A DNA stretch of 64,000 nucleotides from Neisseria yangbaofengii. GTDB lineage: Bacteria; Pseudomonadota; Gammaproteobacteria; Burkholderiales; Neisseriaceae. Below the pieces are notes generated by a model. That model made no database searches, was not told the origin of the DNA, and saw nothing but the letters and a program-made list of their open reading frames with translations. This document shows, piece after piece, positions 1 through 64,000 of this stretch. How positions within the stretch are numbered: the first letter of the stretch is position 1; each line of letters opens with the position of its first letter. The position numbers were made by a program, and so were the translations under genes. The stretch is from the NCBI RefSeq assembly GCF_014898075.1, contig NZ_CP062976.1:434001-498000 (forward strand). The letters run 5' to 3'.

Positions 1-2937
1 ATAATCGTCGCGTTCGCGCGCTTCTTCCAATTCCTGCAAGGCGGCAAGGTTGACCGCGCCTAAGGTTTCGATTTGTTGCGTGAGACTGCTGATTTGGTTG
101 TTCAATACATTCGGACGGCCCGCTTCTTTGGACAAGTTTTCCAATTGCGCCAAATCGGCGTTGCGTTCGGTCAGGTTTTGGCGGAAGCGTTTGGCGTTGA
201 TTAGGGCTTCTTGTTGTTGCAGCAACGCGGTTTGGGTGGCAGCCTGAAGCTGCGGCAATTTGGCCTGCAAGGTTTGCTGGCGGGCATATTGTTCGCGGCC
301 TTGCGCTTGGGTTTGGTTCAAGGTTTCCTGCAACACGGCGTATTCTTTGTCGAGTGTTTGTACGGCTTCGCTCAATTCGTCGAGTTTAATATGCTGCCCG
401 TCATTCCGCATTTCGGTTTCGTAAGCCAGAGCCAATTCCTGCTGGCGTTCCTGTAAATCCAAGATTTGTTCGTCTAAACGCGTAAGTTGCTGTTGCAGAT
501 TGTGTTTTTGCTGTTGCAGCTTGTGTGCGGCCACTTCGGCCAAACCGTAGCGGCGGTTTGCTTCGAGCAAGGCAAGCTGCGCCTGTTTCAGACGGCCTTG
601 CTGGGTTTGGCGGTCGGCGGAAAGCTTGTGCTGCTGGTGTTCCAATTCGGCAACGGCTTCGAGCAGGGTGGCGATGTCGTCTTCGAGGCCGTCTGAAGAC
701 CGGCTCAGAATGATTTGCTCTTCTTCAAGCTGTGCCAATTCCTGCGTGATGTGTTCGCGGCGGATTTGGCCTTGGTTGGTGCGAGCCAACAATTCGGCGG
801 CATGCTGTTGCGCTTGGTGGTATTGCAGGGTGTGCTGTTTTTGCTGTCGGGTCAGGTTTTTGTGATGGTTTTCAGCGGCTTGCAAGGCAGCCTGTGCTTG
901 GTTACGGGTTTGTTCGGCAGCGGCCAGTTTCGGTGCGGTGCGGGCAAGCTCGGCAGTGAGTTCGTCCAAACGGGCTTTTTGTGCAATCAGGTTTTCCTGT
1001 GCGGGCTTGGCATAAAGCAGTACGCTGATTTTATCGACCTGATGGCCTTCGGGCGTGAGCCAGATTTGCCGGCCGATCAAATCGTTTTGGTGGGCAAGGG
1101 CGTATTCCAAATTCGGGGCGCACAATACGCCGTCGAGCCAATGATGCAAGGCCGTCTGAAAAGGCGGCCGGGCGTGGATTTGGTTCAACAAAGCTTGCGT
1201 AGGCAGTGATTTTTTTAAGCCGCCGCTGAGTTTTTCATTCAACCATGCGGCCTGATTGTCCGGCAGGGGCAAAGGCGGACTGAAGGAATCGGGTACGGCG
1301 CGTGCATGCAGGCGTTCGGCCAGTACCACACTCAAGGCATGTTGCCAGTCGCCCGGTGCACTGATGTGTTGCCACAGTTGCGGCGCAGTGCCGTGCGCGG
1401 TGGCTTGCCAAAAGTCGGCGGCTTCCTGGGGTTGCGCCAATAATTGCGACAAAGCCTGCTGCTGGGCTTGCAGGGTAATGTGTTGCTGCTGCAAGGCTTG
1501 GAAATGATTTGAGGCCGTCTGAAAACCATCGCGCAGGGTGGTTAATTGTTCTTCGGCGCTAAGGATTTGTTCTTCGTAATGCTCTTGCTGGCTTTGCAAT
1601 AAGGCGGCTTGCTCTTGTGCGGCGGCGGTTTCGCTGCCGTCGGGCAGGTTCAGGGCTTGGCTTTCATGTTTCAGACGGCCTTTACGGGCTTCGTGCTGCT
1701 GCACGGTTTGTTTGGCGTGGGCAAGCTGTTGCTGTTTTAAAGCCAATTCGCGTTTGATGCGGCCGGTTTCGTCTTGTTGGGTTTGGTAGGCGGCATTGAG
1801 TGCAGTTTGGGTTTCTTCCAATTCGGGCAGCCGGGTTTCGTGTCCGGCTACTTGCATGGCGAGTTCTGCCAGTTCGATTTGTTTTTCCTCGTTTTGAATG
1901 TCGGTGTCTTCAAGCAGGGCGCGGATTTGCTGCTGCTCTTGGTGGATGCGCTGCAATTGCGCCTGCGCGGCTTGGCGGTCGCGTTCGATACGCTGGTTCA
2001 GGCTGCGTTGGTGGCGCATTTGTTCTTCCAAGCGTGCAATCTGCTCGCGCAACACGCCGCGTCGGTTGCTCAAACCATGCATGCTTTGCTGTTGTGCTTG
2101 TTCGTCAGCTTGCAGTGCGTGTACTTCGTCCATCAAGGTTTGGATTTGCGCGGCGGTTTCATTCTGTTGCGCTTGCAGCGATTGGTGTTGTGCGGTGGCC
2201 TTGTCGGCTGTGGCAAGCGATTGCTGCCATTGGGTGTAGTCGAGCAAATCCTGCTGCCGGTCAAGTTGGGCGGTAAGGGCTTTGTAGCGCTCGGCGGTTT
2301 CTGCCTGTTTTTCCAGTTTTTCGACCTGGCGTGCCAATTCGCTTTGCAAGTCGCTTAAGCGCTGCAAATGTTCGCGCGTGTCTTTCAGACGGCCTTCGGT
2401 CTCTTTGCGGCGCTCTTTATATTTGGATACGCCTGCCGCTTCTTCGATATAGGCACGCAATTCTTCCGGACGCGCTTCGATAATGCGTGAAATCATGCCT
2501 TGTTCGATCACGGCATAACCGCGCGCGCCTACGCCGGTACCTAAGAATAAATCGGTAATGTCGCGGCGGCGAACGACTTGGTTGTTGATGTAATAAGTGG
2601 AATCGCCTTGGCGGGTAAGCTGGCGTTTGATGCTGACTTCGGTATATTGTCCCCACGCGCCTTGCAGGGTGTGATCGTTGTTGTCAAACACCAATTCCAC
2701 CGAAGCGCGCGGCGCAGGGCGGCGGGTGGCTGCACCGTTGAAAATTACGTCCTGCATGCTTTCGCCGCGCAATTGTTTGGCGGAGGCCTCCCCCAATACC
2801 CAGCGCACGGCATCAATCACATTTGATTTACCGCAGCCGTTGGGGCCAATCACGGCAACCAACTGCCCCGGCACATGAATGGTGGTCGGGTCGGTGAAAG
2901 ATTTGAAGCCGGAGAGTTTGATATGGGTCAGGCGCAT
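1..2937 (-). CDS. smc: Chromosome segregation ATPase SMC (C-terminus outside window)
   Basis: The frame is open from the ATG at 2937 down to base 1 (979 codons; the family is usually about 1160), so only the distal coiled coil and the C-terminal ATPase half with signature motif and Walker B are missing. The N-terminal head begins MRLTHIKLSGFKSF and carries Walker A GPNGCGKS at residues 31-38, followed by the Q-loop region and the RGYAVIEQGMISRI segment typical of SMC. Beyond about residue 170 it is rich in Q, E, L and A, as expected for the long coiled coil around the hinge. SMC works as a dimer with ScpA/ScpB to compact and segregate the chromosome. At least five DUS copies (about 685, 1150, 1512, 1671, 2383) lie inside the coding sequence, showing that coiled-coil regions tolerate them. 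It diverges from the OmpA-like gene across a 509-bp gap. Confidence 0.95.
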   Translation of the reverse strand, partial: MRLTHIKLSGFKSFTDPTTIHVPGQLVAVIGPNGCGKSNVIDAVRWVLGEASAKQLRGESMQDVIFNGAATRRPAPRASVELVFDNNDHTLQGAWGQYTEVSIKRQLTRQGDSTYYINNQVVRRRDITDLFLGTGVGARGYAVIEQGMISRIIEARPEELRAYIEEAAGVSKYKERRKETEGRLKDTREHLQRLSDLQSELARQVEKLEKQAETAERYKALTAQLDRQQDLLDYTQWQQSLATADKATAQHQSLQAQQNETAAQIQTLMDEVHALQADEQAQQQSMHGLSNRRGVLREQIARLEEQMRHQRSLNQRIERDRQAAQAQLQRIHQEQQQIRALLEDTDIQNEEKQIELAELAMQVAGHETRLPELEETQTALNAAYQTQQDETGRIKRELALKQQQLAHAKQTVQQHEARKGRLKHESQALNLPDGSETAAAQEQAALLQSQQEHYEEQILSAEEQLTTLRDGFQTASNHFQALQQQHITLQAQQQALSQLLAQPQEAADFWQATAHGTAPQLWQHISAPGDWQHALSVVLAERLHARAVPDSFSPPLPLPDNQAAWLNEKLSGGLKKSLPTQALLNQIHARPPFQTALHHWLDGVLCAPNLEYALAHQNDLIGRQIWLTPEGHQVDKISVLLYAKPAQENLIAQKARLDELTAELARTAPKLAAAEQTRNQAQAALQAAENHHKNLTRQQKQHTLQYHQAQQHAAELLARTNQGQIRREHITQELAQLEEEQIILSRSSDGLEDDIATLLEAVAELEHQQHKLSADRQTQQGRLKQAQLALLEANRRYGLAEVAAHKLQQQKHNLQQQLTRLDEQILDLQERQQELALAYETEMRNDGQHIKLDELSEAVQTLDKEYAVLQETLNQTQAQGREQYARQQTLQAKLPQLQAATQTALLQQQEALINAKRFRQNLTERNADLAQLENLSKEAGRPNVLNNQISSLTQQIETLGAVNLAALQELEEARERDDY

Positions 2938-3446
2938 GATTTTCTTAGAAAGCGGGTAAAAGTAAAGGCGGTATTTTAACGGAAATCAACCAAAGTTTTG
3001 CAGGTTTGTTTTGCAGGTTTTGAGAAATTAAATGCTCTAAAGAATAAAATTTGCCAGGTTTATATTTAATTGGCATGGTGTTGTTTAAACGCTGCAAATT
3101 CAATGGCAAGAGCAGAATGATTATGCTGAATGATTATTCGGAATTCTAATAAAATATTATAAAACAATAATTTATAATATCAGTTGAATTGTTAAATAAT
3201 GTGTCGGAATGATAATGCCAAGTTGGTATTCAATACCTGTCGTCTGATTAATTTACCGTTAATATCCAATAAAAATATTACTCAGTTGAAGCGTATATCA
3301 TTATGGCATGAGAGTTAGTATCGGATGAGTATTGGCAGCTTGTTATGACCGATAAATAATAATTCATTTGCGGCCTTAGTGATGTATTTATGCGCCGTTT
3401 TAAAAATTTAAACCATTATAATCAAATAAATAGGAGCTTAATTAAA
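2938..3446. other. AT-rich intergenic region between smc and the OmpA-like gene
   Basis: About 510 bp, strongly AT-rich, between two divergent genes. It must hold both promoters. I see several TATAAT-like hexamers but no unambiguous -35/-10 pair, no DUS, no tRNA and no convincing ORF. An in-frame ATG at 3390 exists upstream of the lipoprotein gene but lacks the ribosome binding site and signal peptide arrangement of the start at 3447. Confidence 0.6.
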
Positions 3447-4343
3447 ATGCTGAAGTTTCGTAGCTTGTTATGGGGGATGTTGCCGGTGGCCATGTTGGTT
3501 GGTTGCGCGCATCAACAAAAAGAAACGTGGGTTGATACAACGGAAACCGTTTACAGCACCGATGTGCCGGAAGGCCGCTCTTCTGTGGTGTTCTACCGTC
3601 AAGCCAATGCTTTGGAAGGTTCTACCGTTAATATTTATGTAAACGGTGAATATTCGGGTTCTTTGCAGCCTAATGCTTACCGCCAAGAATTGATTTGTGC
3701 GCAAAACCAAAAATTCTTTGCTGATTTTACCCGCCAAGACGCAGCATACTATAAAAAAGCCAATTCAGGCGATTACTATAACCTGCCTGAATCTACGGTT
3801 TCTTTCTTTAAAGTTGTCGATAACGGCAGCGGCCAACCTGTTTTGCAAAGCGTAACACCTGAACAAGCTGAAGCGGAAATGAAAGGTGTAAAACGTCAAA
3901 ATCATACATTATCCCGTGTCGTCAGCCCTGCCAAATGTGCGCAAGTGCTGAAAAAATACAATTTAGAAGCCTCTGCCCTGTTTAAATTTGACCGTGCCGA
4001 CTATAAAGACATGTTGGAAAAAGGTAAACAGGAAATCGCTGCCGTATCTGCAGATATCCGTGAAAACAAAGCCAAAGTAAACAGCATTGAAGTTATCGGC
4101 CATACTGACCCTGAAGGTAAACCGGCTTATAACCAAGGCTTGTCTGTTCGTCGCGCGGAGACTGTAAAACGTGCACTGGGGGAAAGTGGCTTGGATACTA
4201 ATCTGATTTCTGCCCAAGGCCGCGGTGCGCAAGAATTGCTGATTAACGATTGCCGCAAACGTTTCCCTGCAAACGCCAAGGCTCGTAAGGAATGTGACCA
4301 ACCTAACCGTCGTGTGGAAATCATTCTGCACGGTGAGAAATAA
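3447..4343 (+). CDS. OmpA-family lipoprotein, probable partner of the giant adhesin
   Basis: A 298-residue protein. I chose the ATG at 3447 because TAGGAG lies about 10 nt upstream and translation then begins with a lipoprotein signal peptide ending in the lipobox LVGC (Cys20); the in-frame ATG at 3390 would put 19 polar residues ahead of it. The C-terminal third (from about residue 180) is an OmpA/MotB-like peptidoglycan-binding domain with FKFD, GHTDPEG, LSVRRAETV and a final NRRVEI motif. It probably anchors in the outer membrane and binds peptidoglycan. The adhesin gene starts only 22 bp downstream, so the two are likely co-transcribed. OmpA-like partners commonly accompany Bap/Lap-type type I secreted adhesins; the pairing here is inferred from position. 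Confidence 0.85.
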   Translation: MLKFRSLLWGMLPVAMLVGCAHQQKETWVDTTETVYSTDVPEGRSSVVFYRQANALEGSTVNIYVNGEYSGSLQPNAYRQELICAQNQKFFADFTRQDAAYYKKANSGDYYNLPESTVSFFKVVDNGSGQPVLQSVTPEQAEAEMKGVKRQNHTLSRVVSPAKCAQVLKKYNLEASALFKFDRADYKDMLEKGKQEIAAVSADIRENKAKVNSIEVIGHTDPEGKPAYNQGLSVRRAETVKRALGESGLDTNLISAQGRGAQELLINDCRKRFPANAKARKECDQPNRRVEIILHGEK

Positions 4344-4365
4344 TTAACAATAAAAGGTACTTAAA

Positions 4366-7300
4366 ATGTCTAAAAACATTACGTTAAAAATCAACAACGC
4401 TAAAGAAACCGTCGAAACAGTTCAATTTCAGACGGCATCCGGCGAGGTGTTGCGCATTCCCGCTCAAGCCAAGGTGAACTATCAGTTTATCGATGATGCG
4501 ACTCAATTTGGTCCTGAAAACATTATGACCAAACGTGTCGGCGATAACTTGGAAGTGGCTTTTGAAGGTTCTGACATCAGCAATCCTGACCTGATTATCG
4601 AAGGCTACTACTCAAGCGAAACCGATGCTTCTAAGAGCAGTCTGTTGATCGGCCAGCACGAAAACGGCGGTATGTATCCATACGTTCCGGAGAGTGCTGA
4701 ACCTGCTGATGCCGTTACTATGCTGGCTGAAGAGGTTGAGGCAGGCCAAGCTTTGGGTGGTGAAATCATCAACAGCCTGTGGGCGCCAAATCCTTTGTGG
4801 TTGCTGGCATTGTTGCCGTTGGGTGCGGCAGCTGCGGTATTGGCTAAAAATGATGACGATGATAAAGACAATAAAGCGTTTATTACCGTTGATGCGCCTA
4901 ATGATCCTTCTAATGCCAAGCCTACCATTGCCGGTACCGTTGATGATGTGGAGCCGGGTCAAGTCGTAACCTTGACCATTACTGATTCTAATGGCAACAC
5001 TCAAATCGTAACCACTACTGTGCAAGAAGACAGTACTTATTCGGTTGAAGTACCGAATGAGTTGCCTGATGGCCCGTATCGCGTTGAAGCTGTTGTAGCG
5101 GATAAAGCAGGCAATGTTGCCAAAGCAAGTGACTCAAGCGTCATTGACGCAGTTGTATTGCTGACCGTAGATGCACCGGATGAAGTCTCAAACGACAATA
5201 CGCCTTTGATTACCGGCACTTCTGATGCCATCGGTCAAATCGTTACTTTGACGATTACGGATTCCGAAGGTGTTACGCATACCCTGACTGCGCCGGTAAA
5301 TGAAGAAGGTGAATACTTTATCGAGGTGCCTGATGAGTTGCCTGATGGTAAATACACTGTTGAAGCAAAGGTATCCAATACTGATGGTAAAACAGCTGCG
5401 GCAACAGACGAAGGCACCATCGACACGACTGCCACGATTACCGTAGATGCACCGGATGGTACATCTAACGACAATACGCCAACGATCGTGGGTACAACTG
5501 ATGCAGAAGATGGCCAAGTTGTTACGCTGACAATTACTGATTCAAAAGGCCAAGTTCAAACTGTTACTGCTGAAGTGAAAGATGGTAAATATAGTGTTGA
5601 AGTGCCTAATGAACTGGCAGATGGTGAATATACCGTTACAGCTAAGGTAACCGATAAAGTTGGTAACCCAAGTAATATTGCCGAAGACAAAGGCGATATT
5701 GATACAACTGCCGCGATTACCGTTAATGCACCGGATTTGACTACAGATAATTCGCCAACAGTTACCGGTACGACTACTGATGTTGAAGAAGGTCAAATTG
5801 TGACCGTTACAGTGACAGATTCTGAAGGTAATGTAGTTCAAACATTGACTACTACGGTAAAAGCCGATGGCACTTACAGCGTAGACGTACCATTGCGCGC
5901 TCCACTTTTAGATGGCAAATACACTGTGGAAGCACAGGTTACAGATAAAGTAGGTAATTCTGCTAAAGCTGTTGATGATATGCCGATGGTGATCGACACG
6001 ACGGCACCGGTGATTACCGTAGACGTACCGGAAGCCGGCAACGACACCACCCCAACCGTTACCGGCACCACAGACGCGCCGGAAGGCACGGTGGTGACCG
6101 TAACCGTGACCGACGCCAACGGCGGCACCCAAGTGGTGACCACCACCGTTAAAGGCGACGGCAGCTTCGAGGTGGAAGTACCGAACGAATTGCCGGAAGG
6201 TCCGGTTAAAGTGACCGCCGAAGTGGAAGACCCGGCCGGCAACAAAGGCCAGGCCAGCGACGAAGGCACCATCGACACGACGGCACCGGTGATTACCGTA
6301 GACGTACCGGAAGCCGGCAACGACACCACCCCAACCGTTACCGGCACCACAGACGCGCCGGAAGGCACGGTGGTGACCGTAACCGTGACCGACGCCAACG
6401 GCGGCACCCAAGTGGTGACCACCACCGTTAAAGGCGACGGCAGCTTCGAGGTGGAAGTACCGAACGAATTGCCGGAAGGTCCGGTTAAAGTGACCGCCGA
6501 AGTGGAAGACCCGGCCGGCAACAAAGGCCAGGCCAGCGACGAAGGCACCATCGACACGACGGCACCGGTGATTACCGTAGACGTACCGGAAGCCGGCAAC
6601 GACACCACCCCAACCGTTACCGGCACCACAGACGCGCCGGAAGGCACGGTGGTGACCGTAACCGTGACCGACGCCAACGGCGGCACCCAAGTGGTGACCA
6701 CCACCGTTAAAGGCGACGGCAGCTTCGAGGTAGAAGTACCGAACGAATTGCCGGAAGGTCCGGTTAAAGTGACCGCCGAAGTGGAAGACCCGGCCGGCAA
6801 CAAAGGCCAGGCCAGCGACGAAGGCACCATCGACACGACGGCACCGGTGATTACCGTAGACGTACCGGAAGCCGGCAACGACACCACCCCAACCGTTACC
6901 GGCACCACAGACGCGCCGGAAGGCACGGTGGTGACCGTAACCGTGACCGACGCCAACGGCGGCACCCAAGTGGTGACCACCACCGTTAAAGGCGACGGCA
7001 GCTTCGAGGTAGAAGTACCGAACGAATTGCCGGAAGGTCCGGTTAAAGTGACCGCCGAAGTGGAAGACCCGGCCGGCAACAAAGGCCAGGCCAGCGACGA
7101 AGGCACCATCGACACGACGGCACCGGTGATTACCGTAGACGTACCGGAAGCCGGCAACGACACCACCCCAACCGTTACCGGCACCACAGACGCGCCGGAA
7201 GGCACGGTGGTGACCGTAACCGTGACCGACGCCAACGGCGGCACCCAAGTGGTGACCACCACCGTTAAAGGCGACGGCAGCTTCGAGGTGGAAGTACCGA

Positions 7301-10300
7301 ACGAATTGCCGGAAGGTCCGGTTAAAGTGACCGCCGAAGTGGAAGACCCGGCCGGCAACAAAGGCCAGGCCAGCGACGAAGGCACCATCGACACGACGGC
7401 ACCGGTGATTACCGTAGACGTACCGGAAGCCGGCAACGACACCACCCCAACCGTTACCGGCACCACAGACGCGCCGGAAGGCACGGTGGTGACCGTAACC
7501 GTGACCGACGCCAACGGCGGCACCCAAGTGGTGACCACCACCGTTAAAGGCGACGGCAGCTTCGAGGTAGAAGTACCGAACGAATTGCCGGAAGGTCCGG
7601 TTAAAGTGACCGCCGAAGTGGAAGACCCGGCCGGCAACAAAGGCCAGGCCAGCGACGAAGGCACCATCGACACGACGGCACCGGTGATTACCGTAGACGT
7701 ACCGGAAGCCGGCAACGACACCACCCCAACCGTTACCGGCACCACAGACGCGCCGGAAGGCACGGTAGTGACCGTAACCGTGACCGACGCCAACGGCGGC
7801 ACCCAAGTGGTGACCACCACCGTTAAAGGCGACGGCAGCTTCGAGGTAGAAGTACCGAACGAATTGCCGGAAGGTCCGGTTAAAGTGACCGCCGAAGTGG
7901 AAGACCCGGCCGGCAACAAAGGCCAGGCCAGCGACGAAGGCACCATCGACACGACGGCACCGGTGATTACCGTAGACGTACCGGAAGCCGGCAACGACAC
8001 CACCCCAACCGTTACCGGCACCACAGACGCGCCGGAAGGCACGGTAGTGACCGTAACCGTGACCGACGCCAACGGCGGCACCCAAGTGGTGACCACCACC
8101 GTTAAAGGCGACGGCAGCTTCGAGGTGGAAGTACCGAACGAATTGCCGGAAGGTCCGGTTAAAGTGACCGCCGAAGTGGAAGACCCGGCCGGCAACAAAG
8201 GCCAGGCCAGCGACGAAGGCACCATCGACACGACGGCACCGGTGATTACCGTAGACGTACCGGAAGCCGGCAACGACACCACCCCAACCGTTACCGGCAC
8301 CACAGACGCGCCGGAAGGCACGGTAGTGACCGTAACCGTGACCGACGCCAACGGCGGCACCCAAGTGGTGACCACCACCGTTAAAGGCGACGGCAGCTTC
8401 GAGGTAGAAGTACCGAACGAATTGCCGGAAGGTCCGGTTAAAGTGACCGCCGAAGTGGAAGACCCGGCCGGCAACAAAGGCCAGGCCAGCGACGAAGGCA
8501 CCATCGACACGACGGCACCGGTGATTACCGTAGACGTACCGGAAGCCGGCAACGACACCACCCCAACCGTTACCGGCACCACAGACGCGCCGGAAGGCAC
8601 GGTAGTGACCGTAACCGTGACCGACGCCAACGGCGGCACCCAAGTGGTGACCACCACCGTTAAAGGCGACGGCAGCTTCGAGGTAGAAGTACCGAACGAA
8701 TTGCCGGAAGGTCCGGTTAAAGTGACCGCCGAAGTGGAAGACCCGGCCGGCAACAAAGGCCAGGCCAGCGACGAAGGCACCATCGACACGACGGCACCGG
8801 TGATTACCGTAGACGTACCGGAAGCCGGCAACGACACCACCCCAACCGTTACCGGCACCACAGACGCGCCGGAAGGCACGGTGGTGACCGTAACCGTGAC
8901 CGACGCCAACGGCGGCACCCAAGTGGTGACCACCACCGTTAAAGGCGACGGCAGCTTCGAGGTAGAAGTACCGAACGAATTGCCGGAAGGTCCGGTTAAA
9001 GTGACCGCCGAAGTGGAAGACCCGGCCGGCAACAAAGGCCAGGCCAGCGACGAAGGCACCATCGACACGACGGCACCGGTGATTACCGTAGACGTACCGG
9101 AAGCCGGCAACGACACCACCCCAACCGTTACCGGCACCACAGACGCGCCGGAAGGCACGGTAGTGACCGTAACCGTGACCGACGCCAACGGCGGCACCCA
9201 AGTGGTGACCACCACCGTTAAAGGCGACGGCAGCTTCGAGGTAGAAGTACCGAACGAATTGCCGGAAGGTCCGGTTAAAGTGACCGCCGAAGTGGAAGAC
9301 CCGGCCGGCAACAAAGGCCAGGCCAGCGACGAAGGCACCATCGACACGACGGCACCGGTGATTACCGTAGACGTACCGGAAGCCGGCAACGACACCACCC
9401 CAACCGTTACCGGCACCACAGACGCGCCGGAAGGCACGGTAGTGACCGTAACCGTGACCGACGCCAACGGCGGCACCCAAGTGGTGACCACCACCGTTAA
9501 AGGCGACGGCAGCTTCGAGGTAGAAGTACCGAACGAATTGCCGGAAGGTCCGGTTAAAGTGACCGCCGAAGTGGAAGACCCGGCCGGCAACAAAGGCCAG
9601 GCCAGCGACGAAGGCACCATCGACACGACGGCACCGGTGATTACCGTAGACGTACCGGAAGCCGGCAACGACACCACCCCAACCGTTACCGGCACCACAG
9701 ACGCGCCGGAAGGCACGGTAGTGACCGTAACCGTGACCGACGCCAACGGCGGCACCCAAGTGGTGACCACCACCGTTAAAGGCGACGGCAGCTTCGAGGT
9801 AGAAGTACCGAACGAATTGCCGGAAGGTCCGGTTAAAGTGACCGCCGAAGTGGAAGACCCGGCCGGCAACAAAGGCCAGGCCAGCGACGAAGGCACCATC
9901 GACACGACGGCACCGGTGATTACCGTAGACGTACCGGAAGCCGGCAACGACACCACCCCAACCGTTACCGGCACCACAGACGCGCCGGAAGGCACGGTGG
10001 TGACCGTAACCGTGACCGACGCCAACGGCGGCACCCAAGTGGTGACCACCACCGTTAAAGGCGACGGCAGCTTCGAGGTAGAAGTACCGAACGAATTGCC
10101 GGAAGGTCCGGTTAAAGTGACCGCCGAAGTGGAAGACCCGGCCGGCAACAAAGGCCAGGCCAGCGACGAAGGCACCATCGACACGACGGCACCGGTGATT
10201 ACCGTAGACGTACCGGAAGCCGGCAACGACACCACCCCAACCGTTACCGGCACCACAGACGCGCCGGAAGGCACGGTAGTGACCGTAACCGTGACCGACG

Positions 10301-13300
10301 CCAACGGCGGCACCCAAGTGGTGACCACCACCGTTAAAGGCGACGGCAGCTTCGAGGTGGAAGTACCGAACGAATTGCCGGAAGGTCCGGTTAAAGTGAC
10401 CGCCGAAGTGGAAGACCCGGCCGGCAACAAAGGCCAGGCCAGCGACGAAGGCACCATCGACACGACGGCACCGGTGATTACCGTAGACGTACCGGAAGCC
10501 GGCAACGACACCACCCCAACCGTTACCGGCACCACAGACGCGCCGGAAGGCACGGTAGTGACCGTAACCGTGACCGACGCCAACGGCGGCACCCAAGTGG
10601 TGACCACCACCGTTAAAGGCGACGGCAGCTTCGAGGTAGAAGTACCGAACGAATTGCCGGAAGGTCCGGTTAAAGTGACCGCCGAAGTGGAAGACCCGGC
10701 CGGCAACAAAGGCCAGGCCAGCGACGAAGGCACCATCGACACGACGGCACCGGTGATTACCGTAGACGTACCGGAAGCCGGCAACGACACCACCCCAACC
10801 GTTACCGGCACCACAGACGCGCCGGAAGGCACGGTGGTGACCGTAACCGTGACCGACGCCAACGGCGGCACCCAAGTGGTGACCACCACCGTTAAAGGCG
10901 ACGGCAGCTTCGAGGTGGAAGTACCGAACGAATTGCCGGAAGGTCCGGTTAAAGTGACCGCCGAAGTGGAAGACCCGGCCGGCAACAAAGGCCAGGCCAG
11001 CGACGAAGGCACCATCGACACGACGGCACCGGTGATTACCGTAGACGTACCGGAAGCCGGCAACGACACCACCCCAACCGTTACCGGCACCACAGACGCG
11101 CCGGAAGGCACGGTGGTGACCGTAACCGTGACCGACGCCAACGGCGGCACCCAAGTGGTGACCACCACCGTTAAAGGCGACGGCAGCTTCGAGGTGGAAG
11201 TACCGAACGAATTGCCGGAAGGTCCGGTTAAAGTGACCGCCGAAGTGGAAGACCCGGCCGGCAACAAAGGCCAGGCCAGCGACGAAGGCACCATCGACAC
11301 GACGGCACCGGTGATTACCGTAGACGTACCGGAAGCCGGCAACGACACCACCCCAACCGTTACCGGCACCACAGACGCGCCGGAAGGCACGGTGGTGACC
11401 GTAACCGTGACCGACGCCAACGGCGGCACCCAAGTGGTGACCACCACCGTTAAAGGCGACGGCAGCTTCGAGGTAGAAGTACCGAACGAATTGCCGGAAG
11501 GTCCGGTTAAAGTGACCGCCGAAGTGGAAGACCCGGCCGGCAACAAAGGCCAGGCCAGCGACGAAGGCACCATCGACACGACGGCACCGGTGATTACCGT
11601 AGACGTACCGGAAGCCGGCAACGACACCACCCCAACCGTTACCGGCACCACAGACGCGCCGGAAGGCACGGTGGTGACCGTAACCGTGACCGACGCCAAC
11701 GGCGGCACCCAAGTGGTGACCACCACCGTTAAAGGCGACGGCAGCTTCGAGGTAGAAGTACCGAACGAATTGCCGGAAGGTCCGGTTAAAGTGACCGCCG
11801 AAGTGGAAGACCCGGCCGGCAACAAAGGCCAGGCCAGCGACGAAGGCACCATCGACACGACGGCACCGGTGATTACCGTAGACGTACCGGAAGCCGGCAA
11901 CGACACCACCCCAACCGTTACCGGCACCACAGACGCGCCGGAAGGCACGGTAGTGACCGTAACCGTGACCGACGCCAACGGCGGCACCCAAGTGGTGACC
12001 ACCACCGTTAAAGGCGACGGCAGCTTCGAGGTAGAAGTACCGAACGAATTGCCGGAAGGTCCGGTTAAAGTGACCGCCGAAGTGGAAGACCCGGCCGGCA
12101 ACAAAGGCCAGGCCAGCGACGAAGGCACCATCGACACGACGGCACCGGTGATTACCGTAGACGTACCGGAAGCCGGCAACGACACCACCCCAACCGTTAC
12201 CGGCACCACAGACGCGCCGGAAGGCACGGTAGTGACCGTAACCGTGACCGACGCCAACGGCGGCACCCAAGTGGTGACCACCACCGTTAAAGGCGACGGC
12301 AGCTTCGAGGTAGAAGTACCGAACGAATTGCCGGAAGGTCCGGTTAAAGTGACCGCCGAAGTGGAAGACCCGGCCGGCAACAAAGGCCAGGCCAGCGACG
12401 AAGGCACCATCGACACGACGGCCGAGATTACCGTAGAAGCACCGGATTTGAGTAATGACAACACACCTTTAATTACCGGTACGACTACTGACGTGGAAGA
12501 AGGCCAAGTGGTGACATTGACCATTACCGATGCCAACTGTAAAGCTCAAGTGGTGACTACTACGGTGAAAGCAGACGGCACCTATGAAGTAGAAGTGCCG
12601 AACGGATTGCCGGATGGTAACTACACGGTAGATGCCAAAGTGACCGACAAAGCCGGTAACGAAGCAGTGGCCCGTGATGACAACGATGGTAAAGGTAACG
12701 TAATCGACACGACTGCACCGAATGTTGTGGCTGAAGACAATGCTGTTAAGGAAGCTTCGGCGGAGGTTGTAACTGGTGTGATTAAAGTAACAGATCAATC
12801 TGTTGCCAGCATTACTGTCGGCGGTAAAGATGTGATGAATGCAAGCGAAAGCAACTCTGTTGTGATTACAACCAAACTGGGTACTTTGGCCATCACAGGT
12901 TATGATGCCGTTAAAGGCGAAGTGTCTTATCGCTACACCGAAAATGGTAAAGCGGAAGATCACAGTGCAGGTGATGATTCTGTGAAAGACAGCTTCTTGG
13001 TTGTGGTGCGCGATGCTGCAGGTAATACAGCGATGGACAGCCTAGATATCCAAATTACCGATACTGCTCCGGTTGCAGTGGATGATGTCAACAGCATCAC
13101 CGAAACAGGTAGCTATGTGAGTGGTAATGTGATGGATAACGACAGTCTGGGTGCGGATACGCCTGTATCTGTGACAGTAGATCACAACGTAGGCCAATAC
13201 GGTTTACTGACGATGGGTGCCAATGGTGAATACACTTACACCTTGAATCCGAATAGCCCGGTAGTTAAGGCCTTGAATACCGGTGATACGTTGCAAGAGA

Positions 13301-14799
13301 CTTTCACTTACACCGTAACCGACGCGGATGGTGATAAATCGACTGCAACCTTGACCATCACCATTAATGGCCAAGATGCCGATAAATCTGTGATTGGCAA
13401 CAACGGCTCGAATACCATTAAGGGTGGCACAGGTAACGATGCATTGATCGGCGATACCGGTGGTTACGAATTAATCATTAAACCAGGTCATGACTACAAC
13501 ATCGCGGTGATTTTGGATACGTCGGGTAGTATGGCGAGTTACAGAACCTCTACTGGTGAAGCATATATCGAGATTGCCCGTAAATCGTTGCTGAAGTTGG
13601 CACAAGATTTTGCGGATCATGACGGTAATTTGAATGTGACCCTGTTTGCTTTCGGTACAACTGCTAAGCAAGTGATTACCCTCAATAATTTGACTGAGTC
13701 TAATGTTGACCAATTGGTAGCGAAGATTGAGGGCTTGATAGCCGGCGGTGCAACCAACTATGACCATGTATTCCGTGAAGCAGCGGCTTGGTTCAACCAA
13801 GTATCAGGCAATGGTTACAACAACGTAACTTACTTCCTGACTGACGGTCAACCTACTACTTGGGGCAATACCGGTATGGTAGCTCACCGAGGCTACTTGA
13901 CTCAACTTGACGTTGATAAAGCGTTGGAAAGCTTTACCAAGTTGTCAGCGGTGTCAGATGTTCATGCGGTAGGCTTCTCGCAAGGTATTCAAGAAAGAAT
14001 GTTGAGCTTCTTCGACAATACCGTAGCAGAGGGTAATTCGGTGCAATACGATAGCTTTATTTACAACAGCTACCAGCTGCCTCCTGTAAATTACCGTGGC
14101 TCTGCAGGTGAAGCACAAGTGGTATCGACGCCTGAAGAGCTGGATGCGGCTTTGGAAAGCGGTACGGTTGAGCGCGTGTTGAATTCGGTGTCTAGCGATA
14201 CCTTGTATGGCGGCGAGGGTGATAACATTCTTATCGGCGACAGCATCAACACTGACCACCTGAGCTGGACGAACGGCATTACTGGTATTCAGCACTATGC
14301 TGGTACTCACGACGGTATGGGTGCCCGCGCGTTGACCGAATACATTAAGTGGACGGAAAACAGCGGTAGCGATGCAACCGAACAGCAAGTCGGCGATTAT
14401 GTTCGTGAGAACTGGGTTAAATTGCTGGATGACCGTATCGATGGTGGTAACGACACCTTAGTTGGCGGTTCCGATAACGACATCTTGTTCGGCGGTGCCG
14501 GTAACGACACCTTGACCGGTGGCGCTGATGCAGACAAGTTTGTCTTCCTGGCCAACAGCAACAGCGGTCACGATGTGATTACCGACTTCGAAGCCGGCGT
14601 GGATAAAGTGGTATTTGCCGACTTGGTTAGCCCGCAGGAGTTGTCAAACGCTGTTTGGGATGACGCAAACCATGTCTTGAGCTTTACCGGTGTGGCAAAA
14701 GATGGCCAAACTTACCAAAACAGCATTACCTTCCAAGGTCTGTCTGCTGGCGAGACACTGGAATCTGTATTGCAAAACCACATTGAAACCCTGGGCTAA
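4366..14799 (+). CDS. Giant Bap/RTX-type adhesin with 23 near-identical Ig-like repeats, VWA domain and type I secretion C-terminus
   Basis: A 3477-residue secreted surface protein. Residues 1-165 look like the BapA prefix domain, with no cleavable signal peptide and one hydrophobic stretch (about 143-161) followed by DDDDKDN. From about 171 come four divergent bacterial Ig-like units, then 23 nearly identical 93-residue units, then one more divergent unit. Next are a cadherin/VCBS-like domain (about 2850-3000), a VWA domain with MIDAS DTSGS at 3051-3055, and RTX nonapeptides such as GGAGNDTLTGG near the end. The C-terminus resembles the VC_A0849-type type I secretion target. Export would need an ABC/MFP/TolC system, which is not encoded in this window. 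Likely role: cell-cell adhesion and biofilm. There is a single Cys near residue 2725. AAAGG lies just upstream of the ATG. Confidence 0.9.
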   Translation: MSKNITLKINNAKETVETVQFQTASGEVLRIPAQAKVNYQFIDDATQFGPENIMTKRVGDNLEVAFEGSDISNPDLIIEGYYSSETDASKSSLLIGQHENGGMYPYVPESAEPADAVTMLAEEVEAGQALGGEIINSLWAPNPLWLLALLPLGAAAAVLAKNDDDDKDNKAFITVDAPNDPSNAKPTIAGTVDDVEPGQVVTLTITDSNGNTQIVTTTVQEDSTYSVEVPNELPDGPYRVEAVVADKAGNVAKASDSSVIDAVVLLTVDAPDEVSNDNTPLITGTSDAIGQIVTLTITDSEGVTHTLTAPVNEEGEYFIEVPDELPDGKYTVEAKVSNTDGKTAAATDEGTIDTTATITVDAPDGTSNDNTPTIVGTTDAEDGQVVTLTITDSKGQVQTVTAEVKDGKYSVEVPNELADGEYTVTAKVTDKVGNPSNIAEDKGDIDTTAAITVNAPDLTTDNSPTVTGTTTDVEEGQIVTVTVTDSEGNVVQTLTTTVKADGTYSVDVPLRAPLLDGKYTVEAQVTDKVGNSAKAVDDMPMVIDTTAPVITVDVPEAGNDTTPTVTGTTDAPEGTVVTVTVTDANGGTQVVTTTVKGDGSFEVEVPNELPEGPVKVTAEVEDPAGNKGQASDEGTIDTTAPVITVDVPEAGNDTTPTVTGTTDAPEGTVVTVTVTDANGGTQVVTTTVKGDGSFEVEVPNELPEGPVKVTAEVEDPAGNKGQASDEGTIDTTAPVITVDVPEAGNDTTPTVTGTTDAPEGTVVTVTVTDANGGTQVVTTTVKGDGSFEVEVPNELPEGPVKVTAEVEDPAGNKGQASDEGTIDTTAPVITVDVPEAGNDTTPTVTGTTDAPEGTVVTVTVTDANGGTQVVTTTVKGDGSFEVEVPNELPEGPVKVTAEVEDPAGNKGQASDEGTIDTTAPVITVDVPEAGNDTTPTVTGTTDAPEGTVVTVTVTDANGGTQVVTTTVKGDGSFEVEVPNELPEGPVKVTAEVEDPAGNKGQASDEGTIDTTAPVITVDVPEAGNDTTPTVTGTTDAPEGTVVTVTVTDANGGTQVVTTTVKGDGSFEVEVPNELPEGPVKVTAEVEDPAGNKGQASDEGTIDTTAPVITVDVPEAGNDTTPTVTGTTDAPEGTVVTVTVTDANGGTQVVTTTVKGDGSFEVEVPNELPEGPVKVTAEVEDPAGNKGQASDEGTIDTTAPVITVDVPEAGNDTTPTVTGTTDAPEGTVVTVTVTDANGGTQVVTTTVKGDGSFEVEVPNELPEGPVKVTAEVEDPAGNKGQASDEGTIDTTAPVITVDVPEAGNDTTPTVTGTTDAPEGTVVTVTVTDANGGTQVVTTTVKGDGSFEVEVPNELPEGPVKVTAEVEDPAGNKGQASDEGTIDTTAPVITVDVPEAGNDTTPTVTGTTDAPEGTVVTVTVTDANGGTQVVTTTVKGDGSFEVEVPNELPEGPVKVTAEVEDPAGNKGQASDEGTIDTTAPVITVDVPEAGNDTTPTVTGTTDAPEGTVVTVTVTDANGGTQVVTTTVKGDGSFEVEVPNELPEGPVKVTAEVEDPAGNKGQASDEGTIDTTAPVITVDVPEAGNDTTPTVTGTTDAPEGTVVTVTVTDANGGTQVVTTTVKGDGSFEVEVPNELPEGPVKVTAEVEDPAGNKGQASDEGTIDTTAPVITVDVPEAGNDTTPTVTGTTDAPEGTVVTVTVTDANGGTQVVTTTVKGDGSFEVEVPNELPEGPVKVTAEVEDPAGNKGQASDEGTIDTTAPVITVDVPEAGNDTTPTVTGTTDAPEGTVVTVTVTDANGGTQVVTTTVKGDGSFEVEVPNELPEGPVKVTAEVEDPAGNKGQASDEGTIDTTAPVITVDVPEAGNDTTPTVTGTTDAPEGTVVTVTVTDANGGTQVVTTTVKGDGSFEVEVPNELPEGPVKVTAEVEDPAGNKGQASDEGTIDTTAPVITVDVPEAGNDTTPTVTGTTDAPEGTVVTVTVTDANGGTQVVTTTVKGDGSFEVEVPNELPEGPVKVTAEVEDPAGNKGQASDEGTIDTTAPVITVDVPEAGNDTTPTVTGTTDAPEGTVVTVTVTDANGGTQVVTTTVKGDGSFEVEVPNELPEGPVKVTAEVEDPAGNKGQASDEGTIDTTAPVITVDVPEAGNDTTPTVTGTTDAPEGTVVTVTVTDANGGTQVVTTTVKGDGSFEVEVPNELPEGPVKVTAEVEDPAGNKGQASDEGTIDTTAPVITVDVPEAGNDTTPTVTGTTDAPEGTVVTVTVTDANGGTQVVTTTVKGDGSFEVEVPNELPEGPVKVTAEVEDPAGNKGQASDEGTIDTTAPVITVDVPEAGNDTTPTVTGTTDAPEGTVVTVTVTDANGGTQVVTTTVKGDGSFEVEVPNELPEGPVKVTAEVEDPAGNKGQASDEGTIDTTAPVITVDVPEAGNDTTPTVTGTTDAPEGTVVTVTVTDANGGTQVVTTTVKGDGSFEVEVPNELPEGPVKVTAEVEDPAGNKGQASDEGTIDTTAPVITVDVPEAGNDTTPTVTGTTDAPEGTVVTVTVTDANGGTQVVTTTVKGDGSFEVEVPNELPEGPVKVTAEVEDPAGNKGQASDEGTIDTTAPVITVDVPEAGNDTTPTVTGTTDAPEGTVVTVTVTDANGGTQVVTTTVKGDGSFEVEVPNELPEGPVKVTAEVEDPAGNKGQASDEGTIDTTAEITVEAPDLSNDNTPLITGTTTDVEEGQVVTLTITDANCKAQVVTTTVKADGTYEVEVPNGLPDGNYTVDAKVTDKAGNEAVARDDNDGKGNVIDTTAPNVVAEDNAVKEASAEVVTGVIKVTDQSVASITVGGKDVMNASESNSVVITTKLGTLAITGYDAVKGEVSYRYTENGKAEDHSAGDDSVKDSFLVVVRDAAGNTAMDSLDIQITDTAPVAVDDVNSITETGSYVSGNVMDNDSLGADTPVSVTVDHNVGQYGLLTMGANGEYTYTLNPNSPVVKALNTGDTLQETFTYTVTDADGDKSTATLTITINGQDADKSVIGNNGSNTIKGGTGNDALIGDTGGYELIIKPGHDYNIAVILDTSGSMASYRTSTGEAYIEIARKSLLKLAQDFADHDGNLNVTLFAFGTTAKQVITLNNLTESNVDQLVAKIEGLIAGGATNYDHVFREAAAWFNQVSGNGYNNVTYFLTDGQPTTWGNTGMVAHRGYLTQLDVDKALESFTKLSAVSDVHAVGFSQGIQERMLSFFDNTVAEGNSVQYDSFIYNSYQLPPVNYRGSAGEAQVVSTPEELDAALESGTVERVLNSVSSDTLYGGEGDNILIGDSINTDHLSWTNGITGIQHYAGTHDGMGARALTEYIKWTENSGSDATEQQVGDYVRENWVKLLDDRIDGGNDTLVGGSDNDILFGGAGNDTLTGGADADKFVFLANSNSGHDVITDFEAGVDKVVFADLVSPQELSNAVWDDANHVLSFTGVAKDGQTYQNSITFQGLSAGETLESVLQNHIETLG
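6022..12438 (+). repeat. 23 tandem 279-bp repeats inside the adhesin gene
   Basis: The marker GACGTACCGG recurs at 6022, 6301, 6580 and every 279 bp up to 12160, giving 23 copies of a 93-codon unit. By eye the copies differ at only two synonymous third positions (Val GTG/GTA in EGTVV and Val GTG/GTA in FEVEV). Flanking Ig-like units (4876-6000 and 12439-12714) share the fold but differ at many bases. This pattern points to recent amplification or ongoing gene conversion; copy number is likely to vary between strains. Confidence 0.97.
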
Positions 14800-14817
14800 T
14801 CACATAGCCTGTCAAGA

Positions 14818-14846
14818 AAGCCCTGCTGAAAAGCAGGGCTTTTTTT
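14818..14846 (+). terminator. Rho-independent terminator of the adhesin gene
   Basis: A perfect 10-bp stem AAGCCCTGCT / AGCAGGGCTT with a GAAA loop, followed by a run of T, starts 19 bp after the adhesin stop codon. Confidence 0.9.
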
Positions 14847-14909
14847 ATTTGGATGATGTTGGCCGCAGGGGCATAAAAAGTCTGGCCGTCTGAAGCCTTA
14901 TGCATAAAA

Positions 14910-15894
14910 TATAGTGGATTCACTTTAAAATAGTACGGCGTTGGTTCGCCCAGCCGTATTATCTATAGTCAATCTCATGAATTTAAATAACACTCCTAAA
15001 CAACTCATCCACAGACACCACCCCAAGTTTTCTCCGTCTCGCCTTTAACCAAGCCCATTTCTTTTCGATGGGATTCAAGTCGGGGCTGTACGGCGGCATC
15101 CATAGGACGGTATGCCCCTTTCCCTTCAGCAAGGCTTCTGCCTTACCCTTATGAAACGCCGCATTGTCCATCACCACCACACTCTCGGGCGGCAGTTGCG
15201 GGATCAGTAACTGTTCGATCCAAGTGTCGAATATCCTGCTGTTGATGGAACAGTCAAACAAACCGACCGCAAACAGTTGATTATCATACAGCGCACCGAT
15301 GGCATTAGTCTGATTACGTCCCTGCCAGTCATGGGTATCAATACACCGTCTGCCTTTTGGGGCATAACCGTAAGGACGGTGGACGGAAGCTCTGAATCCG
15401 CTTTCGTCCAGCCAAACAATCGGACGTTCTTTCAGTTGGAAACGGTGTCTGAGTCTGATAAAGCGTTTTCTGAGCCGAACATCTGCTTTGGGGTGTTTAT
15501 TGGTCTTTTTTTCGGCTGATTCCGTATCTTTTCAATGCCTGGTGGATGCCGTTGGTCGAACAGTTGAGCCGTTGTGCCCGTTCGTAGCAATAGGCATCGG
15601 GGTATTGTTCGACGTCTCTAAGCAGTGCTTCTTTGGTAATTTTGAGGGGTTTTCTGTCTTTGGGATAGCCTTTGGGAATGGGATTCTTTTTCCATTTGAA
15701 CACGGTATCGCTGCCGATGCCGAGCTCTTTGGCTACTTGACGGATGGAGAGGCCTTGGGCGAGTTTGGCTAAGGCGAGCTGGCGGAAGTCTGTTGAATAG
15801 GTCATGGGGGAGATTGTAATTTATATTAGGGGGATTGACTATATACCGTCTTCGGCTCACCGCCTTGTCCTATTTTAAAATGAACCCACTATAA
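14910..15894. mobile_element. IS630-type insertion sequence
   Basis: Imperfect terminal inverted repeats TATAGTGGATTCACTTTAAA (left) and, read inward from the right end, TATAGTGGGTTCATTTTAAA bound a roughly 1-kb element that encodes a DDE transposase on the minus strand. The outermost TA at each end fits the TA target duplication of the IS630/Tc1-mariner group. The termini resemble those of Correia elements (TATAGTGGATTAA), as I remember them. The element sits between two converging DUS copies (14883-14894 and 15899-15910). Confidence 0.85.
14983..15805 (-). pseudogene. IS630-type transposase in two frames
   Basis: The first frame (15805 to 15497, 102 aa) starts MTYSTDFRQLALAKLAQG and carries a helix-turn-helix region. 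The rest continues in a different frame from about 15519 down to 14983 with WLDESGF, VVMDNAAFHK and a distal PDLNPIEKKW, i.e. the three DDE acidic residues. The join lies at the A-rich run near 15505-15512. The second frame is +1 (or -2) relative to the first. This may be programmed frameshifting, as in some IS630 relatives, or a single-base indel that inactivates the transposase; sequence alone does not decide. Confidence 0.75.
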
Positions 15895-15933
15895 AAGATT
15901 TCAGACGGCCTGCAAACTGAAAACATTCAAACC

Positions 15934-16054
15934 GAGACCTTTGCAAAACTTCTTCAAAAGCTAGCGCATTCAGAACCGACGTTATTCCCGCCTGATCGGG
16001 AATGACAGCCGTTTTGGTTTTTATTGATGATCCATGGGGTTTTGCAAAGGTTTC
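15934..16054. repeat. Small inverted-repeat element containing a dRS3-like palindrome
   Basis: GAGACCTTTGCAAAAC at 15934 is matched in inverted orientation by GTTTTGCAAAGGTTTC ending at 16054, bounding about 120 bp with no ORF. Inside, ATTCCC-N8-GGGAAT at 15984-16003 has the form of the neisserial dRS3 repeat. The GAGACCTTTGCAAAA ends recur at 25078. Such ends belong, as I recall, to IS5-family elements and their MITE derivatives in Neisseria. Bases 15895-16199 otherwise hold only DUS copies. Confidence 0.6.
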
Positions 16055-16148
16055 AAACCATAGCTGCTTATCAAGAATGCCATATGATTTTGGCAAACAA
16101 AGTAAAGTGTAATAGGTTGTCTGCTGATTAAAGCCAGATAAAATCATC

Positions 16149-16188
16149 AAGGCCGTCTGAAACATATTATTGTTTTCAGACGGCCTTT
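16149..16188 (-). terminator. DUS-pair terminator of the PepSY gene
   Basis: AAGGCCGTCTGAAAC and GTTTTCAGACGGCCTT form an inverted repeat with a short AT-rich loop, 11 bp beyond the stop of the PepSY gene on the minus strand. Confidence 0.8.
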
Positions 16189-16199
16189 TAACTGATGCT

Positions 16200-17612
16200 T
16201 TATTTAAACCATTTACCCAATGCCGGAATACGTGACAACAGTGCAAAGTCCAATATCGCAATCAGTAGAATTGCGATGATGGCAGTCGGAAAAAGCAGTG
16301 CCACCAGCAGAAGCGGTAAGGCCATTGCCCACCACACCGGCAATTCCACCTTGCTTGATGGCGGATTCAAACCGATGGCATGGCTTGGGCGGCGTTTCCA
16401 CCACATCACAAAGCCGCTGACACACATCAAAATTACTGCCAAACAAAACGCCACGTTAGCTGCTATGCTCCACCAGCCCAGCGTGCCCATGTGCAGCGCG
16501 ATGCTTACCGCCATGAATTTGCCGAACGCGTTGTAGTCATCGTAACGGATATCGGCCAACTGCTTTCCACTGTATTGGTCGAGATGCACGGTGCGGTCGA
16601 TAAACGGGCTGTTGGCATCGTAACTCATCGAATCTTGTGACAGTGTCCACACACCTTTTTCACCTTTGGGCAGATTCACTTGATAGCGGCCTTGAAAACC
16701 GATTTCGCGTGCGTAGCGGTCAACGGTTTCCAGTGTCATCGGTTCGTCAGGGTTAACGCCGTCTTTGCCTAAAGTCGTACCTGATTGCGGCATGGGCGTC
16801 AGCTCCAACACCCACGGTACTTCTTTAGTTTTGCCGTCATTTAATAACTCGCCGTAGGTGGCAAAATCTGATTCGGGGTTGGGTGCCACGCCCCATTTAC
16901 CTGCCGGAAACTGGCTCCAAGCCTGCACCGCCTTGCCGCCCCAAATGCCTGCCCATGCGATGCCGGATAAGCAGAACAACAATAAAATCAGCGAAATCCA
17001 TGCGCCGGCTGCGCCGTGAATATCGCGCCAAGCCGAGCGGCCGGAAGTAATTTTCGGCAACAGTATATTTTTCAGACTGCCTTGTTTGTGCCACCACAAA
17101 TAAATGCCGGTGATAATCAGCAAAATGGTTAAGGATGCCGCAGTTTCTAATAAATAATCACCAAACGTACCGAGCAAAATATCGCTGTGGATTTCGTCCA
17201 TCAAATGATACCAATCCTGATTGCGCGGAAATACGCTGACTGCCTGCGCCGTGTAAGGATCAATCGCCACCATCATGGCCTTGTCGTTATCATTGACACG
17301 AAATATCGCCACCATATCATCGGCACGCGGGGCAATGTATTGCACAACCGAGGCCGTTTCCGACTGCAATGCACTGCGTGCTGCTTCAGCCTGCACCGAC
17401 AAAGGCCGTACCGCGGCTTGCGGGGTGACATGAATCCGTTCACCGTCACGGCCGCTGATGTTGGCAAACAGCAGCATGGCCAAGCCGGTGGCGGCCAGTA
17501 AGATTAAAAAAGGCGCGACAAAAAAGCCTGCGTAAAAATGCCAACGCCACACCGTGAGATAACGGCGGTTGGCCTGTTGTGCCATATCCGGCGCTGTATG
17601 GGTGCGGTTCAT
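16200..17612 (-). CDS. PepSY-domain inner-membrane protein (PiuB-like)
   Basis: A 470-residue membrane protein. It has an N-terminal TM helix right after a basic region (WRWHFYAGFFVAPFLILLAA, about 22-41), a periplasmic PepSY region, a second helix ending GIYLWWHKQG near 190-210, an RDIHGAAGAW segment into the third helix, and a C-terminal pair of helices around MCVSGFVMWWKRRP. This is the layout of PepSY-associated TM proteins, often iron-regulated and linked to siderophore or haem use (PiuB, FsrB-like reductases). No siderophore receptor is adjacent. It diverges from recC. I looked for a Fur box upstream and found only a weak resemblance, so regulation is unassigned. Function beyond the family is inference. 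Confidence 0.8.
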   Translation of the reverse strand: MNRTHTAPDMAQQANRRYLTVWRWHFYAGFFVAPFLILLAATGLAMLLFANISGRDGERIHVTPQAAVRPLSVQAEAARSALQSETASVVQYIAPRADDMVAIFRVNDNDKAMMVAIDPYTAQAVSVFPRNQDWYHLMDEIHSDILLGTFGDYLLETAASLTILLIITGIYLWWHKQGSLKNILLPKITSGRSAWRDIHGAAGAWISLILLLFCLSGIAWAGIWGGKAVQAWSQFPAGKWGVAPNPESDFATYGELLNDGKTKEVPWVLELTPMPQSGTTLGKDGVNPDEPMTLETVDRYAREIGFQGRYQVNLPKGEKGVWTLSQDSMSYDANSPFIDRTVHLDQYSGKQLADIRYDDYNAFGKFMAVSIALHMGTLGWWSIAANVAFCLAVILMCVSGFVMWWKRRPSHAIGLNPPSSKVELPVWWAMALPLLLVALLFPTAIIAILLIAILDFALLSRIPALGKWFK

Positions 17613-17897
17613 GTACTTTCCCTTTTGTATTAAAAGCAGATTATTATAGTGATAGTCTTGTTCTAAATAAATACAATTTTCATGAAAGTGGGAATGAATC
17701 TGATATAAGACAAATTTATCAGGAGAAATGGCTATATCCTGCTGAATTTGAAATATATATTTTTATTTTCAAACTAGGTTTATCTCACAATTGATATTTC
17801 ATATTTTATGTATCAGGCCGTCTGAAAATAAAACGTCACTAATTGTTCAGTCGGCCTTATAATCCATCAACATCTTTTATCTGCCTGAGATTGTGCC
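17613..17897. other. Divergent intergenic region between the PepSY gene and recC
   Basis: 285 bp, AT-rich. It contains one intact DUS (17817-17828) facing a mutated partner TTCAGTCGGCCT at about 17848, so the former hairpin is imperfect. No ORF or RNA gene recognised. Confidence 0.5.
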
Positions 17898-20800
17898 ATG
17901 TTTCATCTTTATCAATCCAACCGACTCGAATCGCTTGCCGCTTTGTTCAGCCGCATTCAGCAGCTTCACCCCTTAAAACACGCGCTGAGGGCGGAAGAAA
18001 TTGTGGTGCAAAGCCAAGGCATGCGCCGTTATTTGAGCAGCTATTTGGCGAAAGAAACGGGTGTGGCGGCCAATCTGAAATTTAGCCTGCCTGCCGGTTT
18101 GACATGGCGTTTGATGCGCGAGCTGATTCCCGATGTGCCCGCGCTCAGCCCGTTTTCGCCTGAAGTGATGCGCTGGCGGCTGTTGGCATTGTTCCGCAGC
18201 GAAGCGTTTCAGACGGCCTCAGAATTTGAAACCGTGCGCGACAAGCTGCAAAGCTATTTATGCAGTGGAGAATCCGCAGATTACCATTTGGCCGGGCAAC
18301 TGGCGGATATTTTTGACCAATATTTGGTGTACCGTCCGCAATGGGTTGATGCGTGGCAGGCAGGCAAATTGTTGGGTTTGGGCGAAGACGAAATCTGGCA
18401 GGCGCAATTGTGGCGTTTTCTTGACAACGGCAGGCAAACCGCGCCGCACCGCGTGGCCTTGTGGGAAACCTTGCTGGCCAATTTGTCGCCGCAAAACCTG
18501 CCCGAACGCCTTTTCGTATTCGGCATTTCCACCATGGCGCCGATGTATTTGCAGCTTTTTCAGGCCATTTCCGAGCATTGCGACGTGTTTGTGTTCGCAC
18601 TCAATCCGAGCGAACAGCATTGGGGCAATGTGATTGAAGCGGCACAGATTTTAAAAAGCGGCGACGATGTCGACTTGAGCCAAACCGGCCATCCGCTGCT
18701 GGCTTCATTGGGCAAACAGGGGCGAGATTTCTTTGATTTTTTGTCAGAAATCGAAATGGAAACGCCGGTGTATGAAACCGAAGACAGCGGCGAGGCAACC
18801 TTGCTGCACCGTCTGCAAAACGATATTCAAACGCTGTCGCTGCCGTCTGAAAACGCCGACGGGCAGGGCGATGCGCTGCTTTCGGACGGCTCTGTCCGCG
18901 TAGTGTCGGCACACAGTCCTTTGCGCGAGCTGCAAATTTTGAAAGACCAACTGCTGCACATTCTGCACGAACATCCCGACTGGCAGCCGCACGACATCGC
19001 CGTGCTGACCCCGAATATCGAACCCTACAGCCCGTTTATCGAAGCCGTGTTCGGCCGTGCGGCAGACGGTACGCAAGCCTTGCCGTATTCCATTTCCGAT
19101 GTGAAACTCAGCCGCCGCCAGCCGCTTTTTTACGCGCTGGAACAAGTATTGGCCTTACTGGAAAGCCGCTTTGAAGTGGATAAAGTGCTGCCGCTGCTCG
19201 ACAGCCATTTGGTGCAAAACCGCTTTGAAATCAGCGAAGGCGATTTGCCGCTGCTGCACGACACCATCGCCGAACTCAACGTGCATTGGGGCTTGGACGA
19301 ACACATGCGCGGCGCGTCGGATAATTTGTTTACATGGCAGCAGGCTTTGTCGCGCTTGGTGCTGGGTTGGATGCTGCCCGCCGGCGGCGACGGCATGTGG
19401 CAAAACGTCAGCGCGTGGCACGGCGATGTCAACCGGTTGGCCGTGTTCAGCCGCTTCAGCGCCTTTATGCAGACCTTGGCCGACACCGCGCAAACATGGC
19501 AAACCGCCGCCACGGCAGAAGAATGGATTGAACGCATACGCCGATTGCGCAACGGCCTATTTGCCTTGGGCGACGACGACCAATACGCCGCGCAGCAATT
19601 CGAACAAGCTTTGGTGAAATGGCAGGAAGAAGTTGAATTGTCAGGATTTTCAGACGGCCTGTTGCCGCAGCACACCGTTATCCGACACATCAGCCGCTTT
19701 TTGAGCAGCGAAAGCCAAGCAGGATTTTTGCGCGGCGGCATTACCTTCTGCAGCATGGTGCCGATGCGCAGCCTGCCGTTTAAGGTGTTGTGTTTGTTGG
19801 GTCTGAACGACGGTGATTTCCCGCGCAACACCAAGCCGGCCGTGTTTGACCTGATTGCCAAACACCCGAAAAAAGGCGACCGCGCCCGCCGCGATGACGA
19901 CCGCTATCTGTTTCTCGAAGCCATCATCAGCGCGCGCGAGATTCTGTATTTGTCGTATGTCGGCCGCAGCATTGTCAACGATGCCGAGCTGGCGCCGTCG
20001 GCCTTGTTGAGCGAATTCACCGACACTGTCGCCGAAATGACCGGAAAACGCAGCAAAGATCTGCTGGCCGGCTGGGTGTGCCACCATCCGCTGCAGGCCT
20101 TTTCCACGCGCTATTTCCGGCCGCAAGATTCTGCCAAGCTCATCAGTACGCGCCGTGATTACGCCCAAGCTCTGAATGAAGCGGCACACAGGCCGTCTGA
20201 AAAAATGACACCGTTTTTCAACCAACCTTTGGGTGAAGAAGCCGAACCACCGGCCATCGTTACGCAAAACGAATTCATCGGTTTTTGGAAAAATCCCGTC
20301 AAAGCATGGCTGCGCAATGCCTTGGGCTGGCGTGAACCGTATCGCGACGAAGTATGGCAATCGGCCGAGCCGTTCGAGCCGGAACAGGGTGAAAAAATCG
20401 CCGATGCGTATTTGGAAGCGCGGCGCCGGCGGCAGGATTTTGCCGCCGTCGAAACCAAGCTCAATGCCGAAAGCCTGTTGCCTGCCGGTGAATTGGGCAA
20501 TTTGTGGCAGCAGCGTTTCCAAGCAGCCGCCAAGCAGCTTGACCAAGATTTACTCGAAAGCCCGAAAGTGCCGCCGGTGGCTTACGAGTCGGCGTTCGAC
20601 CGGCAAACCTTAATCGGCAGCCTGAATCATGTGTATCAGTGCGGCCAAATTGTGTTCCGCAACAAAAAGCTCAACGCCCCCGAACGCATTGCCTTGCTGC
20701 TGGAACATATTTTGTTCAATGCCGTGAGGCCGTCTGAAAGTGAAAGCAGCCTGACCTATTTTGTGTCGAATGACGAAACCGTGGTCTACCCCGAAATCGA

Positions 20801-21125
20801 CCGCCAAACCGCCCGCGACATCCTGCAAACATGGCTTGGATACTACAATATCGGCCAACACCGCCCGTTGCCGTTTTTTGCGAAAACCAGCTTGGCCGCT
20901 GCCGAAGCCTATCTGAAAAAACAGGAATGGCAAGCCGCACAATCCGCCGCCGCGGCTGCGTATTTCGGCAGTAAAATGAGCACGGGGCAGGGCAGCTACA
21001 CCGAAGTGGCCTTGGTGTTCGGGCATGATGAAGAATCGCCGCCGGATACGCCGTTGTTTGAAAATCTGATTATCGACATGTTGGTACCGTTGCTGGCTGC
21101 GGTGTCGCCATCGAAAGAAGCGTAG
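17898..21125 (+). CDS. recC: Exodeoxyribonuclease V gamma subunit RecC
   Basis: 1075 residues, near the usual length of about 1120. The N-terminus MFHLYQSNRLESLAALF is the standard RecC opening, and VVQSQGMRRYLS, FGISTMAPMYL, SAHSPLRELQILKD and a DGDFPR-containing central block follow as in RecC. RecC is the inactivated-helicase subunit of RecBCD that recognises Chi and guides double-strand break repair; in Neisseria it also matters for recombination. recB and recD are not adjacent, which is common in this genus. The start has no strong ribosome binding site, but the position matches the family N-terminus. Several DUS are internal (e.g. 18211, 19650, 20190, 20730). Confidence 0.93.
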   Translation: MFHLYQSNRLESLAALFSRIQQLHPLKHALRAEEIVVQSQGMRRYLSSYLAKETGVAANLKFSLPAGLTWRLMRELIPDVPALSPFSPEVMRWRLLALFRSEAFQTASEFETVRDKLQSYLCSGESADYHLAGQLADIFDQYLVYRPQWVDAWQAGKLLGLGEDEIWQAQLWRFLDNGRQTAPHRVALWETLLANLSPQNLPERLFVFGISTMAPMYLQLFQAISEHCDVFVFALNPSEQHWGNVIEAAQILKSGDDVDLSQTGHPLLASLGKQGRDFFDFLSEIEMETPVYETEDSGEATLLHRLQNDIQTLSLPSENADGQGDALLSDGSVRVVSAHSPLRELQILKDQLLHILHEHPDWQPHDIAVLTPNIEPYSPFIEAVFGRAADGTQALPYSISDVKLSRRQPLFYALEQVLALLESRFEVDKVLPLLDSHLVQNRFEISEGDLPLLHDTIAELNVHWGLDEHMRGASDNLFTWQQALSRLVLGWMLPAGGDGMWQNVSAWHGDVNRLAVFSRFSAFMQTLADTAQTWQTAATAEEWIERIRRLRNGLFALGDDDQYAAQQFEQALVKWQEEVELSGFSDGLLPQHTVIRHISRFLSSESQAGFLRGGITFCSMVPMRSLPFKVLCLLGLNDGDFPRNTKPAVFDLIAKHPKKGDRARRDDDRYLFLEAIISAREILYLSYVGRSIVNDAELAPSALLSEFTDTVAEMTGKRSKDLLAGWVCHHPLQAFSTRYFRPQDSAKLISTRRDYAQALNEAAHRPSEKMTPFFNQPLGEEAEPPAIVTQNEFIGFWKNPVKAWLRNALGWREPYRDEVWQSAEPFEPEQGEKIADAYLEARRRRQDFAAVETKLNAESLLPAGELGNLWQQRFQAAAKQLDQDLLESPKVPPVAYESAFDRQTLIGSLNHVYQCGQIVFRNKKLNAPERIALLLEHILFNAVRPSESESSLTYFVSNDETVVYPEIDRQTARDILQTWLGYYNIGQHRPLPFFAKTSLAAAEAYLKKQEWQAAQSAAAAAYFGSKMSTGQGSYTEVALVFGHDEESPPDTPLFENLIIDMLVPLLAAVSPSKEA

Positions 21126-21135
21126 GCAGGAATGG

Positions 21136-21175
21136 AGGCTGTCTGAAGTCTTTCATCAGTGTTCAGACGGCCTTT
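21136..21175 (+). terminator. Imperfect DUS-pair terminator of recC
   Basis: AGGCTGTCTGAA (one mismatch to the local DUS) pairs with TTCAGACGGCCT, followed by TTTG, just past the recC stop. Confidence 0.65.
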
Positions 21176-21247
21176 GTTGTGTAAAAGCAATTGGAAAAGC
21201 TGCTTAAAAATTGTACAATCACAGCCCTTTCAAACACGGCGGCAACC

Positions 21248-22246
21248 ATGCAAATCGGCGCATACTCCATTGATACACCCATCGCACTCGCACCCATGGC
21301 AGGCATTACCGACAAACCTTTCCGCCGCTTGTGCCGAGAGTTTGGCGCGGGTTGGGCGGTGTGTGAAATGGTCACCAGCGATCCCGAATTGCGCCGCACC
21401 AAAAAAACCTTGCGCCGCAGCGATTTTTCCGATGAAAACGGCACGGTGGCGGTACAGATTCTCGGCAATGTGCCGCAGGTAATGGCCGAAGCCGCGCGTT
21501 ATAATGTCGAGCTTGGTGCGCAAGTGATTGATATCAATATGGGTTGCCCGGCCAAGAAAGTGTGCAATGTGTTGGCGGGCAGCGCTTTGCTGCAAAACGA
21601 AAAACTGGTGGCCGAAATTCTGCACGCGGTGGTGCAGGCGGTGAATGTGCCTGTCACCCTGAAAACGCGTTTGGGCTGGCACGACGACCATCAAAACCTG
21701 CTTACCATCGCCCAAACCGCCGAAGATGCCGGCATTGCCGCGCTGGCGGTGCACGGCCGTACGCGCACGCAGATGTATCAGGGTGAAGCGCGTTACGAAT
21801 TGATTGCCGAAGCAAAAAGCCGCTTGAAGATGCCGTTGTGGGTTAACGGCGACATCACCTCGCCGCAAAAAGCCGCCGAAGTATTGCAGCAAACCGGTGC
21901 CGACGGTGTGATGATTGGACGGGGCGCACAAGGCCGGCCGTGGCTGTTTCGCGATTTGAAACATTTCGCCGGACACGGCACGCTGCCCGAAGCCTTACCG
22001 CTGAAGCAATGCAGCGATACTGTGCTTGCCCACATCCGCGCCATGCATGAATTTTACGGAGAGCAAAGCGGCTTAAGAATCGCACGCAAACACATTGGCT
22101 GGTATCTTGACTCCATGCCCGAAGGCATCGAAACCCGCCGCGAAATCAACCGCCTGGATTCCGCAGCGGCGCAGTATGATGCGCTGGCGGCTTATTTGGA
22201 CAAACTATCTGAAAAGACTGATACATGGGCGTGTGCTTATCGTTGA
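21248..22246 (+). CDS. dusB: tRNA-dihydrouridine synthase B
   Basis: A 332-residue FMN enzyme that reduces uridine in the tRNA D-loop. APMAGITDKPFRRLCREFG and the catalytic-Cys motif NMGCPAKKVC are diagnostic of Dus; VHGRTRTQMYQG and NGDITSPQ complete the TIM-barrel flavin site. The ATG at 21248 gives the usual short N-terminus MQIGAYSIDTPIALAPMAG; an in-frame TTG at 21191 would add 19 unlikely residues. dusB precedes fis as in many proteobacteria, but here a LysE-family gene intervenes. Confidence 0.92.
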   Translation: MQIGAYSIDTPIALAPMAGITDKPFRRLCREFGAGWAVCEMVTSDPELRRTKKTLRRSDFSDENGTVAVQILGNVPQVMAEAARYNVELGAQVIDINMGCPAKKVCNVLAGSALLQNEKLVAEILHAVVQAVNVPVTLKTRLGWHDDHQNLLTIAQTAEDAGIAALAVHGRTRTQMYQGEARYELIAEAKSRLKMPLWVNGDITSPQKAAEVLQQTGADGVMIGRGAQGRPWLFRDLKHFAGHGTLPEALPLKQCSDTVLAHIRAMHEFYGEQSGLRIARKHIGWYLDSMPEGIETRREINRLDSAAAQYDALAAYLDKLSEKTDTWACAYR

Positions 22247-22540
22247 TTAATTCAAATTAACTGATAAGCAGGGCGCCATCTTCTCCTTAACCTTCTCCCG
22301 TCGGGCGGAAGAGGGGACGGATACGCTAGGTTCGGCGATGGTTGGGGGAATACAAGGCCCGCTAAGCGGTAGATCTGTGGAGGCCATCTGAAAGATTCTG
22401 TTCAAATAAAATTTTCAGACGGCCAAACAGCAACTTAAATACCATTCCCCAATAACCCTGACCCTCTCCCGTCCGGCGGGAGAGGAGGCTCGCCAAACGA
22501 CAATTTAATTTTAATGCCGTCTGAAACATTAAGGAAAATC
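22247..22540. repeat. Intergenic hairpins between dusB and lysE
   Basis: Two related inverted repeats occur: CCTCTCCCG-TCCGG-CGGGAGAGG at 22463-22485, and a weaker CTTCTCCCGTCGGGCGGAAGAG near 22291. A DUS pair, GGCCATCTGAAAGATT (degenerate) and TTTTCAGACGGCC, lies at about 22381-22424. No gene is seen. The CTCCCG hairpins resemble REP-type palindromes; they could also attenuate dusB read-through. Confidence 0.55.
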
Positions 22541-23164
22541 ATGGATTTTTGGCAAGGTTTTTGGCTCATTACCGGCGTGCATATTTTGGCCTGCATGTCA
22601 CCCGGCCCCGACTTTGTGTTGGTGTCGCAGCAATCCTTAAGCCGTGGCCGTGCGGCAGGTTTGCTGACGGCGGTGGGCATTGCGCTGGGCTTTGGCGTGC
22701 ACATCATTTATTCGGTGCTGGGTTTGGTAACCGTAGCGGCGCAATCGGCTACCTTGCTCACCGTGATTAAAATTGTCGGCGGCCTGTACCTGATTTATAT
22801 CGGCTATAAAGGGCTGACGGCAAAAGCAGCGGACGAAGTGACCGAAATCCGTGCCGAAGTGACGGCCGAACCGGCATGGCAAATCATTTGGCGCGGCGTG
22901 TTGTGTAATGTGCTGAATCCGAAAGCGGTGGTGTATATGTTGTCGCTGTTTACCGTGGTGTTGTCGCCGACTATGCCGATGTGGCAGATGGCGGCTTACG
23001 GCGCATGGATGACGTTGATGCTGTTTATTTGGTTCGGCTTGGTGGCGTTGATGCTGTCGGCGCCGGCAGTTAACCGCCGTTTCCGGCGTTTCGGCCATTG
23101 GATAGACCGCGTGTGCGGAGGTGTATTGGCATTATTGGGGATAAAAGTGATGAGCGGCAGCTAG
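22541..23164 (+). CDS. LysE/RhtB-family amino-acid exporter
   Basis: 207 residues, the typical size of this family, with about six hydrophobic segments. ACMSPGPDFVLVSQQSLSRG near the N-terminus is the family signature, and NPKAVVYMLSLF is the second conserved block. The start at 22541 has AAGGA seven bases upstream. The earlier in-frame ATG at 22514 belongs to a DUS (ATGCCGTCTGAA) and is unlikely to be used. Substrate cannot be told from sequence; homoserine, threonine, lysine or arginine export is typical. It sits between dusB and fis. Confidence 0.88.
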   Translation: MDFWQGFWLITGVHILACMSPGPDFVLVSQQSLSRGRAAGLLTAVGIALGFGVHIIYSVLGLVTVAAQSATLLTVIKIVGGLYLIYIGYKGLTAKAADEVTEIRAEVTAEPAWQIIWRGVLCNVLNPKAVVYMLSLFTVVLSPTMPMWQMAAYGAWMTLMLFIWFGLVALMLSAPAVNRRFRRFGHWIDRVCGGVLALLGIKVMSGS

Positions 23165-23206
23165 TGTGAGGCCGTCCGAACAGAATGTAAACGAAAAGAG
23201 CAAACG

Positions 23207-23452
23207 ATGAAAACGCAAACAGTCGATATCGCGCAATGTGTGGCGCAAAATTTAAAACAATACTTCAAAGACTTAGCCGGTGAAACGCCGGTGGGCGTGT
23301 ACGATATGGTGCTGCATCAAGTCGAAAAACCCATGCTGCAATGCGTGATGGACGAATGCAACGGCAATCAATCGAAAGCCGCCGCCATGCTGGGTTTGAA
23401 CCGCAATACCTTGCGCAAAAAATTATTGCAGCACGGTTTGTTGGACGATTAA
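23207..23452 (+). CDS. fis: Fis-family DNA-binding protein
   Basis: 81 residues. The C-terminal helix-turn-helix reads GNQSKAAAMLGLNRNTLRKKL, the hallmark of Fis; the N-terminal half forms the dimerisation helices. Fis is a nucleoid protein and global regulator of rRNA and recombination sites. The neisserial form is shorter than the 98-residue E. coli Fis. GAGCAAACG precedes the ATG weakly. It is the last gene of the dusB-lysE-fis run, and its terminator has been split by an IS3-type element. Confidence 0.9.
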   Translation: MKTQTVDIAQCVAQNLKQYFKDLAGETPVGVYDMVLHQVEKPMLQCVMDECNGNQSKAAAMLGLNRNTLRKKLLQHGLLDD

Positions 23453-23480
23453 AAGAGCGAAACAGGCCGTCTGAAAACAC

Positions 23481-24077
23481 TGAACTGCCCCCAATACTTG
23501 GACAAGTTAAGAATCTTTCTCAAACAGCCTTTTCAAGCTGGGTTCTGTAGCCGACAGGACTCAGCTTTTTTAAGTTTAAACTAATCCGCTCATGATTGTA
23601 GTAACGTATGTAATCATCTATTACCTCTGTCAGCTCTGCCACCGACAACGCACCTTCCTGATAGAAGCTCTCTTCTTTTAATGTACCGAAGAAACGCTCC
23701 ATCGGCGCATTGTCCCGCCAATTTCCTTTGCGCGACATGCTTTGCACCATTCCTTTCCCAGCCAGTTTCGCCCGATAAGCCCCGGTGCGGTAAAGCACAC
23801 CCTGGTCGGAATGCAGCAGCGGCGTTTGGCCTTTCAGACGGCCAAATGCTTTATCCAACATTTGCGCCACCATTTTACTGTTTGCTCTGCGGCTTAAAGA
23901 ATAGGCCACAATCTCCCGATTAAACACATCCAATATCGGCGATAAGTACAGCTTCCCGTCTGTGCATTTGGTGATAATGGAGTGCGGCTTGGTATTTGAA
24001 GTGTAGGTTATATTTGGACATAAGAAAACTGCACCTTTTAAAGTTGGAGGGGTGTCCAACTTTTGGGGTGCAGTTCA
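23481..24077. mobile_element. Internally deleted IS3-family element (IS150-like)
   Basis: The ends TGAACTGC(C)CCCAATACTTGGAC at 23481 and, inverted, TGAACTGCACCCCAAAAGTTGGAC at 24077 are typical IS3/IS150-type termini. At 597 bp the element is about half the expected length. Reading from the right end, the start of orfA (MSKYNLHFKYQA) is followed within about 20 codons by the C-terminal half of orfB, so a central part has been lost. It is non-autonomous. Confidence 0.85.
23520..24059 (-). pseudogene. Truncated IS3-family transposase OrfB
   Basis: The C-terminal integrase part is preserved: LYLSPILDVFNREIVAYSL, LLHSDQGVLYR (second catalytic Asp) and NAPMERFFGTLKEE (catalytic Glu), then YIRYYNHERI. 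The N-terminal part, including the first catalytic Asp (normally in a TDITE-type motif), is missing because of the internal deletion. The protein cannot be an active transposase. Confidence 0.85.
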
Positions 24078-24110
24078 GTTTTCAGACGGCCTTGTAAATG
24101 AAACTATTTT

Positions 24111-24953
24111 TTAGCAAGACACGCCGACTGCACGCGCCAACGCCAAACCTTCTTCCACGCTCATGTAAATGGCAGTATGCGGTTTGTCGGAGCGGACAAT
24201 ATCGCCTTGCCGGAACATCACCAGTTCATTCACCGCCAATTGGTGCCAAGTTTCGTCGCGGGTCAATGGCAGGGTGGCGATTACCGCGACTTTGTCGTTG
24301 GGTGTGGTCACTTCGGCAAAATCGATCATCACGTCATCATCTAGCAAACGGGCTTTGCCAAACGGCGCTTTGCGTACGATGTAATGCAGCAAAGTGCTGG
24401 CATGGGCAAACAGGCAATCGCCGTTGGACATCACAAAATTAAACAACCCGTAGGTACGAATCTGGCGGGTTAACTCGCTGATGGCGGCAAATAAGGTTAC
24501 TTCATCAGGTTTTTCGCTAAATTTCTGGCGCAAGCGGTTGAGGATATAGCAAAATGCACGTTCCGAATCGGTGCAGCCGACGGCACGGTAGAAATCGCCT
24601 TGTTCGGGAGTAAAATCAATCAGATGGCCGTTGTGGGCAAACAGCCAATATTCCCCCCACATTTCGCGCACAAATGGGTGCGTGTTTGCGAGAGAAGTTT
24701 GGCCTTGGGAGGCTTTGCGGATATGCGCAATGACGTTTTCCGATTTGATGGGATAATCGCGCACCAAATCTGCAACCGGCGAATTGGCGCTTGGTTTGTC
24801 ATCATGAAACAGGCGGATGCCTTTGCCTTCGAAAAAGCCGATACCGAAGCCGTCTGCATGGTGGTCGGTGATGCCGCCACGCCGTCTGAAACCTTCAAAC
24901 GAAAACGTGATGTCGGTAGGGGTATTGCAGTTCATGCCGAGCAGTTGGCACAT
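24111..24953 (-). CDS. Class II glutamine amidotransferase (YafJ-like)
   Basis: 280 residues. The ATG at 24953 gives MCQLLGMNCNTP, placing the catalytic N-terminal nucleophile Cys at position 2, as required for Ntn-type amidotransferases; a TTG two codons earlier would bury it. HADGFGIGFFEG, HIRKASQG, NTHPF and FAHNG are the glutamine-binding and active-site blocks. This stand-alone glutaminase fold resembles YafJ/EgtC; the acceptor substrate is unknown. It is convergent with fis. Confidence 0.87.
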   Translation of the reverse strand: MCQLLGMNCNTPTDITFSFEGFRRRGGITDHHADGFGIGFFEGKGIRLFHDDKPSANSPVADLVRDYPIKSENVIAHIRKASQGQTSLANTHPFVREMWGEYWLFAHNGHLIDFTPEQGDFYRAVGCTDSERAFCYILNRLRQKFSEKPDEVTLFAAISELTRQIRTYGLFNFVMSNGDCLFAHASTLLHYIVRKAPFGKARLLDDDVMIDFAEVTTPNDKVAVIATLPLTRDETWHQLAVNELVMFRQGDIVRSDKPHTAIYMSVEEGLALARAVGVSC

Positions 24954-25056
24954 GGACAAAGCCTTTATGAATGTGGAAGCGAGACATTGGATTATGGTAT
25001 ATCAGACAAGGGATTTCAATAGCTTTGTGGTGCTATGGTTAGCGTGAATCGGAATA

Positions 25057-25074
25057 TATAGTGAATCCACTATA
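25057..25074. repeat. Solo IS630-type end or palindrome
   Basis: TATAGTG-AATC-CACTATA is a palindrome. Its right half (AGTGAATCCACTATA) is the exact reverse complement of the first 15 bases of the IS630-type left end at 14910, which suggests the footprint of a lost element. Confidence 0.5.
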
Positions 25075-25077
25075 GCT

Positions 25078-25227
25078 TGAGACCTTTGCAAAATTTCCAT
25101 CTTTGGCACATTCTTCGTTATGCACCGCTCGAAAACCTGTCTATCTAGATGATATGCCTGCGCTTTCCGTACTGCTATAACTTTTGAACGGTACTTAAAT
25201 CAATCCGGAGATTTTGCAAAGGTCTCA
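25078..25227. mobile_element. 150-bp MITE-like element
   Basis: Terminal inverted repeats of about 20 bp, TGAGACCTTTGCAAAATTTCC and (inverted) TGAGACCTTTGCAAAATCTCC, differ at one base. They are flanked by GCT on both sides, a possible 3-bp target duplication. There is no coding capacity. The ends match the GAGACCTTTGCAAAA motif at 15934 and probably derive from an IS5-family element. Confidence 0.7.
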
Positions 25228-25231
25228 GCTT

Positions 25232-25287
25232 AAGGCCGTCTGAAAGATTGGCAAAATAATGCTTGCCTAATCTTTCAGACGGCCTTT
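25232..25287 (-). terminator. Extended DUS-pair terminator of aroB
   Basis: AAGGCCGTCTGAAAGATT and AATCTTTCAGACGGCCTT pair over 18 bp, with further GCAA/TTGC pairing toward the loop, just below the aroB stop. Confidence 0.8.
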
Positions 25288-25305
25288 CTCATGATTCGAT
25301 ATCGC

Positions 25306-26385
25306 TTACAAATAAGGCTGCAATGTACGCTCAAGAATAGCCATATCGGTAATTTCGGTGATGTTGGCTTCGCCTAGGCGGTTTAAACCGATGAAACGCA
25401 TCACGCCGCTGCTGACCTTCTTGTCGTGGCTCATGTGTTCAATCCATTTTTCAAACGCAAACTTCGGTGGAGCGGCAGGTAGTTTGGCGGCTTCCAGTAA
25501 AGCGGCGATGCGTTGGGTATCGGCGGTGGCGGTTTTGCCCAATTGCTCTGATAAGCGGGCGGCCAATACTGTGCCGGCAGCCACGGCTTCACCGTGTAAC
25601 CAAACGCCGTAACCCATTTCGGCTTCGATGGCATGGCCGAAGGTGTGGCCTAGATTTAACCATGCACGGATGCCTTGTTCGGTTTCGTCTTGTGATACGA
25701 TGTCGGCTTTCATTTTGCAGCAATGGTAAACCGCTTGTGCGAATTTTTCGGGATGATGCCCCATTAAATCAGGCATATTTTGTTCCAACCAAACAAAGAA
25801 ATCGGCATCACCCAGCGCACCGTATTTCACTACTTCAGCCATGCCGGCGGACAATTCGCGCTGTGGTAAAGTTTGCAGCGTGCTTAAATCAGCAAGTACA
25901 GCTTGTGGCTGGTAAAATGCCCCAATCATGTTTTTGCCCAATGGGTGATTGATGGCCGTTTTGCCGCCAACGGAAGAATCCACTTGGCTTAACAAGGTGG
26001 TCGGCACTTGAATAAACGGTGCGCCGCGTTGGTAAGTCGCCGCGGCAAAACCAACCATGTCACCAATCACACCGCCACCCAATGCGATTAAGGTGGTTTT
26101 GCGTTCGGCGTGGTTTTGCATCAAATCATCGAAAATCAGGTTTAGGGTTTGCCAATTTTTATGTTCTTCTCCATCGGGAAGAATAATGCTGAAATGGACG
26201 ATGCCAAGTTTGTCTAAGGCCGTCTGAACACTTTTTAAATATAGTGGGGCAATGGTTTCATTGGTGATGATGGCGGCTTTTTTCGTTAAATAAGGTTGCA
26301 ACAATTTATCGGCTTGAGCCAGTAAATTTTGGCCGATAAAAATCGGATATTGATGCGAAGGGGTTTGAACGCTTAGGGTGTGCAT
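25306..26385 (-). CDS. aroB: 3-dehydroquinate synthase
   Basis: 359 residues, the normal length. It converts DAHP to 3-dehydroquinate in the shikimate pathway using NAD and a divalent metal. [46 protein letters not shown] and the metal-site HTFGHAIE with HGEAVAAG are present. The start at 26385 has TAGGAA upstream and gives MHTLSVQTP; an earlier in-frame ATG at 26433 is created by an overlapping DUS. Downstream of aroK on the same strand, separated by a DUS hairpin. Confidence 0.95.
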
Positions 26386-26414
26386 GATTATTCCTACGTG
26401 TGTCAGTTGACGAG

Positions 26415-26461
26415 AAAGGCCGTCTGAAAGCATGAAAAAATTCTGTTTTCAGACGGCCTTT
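26415..26461 (-). terminator. DUS-pair hairpin between aroK and aroB
   Basis: AAAGGCCGTCTGAAAGCATG... pairs with TTTTCAGACGGCCTTT. It may lower read-through from aroK into aroB, so aroB could have its own promoter. Confidence 0.65.
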
Positions 26462-26482
26462 GCCGTAATATTGCCATCTGTG

Positions 26483-27007
26483 TTAACCGGCTTGCAGGGC
26501 ATTGAGCAGGCGGTTGACAGTTTTTTGATAATGTTCTGATTCAATTACCAGATGCGCGGTTTCGCGGTAGATACTGTCGCGGATGCCGTATAGCTCTTGC
26601 AGTTTGCCAAGCGGGTCTTCGACTTGCAACAATGGTCGGTTGGTGTCGTAGCGGGTACGTTCCAACAGGATTTCCGGGCGGGTATGCAGATAAACAACGG
26701 TGCCGTGTTCTCTTAAGCATTTGCGGTTTTCTTCACGTAAGGGAGCACCACCGCCGGTAGATAATACAATGTTCTCCAGCGCGCACAATTTTTTAAGCAT
26801 ATTGCTTTCGCGGTCGCGAAAACCCTGTTCGCCTTCCATTTCAAAAATAGTCGGGATAGATACGCCGGACGCTAAGCAGATTTCATGGTCGCTGTCGTAA
26901 AAGGGACGGTCGAGCATTTGGGCGATATGTTTGCCCAAAGTGGTTTTGCCTGCGCCCATCAGTCCGATAAAAATTAAGTTGCCGTTGATTTTTTCCATAG
27001 TAGCCAT
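26483..27007 (-). CDS. aroK: Shikimate kinase
   Basis: 174 residues. It phosphorylates shikimate at the 3-OH with ATP. Walker [10 protein letters not shown] near residues 15-23, FYDSDHEI (shikimate-binding Asp), FRDRES and LSTGGGAPL are all present, and the lid region [11 protein letters not shown] follows. A second ATG three codons in (26998) is an equally plausible start; neither has a clear ribosome binding site. aroK-aroB downstream of pilQ is a conserved neisserial arrangement, here separated from pilQ by a hairpin terminator. Confidence 0.94.
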
Positions 27008-27075
27008 TCTATACGAAATTGGCAGGAAAATGTTTTATTCTGAATATTTCTCATTTTTTACGCAAGGAAATATTA

Positions 27076-27111
27076 AAACGGGCATACATTCGAGAATATG
27101 TATGCCCGTTT
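27076..27111 (-). terminator. Rho-independent terminator of the pil operon
   Basis: AAACGGGCATACAT and ATGTATGCCCGTTT form a 14-bp perfect stem with an 8-nt loop; on the minus strand it is followed by TTAATATTT. It lies eight bases beyond the pilQ stop. Confidence 0.85.
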
Positions 27112-27118
27112 AGCAGGA

Positions 27119-29302
27119 TTAGTAGCGCAAGTTGTTGCCTACGCTATCCATAATGCGCGGCGTGATGAAAACCAGCAATTCACGGCGCGCTTCATTGCGG
27201 CTGCGTGATTTGAACAAGTTACCTACTACAGGAATATCGCCCAATAAAGGTACTTTGTTGACAGTATTGGAATTTTCTTCCTCGTAAATACCGCCCACAA
27301 TCAAGGTGCCGCCATCTTCCACCATGGCTTGCGTGTTCAGGCTCTTGGTGCTGATACACATGGTGCTCAATGAATCTACGGTACAGTTTTGCGGTGTATC
27401 TTTATTGATTTTCACCGTCATAATGATTTGGCCGTCAGGCGTGATATTCGGCGTTACCGTCAAGCCTAATACCGCTTTTTTAAACGATACCGAGGTAGCA
27501 CCGCTCGAAGTCGCTTCTTGGTAAGGAATTTCTGTACCCGATTCGATGGTCGCTTCTTTGCGGTCTTGTGTCAGCACGCGCGGATTGGAAATAGTTTTGC
27601 TCTTATTTTGGCCTTCGGCTGCGGCTAATTCCAAGCCCAATGCGCCGGAGGCAAGCGAGCGGACCAAGGCAATTGATGTGGTTGCTGCATTGGTGGTTGG
27701 CAGGCTAATGTTTGGGCTCATTTCCAAAGCGGCCAAAGCAGGGATGGTGGTAGAACCGCTTAAAATAGCGTTGGCTGCAGCTATATTGTTATTGTAAGCA
27801 GTACCGGTATTCTTTACAGCATTTGACCAGCTTGAACCCCAAGTATTGCGGCCTTTAATGCCTGTATAGCCGAATTTTACACCCAAATCGCGTGAGAAGC
27901 CTTCGTCTGCTTCTACGATTCGTGCTTCAACCATGACTTGGCGTGTCGGAACGTCCAGCTCGTTAATCAGCTTGCGGAATTTCTCAATCACGCTGTGATT
28001 ATCGGTAATAATCAAAGTATTGGTGGCAGGGTCAATCAAGGCGCTGCCGCGGTTGCTTAACAAGGTATTGCGGGTATTGCTGTTACCGCTACCGCCGTTT
28101 TCTTCAATACGAAGGATTTTGCGGAATTCTTCAACGTTTTTGTATTTCAGTTGGAAGGTTTGAGACAATAATGGACCTAATTCGGCAATCTCTTTTTCTG
28201 CTTGTAAGAAAGCTTTATCTTTAGCCAATAATTCATCGCGCGGAGCGATATTGATGATATTGCCTTGGCGGCGCATGCCTAAGTTACGCGCCTGCATTAC
28301 CAAATCTAACGCCTGATCCCAAGGTACGTCTTTTAAAGATAAAGTCATTTTGCCGTTAACCGTGTCGCTGGCCACGATATTCATGCCTGATTCTTTAGAC
28401 AAAATCTGCAAAATGGTACGGACTTCTATATCTTGGAAATCCAAAGAAATTTTGCGGCCGTTGAAAGATTTGTTGGCATTGTTGGGCAAGCCGCGGCTTT
28501 CGGTTGTAGCAGCTTTGGGTACGATTTCAAAGGTATGGCGACCGGCAGCAGATTTGGTGTCAATGTCCCAGTTGCCTTTGGTGCGGATAATCAATTGTGT
28601 TGCATTGCCAATACGTTTTAAAGTCACGTTTTGCACCGGTGTATTGAAGTCTCCCACATCTAAATTACGTTGTGCTTGGGTTGGTAGAGGGTGATTTTTT
28701 AAGGTAATCACCACACGGTCGCGCTCTTGTTTCACGTCAGGGCTGCCTGAGAAGGTGGGGGCTGATAATTCTACAACACCTGAATTACGCAAACCTTTGC
28801 GGAAATCAACATTGGCACTGGTGGCTACTTGGCTGGTTTGAGTAGCACGGGCTACGGCAGGAGTAGGGGCAGATGTCGGAGCGGAATAGGTGCTTGCCGG
28901 CGCAGCCATATTTTGATCAGCGGCTTCGCTGACATAAACCCATACTTCGTTACCACGGATTTCGGTGTTGTATTGGCCTGTTTTGTTCAAGCCCAACAAA
29001 ATGCGGGCGCGATCGTTGTTTTGAGCCGCGGTAATTTGGTTCAATAAAGGGTCTGAATATTCTAATACCGGTTGGGATAATTGAATATTGGTGTTGGCAA
29101 AGTCCAAGGCAATGCGTGACGGTGTCGACGTTACAAAACCGGTAGGGCTGGTAATATCGCTATCAAAACGGATTTTGATGATTTTTTGATTGTCAGGCAA
29201 AGTCGATACGTTGATATCGGTGATATTGCCGGCGAAGGCCGCCTGAACAGCCATTGCCATACTCAGAGCAGCAAAGAGTTTTGTCATACGGTTGATTTTC
29301 AT
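27119..29302 (-). CDS. pilQ: Type IV pilus secretin PilQ
   Basis: 727 residues with signal peptide [24 protein letters not shown]. Order: two AMIN-like domains (about 25-120 and 165-265), the secretin N0/STN domain ([19 protein letters not shown], about 280-345), an N1 domain, and the C-terminal secretin barrel ending in [18 protein letters not shown] and LLVFITPRI. It forms the outer-membrane pore through which pili extrude and, in Neisseria, through which transforming DNA enters. The meningococcal small basic octapeptide repeats are absent, the linker between AMIN domains being short and rich in A, P, T and S. Last gene of pilMNOPQ. Confidence 0.96.
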
Positions 29303-29320
29303 AAAGTGAGACCCCCTTAA

Positions 29321-29914
29321 TTAATTTGTAACAAGCGCAGCATTTTCGCCGACAGGTGCAGATTGTTGTGCTGTAGGTGTAACGGTTTGCGGCAGGTTGC
29401 TGCTGTCCGATTGGCTGCTTAAAGGCAATTCGGCTGTGCGGTAAATCCAGTTGCCGTAACTGTCTTCAACCATTTCGGTAATGATGATTTTATCTTCGGT
29501 AATCCGTTGGATTTTACCGTAATTTTGTCCAATGTAATTACCCGGTACGACGGTGTAGACATGATTTTCGGCTTGGATGAAGCCGGAAATGCGGTTGCCG
29601 TTGCGCAAGCTGCCGACATAACGAAGATTTTCTAAGCTGAATGCTTCTAAAGTCTCCTTGGTGCGGCGCAGGTCAGGAGCATTGCTGCCGGTTTTAGCGG
29701 TTAAGTTTTGCAGACGGCGGGAGTCAAATGCGTTCGGGCCGGAATAGCTTGGCGGAATATACGCTTTAGGCGGTGTCACAGTCGGTTCTTCAAAAGGAAT
29801 AATGTGTTTCTTGGCATCTGCGCGGGTTTGCGTCATCCATTGACTTAAATCGTCATAAGTCGGGGTGCATGCCGCAAGGCTGAAAACGCCTAGGAGTAAG
29901 ATAGTATTTTTCAT
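29321..29914 (-). CDS. pilP: Type IV pilus assembly lipoprotein PilP
   Basis: 197 residues. The lipoprotein signal ends in LAAC (Cys16), then YDDLSQWM. The C-terminal beta domain (LENLRYVGSLRNG, VPGNYIGQNYGKI) is the HR-like fold that contacts PilQ, and PilP also binds the PilN/PilO periplasmic domains, bridging inner and outer membrane. The C-terminal tail is rich in S, Q and T. Gaps of 18-20 bp to pilQ and pilO indicate one transcript. Confidence 0.95.
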   Translation of the reverse strand: MKNTILLLGVFSLAACTPTYDDLSQWMTQTRADAKKHIIPFEEPTVTPPKAYIPPSYSGPNAFDSRRLQNLTAKTGSNAPDLRRTKETLEAFSLENLRYVGSLRNGNRISGFIQAENHVYTVVPGNYIGQNYGKIQRITEDKIIITEMVEDSYGNWIYRTAELPLSSQSDSSNLPQTVTPTAQQSAPVGENAALVTN

Positions 29915-29934
29915 GATTTCCCTATATTACTTTT

Positions 29935-30609
29935 CTATTCTTGTGGCTTGCCGGAGTCGCCGTTTTGCTTGGCTTCTTCGGCTGCTTGTTGTTCGGCGGC
30001 AACTTCTTCGGCAGGACGCGCTTTATAGGTGGTGGCTGTTGCGCTCAATGTGAGTAAGTCGCCTTTGCCGTCTTTACTGTTTTTGTCTTCCGTTGATTGT
30101 GTAATTTTCAAGGATTCCAAAGTAATAATGCGTGAAAGCTCGCCGACATCACGGGTAAACTGACTAATTTGGTTGTATTTACCGGTAATGGCGATTTCAT
30201 AAGGCAGCTTTTCAATGGGGCCGTCAGGTACCGACGGTTGAGGCAGCACGCTGTCTAAGCGTAAACCGTTGGTCGAACCGGCCTGATGCAATTCTTGAAT
30301 CAGTGTTGGAATCTCGGCATCAGTCGGCAATTGTTTGAGCAATACATTGAATGCAGAGCGAATCGATGTTAATTCAGCTTGCAGATTGTTCAGGCTGGCA
30401 GCCTCAATACTTTTTTTGGTGTAAGTTTCCTTGAGCTTAACTTCGGTTTCTTCGTGTTGTGCTAATGTTTCCAATTGGCTTTTGAATAAGGCAAAGTAGC
30501 TAATCACCAAAATTGCTAAAACCGCCAATGCTGCCAAAACCAGTTTGGCAGGTGTACTGAGCAAGTAAAGGTTTTGAACATCAATGTCTTTTAATTTCTT
30601 TGCTGTCAT
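29935..30609 (-). CDS. pilO: Type IV pilus alignment protein PilO
   Basis: 224 residues: a short cytoplasmic N-terminus, one TM helix (about 19-45, LVLAALAVLAILVISYFALF), a coiled coil and a ferredoxin-like periplasmic domain. An extra acidic and alanine-rich C-terminal tail (AEEVAAEQQAAEEAKQ) is present. It dimerises with PilN beneath the secretin. Its ATG directly abuts the pilN TAA (TAAATG), so translation is probably coupled. Confidence 0.94.
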   Translation of the reverse strand: MTAKKLKDIDVQNLYLLSTPAKLVLAALAVLAILVISYFALFKSQLETLAQHEETEVKLKETYTKKSIEAASLNNLQAELTSIRSAFNVLLKQLPTDAEIPTLIQELHQAGSTNGLRLDSVLPQPSVPDGPIEKLPYEIAITGKYNQISQFTRDVGELSRIITLESLKITQSTEDKNSKDGKGDLLTLSATATTYKARPAEEVAAEQQAAEEAKQNGDSGKPQE

Positions 30610-31221
30610 TTATTTTACCTCCTGTTCAGGTGTCGTCTGAAGCGCAGCTTCTGAAGCGGTAAGGTTAGCCACAGGAGCGGTGTTTTGAGTCAGTAAGACA
30701 CGCAGAGTAAATTCTTGATAGTTTTCTACTTTTTTGATGCTCAACAATTCTGGTTGAGAGAATACGCCTGTGCTTGGCAATGCGCGCATAAATACGGCGA
30801 TTTTGTTGTCGCTGATAGCACGTCCGGTCACTTTGTAGGTGGTCGGATTCTCAGCTTCCAAAGCAGTCAGATAGGTATTGTCAGGTGTCAAAACATTCAG
30901 CGTATCAATAATGTATGCCGCTTGAGAACGTTTTTCCTGTAATTCCTCAACTTTGATTTTCTTGGCTAAGAAATTTTCTTTTTCTGCTTGCAGCTTTTTG
31001 ATTTCACCCAAATCGTCATCCAGTTTTTTGATTTCCGACTCAAGGAATGCATTGCGGCCTTGCTGGCTGTCGATGGCGCCATTAATGCTCAGATAGGCCA
31101 ATGCTGATAAGCCCAAGCCAATCAGCAAGGCAGTCAGCATTAATATTTTGAACTGTTGCTTTTTACGTTGTCTAATCTCTTCCCGATAAGGAAGAAGGTT
31201 GATTTTAATAAGTTCAATCAT
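30610..31221 (-). CDS. pilN: Type IV pilus alignment protein PilN
   Basis: 203 residues. The cytoplasmic N-terminus IKINLLPYREEIRQRKKQQF carries the conserved INLLPYR motif that docks into PilM, followed by a TM helix (about 25-48), a coiled coil and a periplasmic ferredoxin-like domain. One base separates it from pilM. Confidence 0.95.
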   Translation of the reverse strand: MIELIKINLLPYREEIRQRKKQQFKILMLTALLIGLGLSALAYLSINGAIDSQQGRNAFLESEIKKLDDDLGEIKKLQAEKENFLAKKIKVEELQEKRSQAAYIIDTLNVLTPDNTYLTALEAENPTTYKVTGRAISDNKIAVFMRALPSTGVFSQPELLSIKKVENYQEFTLRVLLTQNTAPVANLTASEAALQTTPEQEVK

Positions 31222-31222
31222 A

Positions 31223-32329
31223 TTACAATCCCCTTAAAGCTAATCCGAAAGCCATGGTTAACGATGGCGCATCTATTTGTAATTGTGGTAAATCTACTTT
31301 GCTGCTTCGCTCAGTGTAGGCCACTGGATGAACACATTGGGTCGGCGTATTGGTTTGCGAGAAAATACTTTCGGCCAAGCCGCTTTGCTGAGAGGGGCCG
31401 CCTGTGAGCAAAATGTGTTTGACGTTTGAGAAGGTTTCCGTGTTTTGCGTGGTGTAGTAAAACTGCAAGACACGTTGTACTTCTTGCGCAACCTGTACGT
31501 TGAAACGGTCGGCGATTTGGGTTTGGTAATCTGACGGCTGGGTTGCCGCTACCATCATTTGCGCCGCTTTTTCTTCGGTAACTTGATAAGTGCGTTGGAT
31601 TAATTGGTTTAATTGTTCTGCGCTGACCGATGTTTCTTGTTTGTAGAGAATCTGGCCGTTTTGCATAATCAACGCATACATTTGGGTGGCATAGATGCCG
31701 AATACGGCGATTTTTTCATTGGTCAATTCAGGTGCATGGTGATTGATCCAGTAGGCATAAGCATTGCGCTGAGCCAATAAATCCAAATCCATGGCAGACA
31801 AATCCATGCCTGCATTTTCAAACATCTCAATGCGTGGTTCGATGTCGTCTTTGCGTGAGGCCACCACCAGCATGTGTTGGCCAGCAGGGGAAACAGAAGC
31901 ACCGGTCACTTGATAATCGTAGTTCATCTCTTCAACCGGCCCGATTTTTGCCACTTCGGATTCGGCAAAATCTTCCAAATCTAAATCGGTGTGCTTCGGA
32001 TTGTAGATAATTTGTTCTACGGTTGCCGTGCTTTGCGGAACGGCGGCGATGAAATTTTTGCAAGAGGTACGCAGCTGGGTATAACTATGTTGCAAATAAG
32101 TAACAAGTTGTTCGTAGTCTTGAATTTTGTTACCTTTAACAATATTCTTAGGCAGTTTGGTGATAACGTATTTTTCCAACTGAATTTGGTTTAAACTACG
32201 TCCTGACAGCTGGACCATCTTGATGGCATATTGGCTGATGTCTATGCCGATAGTAACACGGTTGCCCAACCCGCTTGGTGTTTTATTGGTTTTTGTAGTT
32301 GTATTTTTAGTGCTTTTTGATAAGCGCAT
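31223..32329 (-). CDS. pilM: Type IV pilus cytoplasmic protein PilM
   Basis: 368 residues, actin/FtsA-like fold. VTIGIDISQYAIKMVQLSG is the phosphate-1 region and LLTGGPSQQSGLAE the C-terminal nucleotide-binding motif. It binds the PilN N-terminus at the inner face of the membrane. I chose the ATG at 32329 (AGGGAAG upstream, protein begins MRLSKSTKNTT) over a longer in-frame start at 32401. First gene of the pil operon, divergent from ponA. Confidence 0.94.
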   Translation of the reverse strand: MRLSKSTKNTTTKTNKTPSGLGNRVTIGIDISQYAIKMVQLSGRSLNQIQLEKYVITKLPKNIVKGNKIQDYEQLVTYLQHSYTQLRTSCKNFIAAVPQSTATVEQIIYNPKHTDLDLEDFAESEVAKIGPVEEMNYDYQVTGASVSPAGQHMLVVASRKDDIEPRIEMFENAGMDLSAMDLDLLAQRNAYAYWINHHAPELTNEKIAVFGIYATQMYALIMQNGQILYKQETSVSAEQLNQLIQRTYQVTEEKAAQMMVAATQPSDYQTQIADRFNVQVAQEVQRVLQFYYTTQNTETFSNVKHILLTGGPSQQSGLAESIFSQTNTPTQCVHPVAYTERSSKVDLPQLQIDAPSLTMAFGLALRGL

Positions 32330-32479
32330 AATATGACTTCCCTGTATCATTACGAAGTGAGTAACAGTTTCGATATCCGTGAGGGATTCTTTTCTTTGCA
32401 CACCGGTAACTGTGTTTTATAGAAACCGTTAGCTATTTTACTTTATTTAATGCCTCTGATGGCAAAATATTAATTGGTC
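32330..32479. promoter_or_regulatory. Divergent promoter region of pilM and ponA
   Basis: 150 bp must hold the promoters of both the pil operon and ponA. AT-rich tracts (TTTTACTTTATTTAATG) are present, but I cannot fix -35/-10 elements with confidence. No DUS here. Confidence 0.5.
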
Positions 32480-34891
32480 ATGATTAAAAAGATTATAACT
32501 ACTTGCATTGGGTTGCTTCTTGGATTGGTGCTTTTTGGTATTGGATTGATTGCAATAGCAATTTTAGTCACTTATCCGAAACTCCCTTCGCTGGATACTT
32601 TACAACACTACCAACCGAAAATGCCGCTTACGGTCTATTCTTCAGACGGCGAAGTGATCGGTTTATATGGCGAAGAACGCCGTGAATTTACAAAAATTGA
32701 AGATTTCCCTAAAATTCTCAAAGATGCCGTGGTTGCGGCGGAAGACAAGCGCTTTTATGAGCATTGGGGGGTGGATGTAATCGGCGTCGCGCGTGCTGTT
32801 GTCGGTAACTTGGTGGCAGGCGGTGTCCAATCCGGCGCCAGTACCATCACACAGCAAGTTGCCAAAAATTTTTATTTAAGTAGCGAACGCACTTTTACCC
32901 GTAAATTTAATGAGGCATTGCTGGCTTATAAAATCGAACAATCGCTGAGTAAAGATCAGATTTTGGAGCTTTATTTCAACCAAATCTATTTGGGGCAACG
33001 TTCCTATGGTTTTACTTCTGCAGCACAAATCTATTTCAACAAAGGTGTGAAAGATTTGTCTTTAGCCGAGGCGACCATATTGGCCGGTTTGCCTAAAGCA
33101 CCTTCTGCATACAATCCGATTGTCAATCCGGAGCGTGCCAAAATTCGTCAGGCATATATTTTGAATAACATGCTTGAAGAGGGCATGATTACTACGCAAC
33201 AACGCGATAAAGCATTGAAAGAAGAGCTGCATTATGAGCGTTTTGTGCAGAAGATTGATCAAAGTGCGTTGTATGTGGCCGAAATGGTGCGTCAAGAGTT
33301 GTATGAAAAATATGGTGAAGATGCGTACACGCAAGGCTTTAAGGTATATACCACCGTCAGCGCCGATCATCAAAAAGCAGCAACCGCGGCGTTGCGCCGT
33401 ACTTTGCGCAACTTTGACCGTGGCAGCAGCTATCGGGGTGCGGAAAATTTTATCGACTTATCCAAAGTCGATGATGTGGAAGACGCGGTCAGCCAACATC
33501 TTTCAACACTTTATACCGTAGACGGTATGGTGCCGGCAGTCGTGTTGGATACGACTAAGAAAAGTATTCAGATTCAATTGCCGACTGGCCGTAAAGTGAC
33601 ACTGAATAGCGGCGCATTGGGCTTTGCCGCACGAGCGGTAGAAAATAAAAAAATGGGTAACGACCGTATCCGTCGCGGTTCGATTATTCGCGTGAAAGGC
33701 AGCGGCGATAGTTGGCGTGTGGTTCAAGAGCCGTTATTACAAGGTGCGCTGGTATCGTTGGACGCGAAAACCGGTGCGGTACGCGCTTTGGTGGGCGGAT
33801 ATGACTACCACAGCAAAACGTTTAACCGTGCGACTCAAGCCATGCGTCAACCGGGTTCAACGTTTAAACCGTTCGTGTATTCGGCTGCGCTGGCAAAAGG
33901 CATGACTGCATCAACTCAAATTAACGATGCGCCGATTTCCTTGCCGGGTAAAGGCCCTAACGGCACGGTATGGACACCTAAAAATTCGGATGGCCGTTAC
34001 TCGGGCTACATCACTTTGCGCCAAGCACTGACTGCTTCAAAGAATATGGTGTCTATCCGTATTTTGATGTCGATTGGCGTGGGCTATGCGCAACAGTATA
34101 TTCAGCGTTTTGGCTTTAAGCCGTCTGAAATTCCACCAACTTTGTCGATGGCACTGGGTACCGGTGAAACCACACCGCTGCGCATGGCGGAAGGTTATGC
34201 TGTATTTGCCAATGGAGGCTACCGGGTATCGGCGCATGTGATTGACAAGATTTACGACAGTCAAGGGCGTTTGCGTGCGCAGATGCAGCCTTTAGTGGCC
34301 GGAGAAAATGCGCCGCAGGCGATTGATCCGCGAAATGCGTACATCATGTATAAAATCATGCAGGATGTGGTGCGTTCCGGTACGGCGCGCAGTGCAAATG
34401 CCTTGGGTCGTTCGGATATTGCCGGTAAAACCGGTACCACCAACGACAACAAAGACGCATGGTTTATCGGCTTTAATCCAAGCGTGGTTACTGCGGTGTA
34501 CATCGGTTTTGATAAACCGAAAAGCATGGGTAGGGCCGGTTATGGCGGTACGATTGCAGTGCCGGTATGGGTTGAATATATGCGATTTGCATTGAAAGGC
34601 GCTAAAGTTGTCGGTATGAAAGCGCCGGAAGGTACAGTCACCAAAGGTGGTGAGTACTACATGAAAGAGCGTCAGGTGACCAGCACCGATTTATCGTTGG
34701 ATAACCGAGGTAGCGTACCGCGCAGTAATGCCGCGCCGCGCCATACCCGTCCGGCAACTGCGACCGATCGTGAGGCCGCGCCGCGCCGTTCAGGCAATGA
34801 AGCACCGCGTTCGGCTTCGGCAGAAGCATCGTTGCCGCCGAATAACACCAATAACGGTGGTGGCAACAAACAATTGGATTCATTATTCTGA
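32480..34891 (+). CDS. ponA: Penicillin-binding protein 1A
   Basis: 803 residues. One N-terminal TM helix (about 5-30); a family-51 glycosyltransferase domain with EDKRFYEHWGVD and GASTITQQVAKNF; an OB-like insertion; then a transpeptidase domain with SxxK in GSTFKP, SxN around SKNM, and KTGTT. A low-complexity tail follows. It polymerises and cross-links peptidoglycan. The ATG at 32480 gives MIKKIITTC; a TTG two codons earlier is less likely. ponA divergent from pilMNOPQ is conserved in Neisseria. Confidence 0.95.
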   Translation: MIKKIITTCIGLLLGLVLFGIGLIAIAILVTYPKLPSLDTLQHYQPKMPLTVYSSDGEVIGLYGEERREFTKIEDFPKILKDAVVAAEDKRFYEHWGVDVIGVARAVVGNLVAGGVQSGASTITQQVAKNFYLSSERTFTRKFNEALLAYKIEQSLSKDQILELYFNQIYLGQRSYGFTSAAQIYFNKGVKDLSLAEATILAGLPKAPSAYNPIVNPERAKIRQAYILNNMLEEGMITTQQRDKALKEELHYERFVQKIDQSALYVAEMVRQELYEKYGEDAYTQGFKVYTTVSADHQKAATAALRRTLRNFDRGSSYRGAENFIDLSKVDDVEDAVSQHLSTLYTVDGMVPAVVLDTTKKSIQIQLPTGRKVTLNSGALGFAARAVENKKMGNDRIRRGSIIRVKGSGDSWRVVQEPLLQGALVSLDAKTGAVRALVGGYDYHSKTFNRATQAMRQPGSTFKPFVYSAALAKGMTASTQINDAPISLPGKGPNGTVWTPKNSDGRYSGYITLRQALTASKNMVSIRILMSIGVGYAQQYIQRFGFKPSEIPPTLSMALGTGETTPLRMAEGYAVFANGGYRVSAHVIDKIYDSQGRLRAQMQPLVAGENAPQAIDPRNAYIMYKIMQDVVRSGTARSANALGRSDIAGKTGTTNDNKDAWFIGFNPSVVTAVYIGFDKPKSMGRAGYGGTIAVPVWVEYMRFALKGAKVVGMKAPEGTVTKGGEYYMKERQVTSTDLSLDNRGSVPRSNAAPRHTRPATATDREAAPRRSGNEAPRSASAEASLPPNNTNNGGGNKQLDSLF

Positions 34892-34901
34892 TGATGTTAA
34901 A

Positions 34902-34935
34902 AGGCCGTCTGAAACGTTTCAGACGGCCTGGTTTT
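34902..34935. terminator. Bidirectional DUS-pair terminator (ponA / engB)
   Basis: AGGCCGTCTGAAAC is followed immediately by GTTTCAGACGGCCT, a 14-bp stem essentially without a loop, then GGTTTTATTAT, between convergent genes. Confidence 0.8.
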
Positions 34936-34940
34936 ATTAT

Positions 34941-35633
34941 TTATTTGGCTGTGATTTGCGGTTTATCAATACCGCAAGGGTTACAGTCGGTTACAATGCC
35001 TTGATCGTTTGGTTGCATACCGGCGATTTCTTCATCATGACGGGAAAACCATTCGCCGACGACTTTATTCACTTCTTCAATGCCTTGTTTTTTCAGGCTG
35101 GAGAATAATTGAATGCTGATGCGTTGGCACTCCATGTAAGGCTTGAGTGATTTTTTCACTTCGCCCAGCGTTTTGATTTGGTCATTTTTAGAAAGTTTGT
35201 CGGCTTTTGACAACAAAATATGCACTGGGCGGCCGGTGGCGTGGAAAAAGTCCAACATTTGAATATCCAAGGCTTTTAACGGATGGCGGGCATCCATAAT
35301 CAGCACCAAACCGATTAACTGGCGGCGTGTCCGTAAATAGTCGCCCAAGAGTTTCACCCAGTGCGTGCGGATGGCTTCAGGCACTTGCGCATAGCCATAG
35401 CCGGGCAGGTCGACCATAAAATTGCTATTGATCAGCTTGAAGAAATTGATGTGTTGCGTGCGGCCAGGGGTTTTGGAAACATAAGCCAGGCGCACATGAT
35501 TGGTGAGCGTGTTAATCGCACTGGATTTGCCCGCATTACTGCGTCCGACAAAGGCGATTTCGGCCGGTGTGTCGGGTAAATCTTTCAAATGATTAACGGT
35601 GGTAAAGAATTTTGCGTTTTGGAAGAGATTCAT
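34941..35633 (-). CDS. engB: Ribosome-biogenesis GTPase EngB (YihA/YsxC)
   Basis: 230 residues. G1 [10 protein letters not shown]3 DLPGYGYA, G4 LSKADKL and the G2-region [11 protein letters not shown] are present in the EngB arrangement. It assists large-subunit assembly and is usually essential. The C-terminal tail after WFSRHD is about 25 residues longer than in E. coli and contains CNPCG. Convergent with ponA and divergent from the cytochrome gene. Confidence 0.94.
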
Positions 35634-35773
35634 AGTAGTAATTTAATGTAAATTTAGTATAGAATAACATGTTTATAGAATCATCGGTTTTAATCCGGTA
35701 AAAATATATACCGGTATTTGAGTATAAAAAAGGCATTGTTTCGCTATGCAATGCTGTAATTCAGGAGCACTCC

Positions 35774-36397
35774 ATGAAACGATTTACTTTATTGGCTTTG
35801 GCCTTGGCAGCCGGTGCGGTAACAGCTGCGCCGAAAGCCGATGTGGCAAAAGGCAAAGAAATTGCAAACAATGTTTGTGCGGCTTGTCACGCTGCCGACG
35901 GTAACAGCGGTATTGCCATGTACCCGAAAGTATCTGCCCAACACGAGGCTTATATTTTCCAACAAACGATGAACATCAAAGAAGGCAAACGTATTCACGG
36001 GTCTGCTGCGGCGATGAAACCTTTGGTGATGGGTTTGTCTGAGCAAGACATCCGCAATGTGTCTGCTTTCTATGCCAAACAACAAGCCAAACCGGGTGAA
36101 ACCAATCCGAAAGAAAATGTGGAATTGGGTGCGAAAATTTTCCGTGGCGGTATTGCGGATAAGAAAGTACCGGCCTGTATGTCATGCCACGGCCCGAGTG
36201 GCGCAGGTATGCCGGGCGGCGGCACCGATATTATCGCCTATCCGCGCCTTGGCGGTCAGCACAAAGCCTACATCGTGGCGCAAATGCAGGCTTACCAATC
36301 CGGTCAGCGTGAAAACGCCATAATGCAGGATATTGCCAAACGCATGTCGGCCGAAGAATTGGAAGCGGTAGGCAACTTCATTCAAGGTCTGCATTAA
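35774..36397 (+). CDS. Cytochrome c4-type dihaem protein
   Basis: 207 residues with a Sec signal peptide (MKRFTLLALALAAGAVTAA). Two haem-binding motifs, CAACH and CMSCH, each with a downstream Met ligand candidate, give two similar halves, as in cytochrome c4. It carries electrons in the periplasm to a terminal oxidase. AGGAG lies nine bases before the ATG. Followed by the ResB-CcsA maturation genes that attach such haems. Confidence 0.93.
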   Translation: MKRFTLLALALAAGAVTAAPKADVAKGKEIANNVCAACHAADGNSGIAMYPKVSAQHEAYIFQQTMNIKEGKRIHGSAAAMKPLVMGLSEQDIRNVSAFYAKQQAKPGETNPKENVELGAKIFRGGIADKKVPACMSCHGPSGAGMPGGGTDIIAYPRLGGQHKAYIVAQMQAYQSGQRENAIMQDIAKRMSAEELEAVGNFIQGLH

Positions 36398-36423
36398 TCT
36401 GCACGATTACGCGATTGCATAAT

Positions 36424-36459
36424 AAGGCCGTCTGAAAGAATTTGATTTCAGACGGCCTT
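36424..36459 (+). terminator. DUS-pair terminator of the cytochrome c4 gene
   Basis: AAGGCCGTCTGAAA and TTTCAGACGGCCTT with a 9-nt loop, 26 bp after the stop codon. Confidence 0.75.
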
Positions 36460-36568
36460 AAGTACATACGGTCATAAATCATTTAAAATAATTATCAATA
36501 TTTTCTGATTAATTGAATCAGATGATTTATACTGTGTTTTTAAAGTTGTTGTATAGAATCTACATTTT

Positions 36569-38596
36569 ATGAACACTACTTCAAAGCCCGTTCCGTTTAT
36601 CCGCCGGCCATGGTTCGCTTTTTTGAGTTCCATGCGTTTTGCCGTTGCGCTGTTGAGTTTGTTGGGTGTGGCTTCGATTATCGGGACGGTGTTGCAGCAA
36701 AATCAGCCGCAAGCTAACTATGTGGTGAAATTCGGCCCGTTTTGGTCGCAGATTTTCGGTTTCTTGGGTTTGTATGATGTGTATGCCTCGCCTTGGTTTG
36801 TTATCATCATGCTGTTTTTGGTGGTTTCGACCGGTTTGTGCCTGATTCGCAATGTACCGCCGTTTTTGCGTGAAATTAAATCCTTTCGTGAAAACACCAA
36901 AGAAAAATCATTGGCAGCTATGCGCCATTCTACTGAACTGCCGCAGAACATTTCGCCGGAAGTGGCTCAGCGCTATTTGGAAGTGCAGGGCTTTGCGGCT
37001 AAAACCGTGCAACGCGAAGATGGCTCCGTCTTAGTTGCAGCCAAAAAAGGCGCAATGAACAAATGGGGCTATATTTTTGCCCATATTGCGCTGATTGTGA
37101 TTTGTATCGGCGGTTTGATTGACAGTAATTTGTTGCTCAAAGCCGGCATGCTGGCCGGCCGGATCGTACCGGACAACAACGCCATGTATGCCAAAGATTT
37201 CAAGCCGGAAAGCGTGTTGAGTACCGCTAACCCGTCTTTCCGCGGCAACGTTAATATCAACGAAGGACAGAGTGCCGACGTGGTGTTTGTCAATGCCGAC
37301 AGCGGCATGCTGGTGCAGGATTTGCCGTTTGAAGTGAAGCTGAAAAAATTCCACATCGATTTCTACGATACCGGTATGCCGAAAGACTTTGCCAGTGATT
37401 TGGAAGTTACCGACAAAGCCACCGGTGAAAAAATCGAGCAAACCATCCGTGTGAACCATCCGCTGACCTTACACGGCATCACCATTTACCAAGCCAGCTT
37501 TGCCGATGGTGGCTCGGATTTGAAATTTAAAGCGTGGAGCTTGAGCGACCCAAGCCGTCAACCGATTGAGCTGAAAGCCGTGTCGATGCGTGATTTTCCG
37601 TTTAACATCGGCGATACGTCATACCGATTGGAGTTTGATCAGTTCACGGCAATGAATGTTGAAGACATGAGTAAGCCGTCTGAAAAAGCCGATGCCGGTT
37701 TGCAGGGCACGATTAACGATGTGCGCGCGGTATCGCAGGAAAACAAAAAATTCACCAACATCGGCCCATCAATTATCTACCGCTTGCGTGACAGTGCAGG
37801 GCAGGCCGTAGAATATAAAAACTACATGCTGCCGATTAAGCAGGAAGAAGACTATTTCTTTATCACCGGCACGCGTGCGGGCTTGGCGCAACAATACCGC
37901 TGGCTGCGTATTCCGATGGATAAAAGCGGCAAAGCCGATACCTTTATGGCTTTGCGCGAACTGCTGAAAGATGAAGCCGCACGCAACAAAGTGGTGCAGC
38001 AGGCCACGCTTGGCGCGCCGTCTGAAATCAGTGAACAGTTTAAGCAGGCGGCGACCAATACCTTGAGCATTTTTGCACAAGGCGGCTATTTGGCCTTAGA
38101 TGAGTTTGTGAGGAAAAATATTCCGCAAGAACAGCAGGAAAAAATGCAGGGCTATTTCTACCAAATGCTGTTTGGCGTGATGAATGCCGCCGTTGACGAA
38201 ACCCTGAAAAAATACCGGTTACCCGCTTGGCCGCAAGATGACGCGCGTAATCGTTTTGTGCTGCACAGCATGGATGCCTACACCGGCCTGACCGAATATC
38301 CGGCGCCGATGTTGCTGCAACTCGACGGCTATACCGAAGTGCGCTCATCAGGCTTGCAGATGACGCGTTCGCCGGGCGCATCATTGGTGTATTTAGGCTC
38401 GGTTTTACTGGTGTTGGGCACGATTTTCATGTTCTACATTCGTGAAAAACGCGCATGGCTGCTGTTTTCAGACGGCGGTATCCGATTTGCCATGTCGTCC
38501 AGCCGCAACGAGCGCGATTTACAAAAAGAATTCCCGCAACACACCCGGCGTTTGCAACAGCTGGCGAAGGATTTAAACCATGACCACACAAAATAA
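36569..38596 (+). CDS. resB: System II cytochrome c biogenesis protein ResB/CcsB
   Basis: 675 residues. Three N-terminal TM helices (about 12-35, 60-85, 160-185), a large periplasmic domain, and one C-terminal helix (SLVYLGSVLLVLGTIFMFYI) match ResB. LSSMRFAVALLSLLGVASIIGT is the family opening. With CcsA it moves haem across the membrane and attaches it to CxxCH apocytochromes. Its last 17 bases overlap ccsA, so the two are translationally linked. Confidence 0.93.
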   Translation: MNTTSKPVPFIRRPWFAFLSSMRFAVALLSLLGVASIIGTVLQQNQPQANYVVKFGPFWSQIFGFLGLYDVYASPWFVIIMLFLVVSTGLCLIRNVPPFLREIKSFRENTKEKSLAAMRHSTELPQNISPEVAQRYLEVQGFAAKTVQREDGSVLVAAKKGAMNKWGYIFAHIALIVICIGGLIDSNLLLKAGMLAGRIVPDNNAMYAKDFKPESVLSTANPSFRGNVNINEGQSADVVFVNADSGMLVQDLPFEVKLKKFHIDFYDTGMPKDFASDLEVTDKATGEKIEQTIRVNHPLTLHGITIYQASFADGGSDLKFKAWSLSDPSRQPIELKAVSMRDFPFNIGDTSYRLEFDQFTAMNVEDMSKPSEKADAGLQGTINDVRAVSQENKKFTNIGPSIIYRLRDSAGQAVEYKNYMLPIKQEEDYFFITGTRAGLAQQYRWLRIPMDKSGKADTFMALRELLKDEAARNKVVQQATLGAPSEISEQFKQAATNTLSIFAQGGYLALDEFVRKNIPQEQQEKMQGYFYQMLFGVMNAAVDETLKKYRLPAWPQDDARNRFVLHSMDAYTGLTEYPAPMLLQLDGYTEVRSSGLQMTRSPGASLVYLGSVLLVLGTIFMFYIREKRAWLLFSDGGIRFAMSSSRNERDLQKEFPQHTRRLQQLAKDLNHDHTK

Positions 38597-39767
38597 AACC
38601 GTGCCCGAACACGAGCTCTTAACACACAAATCATTCATGCGCAGCCTGAATGCCTTGGATTGGGGCTTTGCTTTGGTCATTGCCGCCATTGCCTATTTTG
38701 CGCAAACCCACATCGGTCACCACATGGATATTTATGAAATGGTGATTTTGTGGACAAGCGCGGGCATTGCCGTTTTTTTGGGCTGGTTTTTCAAACCGAT
38801 GCGTTGGTATATCGTGCTGTGTTTGGCTTTGGCTTATTCGGCGGTAAATTTGTACGCGGGCGACATCAAGCATTCGGACGGCTTCTTGCTGAAATATTTC
38901 CTGAGCAGCCAATCGGCGATTATGTGGCAGTGCGCGTTTGTGTTTTTTGCGCTGTTTGCCTACATTGCCGGTGCGATTATTGCCAACCGCCAACATCAGG
39001 AAACCAATACTTTGCTCGGCATGGGGACGGTATTCGGCTGGATTTCAGCGGTTGCCGGCTTTACCGGTTTGCTGGTGCGCTGGTATGAAAGCTATCTGCT
39101 GCGCCCTGATGCCGGTCATATTCCGGTATCCAACCTGTATGAAGTGTTTATTTTGTTCTTGGTGATTACCGGATTGATGTATGTGTATTACGAAGGCCGT
39201 TTTGCCGTGCAGAAGCTGGGCGGATTTGTTTATGCCTTTATGGCGGTGGTGGTGTGTTTTGTGTTGTGGTACAGCATTTCGCGTGATGCGCACACTATTC
39301 AGCCCTTGATTCCGGCTTTGCAGTCTTGGTGGATGAAGATTCACGTTCCGGCCAACTTCATCGGCTACGGCGCATTCTGTATCGCCGCGATGTTGGGTGT
39401 GGCGGAAGTGTGGTCATTGCGCAGCGAAGGGAAGGGCAAAAAATCATGGCTGCCTGCTTCGCAAGTGATTGAAGAAGTGATGTATAAGGCGATTGCCGTC
39501 GGTTTCTTATTCTTTACCATTGCCACCATTCTCGGTGCCTTGTGGGCGGCGGATGCGTGGGGACGCTACTGGAGCTGGGATCCGAAAGAAACATGGGCGT
39601 TTATTGTGTGGTTGAACTACGCAGTCTGGCTGCACTTGCGCTTAGTGGCCGGTTGGCGCGGCCGCGTATTGGCATGGTGGGCAATTATCGGTTTGTTTGT
39701 GACCGCTTTTGCCTTTATCGGCGTGAACATATTCTTGAGCGGTTTGCACGCTTACGGCACGCTGTAA
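38580..39767 (+). CDS. ccsA: System II haem lyase CcsA/ResC
   Basis: 395 residues, a polytopic membrane protein of the HemeHandling family. The tryptophan-rich WGRYWSWDPKETWAF near residue 328 is the diagnostic haem-binding WWD motif, and conserved His residues flank it (IHVPANF, WLHLRLVAGWRG). It presents haem to periplasmic apocytochrome c. The ATG lies within the 3' end of resB. Confidence 0.94.
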   Translation: MTTQNKTVPEHELLTHKSFMRSLNALDWGFALVIAAIAYFAQTHIGHHMDIYEMVILWTSAGIAVFLGWFFKPMRWYIVLCLALAYSAVNLYAGDIKHSDGFLLKYFLSSQSAIMWQCAFVFFALFAYIAGAIIANRQHQETNTLLGMGTVFGWISAVAGFTGLLVRWYESYLLRPDAGHIPVSNLYEVFILFLVITGLMYVYYEGRFAVQKLGGFVYAFMAVVVCFVLWYSISRDAHTIQPLIPALQSWWMKIHVPANFIGYGAFCIAAMLGVAEVWSLRSEGKGKKSWLPASQVIEEVMYKAIAVGFLFFTIATILGALWAADAWGRYWSWDPKETWAFIVWLNYAVWLHLRLVAGWRGRVLAWWAIIGLFVTAFAFIGVNIFLSGLHAYGTL

Positions 39768-39782
39768 GTCTTATGTGAATAT

Positions 39783-39824
39783 AAAAGGCCGTCTGAAACA
39801 GGATTGTGTTTCAGACGGCCTTTT
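39783..39824 (+). terminator. DUS-pair terminator of ccsA
   Basis: AAAAGGCCGTCTGAAACA pairs with TGTTTCAGACGGCCTTTT around a short loop. Confidence 0.8.
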
Positions 39825-39858
39825 GGTTTAGGTAAACATGAACAAACATTAATAAGAC

Positions 39859-39891
39859 AAAGACCGCCTGAAATTTCAGACGGTCTTTTAT
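39859..39891 (-). terminator. Hairpin terminator of the small periplasmic protein gene
   Basis: AAAGACCGCCTGAAAT-TTCAGACGGTCTTT is a near-perfect palindrome with DUS-like arms (AGACCGCCTGAA / TTCAGACGGTCT), both off-dialect, 23 bp beyond the stop of the minus-strand gene. Confidence 0.7.
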
Positions 39892-39913
39892 CGTTCAAGC
39901 GGATTAAATCCAA

Positions 39914-40285
39914 TCAGTTTTTATCTAAATCCAAATCGGCTTTGTATTCGATACGGCCGTGGTCTTTGTCTTCAATCGACACATCCAATTCGTGGTTGCC
40001 GCGTTTGAATTTCAAATCGGCATTGTCGCGTTTGATTTCAGATTCAACCACTTTGAAGCCGTTGTCTTTGGCATGGGCAATCACTTTTTTGGCCAAGGCA
40101 GGAATAGAAGTGTGGCGTGAAGACAGCTCGGCTTCGTATTCGAATTCGCCATTACCTTGACGGTCGGCTTTGATGGTTTTCGCACCGGCAGGTTTGTAGA
40201 TTTCGGACGGCACGGGTGCGGCAAACGCGCTGGCTGAAAACAGAGCCAAAATACCGGTCAACATCAAAGATTTGGTTTTATTCAT
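39914..40285 (-). CDS. Small periplasmic protein, unknown function
   Basis: 123 residues. A clear Sec signal peptide (MNKTKSLMLTGILALFSASAFA) precedes a small, highly charged domain of about 100 residues (GEFEYEAELSSRHTSI, GNHELDVSIEDKD) with alternating hydrophobic and charged positions that suggest a beta sandwich. I do not recognise the family. The stand-alone position between ccsA and tsaD, with its own terminator, gives no functional clue. Confidence 0.75.
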   Translation of the reverse strand: MNKTKSLMLTGILALFSASAFAAPVPSEIYKPAGAKTIKADRQGNGEFEYEAELSSRHTSIPALAKKVIAHAKDNGFKVVESEIKRDNADLKFKRGNHELDVSIEDKDHGRIEYKADLDLDKN

Positions 40286-40574
40286 GATAGATTCCTTTTC
40301 TTCAAGGGCGTTAAATTTGTCATGTGGCGGATTGTAGCGTTAGCCTGAAAAAACCGGCAAGCGGCTAAACCGGTTTTTACCTTGGCAGGTTTTCTTGCCG
40401 CTTGACTTACGACTCTTTGCAAAACTCGAGGAAACTTACGCAAATTGCTGCGTATAAATCATCGGAAATCTTTGCAAAGCCCCAGGTTTTGAGTATAGCC
40501 TTCATCAATGTATGCAGCAGGCAAGATTAAAATCGGCTAAAATACAGCATTATTTTTTCAGACGGCCTTAAGCT

Positions 40575-41642
40575 ATGTTGGTATTGGGAATCGAATCTTC
40601 TTGTGATGAAACCGGTGTTGCTTTGTATGACACCGATCGCGGTTTGCTGGCGCACCACTTGCACACGCAAATGGCCATGCATGCGGAATACGGCGGCGTG
40701 GTGCCGGAGTTGGCCAGCCGCGATCACATCCGCCGTGTAGTGCCGCTCACCGAAGGCGCATTGCAGGAAGCAGGCGTAAGCTATGATGATATTGATGCGG
40801 TGGCTTTCACTCAAGGGCCGGGCTTGGGCGGTGCGTTGCTGGCTGGTTCCAGCTATGCGAATGCTTTGGCCTTTGCACTGAATAAGCCGGTGATTCCGGT
40901 GCATCATTTGGAAGGGCATTTATTGTCGCCGTTGTTGGCGGATGAAAAACCGGAATTTCCTTTTGTGGCCTTATTGGTGTCGGGTGGGCACACGCAGTTT
41001 ATGGCGGTACGCGGTATCGGTGATTACACTTTGCTGGGCGAGAGTGTGGATGACGCGGCGGGCGAAGCGTTTGATAAAACCGCCAAGCTGTTGGGCTTGC
41101 CGTATCCGGGCGGAGCGAAATTATCAGAGTTGGCCAAATTGGGTACGCCCGATGCGTTTGCCTTTCCGCGCCCGATGCTGCATTCGCATGATTTGCAAAT
41201 GAGCTTTTCGGGCTTGAAAACAGCCGTATTGACTGCGGTGGAAAAGATTCGCGCAGAAACGGGCGGCGATGACATTTCCGAGCAAACACGCAACGACATT
41301 TGCCGTGCGTTTCAAGATGCGGTGGTTGATGTATTGATTACCAAATCCAAAAAAGCCTTGTTGGATACGGGATTCCGCACGTTGGTGGTGGCCGGCGGCG
41401 TGGGGGCAAACTGGAAGCTGCGTGACGAATTCGGCCGCTTGAGCGTGACCATGCCGTCTGAAAAAGGCAAGCCGAAGCCGAAAGAGGAGGCGGTAAACGT
41501 GTTTTTCCCGCCGATGGCCTATTGTACCGATAACGGTGCGATGATTGCTTTTGCCGGTGCCATGCGTTTGCAAGATAGGCAACAGGCTGCCGGCTTTAAT
41601 GTCAAACCGCGCTGGCCGCTGTCGGATATTGTGAAGGCATGA
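40575..41642 (+). CDS. tsaD: tRNA threonylcarbamoyladenosine transferase subunit TsaD
   Basis: 355 residues. The metal site HHLEGH near residue 110, the opening [14 protein letters not shown] and the nucleotide-binding [13 protein letters not shown] are diagnostic of TsaD (Gcp/Kae1). With TsaB, TsaE and TsaC it makes t6A37 in tRNAs that read ANN codons; it is usually essential. A DUS lies immediately upstream of the ATG (40558-40569). Confidence 0.95.
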
Positions 41643-41663
41643 TGCGCATCTGATTTAACGGAG

Positions 41664-41706
41664 AAGGCCGTCTGAAGATGAAATATTGCCTATTCAGACG
41701 GCCTTT
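41664..41706. terminator. Bidirectional DUS-pair terminator (tsaD / dsbC)
   Basis: AAGGCCGTCTGAA and TTCAGACGGCCTT flank a 17-nt AT-rich loop between convergent genes. Confidence 0.75.
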
Positions 41707-41723
41707 GGTGTATCTAAACCAAT

Positions 41724-42533
41724 TTACTTCTGGTTTTTCCCAATAATTTCTTTAAGTTGCGGCATAGGGCTGTAACCGCTTTGCGTGCGGCCGTTTGGGA
41801 ACACGATGGTCGGTGTACCGGTGAAGCCCAGTTGCTCGCCTAAAGACATGGTTTCGGCAACCGGATTATCGCAGGCTTTGGCGGCAGGCGGAGTTTTACC
41901 TTCGCGCATCCATTCCGTCCATGCTTTGGTCGCGTCTGGTTGGCACCAGATATTTTCGGCTTTGTGCTGTGCATCAGGGTGTAGGCTGGCAATCGGCATC
42001 ATAAAGTTGTAAATCGTGATGTCGGTCATTTTGGCAAATTCATGTTCCAAGCGTTTGCAGAACGGGCAATCCGGATCACTGAACACAGCCACTTTCGATT
42101 TGCCGTTACCGCGCACTTCTTTAATCGCTTTGTCCAAAGGCAGGCTGTCGAAATCAAGCTTGTTCAATTCCGCTGCGCGCTCGTCGGTCAGGCTCTCGCG
42201 CGAGTTCACATCAATCAAATCGCCGACCAACATGTAATCGCCTTTTGCGTCGGTGTAGATAATCTGATTGCCGCTCACCACCACTTCATACACGCCTTGA
42301 ATCGGGGTTCCGCCTACGCTCATCACTTTCAAGTCTTGCGCTTCATACACTTTTTCCAACTTGGTTTTCAGTGATTCGGCCACGCTTTTATCGGCGGCTT
42401 TCGGGGCGGCAGCCGAAGCGGCCGCGGCAGGGGCAGAGGCTGCCCCACCTTTATTGGTCACGGCGGTTTGGCCGCAGGCAGCCAAAGGCAGCATGGCCAA
42501 TGGTAGTAAGGTATTGATTAATTTTAATTTCAT
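41724..42533 (-). CDS. dsbC: Thiol:disulfide interchange protein DsbC
   Basis: 269 residues from the ATG at 42533. The signal MKLKLINTLLPLAMLPLAAC looks like a lipoprotein signal (Cys20); an Ala-rich linker, the DsbC dimerisation domain (QDLKVMSVGGTPIQGVYEV) and the thioredoxin-like catalytic domain with DPDCPFCKRLE (CPFC active site) follow. GTPTIVFPNG is the cis-Pro loop. It isomerises incorrect disulfides in the periplasm. A longer in-frame start (42572) would bury the signal peptide. Confidence 0.92.
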   Translation of the reverse strand: MKLKLINTLLPLAMLPLAACGQTAVTNKGGAASAPAAAASAAAPKAADKSVAESLKTKLEKVYEAQDLKVMSVGGTPIQGVYEVVVSGNQIIYTDAKGDYMLVGDLIDVNSRESLTDERAAELNKLDFDSLPLDKAIKEVRGNGKSKVAVFSDPDCPFCKRLEHEFAKMTDITIYNFMMPIASLHPDAQHKAENIWCQPDATKAWTEWMREGKTPPAAKACDNPVAETMSLGEQLGFTGTPTIVFPNGRTQSGYSPMPQLKEIIGKNQK

Positions 42534-42686
42534 GCTGATCTGAATGAGAATGTGAAAAACGCATTGTAGCAAAACTCGGCGCAGGATGCAGATAAGTTTA
42601 TCGCCGTATCGCTTGCTGATAAAATGGCTTTTTTCATGCCGTCTGAAACGTCAGGCGCATCAAAAACAAACTAATTGATTTGAATC

Positions 42687-44855
42687 ATGATTTATCATCA
42701 CATTGCCCTTAATGTGCCGCTTTCGGACGGCCTGTTGACTTATGCGTACCACGAAGCCTTGCCGGAAGGCACGCGCGTGGTGGTGCCGTTTCGCAATAAA
42801 CCGCAAGTCGGCATGGTGTGGGCAAACAATGTCGCGCCCGACATTGATGCGCGCAAGATTCAAAGCGTTCAGACGGCTTTTACCGATGAAATGCCGCTGC
42901 CGCAAGATTGGCGCGCACTCTTGGCATTTACCGCGCGTTATTACCATTATCCGCTGGGGCAGGCTGTGTTCACCGCTTTACCGCAGGGCTTAAAGGAAAC
43001 CAAACCCGCGGCAGTACCCGATCCTCCGCTGCTTTACAGCTTAAACGAATCCGGCAGGGCGCAAACGCCGCCGCCCGAGCGTTTCCATAAAAAACGCGCC
43101 GTGTGGGACGCGTTGCTTTCAGACGGCCTGACGCTGCCTGCATTGAAAAAAATCCACGCCCAAGCAGAGAAATTGTCGGACGAATGGGCAGAACAGGGCT
43201 GGATAGACACGTTTCATGCCGCCGCGCCAAAATTGATGCTGTCCGAACACGTGTTAAACGCCGGGCAGCAACATGCTTCGCAGCAGATTCAGACGGCCTT
43301 CGGGCAGTTCCGGCCGTTTTTGCTCTACGGCATTACCGGCAGCGGTAAAACCGAAGTGTATTTCGATGCGATTGCCCAAGTGTTGGCACAGGGAAAGCAA
43401 GTATTGTTTTTGCTGCCTGAAATTAATTTGACGCCGCAGCTTTTGAAGCGTGTGCAAAACCGCTTTGCCGGTGTACCGGCTGCCGTGTTGCACAGCCGAA
43501 CTGCCGCCGGAAAACGCACGCAGGATTATTTGCGCGCGATGTCGGGGCAGGCGAAATTGGTGATTGGGACGCGGCTGGCGGTGTTTACGCCGATGAGCGA
43601 AATCGGCCTGATTGTGGTCGATGAAGAACATGATTCGTCGTTCAAGCAAGACAACGAATTGCGCTACCATGCACGTGATTTGGCGGTGTGGCGGGCAAAG
43701 CAGGCCGATTGTCCGATTGTGTTAGGCAGCGCGACGCCGAGTTTGGAAAGCTGGCACAAAGCGCAAAGCGGTGCCTACCGTCTGCTCGAATTGACCGAAC
43801 GTGCCCACACTGCTGCGCAGTTACCGCAAGTGGAGATTTTAAATGTAGGCCGTCTGAAACTCGACAATGGCTTTTCGCCGCAAGCCTTGAAATTGCTGCG
43901 GCAAAATTTTGCAGCTGGCGGCATGTCGCTGGTGTATCTCAACCGACGCGGCTTTTCGCCGGCCTTGTTTTGCAGCGATTGCGGCCACATATTCGGTTGC
44001 CCGAATTGCTCGGCCAAGATGGTGTTGCACCAACACGTGCGGCAATTGCGCTGCCACCATTGCGACCACCGCGAGCCGGTGCCTTATAAATGCCCCGATT
44101 GCGGCAATCAGGATTTGACCGCCGTCGGCCACGGCACGCAGCGTGTGGAGGAAACGTTGCGCAATTTCCTGCCGCAAGCCAAAGTGGTGCGCGTGGATCG
44201 CGACAGCACGTCACACAAAGACGATTGGGCGGATTTGTACCAACGCATTGCTGCCGACGATGTGGATATTTTGGTCGGCACACAAATGCTGGCGAAAGGC
44301 CATGATTTTGCGCGGCTGAATCTGGTGATTGTATTGAACGCCGACGGCAGCCTATACAGCTCCGATTTCCGCGCGCCCGAACGTTTGTTTGCCGAGCTTA
44401 TGCAGGTGTCCGGCCGGGCAGGGCGTGCCGACAAAGCAGGGCAGGTGTTGATACAGACGCAATTGCCCGACCATGCCGTATTCGCCGCTGTGAAAGCGCA
44501 GGATTACCGCCGTTTTGCCGCCAACGAATTGAGCGAACGCGAAATGTTTGCCATGCCGCCATTCGGTTTTCGGACGGCCATTCGTGCTGATGCCCGGAAT
44601 GTGGCGCAGGCAATGGATTTTTTGAACGACATGAAAGCTGTGGTTCAACCTTTGCTGCAGGAGAGCGTGATCCAATTCGGCCCGGCGCCTATGCTGATGG
44701 TGCGGCTGGCCGAGCGTGAACGGGCGCAGCTTTTTCTGGAATCGGCATCGCGTAAGGATTTGCATCATGCGGTGAGCTTGTGGGTGCAGGTGTTGCAGCA
44801 AAACCGCGATCATAAAATCCGCTGGAGCGTGGATGTGGATGTGCAGGATATGTAA
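42687..44855 (+). CDS. priA: Primosomal helicase PriA
   Basis: 722 residues. The N-terminal 3'-DNA-binding domain is followed by an SF2 helicase core with Walker A GITGSGKTE and DEEH box, then the eight-Cys zinc region (CSDCGHIFGCPNCSAK, CHHCDHREPVPYKCPDCG) and QVSGRAGRA. It restarts stalled replication forks and in Neisseria also supports DNA repair and transformation. Length matches the family. Confidence 0.95.
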   Translation: MIYHHIALNVPLSDGLLTYAYHEALPEGTRVVVPFRNKPQVGMVWANNVAPDIDARKIQSVQTAFTDEMPLPQDWRALLAFTARYYHYPLGQAVFTALPQGLKETKPAAVPDPPLLYSLNESGRAQTPPPERFHKKRAVWDALLSDGLTLPALKKIHAQAEKLSDEWAEQGWIDTFHAAAPKLMLSEHVLNAGQQHASQQIQTAFGQFRPFLLYGITGSGKTEVYFDAIAQVLAQGKQVLFLLPEINLTPQLLKRVQNRFAGVPAAVLHSRTAAGKRTQDYLRAMSGQAKLVIGTRLAVFTPMSEIGLIVVDEEHDSSFKQDNELRYHARDLAVWRAKQADCPIVLGSATPSLESWHKAQSGAYRLLELTERAHTAAQLPQVEILNVGRLKLDNGFSPQALKLLRQNFAAGGMSLVYLNRRGFSPALFCSDCGHIFGCPNCSAKMVLHQHVRQLRCHHCDHREPVPYKCPDCGNQDLTAVGHGTQRVEETLRNFLPQAKVVRVDRDSTSHKDDWADLYQRIAADDVDILVGTQMLAKGHDFARLNLVIVLNADGSLYSSDFRAPERLFAELMQVSGRAGRADKAGQVLIQTQLPDHAVFAAVKAQDYRRFAANELSEREMFAMPPFGFRTAIRADARNVAQAMDFLNDMKAVVQPLLQESVIQFGPAPMLMVRLAERERAQLFLESASRKDLHHAVSLWVQVLQQNRDHKIRWSVDVDVQDM

Positions 44856-44862
44856 AATATTT

Positions 44863-44910
44863 TAGATAAAACCAGGCCGCCTGAATATTCAGACGGCCTG
44901 GTTTTATCTA
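44863..44910. terminator. Long palindromic bidirectional terminator (priA / sulP)
   Basis: A 48-nt palindrome centred at 44886/44887: TAGATAAAACCAGGCCG on the left and CGGCCTGGTTTTATCTA on the right, with DUS-like cores in the middle and a single mismatched pair. Confidence 0.85.
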
Positions 44911-44916
44911 TTCAAT

Positions 44917-46653
44917 TCAAATCATCGGAGACCATACGCTTTCTTCTTTTAAAAGGGTATTGACCGCTTCGGCGGTACTGACAAAAACGTTGCCGGAGAG
45001 ACTTTTTATCATTACCGAATGCTGCAGCTTGTCTGCCAACGGGCCTTTGATATCGGCAAAGTGCAGCGAAATCTGCTGCTTTTGCAAATCATGATTGAGC
45101 GAGAACAGCATTTCTTGTGCGGTTAAGTCGATGTTGTTCACGGCAGAAAGCATTAAAATCAAATGCTTGCAGTCGGGTTGTGCGACTAGGGTGCGTTCCA
45201 AATAATAGCGTATCGGCTGCGCGTTGCCGTAAAACATACTTTCATCGATGCGCACAATTAGCAGGCTGCTGTATTGCGTGGTGGCATAGCGCTTGATGCT
45301 GCGGAAGTGGCCGTCTGCAGTTTGGCCGACAATGGTTAAATGCGGATGGCTCGATTGCCAAATCAAGCCGGCAAACGACACCAAAATCCCCAACACCAAA
45401 CCGATATTCAAACCAAACAGCAACACGCCGAAACAGGCGGTCAGAAAAGCGGCGGCATCGGTTTTGTCGCTGCGGGCGGCGCGTTTGAGTGTGTCCCAAT
45501 CCATCATGCTGATAATCGCCACCATGATGTTGGCCGCCAACACGGCATAGGGCAGAGGTTTGAGATAGTCGGTCAGCAGCAATAAAAAAGCCACCATCAC
45601 GCCGACCGAAATGATACCGGCCAATGGCGTTTGCGCACCGGCATCGGCATTCACCGCCGTACGCGAAAAGCCGCCGACCACGGGGAAACTTTGAAAAAAC
45701 GCACCGATTATGTTCGCCCAGCCCAAGCCTTTTAATTCCTGATTGGTATCGAAGGCTTCCTGCCGCTTGCGCGCGCAACTGGCAGCCACGGAATTGCTGG
45801 ACACAAAGGTAATCAGCGCGATTAAGGCGGCCGTGGGCAGCAGCTGAATGACTTGGTTCGACACATCATGCAGGCCGCCTGAAAAAGGCAGTACAAAATG
45901 CGGCAGCTTGGCCGGTACATGCTCGACCACGGCAATGCCGCGATGTTGAAAATCCAACAGCAAGCTAAAAGCCACCGCTGCAATCATGATGATTAAAGGC
46001 AGCTGGCGCACGATGAATTGGGCGGTTTTCCTTGCGAGCCAATGCGCCAGCCAGCGGTTGAGATAATAGCGGTTGATGAAAAACAAACCGAACGCCAGAG
46101 CGCCGACCATCAGCGTCGGCAAATGCAGCGTGTGAATGCGGTTGGTAAACGCTAAGGCATAATCGATGATGGTGCCGCCCGAAAGATTAATGCCGATTAA
46201 AAATTTGATTTGACTGATAAAAATCAGAATCGATGCGCCGGTCACAAAACCGGCGGTCACGCCTTGGCTGATAAAGCGGGTAATCCAGCCCAAGCGAAAC
46301 AGCGAAGCCAGCCACAATAATGCGCCCATCAGCAAAGCCAAGAATCCGGCCGATAGCGCATATTGTTCCGGCGGCAAATGTTGATAGTTTTGCAGCGCAT
46401 GGGCGGTCATGATGGCGGTCACGGCCACAGGACCCACCGCATTGACATTACTCGCCCCAATCCACGCATACACCAATACCGGTACAATCGCACTGTATAA
46501 ACCATACACCGGCGGCAAGCCCGCCAGCGCGGCATAACCCAAGCTTTGCGGAATCACGATGATGCCGGCAACCAAACCGGCCATGATGTCTTGGCTCAGA
46601 CAACGGCGGTCGTAGCGGCGTAGCCAAAGCGGCAGTTGAAAGGGGCGGGTCAT
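44917..46653 (-). CDS. SulP-family anion transporter with STAS domain
   Basis: 578 residues. The N-terminal half has about 10-12 hydrophobic segments, beginning with the SulP signature QDIMAGLVAGIIVIPQSLGYAALAGLPPVYGLY. The C-terminal 130 residues form a STAS domain (SSLLIVRIDESMFYGNA, LILMLSAVNNIDLTAQEML). Such proteins carry sulfate, bicarbonate or dicarboxylates with Na+ or H+; substrate is not decidable here. Convergent with priA, divergent from dacB. Confidence 0.9.
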   Translation of the reverse strand: MTRPFQLPLWLRRYDRRCLSQDIMAGLVAGIIVIPQSLGYAALAGLPPVYGLYSAIVPVLVYAWIGASNVNAVGPVAVTAIMTAHALQNYQHLPPEQYALSAGFLALLMGALLWLASLFRLGWITRFISQGVTAGFVTGASILIFISQIKFLIGINLSGGTIIDYALAFTNRIHTLHLPTLMVGALAFGLFFINRYYLNRWLAHWLARKTAQFIVRQLPLIIMIAAVAFSLLLDFQHRGIAVVEHVPAKLPHFVLPFSGGLHDVSNQVIQLLPTAALIALITFVSSNSVAASCARKRQEAFDTNQELKGLGWANIIGAFFQSFPVVGGFSRTAVNADAGAQTPLAGIISVGVMVAFLLLLTDYLKPLPYAVLAANIMVAIISMMDWDTLKRAARSDKTDAAAFLTACFGVLLFGLNIGLVLGILVSFAGLIWQSSHPHLTIVGQTADGHFRSIKRYATTQYSSLLIVRIDESMFYGNAQPIRYYLERTLVAQPDCKHLILMLSAVNNIDLTAQEMLFSLNHDLQKQQISLHFADIKGPLADKLQHSVMIKSLSGNVFVSTAEAVNTLLKEESVWSPMI

Positions 46654-46884
46654 GGTCAGTGAGAATCGAATTAACGGTATGGTTTACAATGCTTTTCTTG
46701 ATTATAAAACGATTTGAACCAATGTGGAAATTTCAGGCTTGAGCAAGGAAAAGGCCGTCTGAAAACAATATTTCGTGTTTAGGTATAGGGTGGAAAATAT
46801 TGAGATGCCTCATATCCGAAGAAAGTGAATTTCAGACGGCCTTGTTTTATAATAATGAGTCAGCACTATTTTTAAAGCCTTTTC
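46654..46884. other. Divergent intergenic region sulP / dacB
   Basis: 231 bp. Two converging DUS (46751-46763 and about 46829-46842) are separated by about 65 bp, too far apart for a tight terminator. Promoters for both genes must lie here; none is clear enough to call. Confidence 0.4.
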
Positions 46885-48297
46885 ATGAAATTCCCCCAAT
46901 CTCTCGCCATATTTATGCTCGCCACCTTTTCTTTACCCGTGATGGCCTTAAACTTCGGCAAAATCCGCTCCGATGAAATTTCGGTGTATGTGCAGGATTT
47001 GGACACGGGCAAAGTGCAGATTGACCACCGTTCGGGCGTGCCGGTGAATCCGGCTTCCACCATGAAGCTGGTAACCGCGTTTGCCGCGTTTCAAGCCTTG
47101 GGCAAGGATTACCGCTGGACGACCAACTTCAAGAGTGTGGCGCCTATTGTTGGTGACACACTCGACGGCGATATTTATTGGGAAGGCAGCGGCGATCCGG
47201 TGCTTGATCAAGACGGCTTGATTGCCTTACAGCAGCAATTGCGCGATCGCGGCATCCGCAATATTGCCGGAAAATTAGTGCTTGACCGCAGCCTGTGGGG
47301 CGACATCAAAAACAGTAAGGAGTTTGCTGCCGACGAAGCTGAAATCTATATGACACCGCCCGATCCCAACCGCTTGGCGTATAAAGTAGTGGGAGTGAAG
47401 GGCGAGCGCAACCCTTTGGGCGATATTGTGTGGACAACCAATCCGCCGCTGCCCGGCATAAAGCTCGACAATCAAACCACCATTATCCCTTCTGCCGTCG
47501 AGTGCAAATCCATCAGCCGCTATATGAGCGGCCGCTACAGCGGCGGCGCGTTGATTATCAGCGGCAATGTGCCGGAAACCTGCTTGAGCGAGACTTTGTA
47601 TGTGAATATGCTCACGTCGCAAGATTTTGCCCGCCGCAGTTTCATCAATCAATGGCGCGCTGCCGGCGGCACGATTTCAGACGGCCTGAAAATCGCCGAC
47701 ACGCCGTCTGAAGCCAAGACTTTAGCCAGCTTGCAATCCAAACCTTTAAGCGGGATTTTGGCGGATATGAATAAGTTTTCCAATAATCTGATTGCGCGTT
47801 CGGTGTTTTTAAAACTGGGACAGGACAAGGATTTACAAGAAGCCTTACACCGAGCCGATTCGGTGGTGAAACTGGAATTGGGCATGGCCGGTGTGGATAC
47901 CACCAATTTGGTGTTGGAAAACGGTTCGGGCTTGTCACGCAAAGAACGGGTTACGGCGAAAATGATGGGGCAGTTATTGGAACAAGCCTATTTCAGCCGC
48001 TATAAAGACGAGTTTATCAACACCTTGCCGATTGCCGGTGTGGATGGCACGCTGAAAACGCGTTTGAAACAAGCCGGCGACAACCTGCGCTTGAAAACCG
48101 GCACGCTCAAAAACGTGCGCGCGCTGGCAGGCTATTGGCTGGGCGAACAGCCCAGAGTCGTGGTGGTCATGATCAACAGCCCGAATTCGGATGCTTATTT
48201 GAAAGATATGGATAGGTTGGTGTCGGAAATTGTCTTACCCGGCGGCAAAAGCTGGGTCGCATTGGACAAGACTTGCGAAGCTCGGCAAGATGTTTGA
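46885..48297 (+). CDS. dacB: D-alanyl-D-alanine carboxypeptidase/endopeptidase, PBP4 type
   Basis: 470 residues with an N-terminal signal peptide (MKFPQSLAIFMLATFSLPVMA). Catalytic SxxK is in NPASTMKLV (about residue 58), SxN in NKFSNNLI, and the KTG triad in LRLKTGTLKN. The large insert between the first two motifs is typical of class C PBP4 (PBP3 in Neisseria). It trims stem peptides and cuts cross-links in the periplasm. Confidence 0.93.
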   Translation: MKFPQSLAIFMLATFSLPVMALNFGKIRSDEISVYVQDLDTGKVQIDHRSGVPVNPASTMKLVTAFAAFQALGKDYRWTTNFKSVAPIVGDTLDGDIYWEGSGDPVLDQDGLIALQQQLRDRGIRNIAGKLVLDRSLWGDIKNSKEFAADEAEIYMTPPDPNRLAYKVVGVKGERNPLGDIVWTTNPPLPGIKLDNQTTIIPSAVECKSISRYMSGRYSGGALIISGNVPETCLSETLYVNMLTSQDFARRSFINQWRAAGGTISDGLKIADTPSEAKTLASLQSKPLSGILADMNKFSNNLIARSVFLKLGQDKDLQEALHRADSVVKLELGMAGVDTTNLVLENGSGLSRKERVTAKMMGQLLEQAYFSRYKDEFINTLPIAGVDGTLKTRLKQAGDNLRLKTGTLKNVRALAGYWLGEQPRVVVVMINSPNSDAYLKDMDRLVSEIVLPGGKSWVALDKTCEARQDV

Positions 48298-48320
48298 TTG
48301 GTTTGAACACGTGATTAGAC

Positions 48321-48356
48321 AGGCCGTCTGAAACCATTTTGTTTCAGACGGCCTTT
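48321..48356 (+). terminator. DUS-pair terminator of dacB
   Basis: AGGCCGTCTGAAAC and GTTTCAGACGGCCT with a 6-nt loop, then TTTGATT. Confidence 0.8.
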
Positions 48357-48765
48357 GATTGATATAAAAGCTCCAATTAAAGATTGCTTCTATTGTTCAA
48401 TTACTTTTTATTTCAAATAATTAGGTGAAAATAAGGAAGATAGTTTCATATTGAAAATAAAAACAAAACCGGCTAATTTTTCATTAACTGTATGTTTTAT
48501 TTATAAAAACAGATAAATTTTATTCGATTATCAAAAAAAATCATGGCTTGTCGCTTTGCAAGGCGCGGGAATTGCGGTATGCTGAAACCGAATATTTACA
48601 AATCTTGATATAATTTAAATATATCTAATTGTAAATGAAACAGATTTGTCTTGATGCGTATGAAAATCGCATAAAGACAAGTTGTTGTTTTCTTAACAGA
48701 AGAAAAAATCTCAGATCTGAATCTGCTTATCAAAAGTAAGTTTACTAAAAATGAGGAGCGATAAC
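48357..48765 (+). promoter_or_regulatory. AT-rich upstream region and leader hairpin of putP
   Basis: A 409-bp non-coding stretch. A strong inverted repeat, TTGTCTTGATGCG (48646-48658) with CGCATAAAGACAA (48668-48680), has 12 paired bases and one G/A mismatch around a 9-nt loop, and is followed by GTTGTTGTTTTCTT. It lies about 85 bp before the putP start, so it could be an attenuator or operator. An AT-rich TTGATATAATTTAAATATATC upstream (about 48605) may include the promoter. No known riboswitch is recognised. Confidence 0.4.
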
Positions 48766-50283
48766 ATGAATCCCATGTATATCACGTTTGGTTTATACCT
48801 TGTGGCGGTGCTGCTGATTGGCTTGGCCGCTTATTTTTCTACCCGCAACTTCGATGACTATATTCTCGGAGGCCGAAGCTTGGGCCCTTATGTGACGGCG
48901 ATGTCGGCCGGTGCATCCGATATGTCGGGTTGGCTGCTGATGGGTTTGCCGGGCGCCATTTACGCGGTCGGTTTGAGCGAGGCTTGGATTGCCATCGGCC
49001 TGACCATCGGCGCATGGCTGAACTGGCTGTTTGTGTCCGGCCGTTTGCGCATACACACTGAATATGCCAATAACGCCTTGACTCTGCCTGATTATTTTTT
49101 CCACCGCTTCGGCGCCAAAGGCCAGGCGATGAAAGTGATTTCCGCGATTATTATTCTGTTTTTCTTCACCATTTACTGCGCATCGGGCGTGGTGGCCGGT
49201 GCGCGTTTGTTCCAAAGCCTGTTTGAAGGCATGAGCTACGAAACCGCCATTTGGCTGGGTGCGGGTGCGACCATTGCCTACACCTTTATCGGCGGCTTTT
49301 TGGCGGTAAGCTGGACGGATACCGTACAAGCAACCCTGATGCTGTTTGCCCTGATTCTGACTCCGGTGATGGTGTATTTGAGCTTGGGCGGTGCGGAAGA
49401 AATGAGCGCGGCAGTGCAAGCCGTAGCCGCGACCACCGGCCAAGAATACGGCAGCCTGTTTGCCGGAACCACCTTCTTGGGCATTGTTTCCACCGCCGCA
49501 TGGGGCTTGGGCTACTTCGGCCAACCGCACATTTTGGCGCGCTTTATGGCGGCTGAAAATGTGAAATCCCTTACCAGTGCCCGCCGCATCGGCATGACAT
49601 GGATGATTATCTGTCTTGGCGGTGCCGTTGCCGTCGGCTATTTCGGTATTGCCTATTTCGGCGGTCATTCTGAACAAGTGGCCGCGATGGAAGGCAACAA
49701 CGAACGCGTATTCATCGCCTTGGCAACATTACTCTTCAACCCATGGATTGCCGGCGTGATTTTGAGCGCGATTTTGGCGGCGGTAATGTCCACCTTGTCA
49801 TGCCAATTGCTGGTGTGCTCAAGCGCGATTACCGAAGACTTCTACAAAGGCTTCCTGCGCCCTGGTGCCGAACAAAAAGAATTGGTATGGGTCGGCCGCA
49901 TCATGGTATTGGCCGTGGCTGTGATTGCCATTCTGATTGCCGGTAATCCGGACAGCAAAGTCTTGGGTTTGGTATCTTACGCATGGGCAGGCTTCGGTGC
50001 CGCGTTTGGTCCGGTGGTGATCTTATCGGTATTCTGGAAACGCATGACTGCCAACGGCGCATTATGGGGCATGATTGCCGGTGCCGTTGTGGTGGTATTA
50101 TGGGCTGAATTCGCCAATCCGGCACTCAAAGCCGCCGGTTTGCCGACCATGTACGAAATTGTTCCCGGCTTTATTGTTTGCTGGCTGGTGACCTACATCG
50201 TGTCACTGATGGACAAAGAGCCTAGCCGAGAAATCATTGAAAAATTCGAAAAAGCTGATGCCGATTACCATGCAGCAAACTGA
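48766..50283 (+). CDS. putP: Sodium/proline symporter
   Basis: 505 residues, about 13 TM segments. FDDYILGGRSLGPYVTAMSAGASDMSGWLLMG contains the Na+ and proline site of PutP; FLAVSWTDTVQA and SSAITEDFYKGFLRP follow. It imports proline with Na+. The start at 48766 has GAGGAG just upstream; an ATG five codons earlier overlaps that ribosome binding site. Confidence 0.93.
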   Translation: MNPMYITFGLYLVAVLLIGLAAYFSTRNFDDYILGGRSLGPYVTAMSAGASDMSGWLLMGLPGAIYAVGLSEAWIAIGLTIGAWLNWLFVSGRLRIHTEYANNALTLPDYFFHRFGAKGQAMKVISAIIILFFFTIYCASGVVAGARLFQSLFEGMSYETAIWLGAGATIAYTFIGGFLAVSWTDTVQATLMLFALILTPVMVYLSLGGAEEMSAAVQAVAATTGQEYGSLFAGTTFLGIVSTAAWGLGYFGQPHILARFMAAENVKSLTSARRIGMTWMIICLGGAVAVGYFGIAYFGGHSEQVAAMEGNNERVFIALATLLFNPWIAGVILSAILAAVMSTLSCQLLVCSSAITEDFYKGFLRPGAEQKELVWVGRIMVLAVAVIAILIAGNPDSKVLGLVSYAWAGFGAAFGPVVILSVFWKRMTANGALWGMIAGAVVVVLWAEFANPALKAAGLPTMYEIVPGFIVCWLVTYIVSLMDKEPSREIIEKFEKADADYHAAN

Positions 50284-50295
50284 TTGGGATAAGTG

Positions 50296-50334
50296 AAAAA
50301 GGCCGTCTGAAAAGAGATTTTCAGACGGCCTTTT
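50296..50334 (+). terminator. DUS-pair terminator of putP
   Basis: AAAAAGGCCGTCTGAAAA and TTTTCAGACGGCCTTTT around a short loop, 13 bp past the stop. Confidence 0.8.
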
Positions 50335-50385
50335 GTCCATATTTTAAATTTTATTGATTTGTTATATTTGTGATGAGAATTACTT

Positions 50386-50574
50386 AATAAACAGTTACAA
50401 TCATTTGGCATGTTGAAGATTTTAATATTCAAGAGGAAGAAAGGGAGCAGGCAACCGCGCATCTGCGTGAATTTGATATGACCGCGCGATCAGTTGAAAC
50501 ACATTTCCTATGCGTTGCTTCGCCATGGTGCAGGGCTGATTGACTGTTTGAGTCCTGAAAGCGAGGCTGTTTGA
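50386..50574 (+). pseudogene. Degenerate gene fragment upstream of cas3
   Basis: From 50386 one frame reads TVTIIWHVEDFNIQEEE, then REQATAHLREFDMTARSVETHF, and a one-base shift near 50510 continues as YALLRHGAGLIDCLSPESEAV and a stop at about 50574. The sequence is coding-like (charged, helical) but has no start codon and needs a frameshift, so it looks like the 3' end of a decayed gene. I cannot name the family. It lies between the putP terminator and the cas3 ribosome binding site. Confidence 0.4.
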
Positions 50575-50639
50575 GTGAAGCGTGTGCCATTGAATTTCAA
50601 TACTTTTCGGTTAATTTTTTATTAAATGTGGAGTTTAAA

Positions 50640-52922
50640 ATGGTGCAAATCTGTAATGGCAAAACGATCTATCACGCCCATTCGGCTGAAAATCTTCCCG
50701 AATCTCAATGGCAAACCTTAAGCGGCCATCTTTCCCAAGTCGGCGAGATGGCGGCGGGGTTTGCCGGTTTTTTTGGTGCGGGGGAAATCGCCCGATATAC
50801 CGGGCAGCTGCACGATTTGGGCAAATATACGGAAGCGTTCGATAAACGGTTGCACGGTGGCCCTTCTGTTGATCACGCTACGGCGGGAGCCAAAATTGCG
50901 GCCGATCGCTGGGGCGCAGCAGGCAAGCTGATGGCTTTCTGTATTGCCGGCCACCATGCCGGTTTAGCCAACGGCGATGGCGAGGGTGATAACCGCCGCA
51001 CCTTGGCGCAACGCCTTGCCTTGGCTTTCGGCAAAGACATTCCCGATCTTGATCCCGTTTGGCAACAGGAAATCGCTCTGCCGGAAAAGCTGCCCGCACC
51101 ACCCTTGAAGGCCGATGCCCATCACAAATCGTTTTCCTATGCCTTCTTTACCCGCATGCTGTATTCCTGCCTGGTAGATGCCGATTTTCTCGATACCGAA
51201 GCCTTTTATGCTTCTGCTGAAAACAAAGCCATACAACGCGGCGGCCATCCCGATTTAAACGCCTTACAACAGCGCTTCAACGCCTTTATTGAATCTTTCA
51301 GACGGCCTGCCGAGCAGGCTCCGGCGACCCAAGCCGAACAACGCCGCGCCGCGCTTAACCGTCTGCGCAGCCACATTCTCGACCATGCCGTCGCCCAAGC
51401 GGGTGAGCAGCCTGGTCTGTTTACCCTTACTGTGCCCACCGGCGGCGGTAAAACCTTCACCTCGATGGCGTTTGCCTTGGAACACGCCAGACGCCACGGT
51501 ATGCGCCGCGTGATTTACGTCATTCCCTTTACCAGCATCATCGAGCAAAACGCCGCCGAATTCCGCAAAGCCTTCGGCGATTTGGGTGAAGCCGCCGTAT
51601 TGGAACACCACAGCACCTTCGACGACAGCAAGCTCAAAGACCGGCACAGCAAAGACAAGCTGCGCCAAGCCTCCGAAAACTGGGATATGCCCGTGGTGGT
51701 AACCACCGCCGTGCAGTTTTTCGAATCGCTGTTTGCCGACCGCTCCTCGCGCTGCCGCAAGCTGCACAATATCGCCGGCAGCGTGATTATTCTCGATGAA
51801 GCGCAAATGCTGCCGCTCAACCTGCTGCTGCCCGTGATGCAGGCCATCAAAGAGCTGGCGCGAAACTACCGTTGCAGCGTGGTGATGTGCACCGCCACCC
51901 AGCCCGCCGTGCAGGCCGAACACGGTTTTTACCGCGGCTTTGAAAACGTACGCGAAATTGCCCCGAATCCGACCGCACTTTTCGAACAACTGCGCCGAAC
52001 CACCGTACAACATATCGGCCAGCAAACCGATGCCGACCTATTGGAAAAGCTCGGGCAACACCGGCAAATACTCATCATCGTCAACAACCGCCGCCACGCC
52101 CGCAGCCTGTATGACAGCGCCAAACAGTTTGACGGCGTGTTCCACCTTACCACCCTGATGTGCGCCAAACACCGCAGCCAAATGCTGGAAACCATCCGAG
52201 GCCGTCTGAAAAACGGCGAATCCTGCCGCGTGATTGCCACTTCTTTAATCGAAGCAGGCGTAGATGTCGATTTCCCGCTGGTGATGCGCGCCGAAGCAGG
52301 GCTGGATTCCGTCGCCCAAGCCGCCGGACGCTGCAACCGTGAAGGCAAAAGGCTGCCTGAAGAGAGCTTTGTCTGGATATTCCAGCCCGAAGCGCAATGG
52401 AAAGCCCCCGCTGAACTCGGACTGCTCTCCGGCGTGATGCGCTCTGTAGTGCGGCAGCATGCTAGCGATTTACTGTCTGTGGAGGCTATTACTGATTACT
52501 TTAGCGAGGTCTACCAGCTCAAAGGTGCCGAGCTGGACTGGCGCCAAATCCTCGCCATGCACCACAACGCAGGCAGCAGCCTCAACTTTCCCTTTCAAAC
52601 CATCGCGGCAAAGTTCCGCATGATCGAAACCCATATGCAGCCGCTCATCATCCCGTTCGACGATGAAGCAGAACGTCTGATCGACAGCCTACGCCACGCC
52701 GACCAAATCGGCAGCCTGTTGCGCAAACTCCAGCCCTACACCGTGCAAATCCCCGAAAGCGCGTTAAATGCCTTGCTGAAAGCCGGACGCATCGAAGCCA
52801 TCAACGAACACACTTTCGGCAAGCAGTTTTACAGCCTGATTGGGTTGGATTTGTATGATGAAGTGGCGGGGTTGAGTTGGGAGGATGAAGGGTTTTTAAA
52901 GGCGGAGAGATTGATTTTATAA
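50640..52922 (+). CDS. cas3: Type I-C CRISPR helicase-nuclease Cas3
   Basis: 760 residues. N-terminal HD nuclease: H30, the HD pair at 58-59 (LHDLGKY), H79 and the HH pair at 105-106. SF2 helicase: Walker A PTGGGKT at 266-272, DEAQ box at 386-389, motif III CTATQP, and motif VI QAAGRCNR at 560-567. Cascade recruits it to unwind and degrade target DNA. The ATG at 50640 has GTGGAG upstream and starts MVQICNGKTI; a TTG at 50571 is rejected. GC-rich with internal DUS (51296, 52200). Its TAA stop is the first codon of the 16-base sequence mirrored upstream of cas5. Confidence 0.95.
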   Translation: MVQICNGKTIYHAHSAENLPESQWQTLSGHLSQVGEMAAGFAGFFGAGEIARYTGQLHDLGKYTEAFDKRLHGGPSVDHATAGAKIAADRWGAAGKLMAFCIAGHHAGLANGDGEGDNRRTLAQRLALAFGKDIPDLDPVWQQEIALPEKLPAPPLKADAHHKSFSYAFFTRMLYSCLVDADFLDTEAFYASAENKAIQRGGHPDLNALQQRFNAFIESFRRPAEQAPATQAEQRRAALNRLRSHILDHAVAQAGEQPGLFTLTVPTGGGKTFTSMAFALEHARRHGMRRVIYVIPFTSIIEQNAAEFRKAFGDLGEAAVLEHHSTFDDSKLKDRHSKDKLRQASENWDMPVVVTTAVQFFESLFADRSSRCRKLHNIAGSVIILDEAQMLPLNLLLPVMQAIKELARNYRCSVVMCTATQPAVQAEHGFYRGFENVREIAPNPTALFEQLRRTTVQHIGQQTDADLLEKLGQHRQILIIVNNRRHARSLYDSAKQFDGVFHLTTLMCAKHRSQMLETIRGRLKNGESCRVIATSLIEAGVDVDFPLVMRAEAGLDSVAQAAGRCNREGKRLPEESFVWIFQPEAQWKAPAELGLLSGVMRSVVRQHASDLLSVEAITDYFSEVYQLKGAELDWRQILAMHHNAGSSLNFPFQTIAAKFRMIETHMQPLIIPFDDEAERLIDSLRHADQIGSLLRKLQPYTVQIPESALNALLKAGRIEAINEHTFGKQFYSLIGLDLYDEVAGLSWEDEGFLKAERLIL

Positions 52923-52935
52923 TTTAACTTCTTTA
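52920..52935 (-). repeat. 16-bp sequence complementary to the pseudo-spacer upstream of cas5
   Basis: TAATTTAACTTCTTTA begins at the cas3 stop codon and is the exact reverse complement of 54683-54698. It lies 34 bp before the first start codon of the cargo segment. Read on the minus strand as a protospacer, the adjoining trinucleotide in the PAM position is TTA, one base from the TTC usual for type I-C. Confidence 0.8.
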
Positions 52936-52968
52936 TAAGTTTATTTTTTATAAAGATCGGAGTAGTAT

Positions 52969-53013
52969 ATGAGTCATAACAGTTTTTATGAGGAATATCT
53001 ATACGATGAGTAG
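52969..53013 (+). CDS. Possible 14-codon leader peptide
   Basis: ATG at 52969 with GGAG ten bases upstream encodes MSHNSFYEEYLYDE and stops at 53011-53013 (TAG). The stop overlaps the start of the membrane protein gene (GATGAGTAG), an arrangement that suggests translational coupling. The peptide is acidic and has no recognised family. It could be chance. Confidence 0.35.
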   Translation: MSHNSFYEEYLYDE

Positions 53014-53515
53014 CGACGTCAATCCATTTCAATGGACGCCCAAAAAGTACTTGATAAGTGTAACAATCTACTTGGTGATATGGTTACTTGTGCTTTCAGG
53101 CTGTCTTTTCTATTTGAAATTTGGTAATCAACTGGATTTTTTTAATAATTTTGAAACATTATTGGGTTGTATTTTAATTGGAGGTATAGGAGGAAATGTT
53201 TATTGTTTAAGAGCGATTTATTTGCAAGCTTGCGCTAAAAAAGAATGGGATGAAAATTGGATTGTTTGGTATTTGTTACGGCCACTACTAAGTATAGTTG
53301 TTGGAGGGATTAGTTATCTTTTTATAAAAGCGGGATTAGTACTATTCAACTCTTCAGGACAATCTGAAATCAACCAATTAAGCATTTGGTCTTTGGCTTT
53401 TTTAAGCGGACTGAATGTTGATAACTTTATAAAGAAAATAGAAAGCATTGGTGAAACAGTTTGGGGGATTTCTCCTTCAAGAGTTTCCAATAAAAAAGGA
53501 GCGCCAAATGAATGA
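53006..53515 (+). CDS. Multi-pass membrane protein, cargo in the cas operon
   Basis: 169 residues from the ATG at 53006 (another in-frame ATG at 52988 has a poorer position). Hydrophobic segments lie at about 14-36 (VTIYLVIWLLVLSGCLFYL), 45-65, 80-105 (YLLRPLLSIVVGGISYLFI) and 120-135, so three or four TM helices, followed by a soluble C-terminal tail. I do not recognise the family. The gene is AT-rich and DUS-free, unlike cas3 and cas5. It overlaps the MBL gene by 8 bp, so the pair is an operon. Small TM proteins paired with an enzyme are common as membrane-damaging effectors in defence systems; that role is inference. Confidence 0.8.
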   Translation: MSSDVNPFQWTPKKYLISVTIYLVIWLLVLSGCLFYLKFGNQLDFFNNFETLLGCILIGGIGGNVYCLRAIYLQACAKKEWDENWIVWYLLRPLLSIVVGGISYLFIKAGLVLFNSSGQSEINQLSIWSLAFLSGLNVDNFIKKIESIGETVWGISPSRVSNKKGAPNE

Positions 53516-54596
53516 TTTTTTTGAAATAGATTTTTTAGATGTTGAAGCTGCAAAAAGTGGGGATGCTATTACTATTCGTTATTGTAAGAATGGAGTGCAG
53601 TCTATACATGTTGTAGATGGTGGATTTAAAGGTCCTGAAGATGGGGAAGGTACAGGAGATAAGGTCATTCAGCACATTAAGAAATACTACGGAACCAATA
53701 AAATTAATCGAGTAGTTGTAACACACCCTGATGGAGATCATGCTGGCGGTTTACGAAAGGTTCTAGAGAATTGCGAAGTTGATGAATTGTGGATGCTTAA
53801 GCCTTGGGATTATACTGATGAATTAATTGAACGATTTGCCAGATTACGCAGTGAAGAACGATTAGCTGATAAACTGAAAGAATGTTATCCAAATATAGCA
53901 GCATTAGAAGAAATTGCTAATCGTAGGGGGATTCCTATTAAAACGCCTTTTCAAGGTGCGAAAATTGGGGAGTTTACTGTTCTCGCTCCAACAAAGGACA
54001 GATACCTTGATTTAATTGAGCAATCCAAGAAAACTCCCGAAGTTAAATCTGCGCAAGAAAGTTTGGCTAGGTTGTCAGCAGTACTTGAATCTGTTAAGAA
54101 TTTTGTCCGTGCAGCATGGGGAGATGAAAATCTCTCAAGCGAACCGACTAGTGCGGAAAATAACATGAGTATTGTTCAATATGCTGAATTAAATAATCAG
54201 AAGATTATGCTAACAGGAGATGCTGGACGTGAAGCATTAGAAGAAGCTAAAAATTATTTAGTTGATAATTTATATGTTTCTCTTCCCGGTATTGATTATT
54301 TTCAAGTTCCTCACCATGGTTCTCGAAGAAATATCTCTTCCGAATTACTTGATGAAATTTGTGGTTCTAAATTGCCTTTATGGGAAAAAGGGACAAAGAA
54401 TTTTACTGCGGTAATTAGTTCGGCTAAAGAGGATAAAAATCATCCTCGGAAAGCTGTTGTAAGAGCCCTAATACATCGTGGAGCATCAGTGCTTACAACT
54501 GAAGGGGCAACTCTACGTTGTTCTAGAGCGGCCCCTGCTAGAGATGGATGGGTGTCTGCAACTCCAGAGAGCTACCCTGAAGATCAAGAAGACTGA
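53508..54596 (+). CDS. MBL-fold hydrolase (ComEC-type beta-lactamase domain), cargo in the cas operon
   Basis: 362 residues from the ATG at 53508 (AAAGGAG upstream, overlapping the TM gene stop). Metal-binding motif THPDGDHAGG gives H73, D75, D77 and H78, the HxDxDH variant seen in ComEC/Rec2-type MBL domains; LTGDAG and VPHHGSRR supply the remaining ligands. A possible helical insert lies at about 110-185. There are no TM segments, so it is soluble. Substrate unknown: nucleic acid or a nucleotide/phosphodiester is typical. AT-rich and DUS-free. A Haemophilus-type uptake signal follows ten bases after the stop. Confidence 0.85.
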   Translation: MNDFFEIDFLDVEAAKSGDAITIRYCKNGVQSIHVVDGGFKGPEDGEGTGDKVIQHIKKYYGTNKINRVVVTHPDGDHAGGLRKVLENCEVDELWMLKPWDYTDELIERFARLRSEERLADKLKECYPNIAALEEIANRRGIPIKTPFQGAKIGEFTVLAPTKDRYLDLIEQSKKTPEVKSAQESLARLSAVLESVKNFVRAAWGDENLSSEPTSAENNMSIVQYAELNNQKIMLTGDAGREALEEAKNYLVDNLYVSLPGIDYFQVPHHGSRRNISSELLDEICGSKLPLWEKGTKNFTAVISSAKEDKNHPRKAVVRALIHRGASVLTTEGATLRCSRAAPARDGWVSATPESYPEDQED

Positions 54597-54605
54597 AATA
54601 GCTTG

Positions 54606-54634
54606 AAAAGTGCGGTCAGTTTTTCCGTTATTTT
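54606..54634 (+). other. Haemophilus-type DNA uptake signal (USS)
   Basis: AAAGTGCGGTCAGTTTTT contains the full 9-bp Pasteurellaceae core AAGTGCGGT and the downstream AT tracts of the extended consensus (GTTTTT, then ATTTTTT one helical turn later). It is immediately followed by TAGTCGTCTGAAAA, which resembles the AGGTCGTCTGAA dialect of another Neisseria group. Confidence 0.65.
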
Positions 54635-54650
54635 TTAGTCGTCTGAAAAC

Positions 54651-54682
54651 CTTTTCGCACTTAACCGTGCGTGGATTGAAAC
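54651..54682 (+). repeat. Degenerate type I-C CRISPR repeat (pseudo-repeat A)
   Basis: 32 bases: a CGCAC-TTAACC-GTGCG hairpin followed by TGGATTGAAAC. The last 11 bases match the canonical I-C handle (GTGGATTGAAAC) and share 9 of 11 bases with the handle of this locus's own repeats (TGTGTTGAAAC). It is not part of the main array. Confidence 0.7.
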
Positions 54683-54706
54683 TAAAGAAGTTAAATTAAT
54701 GAGCAG
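54683..54706 (+). ncRNA. 24-nt pseudo-spacer, possible CreA/CreR-like guide
   Basis: It starts directly after GAAAC of pseudo-repeat A. Its first 16 bases, TAAAGAAGTTAAATTA, are perfectly complementary to 52920-52935, at the head of the TM/MBL segment. It is shorter than the 33-37-nt spacers of the array. A guide RNA role is inferred. Confidence 0.4.
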
Positions 54707-54738
54707 GTTCGCCTCCCTTCGGGGAGGTGTGGGTTAAC
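54707..54738 (+). repeat. Degenerate CRISPR-like repeat (pseudo-repeat B)
   Basis: 32 bases with the CCTCCC-TTCG-GGGAGG hairpin and TGTGGGTTAAC tail, comparable to the array repeat (GCCGCC-TTCG-GGCGGC and TGTGTTGAAAC). More diverged than A. It lies in the 5' leader of cas5, ending 21 bases before its ATG. Confidence 0.5.
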
Positions 54739-54759
54739 AAAATCATAGGAGAACAAAAA

Positions 54760-55434
54760 ATGAATCGGGTACGCCTACACATTTGGGGCGATTACGCCTG
54801 TTTTACCCGTCCGGAAATGAAGGTGGAGCGGGTGTCTTACGATGTCATCACGCCGTCGGCGGCACGCGGGGTGTTGGCGGCGGTGCATTGGAAGCCGGCT
54901 ATCCGCTGGGTGATTGACCGCATTTATGTATTGAAGCCGATCCGTTTTGAATCGGTTCGGCGTAATGAATTGGGCGGCAAGATTTCGGAGAGCAAGGTCA
55001 GCGGGGCGATGCGGCGCAAGAGCGTGGAGGGTTTGTACACGCTGATTGACGACGACCGCCAACAGCGCGCGGCGACGGTGCTGAAAGATGTGGGTTATGT
55101 GATTGAAGCCCATGCGGTGCTGACGGCTAAAGCGGGCAGGGACGATACGATTACCAAGCATATCGAAATGTTTAAGCGGCGGGCGCTAAAGGGGCAGTGT
55201 TTCCAGCAGCCGTGCATGGGCGTGCGCGAGTTTCCGGCGCATTTTGCCTGGGTGGACGATAACGGCGTTTTCCCTGAATCATGCCTGTTTGAAAGCGAAG
55301 CCAACCGTGATTTAGGCTGGATGTTGCACGATATTGATTTCGACCATGGCAATCTGCCGAAATTTTTCCGTGCCGAAATGAAAAACGGGGTAATCGAAGT
55401 GCCGCCGTTTTACGCTGAGGAGGTGAAAGCATGA
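54760..55434 (+). CDS. cas5c: Type I-C Cas5 (Cas5d), crRNA-processing endonuclease
   Basis: 224 residues from the ATG at 54760 with AGGAG upstream; an in-frame GTG at 54727 lies within pseudo-repeat B. VRLHIWGDYACFTRPEMKVERVSYDVITPSAARGVL is the Cas5d RAMP opening. In type I-C this protein replaces Cas6: it cuts the repeat and stays on the 5' handle as part of Cascade. Its stop overlaps the cas8c start (ATGA). Confidence 0.94.
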   Translation: MNRVRLHIWGDYACFTRPEMKVERVSYDVITPSAARGVLAAVHWKPAIRWVIDRIYVLKPIRFESVRRNELGGKISESKVSGAMRRKSVEGLYTLIDDDRQQRAATVLKDVGYVIEAHAVLTAKAGRDDTITKHIEMFKRRALKGQCFQQPCMGVREFPAHFAWVDDNGVFPESCLFESEANRDLGWMLHDIDFDHGNLPKFFRAEMKNGVIEVPPFYAEEVKA

Positions 55435-57347
55435 TTTTGGCTTCACTGGCGTGTTATTACCGCCGCTTGGCAACGCAAAACGATGATTTCGGCAACCCGA
55501 AAGTGCCGCCTTACGGCTTTAGCGAGGAAAAAATCGGCTGGATTTTGGTGTTGGATAAAGAAGGCCGTCTGCAAGATGCGGTGCCGAATTTAACGGCGGA
55601 TAAAAAGCCGCAGCCGAAACTGATGAGCGTGCCGCGCCCTGAAAAGCGCACGTCGGGCGTTAAGCCGAATTTTCTGTGGGACAAAACCGCTTATGCCTTG
55701 GGCGTGGAAGCCAATAAAGACAAGGCGCAGGCGAAAACAGAACCTGTGGTGCCGTCTGAAAAAAACTTCGAGGCGTTCCGGCAATATCATTTGGAGTTGT
55801 TGCAACACGAACAAGACGAAGGCTTGCAGGCGCTCTACCGCTTTTTGCAACACTGGCAGCCTGCGCAGTTTGCCGATTATCCGTGCCTGTCTGAAACGCC
55901 GGATGCCAATGTGGTGTTTGCTTTGGATAAGCCTTCTGCCCTGATTCACAAGCGCGAAGCGGCGCAAACATTGTGGGCAGGCCGTCTGAAAAGCGACGAG
56001 GCCGAGCAGGGCTTGTGTTTAATCAGCGGCGAAGAAGCGCCGATTGCGCGACTGCATCCGGCGATTAAAGGCGTGTTCGGCGGACAGAGTTCGGGCGGAT
56101 CGATTATTTCGTTCAATAAAGAATCCTTTGCTTCGTTTGGCAAAGAGCAAGGGGCGAATGCGCCGGTATCGGAAGTGTCGGCTTTCGCCTATACCACCGC
56201 GCTGAACTATCTGCTGCGCCGCGAAAACGGCCATTGCCTCACCATCGGCGATGCCAGCACGGTGTTTTGGGCGGAAGCCGCCGACAGCGAAACCGCCGCC
56301 GCTGCCGAAGATTTCTTTGCCGACATCATGACCCCGCCCGATGACGAGCAGCAAAGCCAAAAAGTATTCGGTATTTTGGAGCAAATCGCCAAAGGCCGCC
56401 CCTTGCAGGAAATCGCGCCCGATCTGTCGCCCGATACCCGCTTTTATATCTTAGGCTTGGCACCGAATGCGGCGCGGATTTCCATCCGATTTTGGCTGGA
56501 TACCACTTTTGGGCAATTGGCTGTCAATATGGCAAGGTATCGGCAGGATTTGAAAATCGAACCGCCCGCATGGCGCGGCAAAGACCCTTCTGTGTGGCGG
56601 ATATTGTTGGAAACCACGCCCAAGCGGAAAGGTGCAGACGGCCGTCTGAAAAAGTCCGACAGCAAAGATATTCCGCCGCAATTGGCAGGCGAATATATGC
56701 GGTCGATTTTAACGGGTAGGCCATACCCTAAAACCATGCTGTCGCGAATGATTGGACGGATACGTTCAGACGGCCATATTACCGGACTTCGGGTTGCCGT
56801 TATTAAGGCAGTATTAAATCGTAACAATCTTCACACTCAGGAGATTTCTATGGAAGTGAATAGCCAAAAAGACAATATCAAATTACCCGTTGGGTTGAAC
56901 AAAGATGAAACGGATATTCCGTATCGTTTGGGGCGTTTGTTTGCCGTTTTAGAAGTGGCACAGGCTTCTGCACTAGGAAATTTGAATGCAACGGTGCGGG
57001 ATAAATTTTACGGCAGTGCTTCTACTTCGCCACAATATGTTTTCCCGCGTTTACTTGAAAACTATAACAACCATATCGCAGTGTTGCGTAAAGGAAGGGG
57101 CGCCGAATGGGTTAAAAACCCAAAATCAACGGCAAACTGGTTGGAGAGGGAAGTAGGAGAAATTTTGCAGGAGTTTTTTTCGGGCATGCCGTTTCCGCGC
57201 CATTTGTCGTTAGAAGAGCAGGGGCGTTTTGTAGTGGGCTATTACCATCAAAAATATACTAAACAGAAAGAAGCCCCAGAAGATATTGGTTCTGCATTAA
57301 ATAATGAGAGCGATGCAGAAGAAATTGAAGAATCCCAAGGAGAATAA
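55431..57347 (+). CDS. cas8c: Type I-C large subunit Cas8c (Csd1)
   Basis: 638 residues. It begins [19 protein letters not shown], typical of Csd1, and contains [20 protein letters not shown], which is conserved in the family. It recognises the PAM and starts R-loop formation in Cascade, then recruits Cas3. The ATG overlaps the cas5 stop by 4 bp. The 3' third (from about 56800) is visibly more AT-rich than the rest and encodes the Cas11 region. Internal DUS at about 55981, 56638 and 56764. Confidence 0.94.
56850..57347 (+). CDS. cas11c: Internal-start small subunit Cas11c within cas8c
   Basis: Inside cas8c, in frame, CAGGAG lies eight bases before ATG 56850, starting [15 protein letters not shown] and giving a 165-residue helical product that equals residues 474-638 of Cas8c. 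Internal translation of Cas11 from cas8 is established for type I-C systems, including one from Neisseria lactamica. The strong Shine-Dalgarno sequence in the middle of a gene is the direct evidence here. Confidence 0.75.
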
Positions 57348-57349
57348 AC

Positions 57350-58213
57350 ATGTCCATCCAAAACCGCTATGAATTCGTTTACTTTTTCGACGTAACCAAC
57401 GGCAATCCCAACGGTGACCCCGACGCCGGCAATATGCCGCGCCTTGATCCCGAATCCAGCAAAGGCTTGGTTACCGACGTGTGCCTGAAGCGCAAAATCC
57501 GCAATTTTGTCGAACTCGCCAGTGAAAATCAGCCGGGCTACGAAATCTACGTGAAAGACAAAGGCGTGCTGAACCTGCAAAACAAACGCGCCTATGAAGC
57601 CTTGGGTATCGAATCCGAAGCCAAAAAACTGCCCAAAGACGAAGCCAAAGCCCGCGACATCACCGCTTGGATGTGCAAAAACTTCTTCGATATCCGCACC
57701 TTCGGCGCCGTGATGACCACCGAAGTCAACAGCGGCCAAGTGCGCGGCCCCGTGCAACTGGCGTTCGCCCAATCCATCGACCCCATCGTACCGTTGGAAA
57801 TCTCCATTACCCGAATGGCTGTAACCAATGAAAAAGACCTCGAAAAAGAGCGCACCATGGGGCGCAAATACATTGTTCCTTATGCGCTTTATAGAGTACA
57901 TGGTTTTATTTCAGCTAATCTAGCTGCTAAAACTGGCTTCTCCGACAACGATTTAGCGAAATTATGGGAAGCTCTGCAACTGATGTTTGAGCACGACCGC
58001 TCCGCCGCCCGCGGCGAAATGGCGGCGCGCAAACTCATCGTATTCAAACACGACACCGCCCTCGGCAGCCTGCCAGCGCACAAATTGTTCGACGCCGTTA
58101 AAGTCGAGCGCGTGAGCGGCGAAAGCGGCACGCCTGCATCGGGTTTTGCCGATTATCAAATCCGTGTCGATTCAGACGGCCTCAACGGTGTGAGCGTGGA
58201 AGAATTGCTGTAA
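57350..58213 (+). CDS. cas7c: Type I-C backbone subunit Cas7 (Csd2)
   Basis: 287 residues. [25 protein letters not shown] is the Csd2 signature; [13 protein letters not shown] and DIRTFGAVM follow. It polymerises along the crRNA spacer. A two-base gap separates it from cas8c. Around 57870-57960 a short AT-rich patch with unusual codon choice interrupts GC-rich sequence, a sign of past recombination. A DUS is at 58170. Confidence 0.95.
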
Positions 58214-58879
58214 TGCCCGATGTGCAAAATTTTGCAACAAACCCACCGCTTGCAGGCGCGGGGGGACGGGATTTGCCCACCGTTTCCCTTTCCGCCCTGC
58301 AACACTACGCTTTTCTGCCCGCGCCAATGCGCGTTGATTCACAACGAGCAGGCGTGGGCGGAGAACTATCTGACCGCGCAGGGGCGTTCGCTGCACGAGC
58401 GGGTGGATTCGGGCGAGCCGGAAACACGCAAGGGCGTGCGTTTCGAGCGCAGCGTGCATGTGTCGGCGCAGCGGCTGGGCATCAGCGGTATTGTCGATAT
58501 GGTGGAACACGATATTCAGACAGGCCGTCTGAAACCGGTGGAATACAAACGCGGCAAGCCCAAACCCGAGCCGTTCGACGAAATCCAGCTTTGCGCACAG
58601 GCGCTGTGTTTGGAAGAGATGGCCGGACAAACCATCACCGAGGGCGCGCTGTGGTATATGCAAACCCGCCACCGCGTGCCGGTAGCGTTTTCAGACGGCC
58701 TTAGAACGCAAACGCTGACGGTTATCGCCCAAGTGCGCGAACTATTGGTAAGCGGGCAAACTCCACCGCCGGTGTACGGCAAACGCTGCAAAGCCTGCTC
58801 GTTGGCGGAAATCTGCCAGCCGAAGTTGTTGGAGAAGGATAGGTCGGTGGGGTATGTGGAGGGGTTGTTTGGGGAGTGA
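58213..58879 (+). pseudogene. cas4: cas4 with a one-base frameshift near its 5' end
   Basis: The TAATG overlap with cas7 sets the ancestral start at 58213; this frame reads ...TVSLSALQHYAF, the normal Cas4 opening. At TTTTCTGCCC (58311-58320) one extra base shifts the frame, and the rest (CPRQCALIHNEQAWAENYL to GYVEGLFGE) continues in the frame that has an ATG at 58220. All four iron-sulfur Cys (CPRQC region and CKACSLAEIC) and the nuclease core (GIVDMVE, PVEYKRGK) survive. Either cas4 is inactive, or a protein starting at 58220 keeps the core with an altered N-terminus, or the base is a sequencing error. Cas4 helps choose PAM-flanked prespacers. Confidence 0.75.
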
Positions 58880-58924
58880 GTATTACTCATTGTATAACTT
58901 ATTAAGTTTGAGCAGGAAACATAT

Positions 58925-60073
58925 ATGGTTAACGCTGATAAACACTATTCTGCATTAACAATTGATACTTCAATTTTTGAAAGAAATGGATTGAAGTTAA
59001 ATAAAGGATTGTTAGCTCAATTGCATCAATTTAAAGATAACCCAATAAATTTAGTTTTAAGTGATATTGTGTATTTAGAACTTAAGTCTCATCTAAATAA
59101 AAAGGAGAAAGAGACAAAAAATAAAATTGACTCGGATTTAAATGATGCTTCTGATTATCTGAATTGTTGTATAGATGATATAAAGAGAATTAAGTCGTTA
59201 ATTAAGATGGATTATGAGGCTGGGGCTATATCCAATTTAATATTGGAAGACTTCATAAAAAAAAGTGGGATTGAAATTATTAAAAGTGAGGAATATTGTG
59301 AGATAAAATCTTTGATAAATATGTATTTTCTACATCATGCACCTTTTAAAGAATCAGGTAATAAAAAGAATGAATTTCCAGATGCTATTGCCTTATTATC
59401 ATTACAGTATTGGGCAGAATGTAATGATAAGAATTTATTAGCTGTTAGTGCTGACAATGACTGGAAAGATTTTTCAGAAGGTAAAGACAATATTGACGTT
59501 ATTGATGACTTAGCAAAAGCAATGGATGTATTGAACAGGCAAAGTCAAGCCTTGGACTCTATTGTTCGTGAAATACAATCGGATTTGTTAGAAAATCAAA
59601 ATAGTGAGATTTTTAAAAGAATATATTCTGTTATTGAAGATGATGTGAATATTTTTGAAATTGAGGCTGTATCAGCATATAACTACTATATTGATGATGA
59701 ACAAGTAAATTTGATAGATGTCAATATTCTTAAGGAAAATGATGGGGAGGAATTTAAAATATATATTGTTGATATTAACTGTTATGAAATTATCATCAGT
59801 GTTGCATGTGAAGTTTTGTGTAATATTGAAGCAACTTTTAATTTTTCAGTCTGGGATTCAATTGATAAGGAATATGTATCATTGGGTATGACAACAAAAA
59901 CGATAGAAACATCATATAAGACGGATGTTTTAGTTCATTTGCATGGAAACTTCTTAGATGGATTGCAAAATATGAATATTGATGAGATAGAAGTTATTGA
60001 TTTCTTAGGCGTGGTTGATATAGGAGAAATTTCTCCTTTTAACAACGATGAAGATTACTTTACGAATTATTAG
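58925..60073 (+). CDS. PIN-domain ribonuclease-like protein, cargo between cas4 and cas1
   Basis: 382 residues. An N-terminal PIN domain (about 1-200) has the acidic quartet D14 (LTIDTSIF), E52 (YLELKSHL), D153 (NEFPDAIALL) and D177/D179 (AVSADNDW). A long coiled-coil-like segment around 60-125 and a 180-residue acidic C-terminal domain of unknown family follow. PIN proteins of this shape (PIN_12/DUF4935-like) are probable RNases. No antitoxin gene is adjacent. It is the most AT-rich gene in the window and lacks DUS. AGGA lies upstream of the ATG. A toxin or abortive-infection role within the cas operon is inference. Confidence 0.82.
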   Translation: MVNADKHYSALTIDTSIFERNGLKLNKGLLAQLHQFKDNPINLVLSDIVYLELKSHLNKKEKETKNKIDSDLNDASDYLNCCIDDIKRIKSLIKMDYEAGAISNLILEDFIKKSGIEIIKSEEYCEIKSLINMYFLHHAPFKESGNKKNEFPDAIALLSLQYWAECNDKNLLAVSADNDWKDFSEGKDNIDVIDDLAKAMDVLNRQSQALDSIVREIQSDLLENQNSEIFKRIYSVIEDDVNIFEIEAVSAYNYYIDDEQVNLIDVNILKENDGEEFKIYIVDINCYEIIISVACEVLCNIEATFNFSVWDSIDKEYVSLGMTTKTIETSYKTDVLVHLHGNFLDGLQNMNIDEIEVIDFLGVVDIGEISPFNNDEDYFTNY

Positions 60074-60137
60074 ATGTAGATAACATGACTTTCAGGTAGT
60101 CAAAAAGTACGGTCAAAATCAAGGGAGTTTTTCAACC
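60074..60137 (+). other. Junction between PIN gene and cas1 with degenerate uptake signals
   Basis: TTTCAGGTAGTC resembles the reverse complement of the Eikenella-type DUS (AGGCTACCTGAA), and AAAAGTACGGTCA is one base from the Haemophilus USS core. GGGAG precedes the cas1 start. Confidence 0.4.
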
Positions 60138-61151
60138 ATGCGCAAGCTGCAAAACACGCTGTATATTACCACGCAGGGCAGTTATCTGCATAAGGAGCGG
60201 GAAACGTTGGTGGTGGAGCTGGAGCGCAAAAAGCTGGCGCAGTTGCCGGTGCATTCTATCGGGCATATTTTCTGTTTCGGCAATGTGCTGGTGTCGCCGT
60301 TTTTGATGGGGTTTTGTGGCGAAAACAATGTGAATCTGGCGTTTTTTACCGAAAACGGGCGTTTTTTGGGGCGGTTACAGGGGCGGCAGAGCGGCAATGT
60401 GTTGCTGCGGCGGGCGCAATATCGGCTGTCGGAGCACAATCCGGTGCCGATTGCACGGCATATTATTGCGGCGAAGATTCAGTCGGGCAAGCGGGTGTTG
60501 CAGCGGCGGTTGCGCAATCACGGCGAACAGGAGGAGGTGCAGGCGGCGGTGTCGGCGCTGAATTTCAGTTTGCAGCAGTTGAAGCGGGCGGAAAGTCTGG
60601 AGCTAATCCGCGGGATTGAGGGTGATGCGGCGGCGCGTTATTTCGGCGTGTTCCGCCATTTGCTGCGCGAAAACAGCGGTTTTGCTTTTGATGGTCGGAA
60701 CCGCCGCCCGCCGCGCGACGGGGTGAATGCGCTGCTGTCGTTTGTGTACAGTATTTTGGGCAAGGATATCAGCGGTGCGCTGCAAGGCGTGGGTTTGGAC
60801 CCGCAGGTGGGTTTTCTGCACGCCGACCGCCCGGGGCGCGACAGTTTGGCACAGGATATTCTGGAGGAATTCCGCGCGTGGTGGGCGGACAGGCTGGTGC
60901 TGTCGCTGATTAACCGCGGGCAGGTTAAGCCGCAGGATTTTGTTGCCGAGGCGGGCGGGGCGATGAATCTCAAGCCAGAGGCGCGTAAGTTGCTGTTTCA
61001 AACGTTGCAGGCGAAAAAGCAGGAAAAGATTGTGCATCCTTTTTTGCAGGAAGAGGTGGCCGTCGGCCTGCTGCCGCATATTCAGGCCATGCTGCTGGCG
61101 CGGCACCTGCGCGGCGATTTGGCGGAATATCCGCCGTTTTTGATGCGTTGA
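60138..61151 (+). CDS. cas1: CRISPR integrase Cas1 (type I-C)
   Basis: 337 residues. The N-terminal beta domain starts MRKLQNTLYITTQGSYLHKE; the metal-binding Glu/His/Asp set can be placed at GIEGDAAARYF, GFLHADRPGRDSL and the following DILEEFR. With Cas2 it integrates new spacers at the leader end. GC-rich, same character as cas5 and cas7. Separated from cas2 by a strong hairpin. Confidence 0.95.
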   Translation: MRKLQNTLYITTQGSYLHKERETLVVELERKKLAQLPVHSIGHIFCFGNVLVSPFLMGFCGENNVNLAFFTENGRFLGRLQGRQSGNVLLRRAQYRLSEHNPVPIARHIIAAKIQSGKRVLQRRLRNHGEQEEVQAAVSALNFSLQQLKRAESLELIRGIEGDAAARYFGVFRHLLRENSGFAFDGRNRRPPRDGVNALLSFVYSILGKDISGALQGVGLDPQVGFLHADRPGRDSLAQDILEEFRAWWADRLVLSLINRGQVKPQDFVAEAGGAMNLKPEARKLLFQTLQAKKQEKIVHPFLQEEVAVGLLPHIQAMLLARHLRGDLAEYPPFLMR

Positions 61152-61153
61152 TT

Positions 61154-61196
61154 TTTTCAGACAGGCATTCAGACGGCCTTAATGCCTGTCTGAAAA
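61154..61196 (+). terminator. Hairpin between cas1 and cas2 built from foreign-dialect DUS
   Basis: TTTTCAGACAGGCATT (61154-61169) and AATGCCTGTCTGAAAA (61181-61196) form a perfect 16-bp stem; a local-dialect DUS (TTCAGACGGCCT, 61168-61179) sits in the loop. The arms contain TGCCTGTCTGAA exactly, the N. wadsworthii/N. shayeganii dialect as I recall it. It may attenuate cas2. Confidence 0.7.
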
Positions 61197-61214
61197 TAAA
61201 CAAGGGGAAATACT

Positions 61215-61508
61215 GTGCTGATGCTGATTACTTACGATATTGCTTTGGACGACCCGCAAGGCCAAGCGCGCCTGCGCCGTATCGCCAAACATTGCTTGGA
61301 CTACGGCGTGCGCGTGCAATATTCGGTGTTTGAGTGCGATATTGCACCCGACCAATGGGTTGTTTTAAAAGAAAAATTGTTGAAAACCTATAACCCCGAA
61401 ACCGACAGCCTACGCTTTTACCATTTGGGCAGCAAATGGCGGCGCAAGGTAGAACACCATGGCGCAAAAGCGGCGGTGGACGTGTTCCAAGATACGCTGA
61501 TTGTGTGA
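61215..61508 (+). CDS. cas2: CRISPR integration protein Cas2 (type I-C)
   Basis: 97 residues from GTG 61215 (GGGGA seven bases upstream), giving MLMLITYDIALDD; starting at ATG 61221 would shorten the first strand. LITYDI, RRIAKHCLDYGVRVQYSVFEC and a ferredoxin-like length match Cas2. It forms the Cas1-Cas2 complex. Confidence 0.94.
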   Translation: MLMLITYDIALDDPQGQARLRRIAKHCLDYGVRVQYSVFECDIAPDQWVVLKEKLLKTYNPETDSLRFYHLGSKWRRKVEHHGAKAAVDVFQDTLIV

Positions 61509-61698
61509 ATCGCTAACCTGCGGTGCTCATAAAAATGCGGGCAGGTTGGCGAAACAGGAAGGCTCTTTAACAATCAGGAACTTAGCAAAGCGTGTATGGC
61601 GGGAGAAGGCTGTGCTATACTCACTTTGCACCTCTTTCGGCGACTTTGGCGATTTAGGGCTGTAGAAGCATTGAGTGGTAAGGGTTTCCGAGGAGGCT
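61509..61698 (+). promoter_or_regulatory. CRISPR leader
   Basis: 190 bp between cas2 and the first repeat, non-coding. Features seen: an AACCTGC...GCAGGTT inverted repeat at the start, GCTCTTTAACAAT near 61561, TGTGCTATACTCACTTTG near 61610 that could supply a -10, and GAGGAGGCT immediately before repeat 1. Its position beside cas2 and the repeat orientation (GAAAC at the 3' end) support transcription on the plus strand. Confidence 0.75.
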
Positions 61699-64000
61699 TC
61701 AGCCGCCTTCGGGCGGCTGTGTGTTGAAACTTCCGCAGCCGCATGACAAGGTCAGGTTCGTGGTTCAGCCGCCTTCGGGCGGCTGTGTGTTGAAACTGTT
61801 ACTTTGTGTGTCCCATTTTTGGGGGTAGGTGTCAGCCGCCTTCGGGCGGCTGTGTGTTGAAACTCACGAATGTCGTTGTCGCTGCCTTGTGCCCGCTCTC
61901 AGCCGCCTTCGGGCGGCTGTGTGTTGAAACTTGCCCAGTATTTGAAGGCCAAAGCCGCCAATGATCAGCCGCCTTCGGGCGGCTGTGTGTTGAAACACGG
62001 CCACGGTAGCAGAGACCAGCTATGCTTATATCAGCCGCCTTCGGGCGGCTGTGTGTTGAAACTAAAACCGTTGGCGATAGAGCTTACAGATACGCTCAGC
62101 CGCCTTCGGGCGGCTGTGTGTTGAAACTTCGTCTATCCATGCAATATCTGCCGTTGTGCAGTCAGCCGCCTTCGGGCGGCTGTGTGTTGAAACCTATTCA
62201 AAGATTTGACAACCTGCTTTTGGGTAGTCAGCCGCCTTCGGGCGGCTGTGTGTTGAAACTGCTGGTGCAGGAAGCCCGTCTGAAAGCCTTGTTTCAGCCG
62301 CCTTCGGGCGGCTGTGTGTTGAAACACGGAACTGCCTGTCTATCAGGAACATAAATCGAATCAGCCGCCTTCGGGCGGCTGTGTGTTGAAACACGGAACT
62401 GCCTGTCTATCAGGAACATAAATCGAATCAGCCGCCTTCGGGCGGCTGTGTGTTGAAACGTTTGTTACCAACCACCACACACGGCAGGGGATAATCAGCC
62501 GCCTTCGGGCGGCTGTGTGTTGAAACATTAATATATTAACGGAAGTATAAATAAAACAGTGTCAGCCGCCTTCGGGCGGCTGTGTGTTGAAACGGAACTG
62601 ACTGAGCAACACTGCCTGCAAGTCTTCTTCAGCCGCCTTCGGGCGGCTGTGTGTTGAAACCCGAAGTAAACGACAAAATTATTCCGAACCTGCCCTCAGC
62701 CGCCTTCGGGCGGCTGTGTGTTGAAACGCCGTCTCGGTGCGGATATACACCGCCTTGCGTGTCAGCCGCCTTCGGGCGGCTGTGTGTTGAAACTTTAACA
62801 ATTAGGAAAAACCCGCGTTACGTGGGCTCAGCCGCCTTCGGGCGGCTGTGTGTTGAAACGACGGCTACGGGTTCCCCGGGCGTAACCGCCCGTTTCAGCC
62901 GCCTTCGGGCGGCTGTGTGTTGAAACGATGTATACACATGCTCGGGTCGGTGCATAGACTGCATCAGCCGCCTTCGGGCGGCTGTGTGTTGAAACCGAGA
63001 ACGCCGAGCGAAAAAGCGGAGATAAGCAATTCAGCCGCCTTCGGGCGGCTGTGTGTTGAAACATACGGTTCTCGAAAGTGTAGATACTATCCTCCTGCTC
63101 AGCCGCCTTCGGGCGGCTGTGTGTTGAAACTCTATGGACTTATCCAGCACTGCACTGTTCGGTATCAGCCGCCTTCGGGCGGCTGTGTGTTGAAACTCGG
63201 CGATGTGGTGCTGACCCGTGTCGGTACACTCAGCCGCCTTCGGGCGGCTGTGTGTTGAAACCAGTTGCCGTATTTGCTGTCGTAATCTTCCGGATTCAGC
63301 CGCCTTCGGGCGGCTGTGTGTTGAAACACTGCCTTAGAATATATGCTTACCCAACAGCATGCTGTCAGCCGCCTTCGGGCGGCTGTGTGTTGAAACAACC
63401 CATCAACAGTATCTGCGCAAAAGTGGTCTTCAGCCGCCTTCGGGCGGCTGTGTGTTGAAACTGTAGTGTTGACCGAGACGAGTGGGTACACCGCATCAGC
63501 CGCCTTCGGGCGGCTGTGTGTTGAAACACTTGTCAGACTGCCCTGCGGGTGTTCGGCGACCTCAGCCGCCTTCGGGCGGCTGTGTGTTGAAACAGGTTGG
63601 TTGCGAACGGATACAAGGCGGCCAGTTCATCAGCCGCCTTCGGGCGGCTGTGTGTTGAAACCGCATAATCATAGCCTAGCAGTCCGCATAAGCTGTCTCA
63701 GCCGCCTTCGGGCGGCTGTGTGTTGAAACTGCTTACCCAACATCCGCGCCTGATTGACAGCAACGTCAGCCGCCTTCGGGCGGCTGTGTGTTGAAACAAT
63801 GGAGTATCCTGTAGCCTGTGTTGACTCTGACAATCAGCCGCCTTCGGGCGGCTGTGTGTTGAAACGGACATAGCGTTTACTGATTTGCAAATCGCAAACG
63901 ATCAGCCGCCTTCGGGCGGCTGTGTGTTGAAACCAGGTCAACCAGAATGCCTGATGAATGCCAAAAATTCAGCCGCCTTCGGGCGGCTGTGTGTTGAAAC
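61699..64000 (+). CRISPR. Type I-C CRISPR array, 35 repeats and 34 spacers in view, continues past the window
   Basis: 32-nt repeats built of TCAGCCGCC-TTCG-GGCGGCTG plus TGTGTTGAAAC, all identical by eye, the first at 61699-61730 and the 35th ending exactly at base 64000. The palindromic stem-loop and handle fit processing by Cas5d. Spacers are 33-37 nt. Those at 62326-62360 and 62393-62427 are identical. Since even the 35th repeat is not degenerate, the trailer end is not reached. Confidence 0.99.

Follow-up and report, generated by a model that had tools for sequence, protein, structure and literature searches.

A CreA-like mini-CRISPR between cas3 and cas5 of a Neisseria type I-C locus may silence exchangeable defence genes

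CreTA modules are known from type I-B haloarchaea (PMC8501985), type I-F Acinetobacter (PMC10097628) and type I-E Citrobacter rodentium (PMC12055562). They combine one or more degenerate repeats and a spacer-like guide in the cas locus with a PAM-flanked site at a toxin gene that the guide matches in part, and the I-F and I-E modules stand beside cas3 (PMC10097628, PMC12055562), a layout that the locus described here resembles. CreA keeps the Cas5-binding bases in its first repeat and has lost them in the second (PMC9458426). In haloarchaeal CreA, guide positions 1-5 and 7-11 matter, positions 6 and 12 do not, and the PAM is TTC (PMC8501985), whereas I-F CreA obeys a different pairing rule (PMC10097628). 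In CrePA, a KilA-N-domain protein toxin is repressed by a CreA-guided effector and freed by anti-CRISPRs (reviewed in PMC12737573), and CreR, a crRNA-like RNA, brings the effector to a promoter through an incomplete match (PMC12737573, PMC13131331).

The window, a 64-kb stretch of Neisseria yangbaofengii DNA, holds a type I-C locus with cas3, cas5c, cas8c, cas7c, cas4, cas1, cas2 and a CRISPR array. Two protein genes (the cargo) and a pseudo-CRISPR unit lie between cas3 and cas5, as follows.

50640-52922, plus strand: cas3 of type I-C (PADLOC Cas3c, 757 bits)
52895-52923, plus strand: promoter-like site TTTAAA-17-TATAAT, overlapping the target (consensus scan, 10/12; weak)
52920-52935, minus strand: target (protospacer-like site) of the pseudo-spacer, 16/16 complementary to 54683-54698; counterparts in 29 of the 88 loci, this one included
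52936-52938, minus strand: PAM position, reading TTA on the minus strand (from the sequence; across the 29 loci TTC 21, TTT 5, TTA 3)
53006-53515, plus strand: cargo gene 1, TM (start likely), encoding a hydrophobic protein of 169 aa with a predicted membrane location (ORF, hydropathy peaks; no Pfam or PADLOC family)
53508-54596, plus strand: cargo gene 2, metallo-beta-lactamase-fold (MBL) protein, PADLOC phage-defence candidate PDC-M48B (510.6 bits, full length)
54608-54616, plus strand: AAGTGCGGT, 3'-terminal in the cargo cassette (word scan)
54651-54682, plus strand: psi-R1, degenerate repeat with conserved 5'-handle TGGATTGAAAC (repeat comparison, folding)
54683-54706, plus strand: psi-S, pseudo-spacer of 24 nt, bases 1-16 matching the target
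54707-54738, plus strand: psi-R2, degenerate repeat, hairpin retained, handle less conserved (repeat comparison, folding)
54760-55434, plus strand: cas5 (cas5c/d; Pfam/PADLOC)
55431-57347, plus strand: cas8c (Pfam/PADLOC)
57350-58213, plus strand: cas7c (Pfam/PADLOC)
58220-58879, plus strand: cas4 (Pfam/PADLOC)
60138-61151, plus strand: cas1 (Pfam/PADLOC)
61215-61508, plus strand: cas2 (Pfam/PADLOC)
61699-64000, plus strand: main CRISPR array, 35 exact 32-nt repeats up to the window end (repeat search)

As in CreTA, the unit at 54651-54738 is a spacer-like stretch flanked by two degenerate repeats, with the handle kept in the first. The preliminary description had reported two 32-base repeat-like units 24 nt apart, and a spacer-like stretch perfectly complementary to 52920-52935, with the match beginning at the first base after the repeat and the target beginning at the cas3 stop. 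These coordinates are correct: TAAAGAAGTTAAATTA, the first 16 bases of psi-S, is the exact reverse complement of the target, pairing runs over spacer bases 1-16 (16/16, 54683-54698 versus 52920-52935), and the cas3 stop is 52920-52922. The repeat-like character holds for the hairpins and the handle bases, but ungapped identity to the array repeat is only 16/32 for psi-R1 and 13/32 for psi-R2. Predicted hairpin energies were -7.5 kcal/mol for psi-R1 and -15.3 for psi-R2, compared with -17 for the true repeat. Among the last 11 (handle) bases, psi-R1, which ends in TGGATTGAAAC, retains 9 and psi-R2 retains 7, paralleling the asymmetry of the CreA repeats. A chance match was rejected, since the longest leading match in 2000 Markov sequences modelled on the length and composition of 52881-54700 was 13 bases as against 16 here, and the locus-swap controls given below pointed the same way. 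No second target matching more than 9 leading spacer bases was found in the 64-kb window, and a plasmid collection searched with the mini-array DNA gave no match.

The likely ATG of the TM gene (53006) is 70 bases from the target, and a protein-coding gene thus stands behind the CreA-matched site. The target had been placed in a likely promoter; the best consensus site (10/12) does overlap it, but the consensus is the sole support, and we regard the site as weak because 8 promoter-like sites were found in the region versus 5.6 (sd 2.5) expected. A promoter-like site (9/12) was present near the target in 18 of the 29 loci with a comparable site, a count made by consensus only and with no control set. 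The triplet TTA, the same in loci L054 and L069, differs from the published Neisseria I-C PAMs, TTC and TTT in N. lactamica (PMC10865793), and this counts against a guide-operated switch in the window. The window's own spacers gave a single phage match (48 bases, 85%), too little for deriving a PAM.

We then compared 88 loci that have a Cas5 relative and cas3 upstream, chosen by Cas5 and Cas3 likeness only and drawn from one genome per species, so that cargo swaps within species lie outside the view. In the window's genus, 28 genomes had a Cas5 match and 17 were scored, leaving out the contig-end fragment L048 and 10 genomes whose best stretch was 41-45% identical. Guides were scored at ten core positions (1-5 and 7-11), and a target was called at 8/10 or better with a TTC, TTT or TTA flank near the cas3 stop; this uniform scoring of all loci replaced a first round of 23 loci (20 distinct pairs). 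The cas3-cas5 gap was at least 240 nt in 43 loci and at most 178 nt in the other 45. A repeat handle was found upstream of cas5 in 35 of the 43 large-gap loci, and a guide matching a near-cas3 target at 8/10 or better in 29 of the 43, corresponding to 29 of the 35 handle loci. The flank was TTC or TTT in 26 of the 29, and the PAM-side edge of the target lay between -2 and +29 nt from the cas3 stop in 27 (+86 and +236 in the other two). Near-cas3 matches were absent in 14 of the 43 large-gap loci and in 6 of the 35 handle loci (L059, L068, L089, L106, L115 and L132), all of them counted as failures. In L068, with Dsr2 cargo, the guide matched 10/10 a site directly upstream of its own mini-array, ~3.6 kb from cas3. 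The handle was absent in 8 of the 43 (L034, L042, L046, L056, L057, L067, L071 and L128), so the cargo is not always switch-controlled. Note that L128 has a variant handle, TTGAAGC, scored by the script as no handle; by eye it shows a TTC-flanked 9/10 core match directly after cas3, which was not counted. The gap estimate of L046 depends on a cas3 match that ends at residue 673.

Own guides scored at least 9 in 26 of the 35 handle loci, related loci being treated as independent. When guides were swapped between loci, a score of 9 was reached in 5 of 1032 cases and a score of 10 in none of 1032. Shuffled guides scored at least 9 in 142 of 35,000 cases, and slid 11-mers in 8 of 2205; in 20,000 trials with randomly reassigned guides, the mean number of loci with such scores was 1.9 and the maximum 9. 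In the first scoring round, a foreign guide beat the own guide at the L069 target and tied with it at L062, L065 and L035x. Over 28 distinct pairs, mismatches numbered 22 at position 6 and 22 at position 12, compared with 4 each at positions 13 and 14, which played no part in selecting the pairs; the positions that drift here are bases that Cascade does not read, and those dispensable in haloarchaeal CreA. The different rule of I-F CreA counts against the parallel. Covariation of pseudo-spacer and target in homologous loci had been proposed as a check, and guide and target do change together, which, with the drift concentrated at 6 and 12, supports the CreA-like reading of the unit. All ten core positions are kept in 20 of the 29 loci while 6 and 12 drift, suggesting continuing selection on pairing. 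The same retention argues against a decayed former array with a self-targeting spacer and no present function, a reading we hold to be very improbable even though it would account for the degenerate repeats, for cargo that exists without any mini-array, and for the weak 8/10 matches of L035x, L038 and L111, which individually are within the chance range.

The interval between target and mini-array contained a large insert in 11 loci and a DUF2188-type ORF in 6, a total of 17 of the 29. SIR2-HerA was the cargo in L054 (Rodentibacter) and, by identity, in L038 and L069; Gabija (GajA and GajB) in L037; a type III restriction-modification-related operon in L060 and, by identity, in L035x, L036x and L041x; a DUF2188 protein in L065 by Pfam and in other loci by likeness; PDC-M48B (MBL-TM) in the window; and short peptides in some loci. 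On these assignments the cargo slot is exchangeable. L054 and the window agree in guide bases 1-20 and in the target, and their homology stops at 52951 and restarts at 54606, with SIR2-HerA versus TM-MBL in between. The 16-bp inverted match might instead mark the cassette ends of a mobile element or a recombination scar, the repeat-like hairpins being incidental; the same 16-bp pair around different cargo in Rodentibacter would fit, as would the uptake words with which the cassette ends in either locus. The word in the window, AAGTGCGGT, which we take to be a Haemophilus-type uptake word (USS), occurs twice in 64 kb versus 0.83 expected. In the 150 nt examined at cassette ends, words that are presumably DUS-like (at most 1 mismatch), Haemophilus-type and Actinobacillus-type were present in 11, 3 and 2 of 43 loci, respectively. 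However, terminal repeats have no reason to exempt every sixth base or to keep a PAM, they are not expected exactly after a conserved crRNA handle between two hairpins, and the pairs vary between loci yet match within each locus. An identical pair at unrelated loci had been named as favouring a mobile element, but the pair in Rodentibacter stands at the same cas3-cas5 position, and we see hardly any chance that this explanation is right.

Another possibility is CreR-like autoregulation, known in types I-B, I-E and V-A (PMC13131331), in which the guide would chiefly lower cas5-8-7 expression and the cargo would be a passenger on the shared transcript; it may coexist with silencing of the cargo. 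The target is upstream of cas5 too, no terminator-like site was found in 52860-54800, the L068 target lies directly before the mini-array, and an ORF scan found no credible peptide in the short inserts of L086, L096 and L129. Against autoregulation as the chief role, 17 of the 29 loci have a sizeable insert or a DUF2188-type ORF between target and mini-array, and the defence cargo varies among loci. None of the 45 loci with gaps of at most 178 nt carries the handle, but this argument is weak and the odds of the CreR-like role are raised, because just 5 of the 45 gaps measure 100 nt or more and most are too small for the unit. Taken together, we judge this role unlikely.

In our assessment, 54651-54738 is most likely a CreA-like mini-CRISPR that steers the I-C effector to silence the swappable cargo between cas3 and cas5, which would be freed upon inhibition or loss of the effector. 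The anatomy, the guide-target match, the covariation, the every-sixth-base pattern, the PAM bias and the cargo swap are seen in the sequence, and from these we infer transcription, processing, binding, repression and release. Specifically, Cas5 would process the mini-array transcript to a crRNA-like guide for the Cas5-Cas8-Cas7 effector, and the loaded effector would sit on 52920-52935 with no licence for Cas3 destruction, since only ~11-16 PAM-proximal bases pair. The bound effector would stop transcription into the cargo, here a membrane protein and an MBL-fold phage-defence candidate, and its inhibition or loss, for example by an anti-CRISPR, would free the cargo as back-up or suicidal defence. 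Relatives retain the guide-target switch and have different defence systems, or short ORFs resembling toxins, in the slot.

Since the same arrangement recurs elsewhere with matched guides and different genes, CRISPR probably keeps back-up defences silent until it is itself disabled. We lean, with some reserve, towards the wider view that I-C operons of Neisseria, Pasteurellaceae and relatives have an exchangeable slot under a co-evolving CreA-like guide, through which Cascade would repress whole innate defences (SIR2-HerA, Gabija, type III restriction-modification, MBL-TM). CRISPR would then be sensor and guard, and anti-CRISPRs would free a second defence. The probable origin of the slot is in short CreTA-like modules of the kind still seen in Alphaproteobacteria and Geobacter, with cargo swapped between genera and the switch kept. 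If true, what CRISPR guards would no longer be limited to single small toxins but would include whole antiviral systems, and layered defence would follow a wiring rule by which adaptive immunity represses innate back-ups until attacked. Anti-CRISPR phages of these hosts are then predicted to face a second defence, and the signature of handle, seed (1-5 and 7-11), PAM and post-cas3 position could be used for finding Cascade-controlled genes in other genomes.

The unit shares with CreTA a nearby match at positions 1-5 and 7-11, and differs from it in its type I-C setting, its cas3-cas5 slot and its two-gene protein operon, with whole defence systems in relatives. It is not CreTA in the strict sense because its cargo is two proteins (~169 and 362 aa) and no small toxin, which in the defining cases is an RNA. 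The suggestion of a protein-effector version of CreTA in type I-C stands as a reading, but its protein-effector aspect is not new because CrePA is already known (PMC12737573). The present locus resembles CrePA in having a protein-coding gene behind a CreA-matched site, and differs in that no KilA-N or toxin family was among the Pfam matches of the window cargo and in that cargo differs between loci. We found no published report of such CreTA/CrePA-like working, as proposed here, in type I-C with whole defence systems as cargo. CreR targets the cas operon's own promoter with no gene between; here, the TM-MBL genes separate the target from cas5, and what directly follows the target is cargo, although a polar effect on cas5 is possible. 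No PADLOC model matched the TM gene. The MBL protein matches PDC-M48B over its full length (residues 1-362, motifs HPDGDH and PHHGS), and in its relatives L134-L136 a hydrophobic-looking (by eye) ORF likewise adjoins the MBL gene, in one of them 50% identical to the window's TM protein over 96 residues. No convincing cas matches were present in the ~4 kb read around those relatives; unlike them, the PDC-M48B of the window is part of a cas operon and has a guide-matched site in front of it.

The window carries a complete type I-C CRISPR-Cas locus (cas3, cas5, cas8c, cas7, cas4, cas1 and cas2) with an array of 35 exact copies of a 32-nt repeat that reaches the window's end, and its Cas5 is 98% identical to that of Neisseria weixii. 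The interval between cas3 and cas5 holds two cargo genes, encoding a hydrophobic protein and a metallo-beta-lactamase (MBL)-fold protein (the TM-MBL pair).

Features of the window
50640-52922: cas3 of the type I-C locus
54651-54738: mini-array, two degenerate repeats flanking 24 nt (the guide), directly upstream of cas5

The preliminary description had claimed a repeat-like pair whose seed is complementary to 52920-52935, a site that begins at the cas3 stop codon. The claim proved correct: guide bases 1-16 are its perfect complement, exceeding the longest leading match (13) among 2000 simulated sequences, and no other site in the window matches more than nine leading guide bases. Both degenerate repeats retain the hairpin, and the handle (the last 11 repeat bases) is kept at 9 of 11 positions in the first and 7 of 11 in the second.

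Relatives' Cas5-bearing loci (L-numbered handles) were scored alongside the window. Among 46 Neisseria genomes searched for Cas5, 28 had a match, 15 of them at ≥79% identity including the window, and 17 of the 28 were scored. In the wider set, 84,980 species genomes were scanned, giving at least 573 confirmed Cas5 relatives, of which the best 80 were kept; together with the Neisseria set and after duplicate removal, 91 loci were scored uniformly. For three of them (L045, L094 and L113) the available DNA shows no upstream cas3, leaving 88, with cas3-cas5 gaps of ≤178 nt in 45 and ≥240 nt in 43. A repeat handle before cas5 was found in none of the 45 short gaps, only five of which reach 100 nt, so that most lack room for a mini-array. 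It was present in 35 of the 43 longer gaps and absent from eight. In 29 of the 35 handle loci, the guide fits a minus-strand, PAM-flanked site at 8/10 or more core positions (1-5 and 7-11), with 10/10 in 20 loci and at least 9/10 in 26. In 27 of the 29, the target's PAM-side edge falls between -2 and +29 nt relative to the cas3 stop; the other two have it at +86 and +236. Such pairs occur in Neisseria, Rodentibacter, Haemophilus seminalis, Aggregatibacter, Mannheimia, Chelonobacter, Cardiobacterium and Lysobacteraceae, as well as in Methylotenera, an Acidobacteria bin, Rhodobacteraceae, Pseudovibrio, Shinella (8/10), Rhizobiales and Geobacter.

When guides were randomly reassigned among the 35 loci (20,000 trials), a mean of 1.9 and at most 9 loci reached a score of 9 or more; with their own guides, 26 did. 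Swapped guides differing at four or more core positions scored 9 five times and 10 never in 1032 swaps, 2205 11-mers taken stepwise from these mini-arrays scored 9 eight times and 10 never, and 142 of 35,000 shuffled guides scored 9 or 10. L041x, another matched locus, differs from the window at core positions 7 and 9, yet in both loci the guide-target pair is 10/10, a further sign of covariation. Across 28 distinct guide-target pairs, positions 6 and 12 carry 22 mismatches each. The remaining positions up to 11 carry 0-4 apiece, and positions 13 and 14, which lie outside the selection, four each (44/56 at 6 and 12 together vs 8/56 at 13 and 14; Fisher p ~6e-12, ignoring relatedness). We read this every-sixth-base pattern as the mark that Cascade pairing leaves. 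Haloarchaeal CreA RNAs depend on positions 1-5 and 7-11 and not on 6 and 12, and their PAM is TTC (excerpt of PMC8501985), whereas I-F CreA obeys a different pairing rule (excerpt of PMC10097628). The CreA-like interpretation in the preliminary description is well supported by the comparison that it had proposed, and the phenomenon is wider than it had recognized.

Several results weigh against this reading. The PAM beside the target is TTC in 21 of the 29 matched loci and TTT in five, the two triplets described for N. lactamica I-C (excerpt of PMC10865793), whereas it is TTA in three, namely L054, L069 and the window itself. The match is only 8/10 in L035x, L038 and L111; a foreign guide beats the locus's own in L069 and ties with it in L062, L065 and L035x. 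A promoter-like site (9 of 12 positions, consensus-based and without a control) lies near the target in 18 of the 29 loci. No target near cas3 was found in six of the 35 handle loci. Cargo also occurs in the handle-less loci, among them Thoeris (L057), OLD-like (L067, and L042 by identity), GmrSD-like (L034, 92% identity to L059) and, in L071, Dsr2 identified through its identity to L068. In the Cricetibacter locus L068 (9781-10001), whose cargo is Dsr2, the guide matches 10/10 a TTC-flanked site directly upstream of the mini-array, not before Dsr2, an arrangement that suggests autoregulation. That guides in general serve pure cas autoregulation, as this target position would favour, is improbable, given that in 17 of the 29 loci unrelated protein cargoes separate the target from the mini-array; that short gaps lack mini-arrays adds little to the case, since few such gaps have room. 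We consider it probable that a CreTA/CrePA-like type I-C switch controls the cas3-cas5 cargo. Cas5 would process the mini-array RNA, and the effector would bring its guide to the cargo start, where pairing too short for Cas3 action would block transcription; loss or inhibition of the effector would then release the cargo.

The cas3-cas5 gap exceeds 1.6 kb in 11 of the 29 matched loci.

Cargoes between cas3 and cas5
L054, L038, L069: SIR2-HerA, the last two by 75-87% protein identity to that of L054 or to each other
L037: Gabija, GajA and GajB
L060, L035x, L036x, L041x: type III restriction-modification-related operons, the last three assigned by identity to L060 and L094
Window: MBL pair
L062: three-ORF insert including one NA37 protein
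L070: gene without an assigned family

In L060 the restriction subunit was called by PADLOC and the methylase ORF is short; L094, with no cas3 in reach, has matches to a type III methylase, DrmD, PDC-S02 and AbiU/AIPR. Six of the 29 loci hold a DUF2188-type ORF, recognized by Pfam in L065 and by sequence likeness in the others, and the frame in L033 looks broken. In L043, L053, L063, L065 and L066, such proteins of ~76 aa are the main cargo behind a matched guide and are candidate guarded toxins. Short inserts of 272-490 nt are found in 12 of the 29 loci; among five of their peptides, hydropathy over 19 residues reaches ≥1.6 in L076, L099, L107 and L114 and peaks at 1.54 in L044, and no credible peptide was found in the short inserts of L086, L096 and L129.

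The Rodentibacter locus L054 has the window's target and identical first 20 guide bases. Homology between the two ends at 52951 and restarts at 54606, with SIR2-HerA in place of TM-MBL, while the SIR2-HerA cargoes of L054, L038 and L069 are paired with three different guides; cargo and switch are thus separable parts. At the 3' end of the cassette (54606-54655, and in L054), a Haemophilus-type uptake word stands beside a Neisseria-type one (one mismatch in the window), and this pairing might aid Neisseria-Rodentibacter exchange. The Neisseria uptake word GCCGTCTGAA has 68 copies in the 64 kb against 0.12 expected, which, with the Cas5 identity to N. weixii, points to Neisseria as the window's genus; the Haemophilus word by itself occurs at about its chance count in the window.

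As for the window's own cargo, the 362-aa MBL-fold protein is covered end to end by the PADLOC model of the phage-defence candidate PDC-M48B (510 bits) and contains the motifs HPDGDH and PHHGS, and the ~169-aa hydrophobic protein matched no Pfam or PADLOC family. Matches to the MBL protein at E ≤ 1e-30 occur in 4 of 369 genomes of the class, the window's own included. In all three others, the MBL gene adjoins an ORF that looks hydrophobic by eye, and one of these ORFs shares 50% identity with the window's hydrophobic protein over 96 residues. No convincing cas match was found in the ~4 kb read around them, so that the pair resembles an independent defence module moved into the cas operon. A 14-codon ORF, MSHNSFYEEYLYDE, read by eye at 52969-53013, precedes and overlaps the likely start of the TM gene (53006) and is a possible leader peptide.

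The cas4-cas1 interval (58880-60137 in the window) forms a second cargo slot. This gap measures 319-2709 nt in 26 loci, largely of Neisseria and Pasteurellaceae and nearly all with varied genes, and ≤118 nt in 56 loci. In the window it holds PIN_12, while inspection by eye suggests a nucleotidyltransferase for L035x and a GmrSD-like gene for L062; handle-like words are present in some of these gaps. The window's PIN_12 (58925-60073) has a counterpart of 84% protein identity in the corresponding slot of Bibersteinia trehalosi (L071:14034-15173), whose cas3-cas5 cargo (Dsr2-like) is unrelated to the window's.

Because SIR2-HerA and Gabija respond to phage and do not poison the cell constitutively, they would more probably serve as guards, forming a second line once an anti-CRISPR has struck, than as a simple means of addiction; restriction-modification cargo could play either role. 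We lean towards the broader proposal of an exchangeable slot with a co-evolving guide, in which whole defence systems would be repressed by Cascade and freed by anti-CRISPRs.

In excerpts of the literature, CreTA is described in type I-B (PMC8501985, PMC9458426) and, beside cas3, in I-F (PMC10097628) and I-E (PMC12055562), and CrePA is a protein version with a KilA-N toxin (CrePA and CreR are summarized in PMC12737573 and PMC13131331). The review PMC12737573 asks whether comparable systems are still to be found in further CRISPR types and whether they act on other cellular targets. The wording 'type I-C' or 'I-C' is absent from PMC12737573, PMC8501985, PMC9458426 and PMC10097628. Among the open-access matches listed (subscription papers and preprints fall outside), no title or abstract opening names a type I-C version or a defence-system cargo, which does not establish priority. 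Set beside these systems, that of the window appears to be a CreA-like switch of type I-C whose defence cargo is exchangeable and often comprises several genes.
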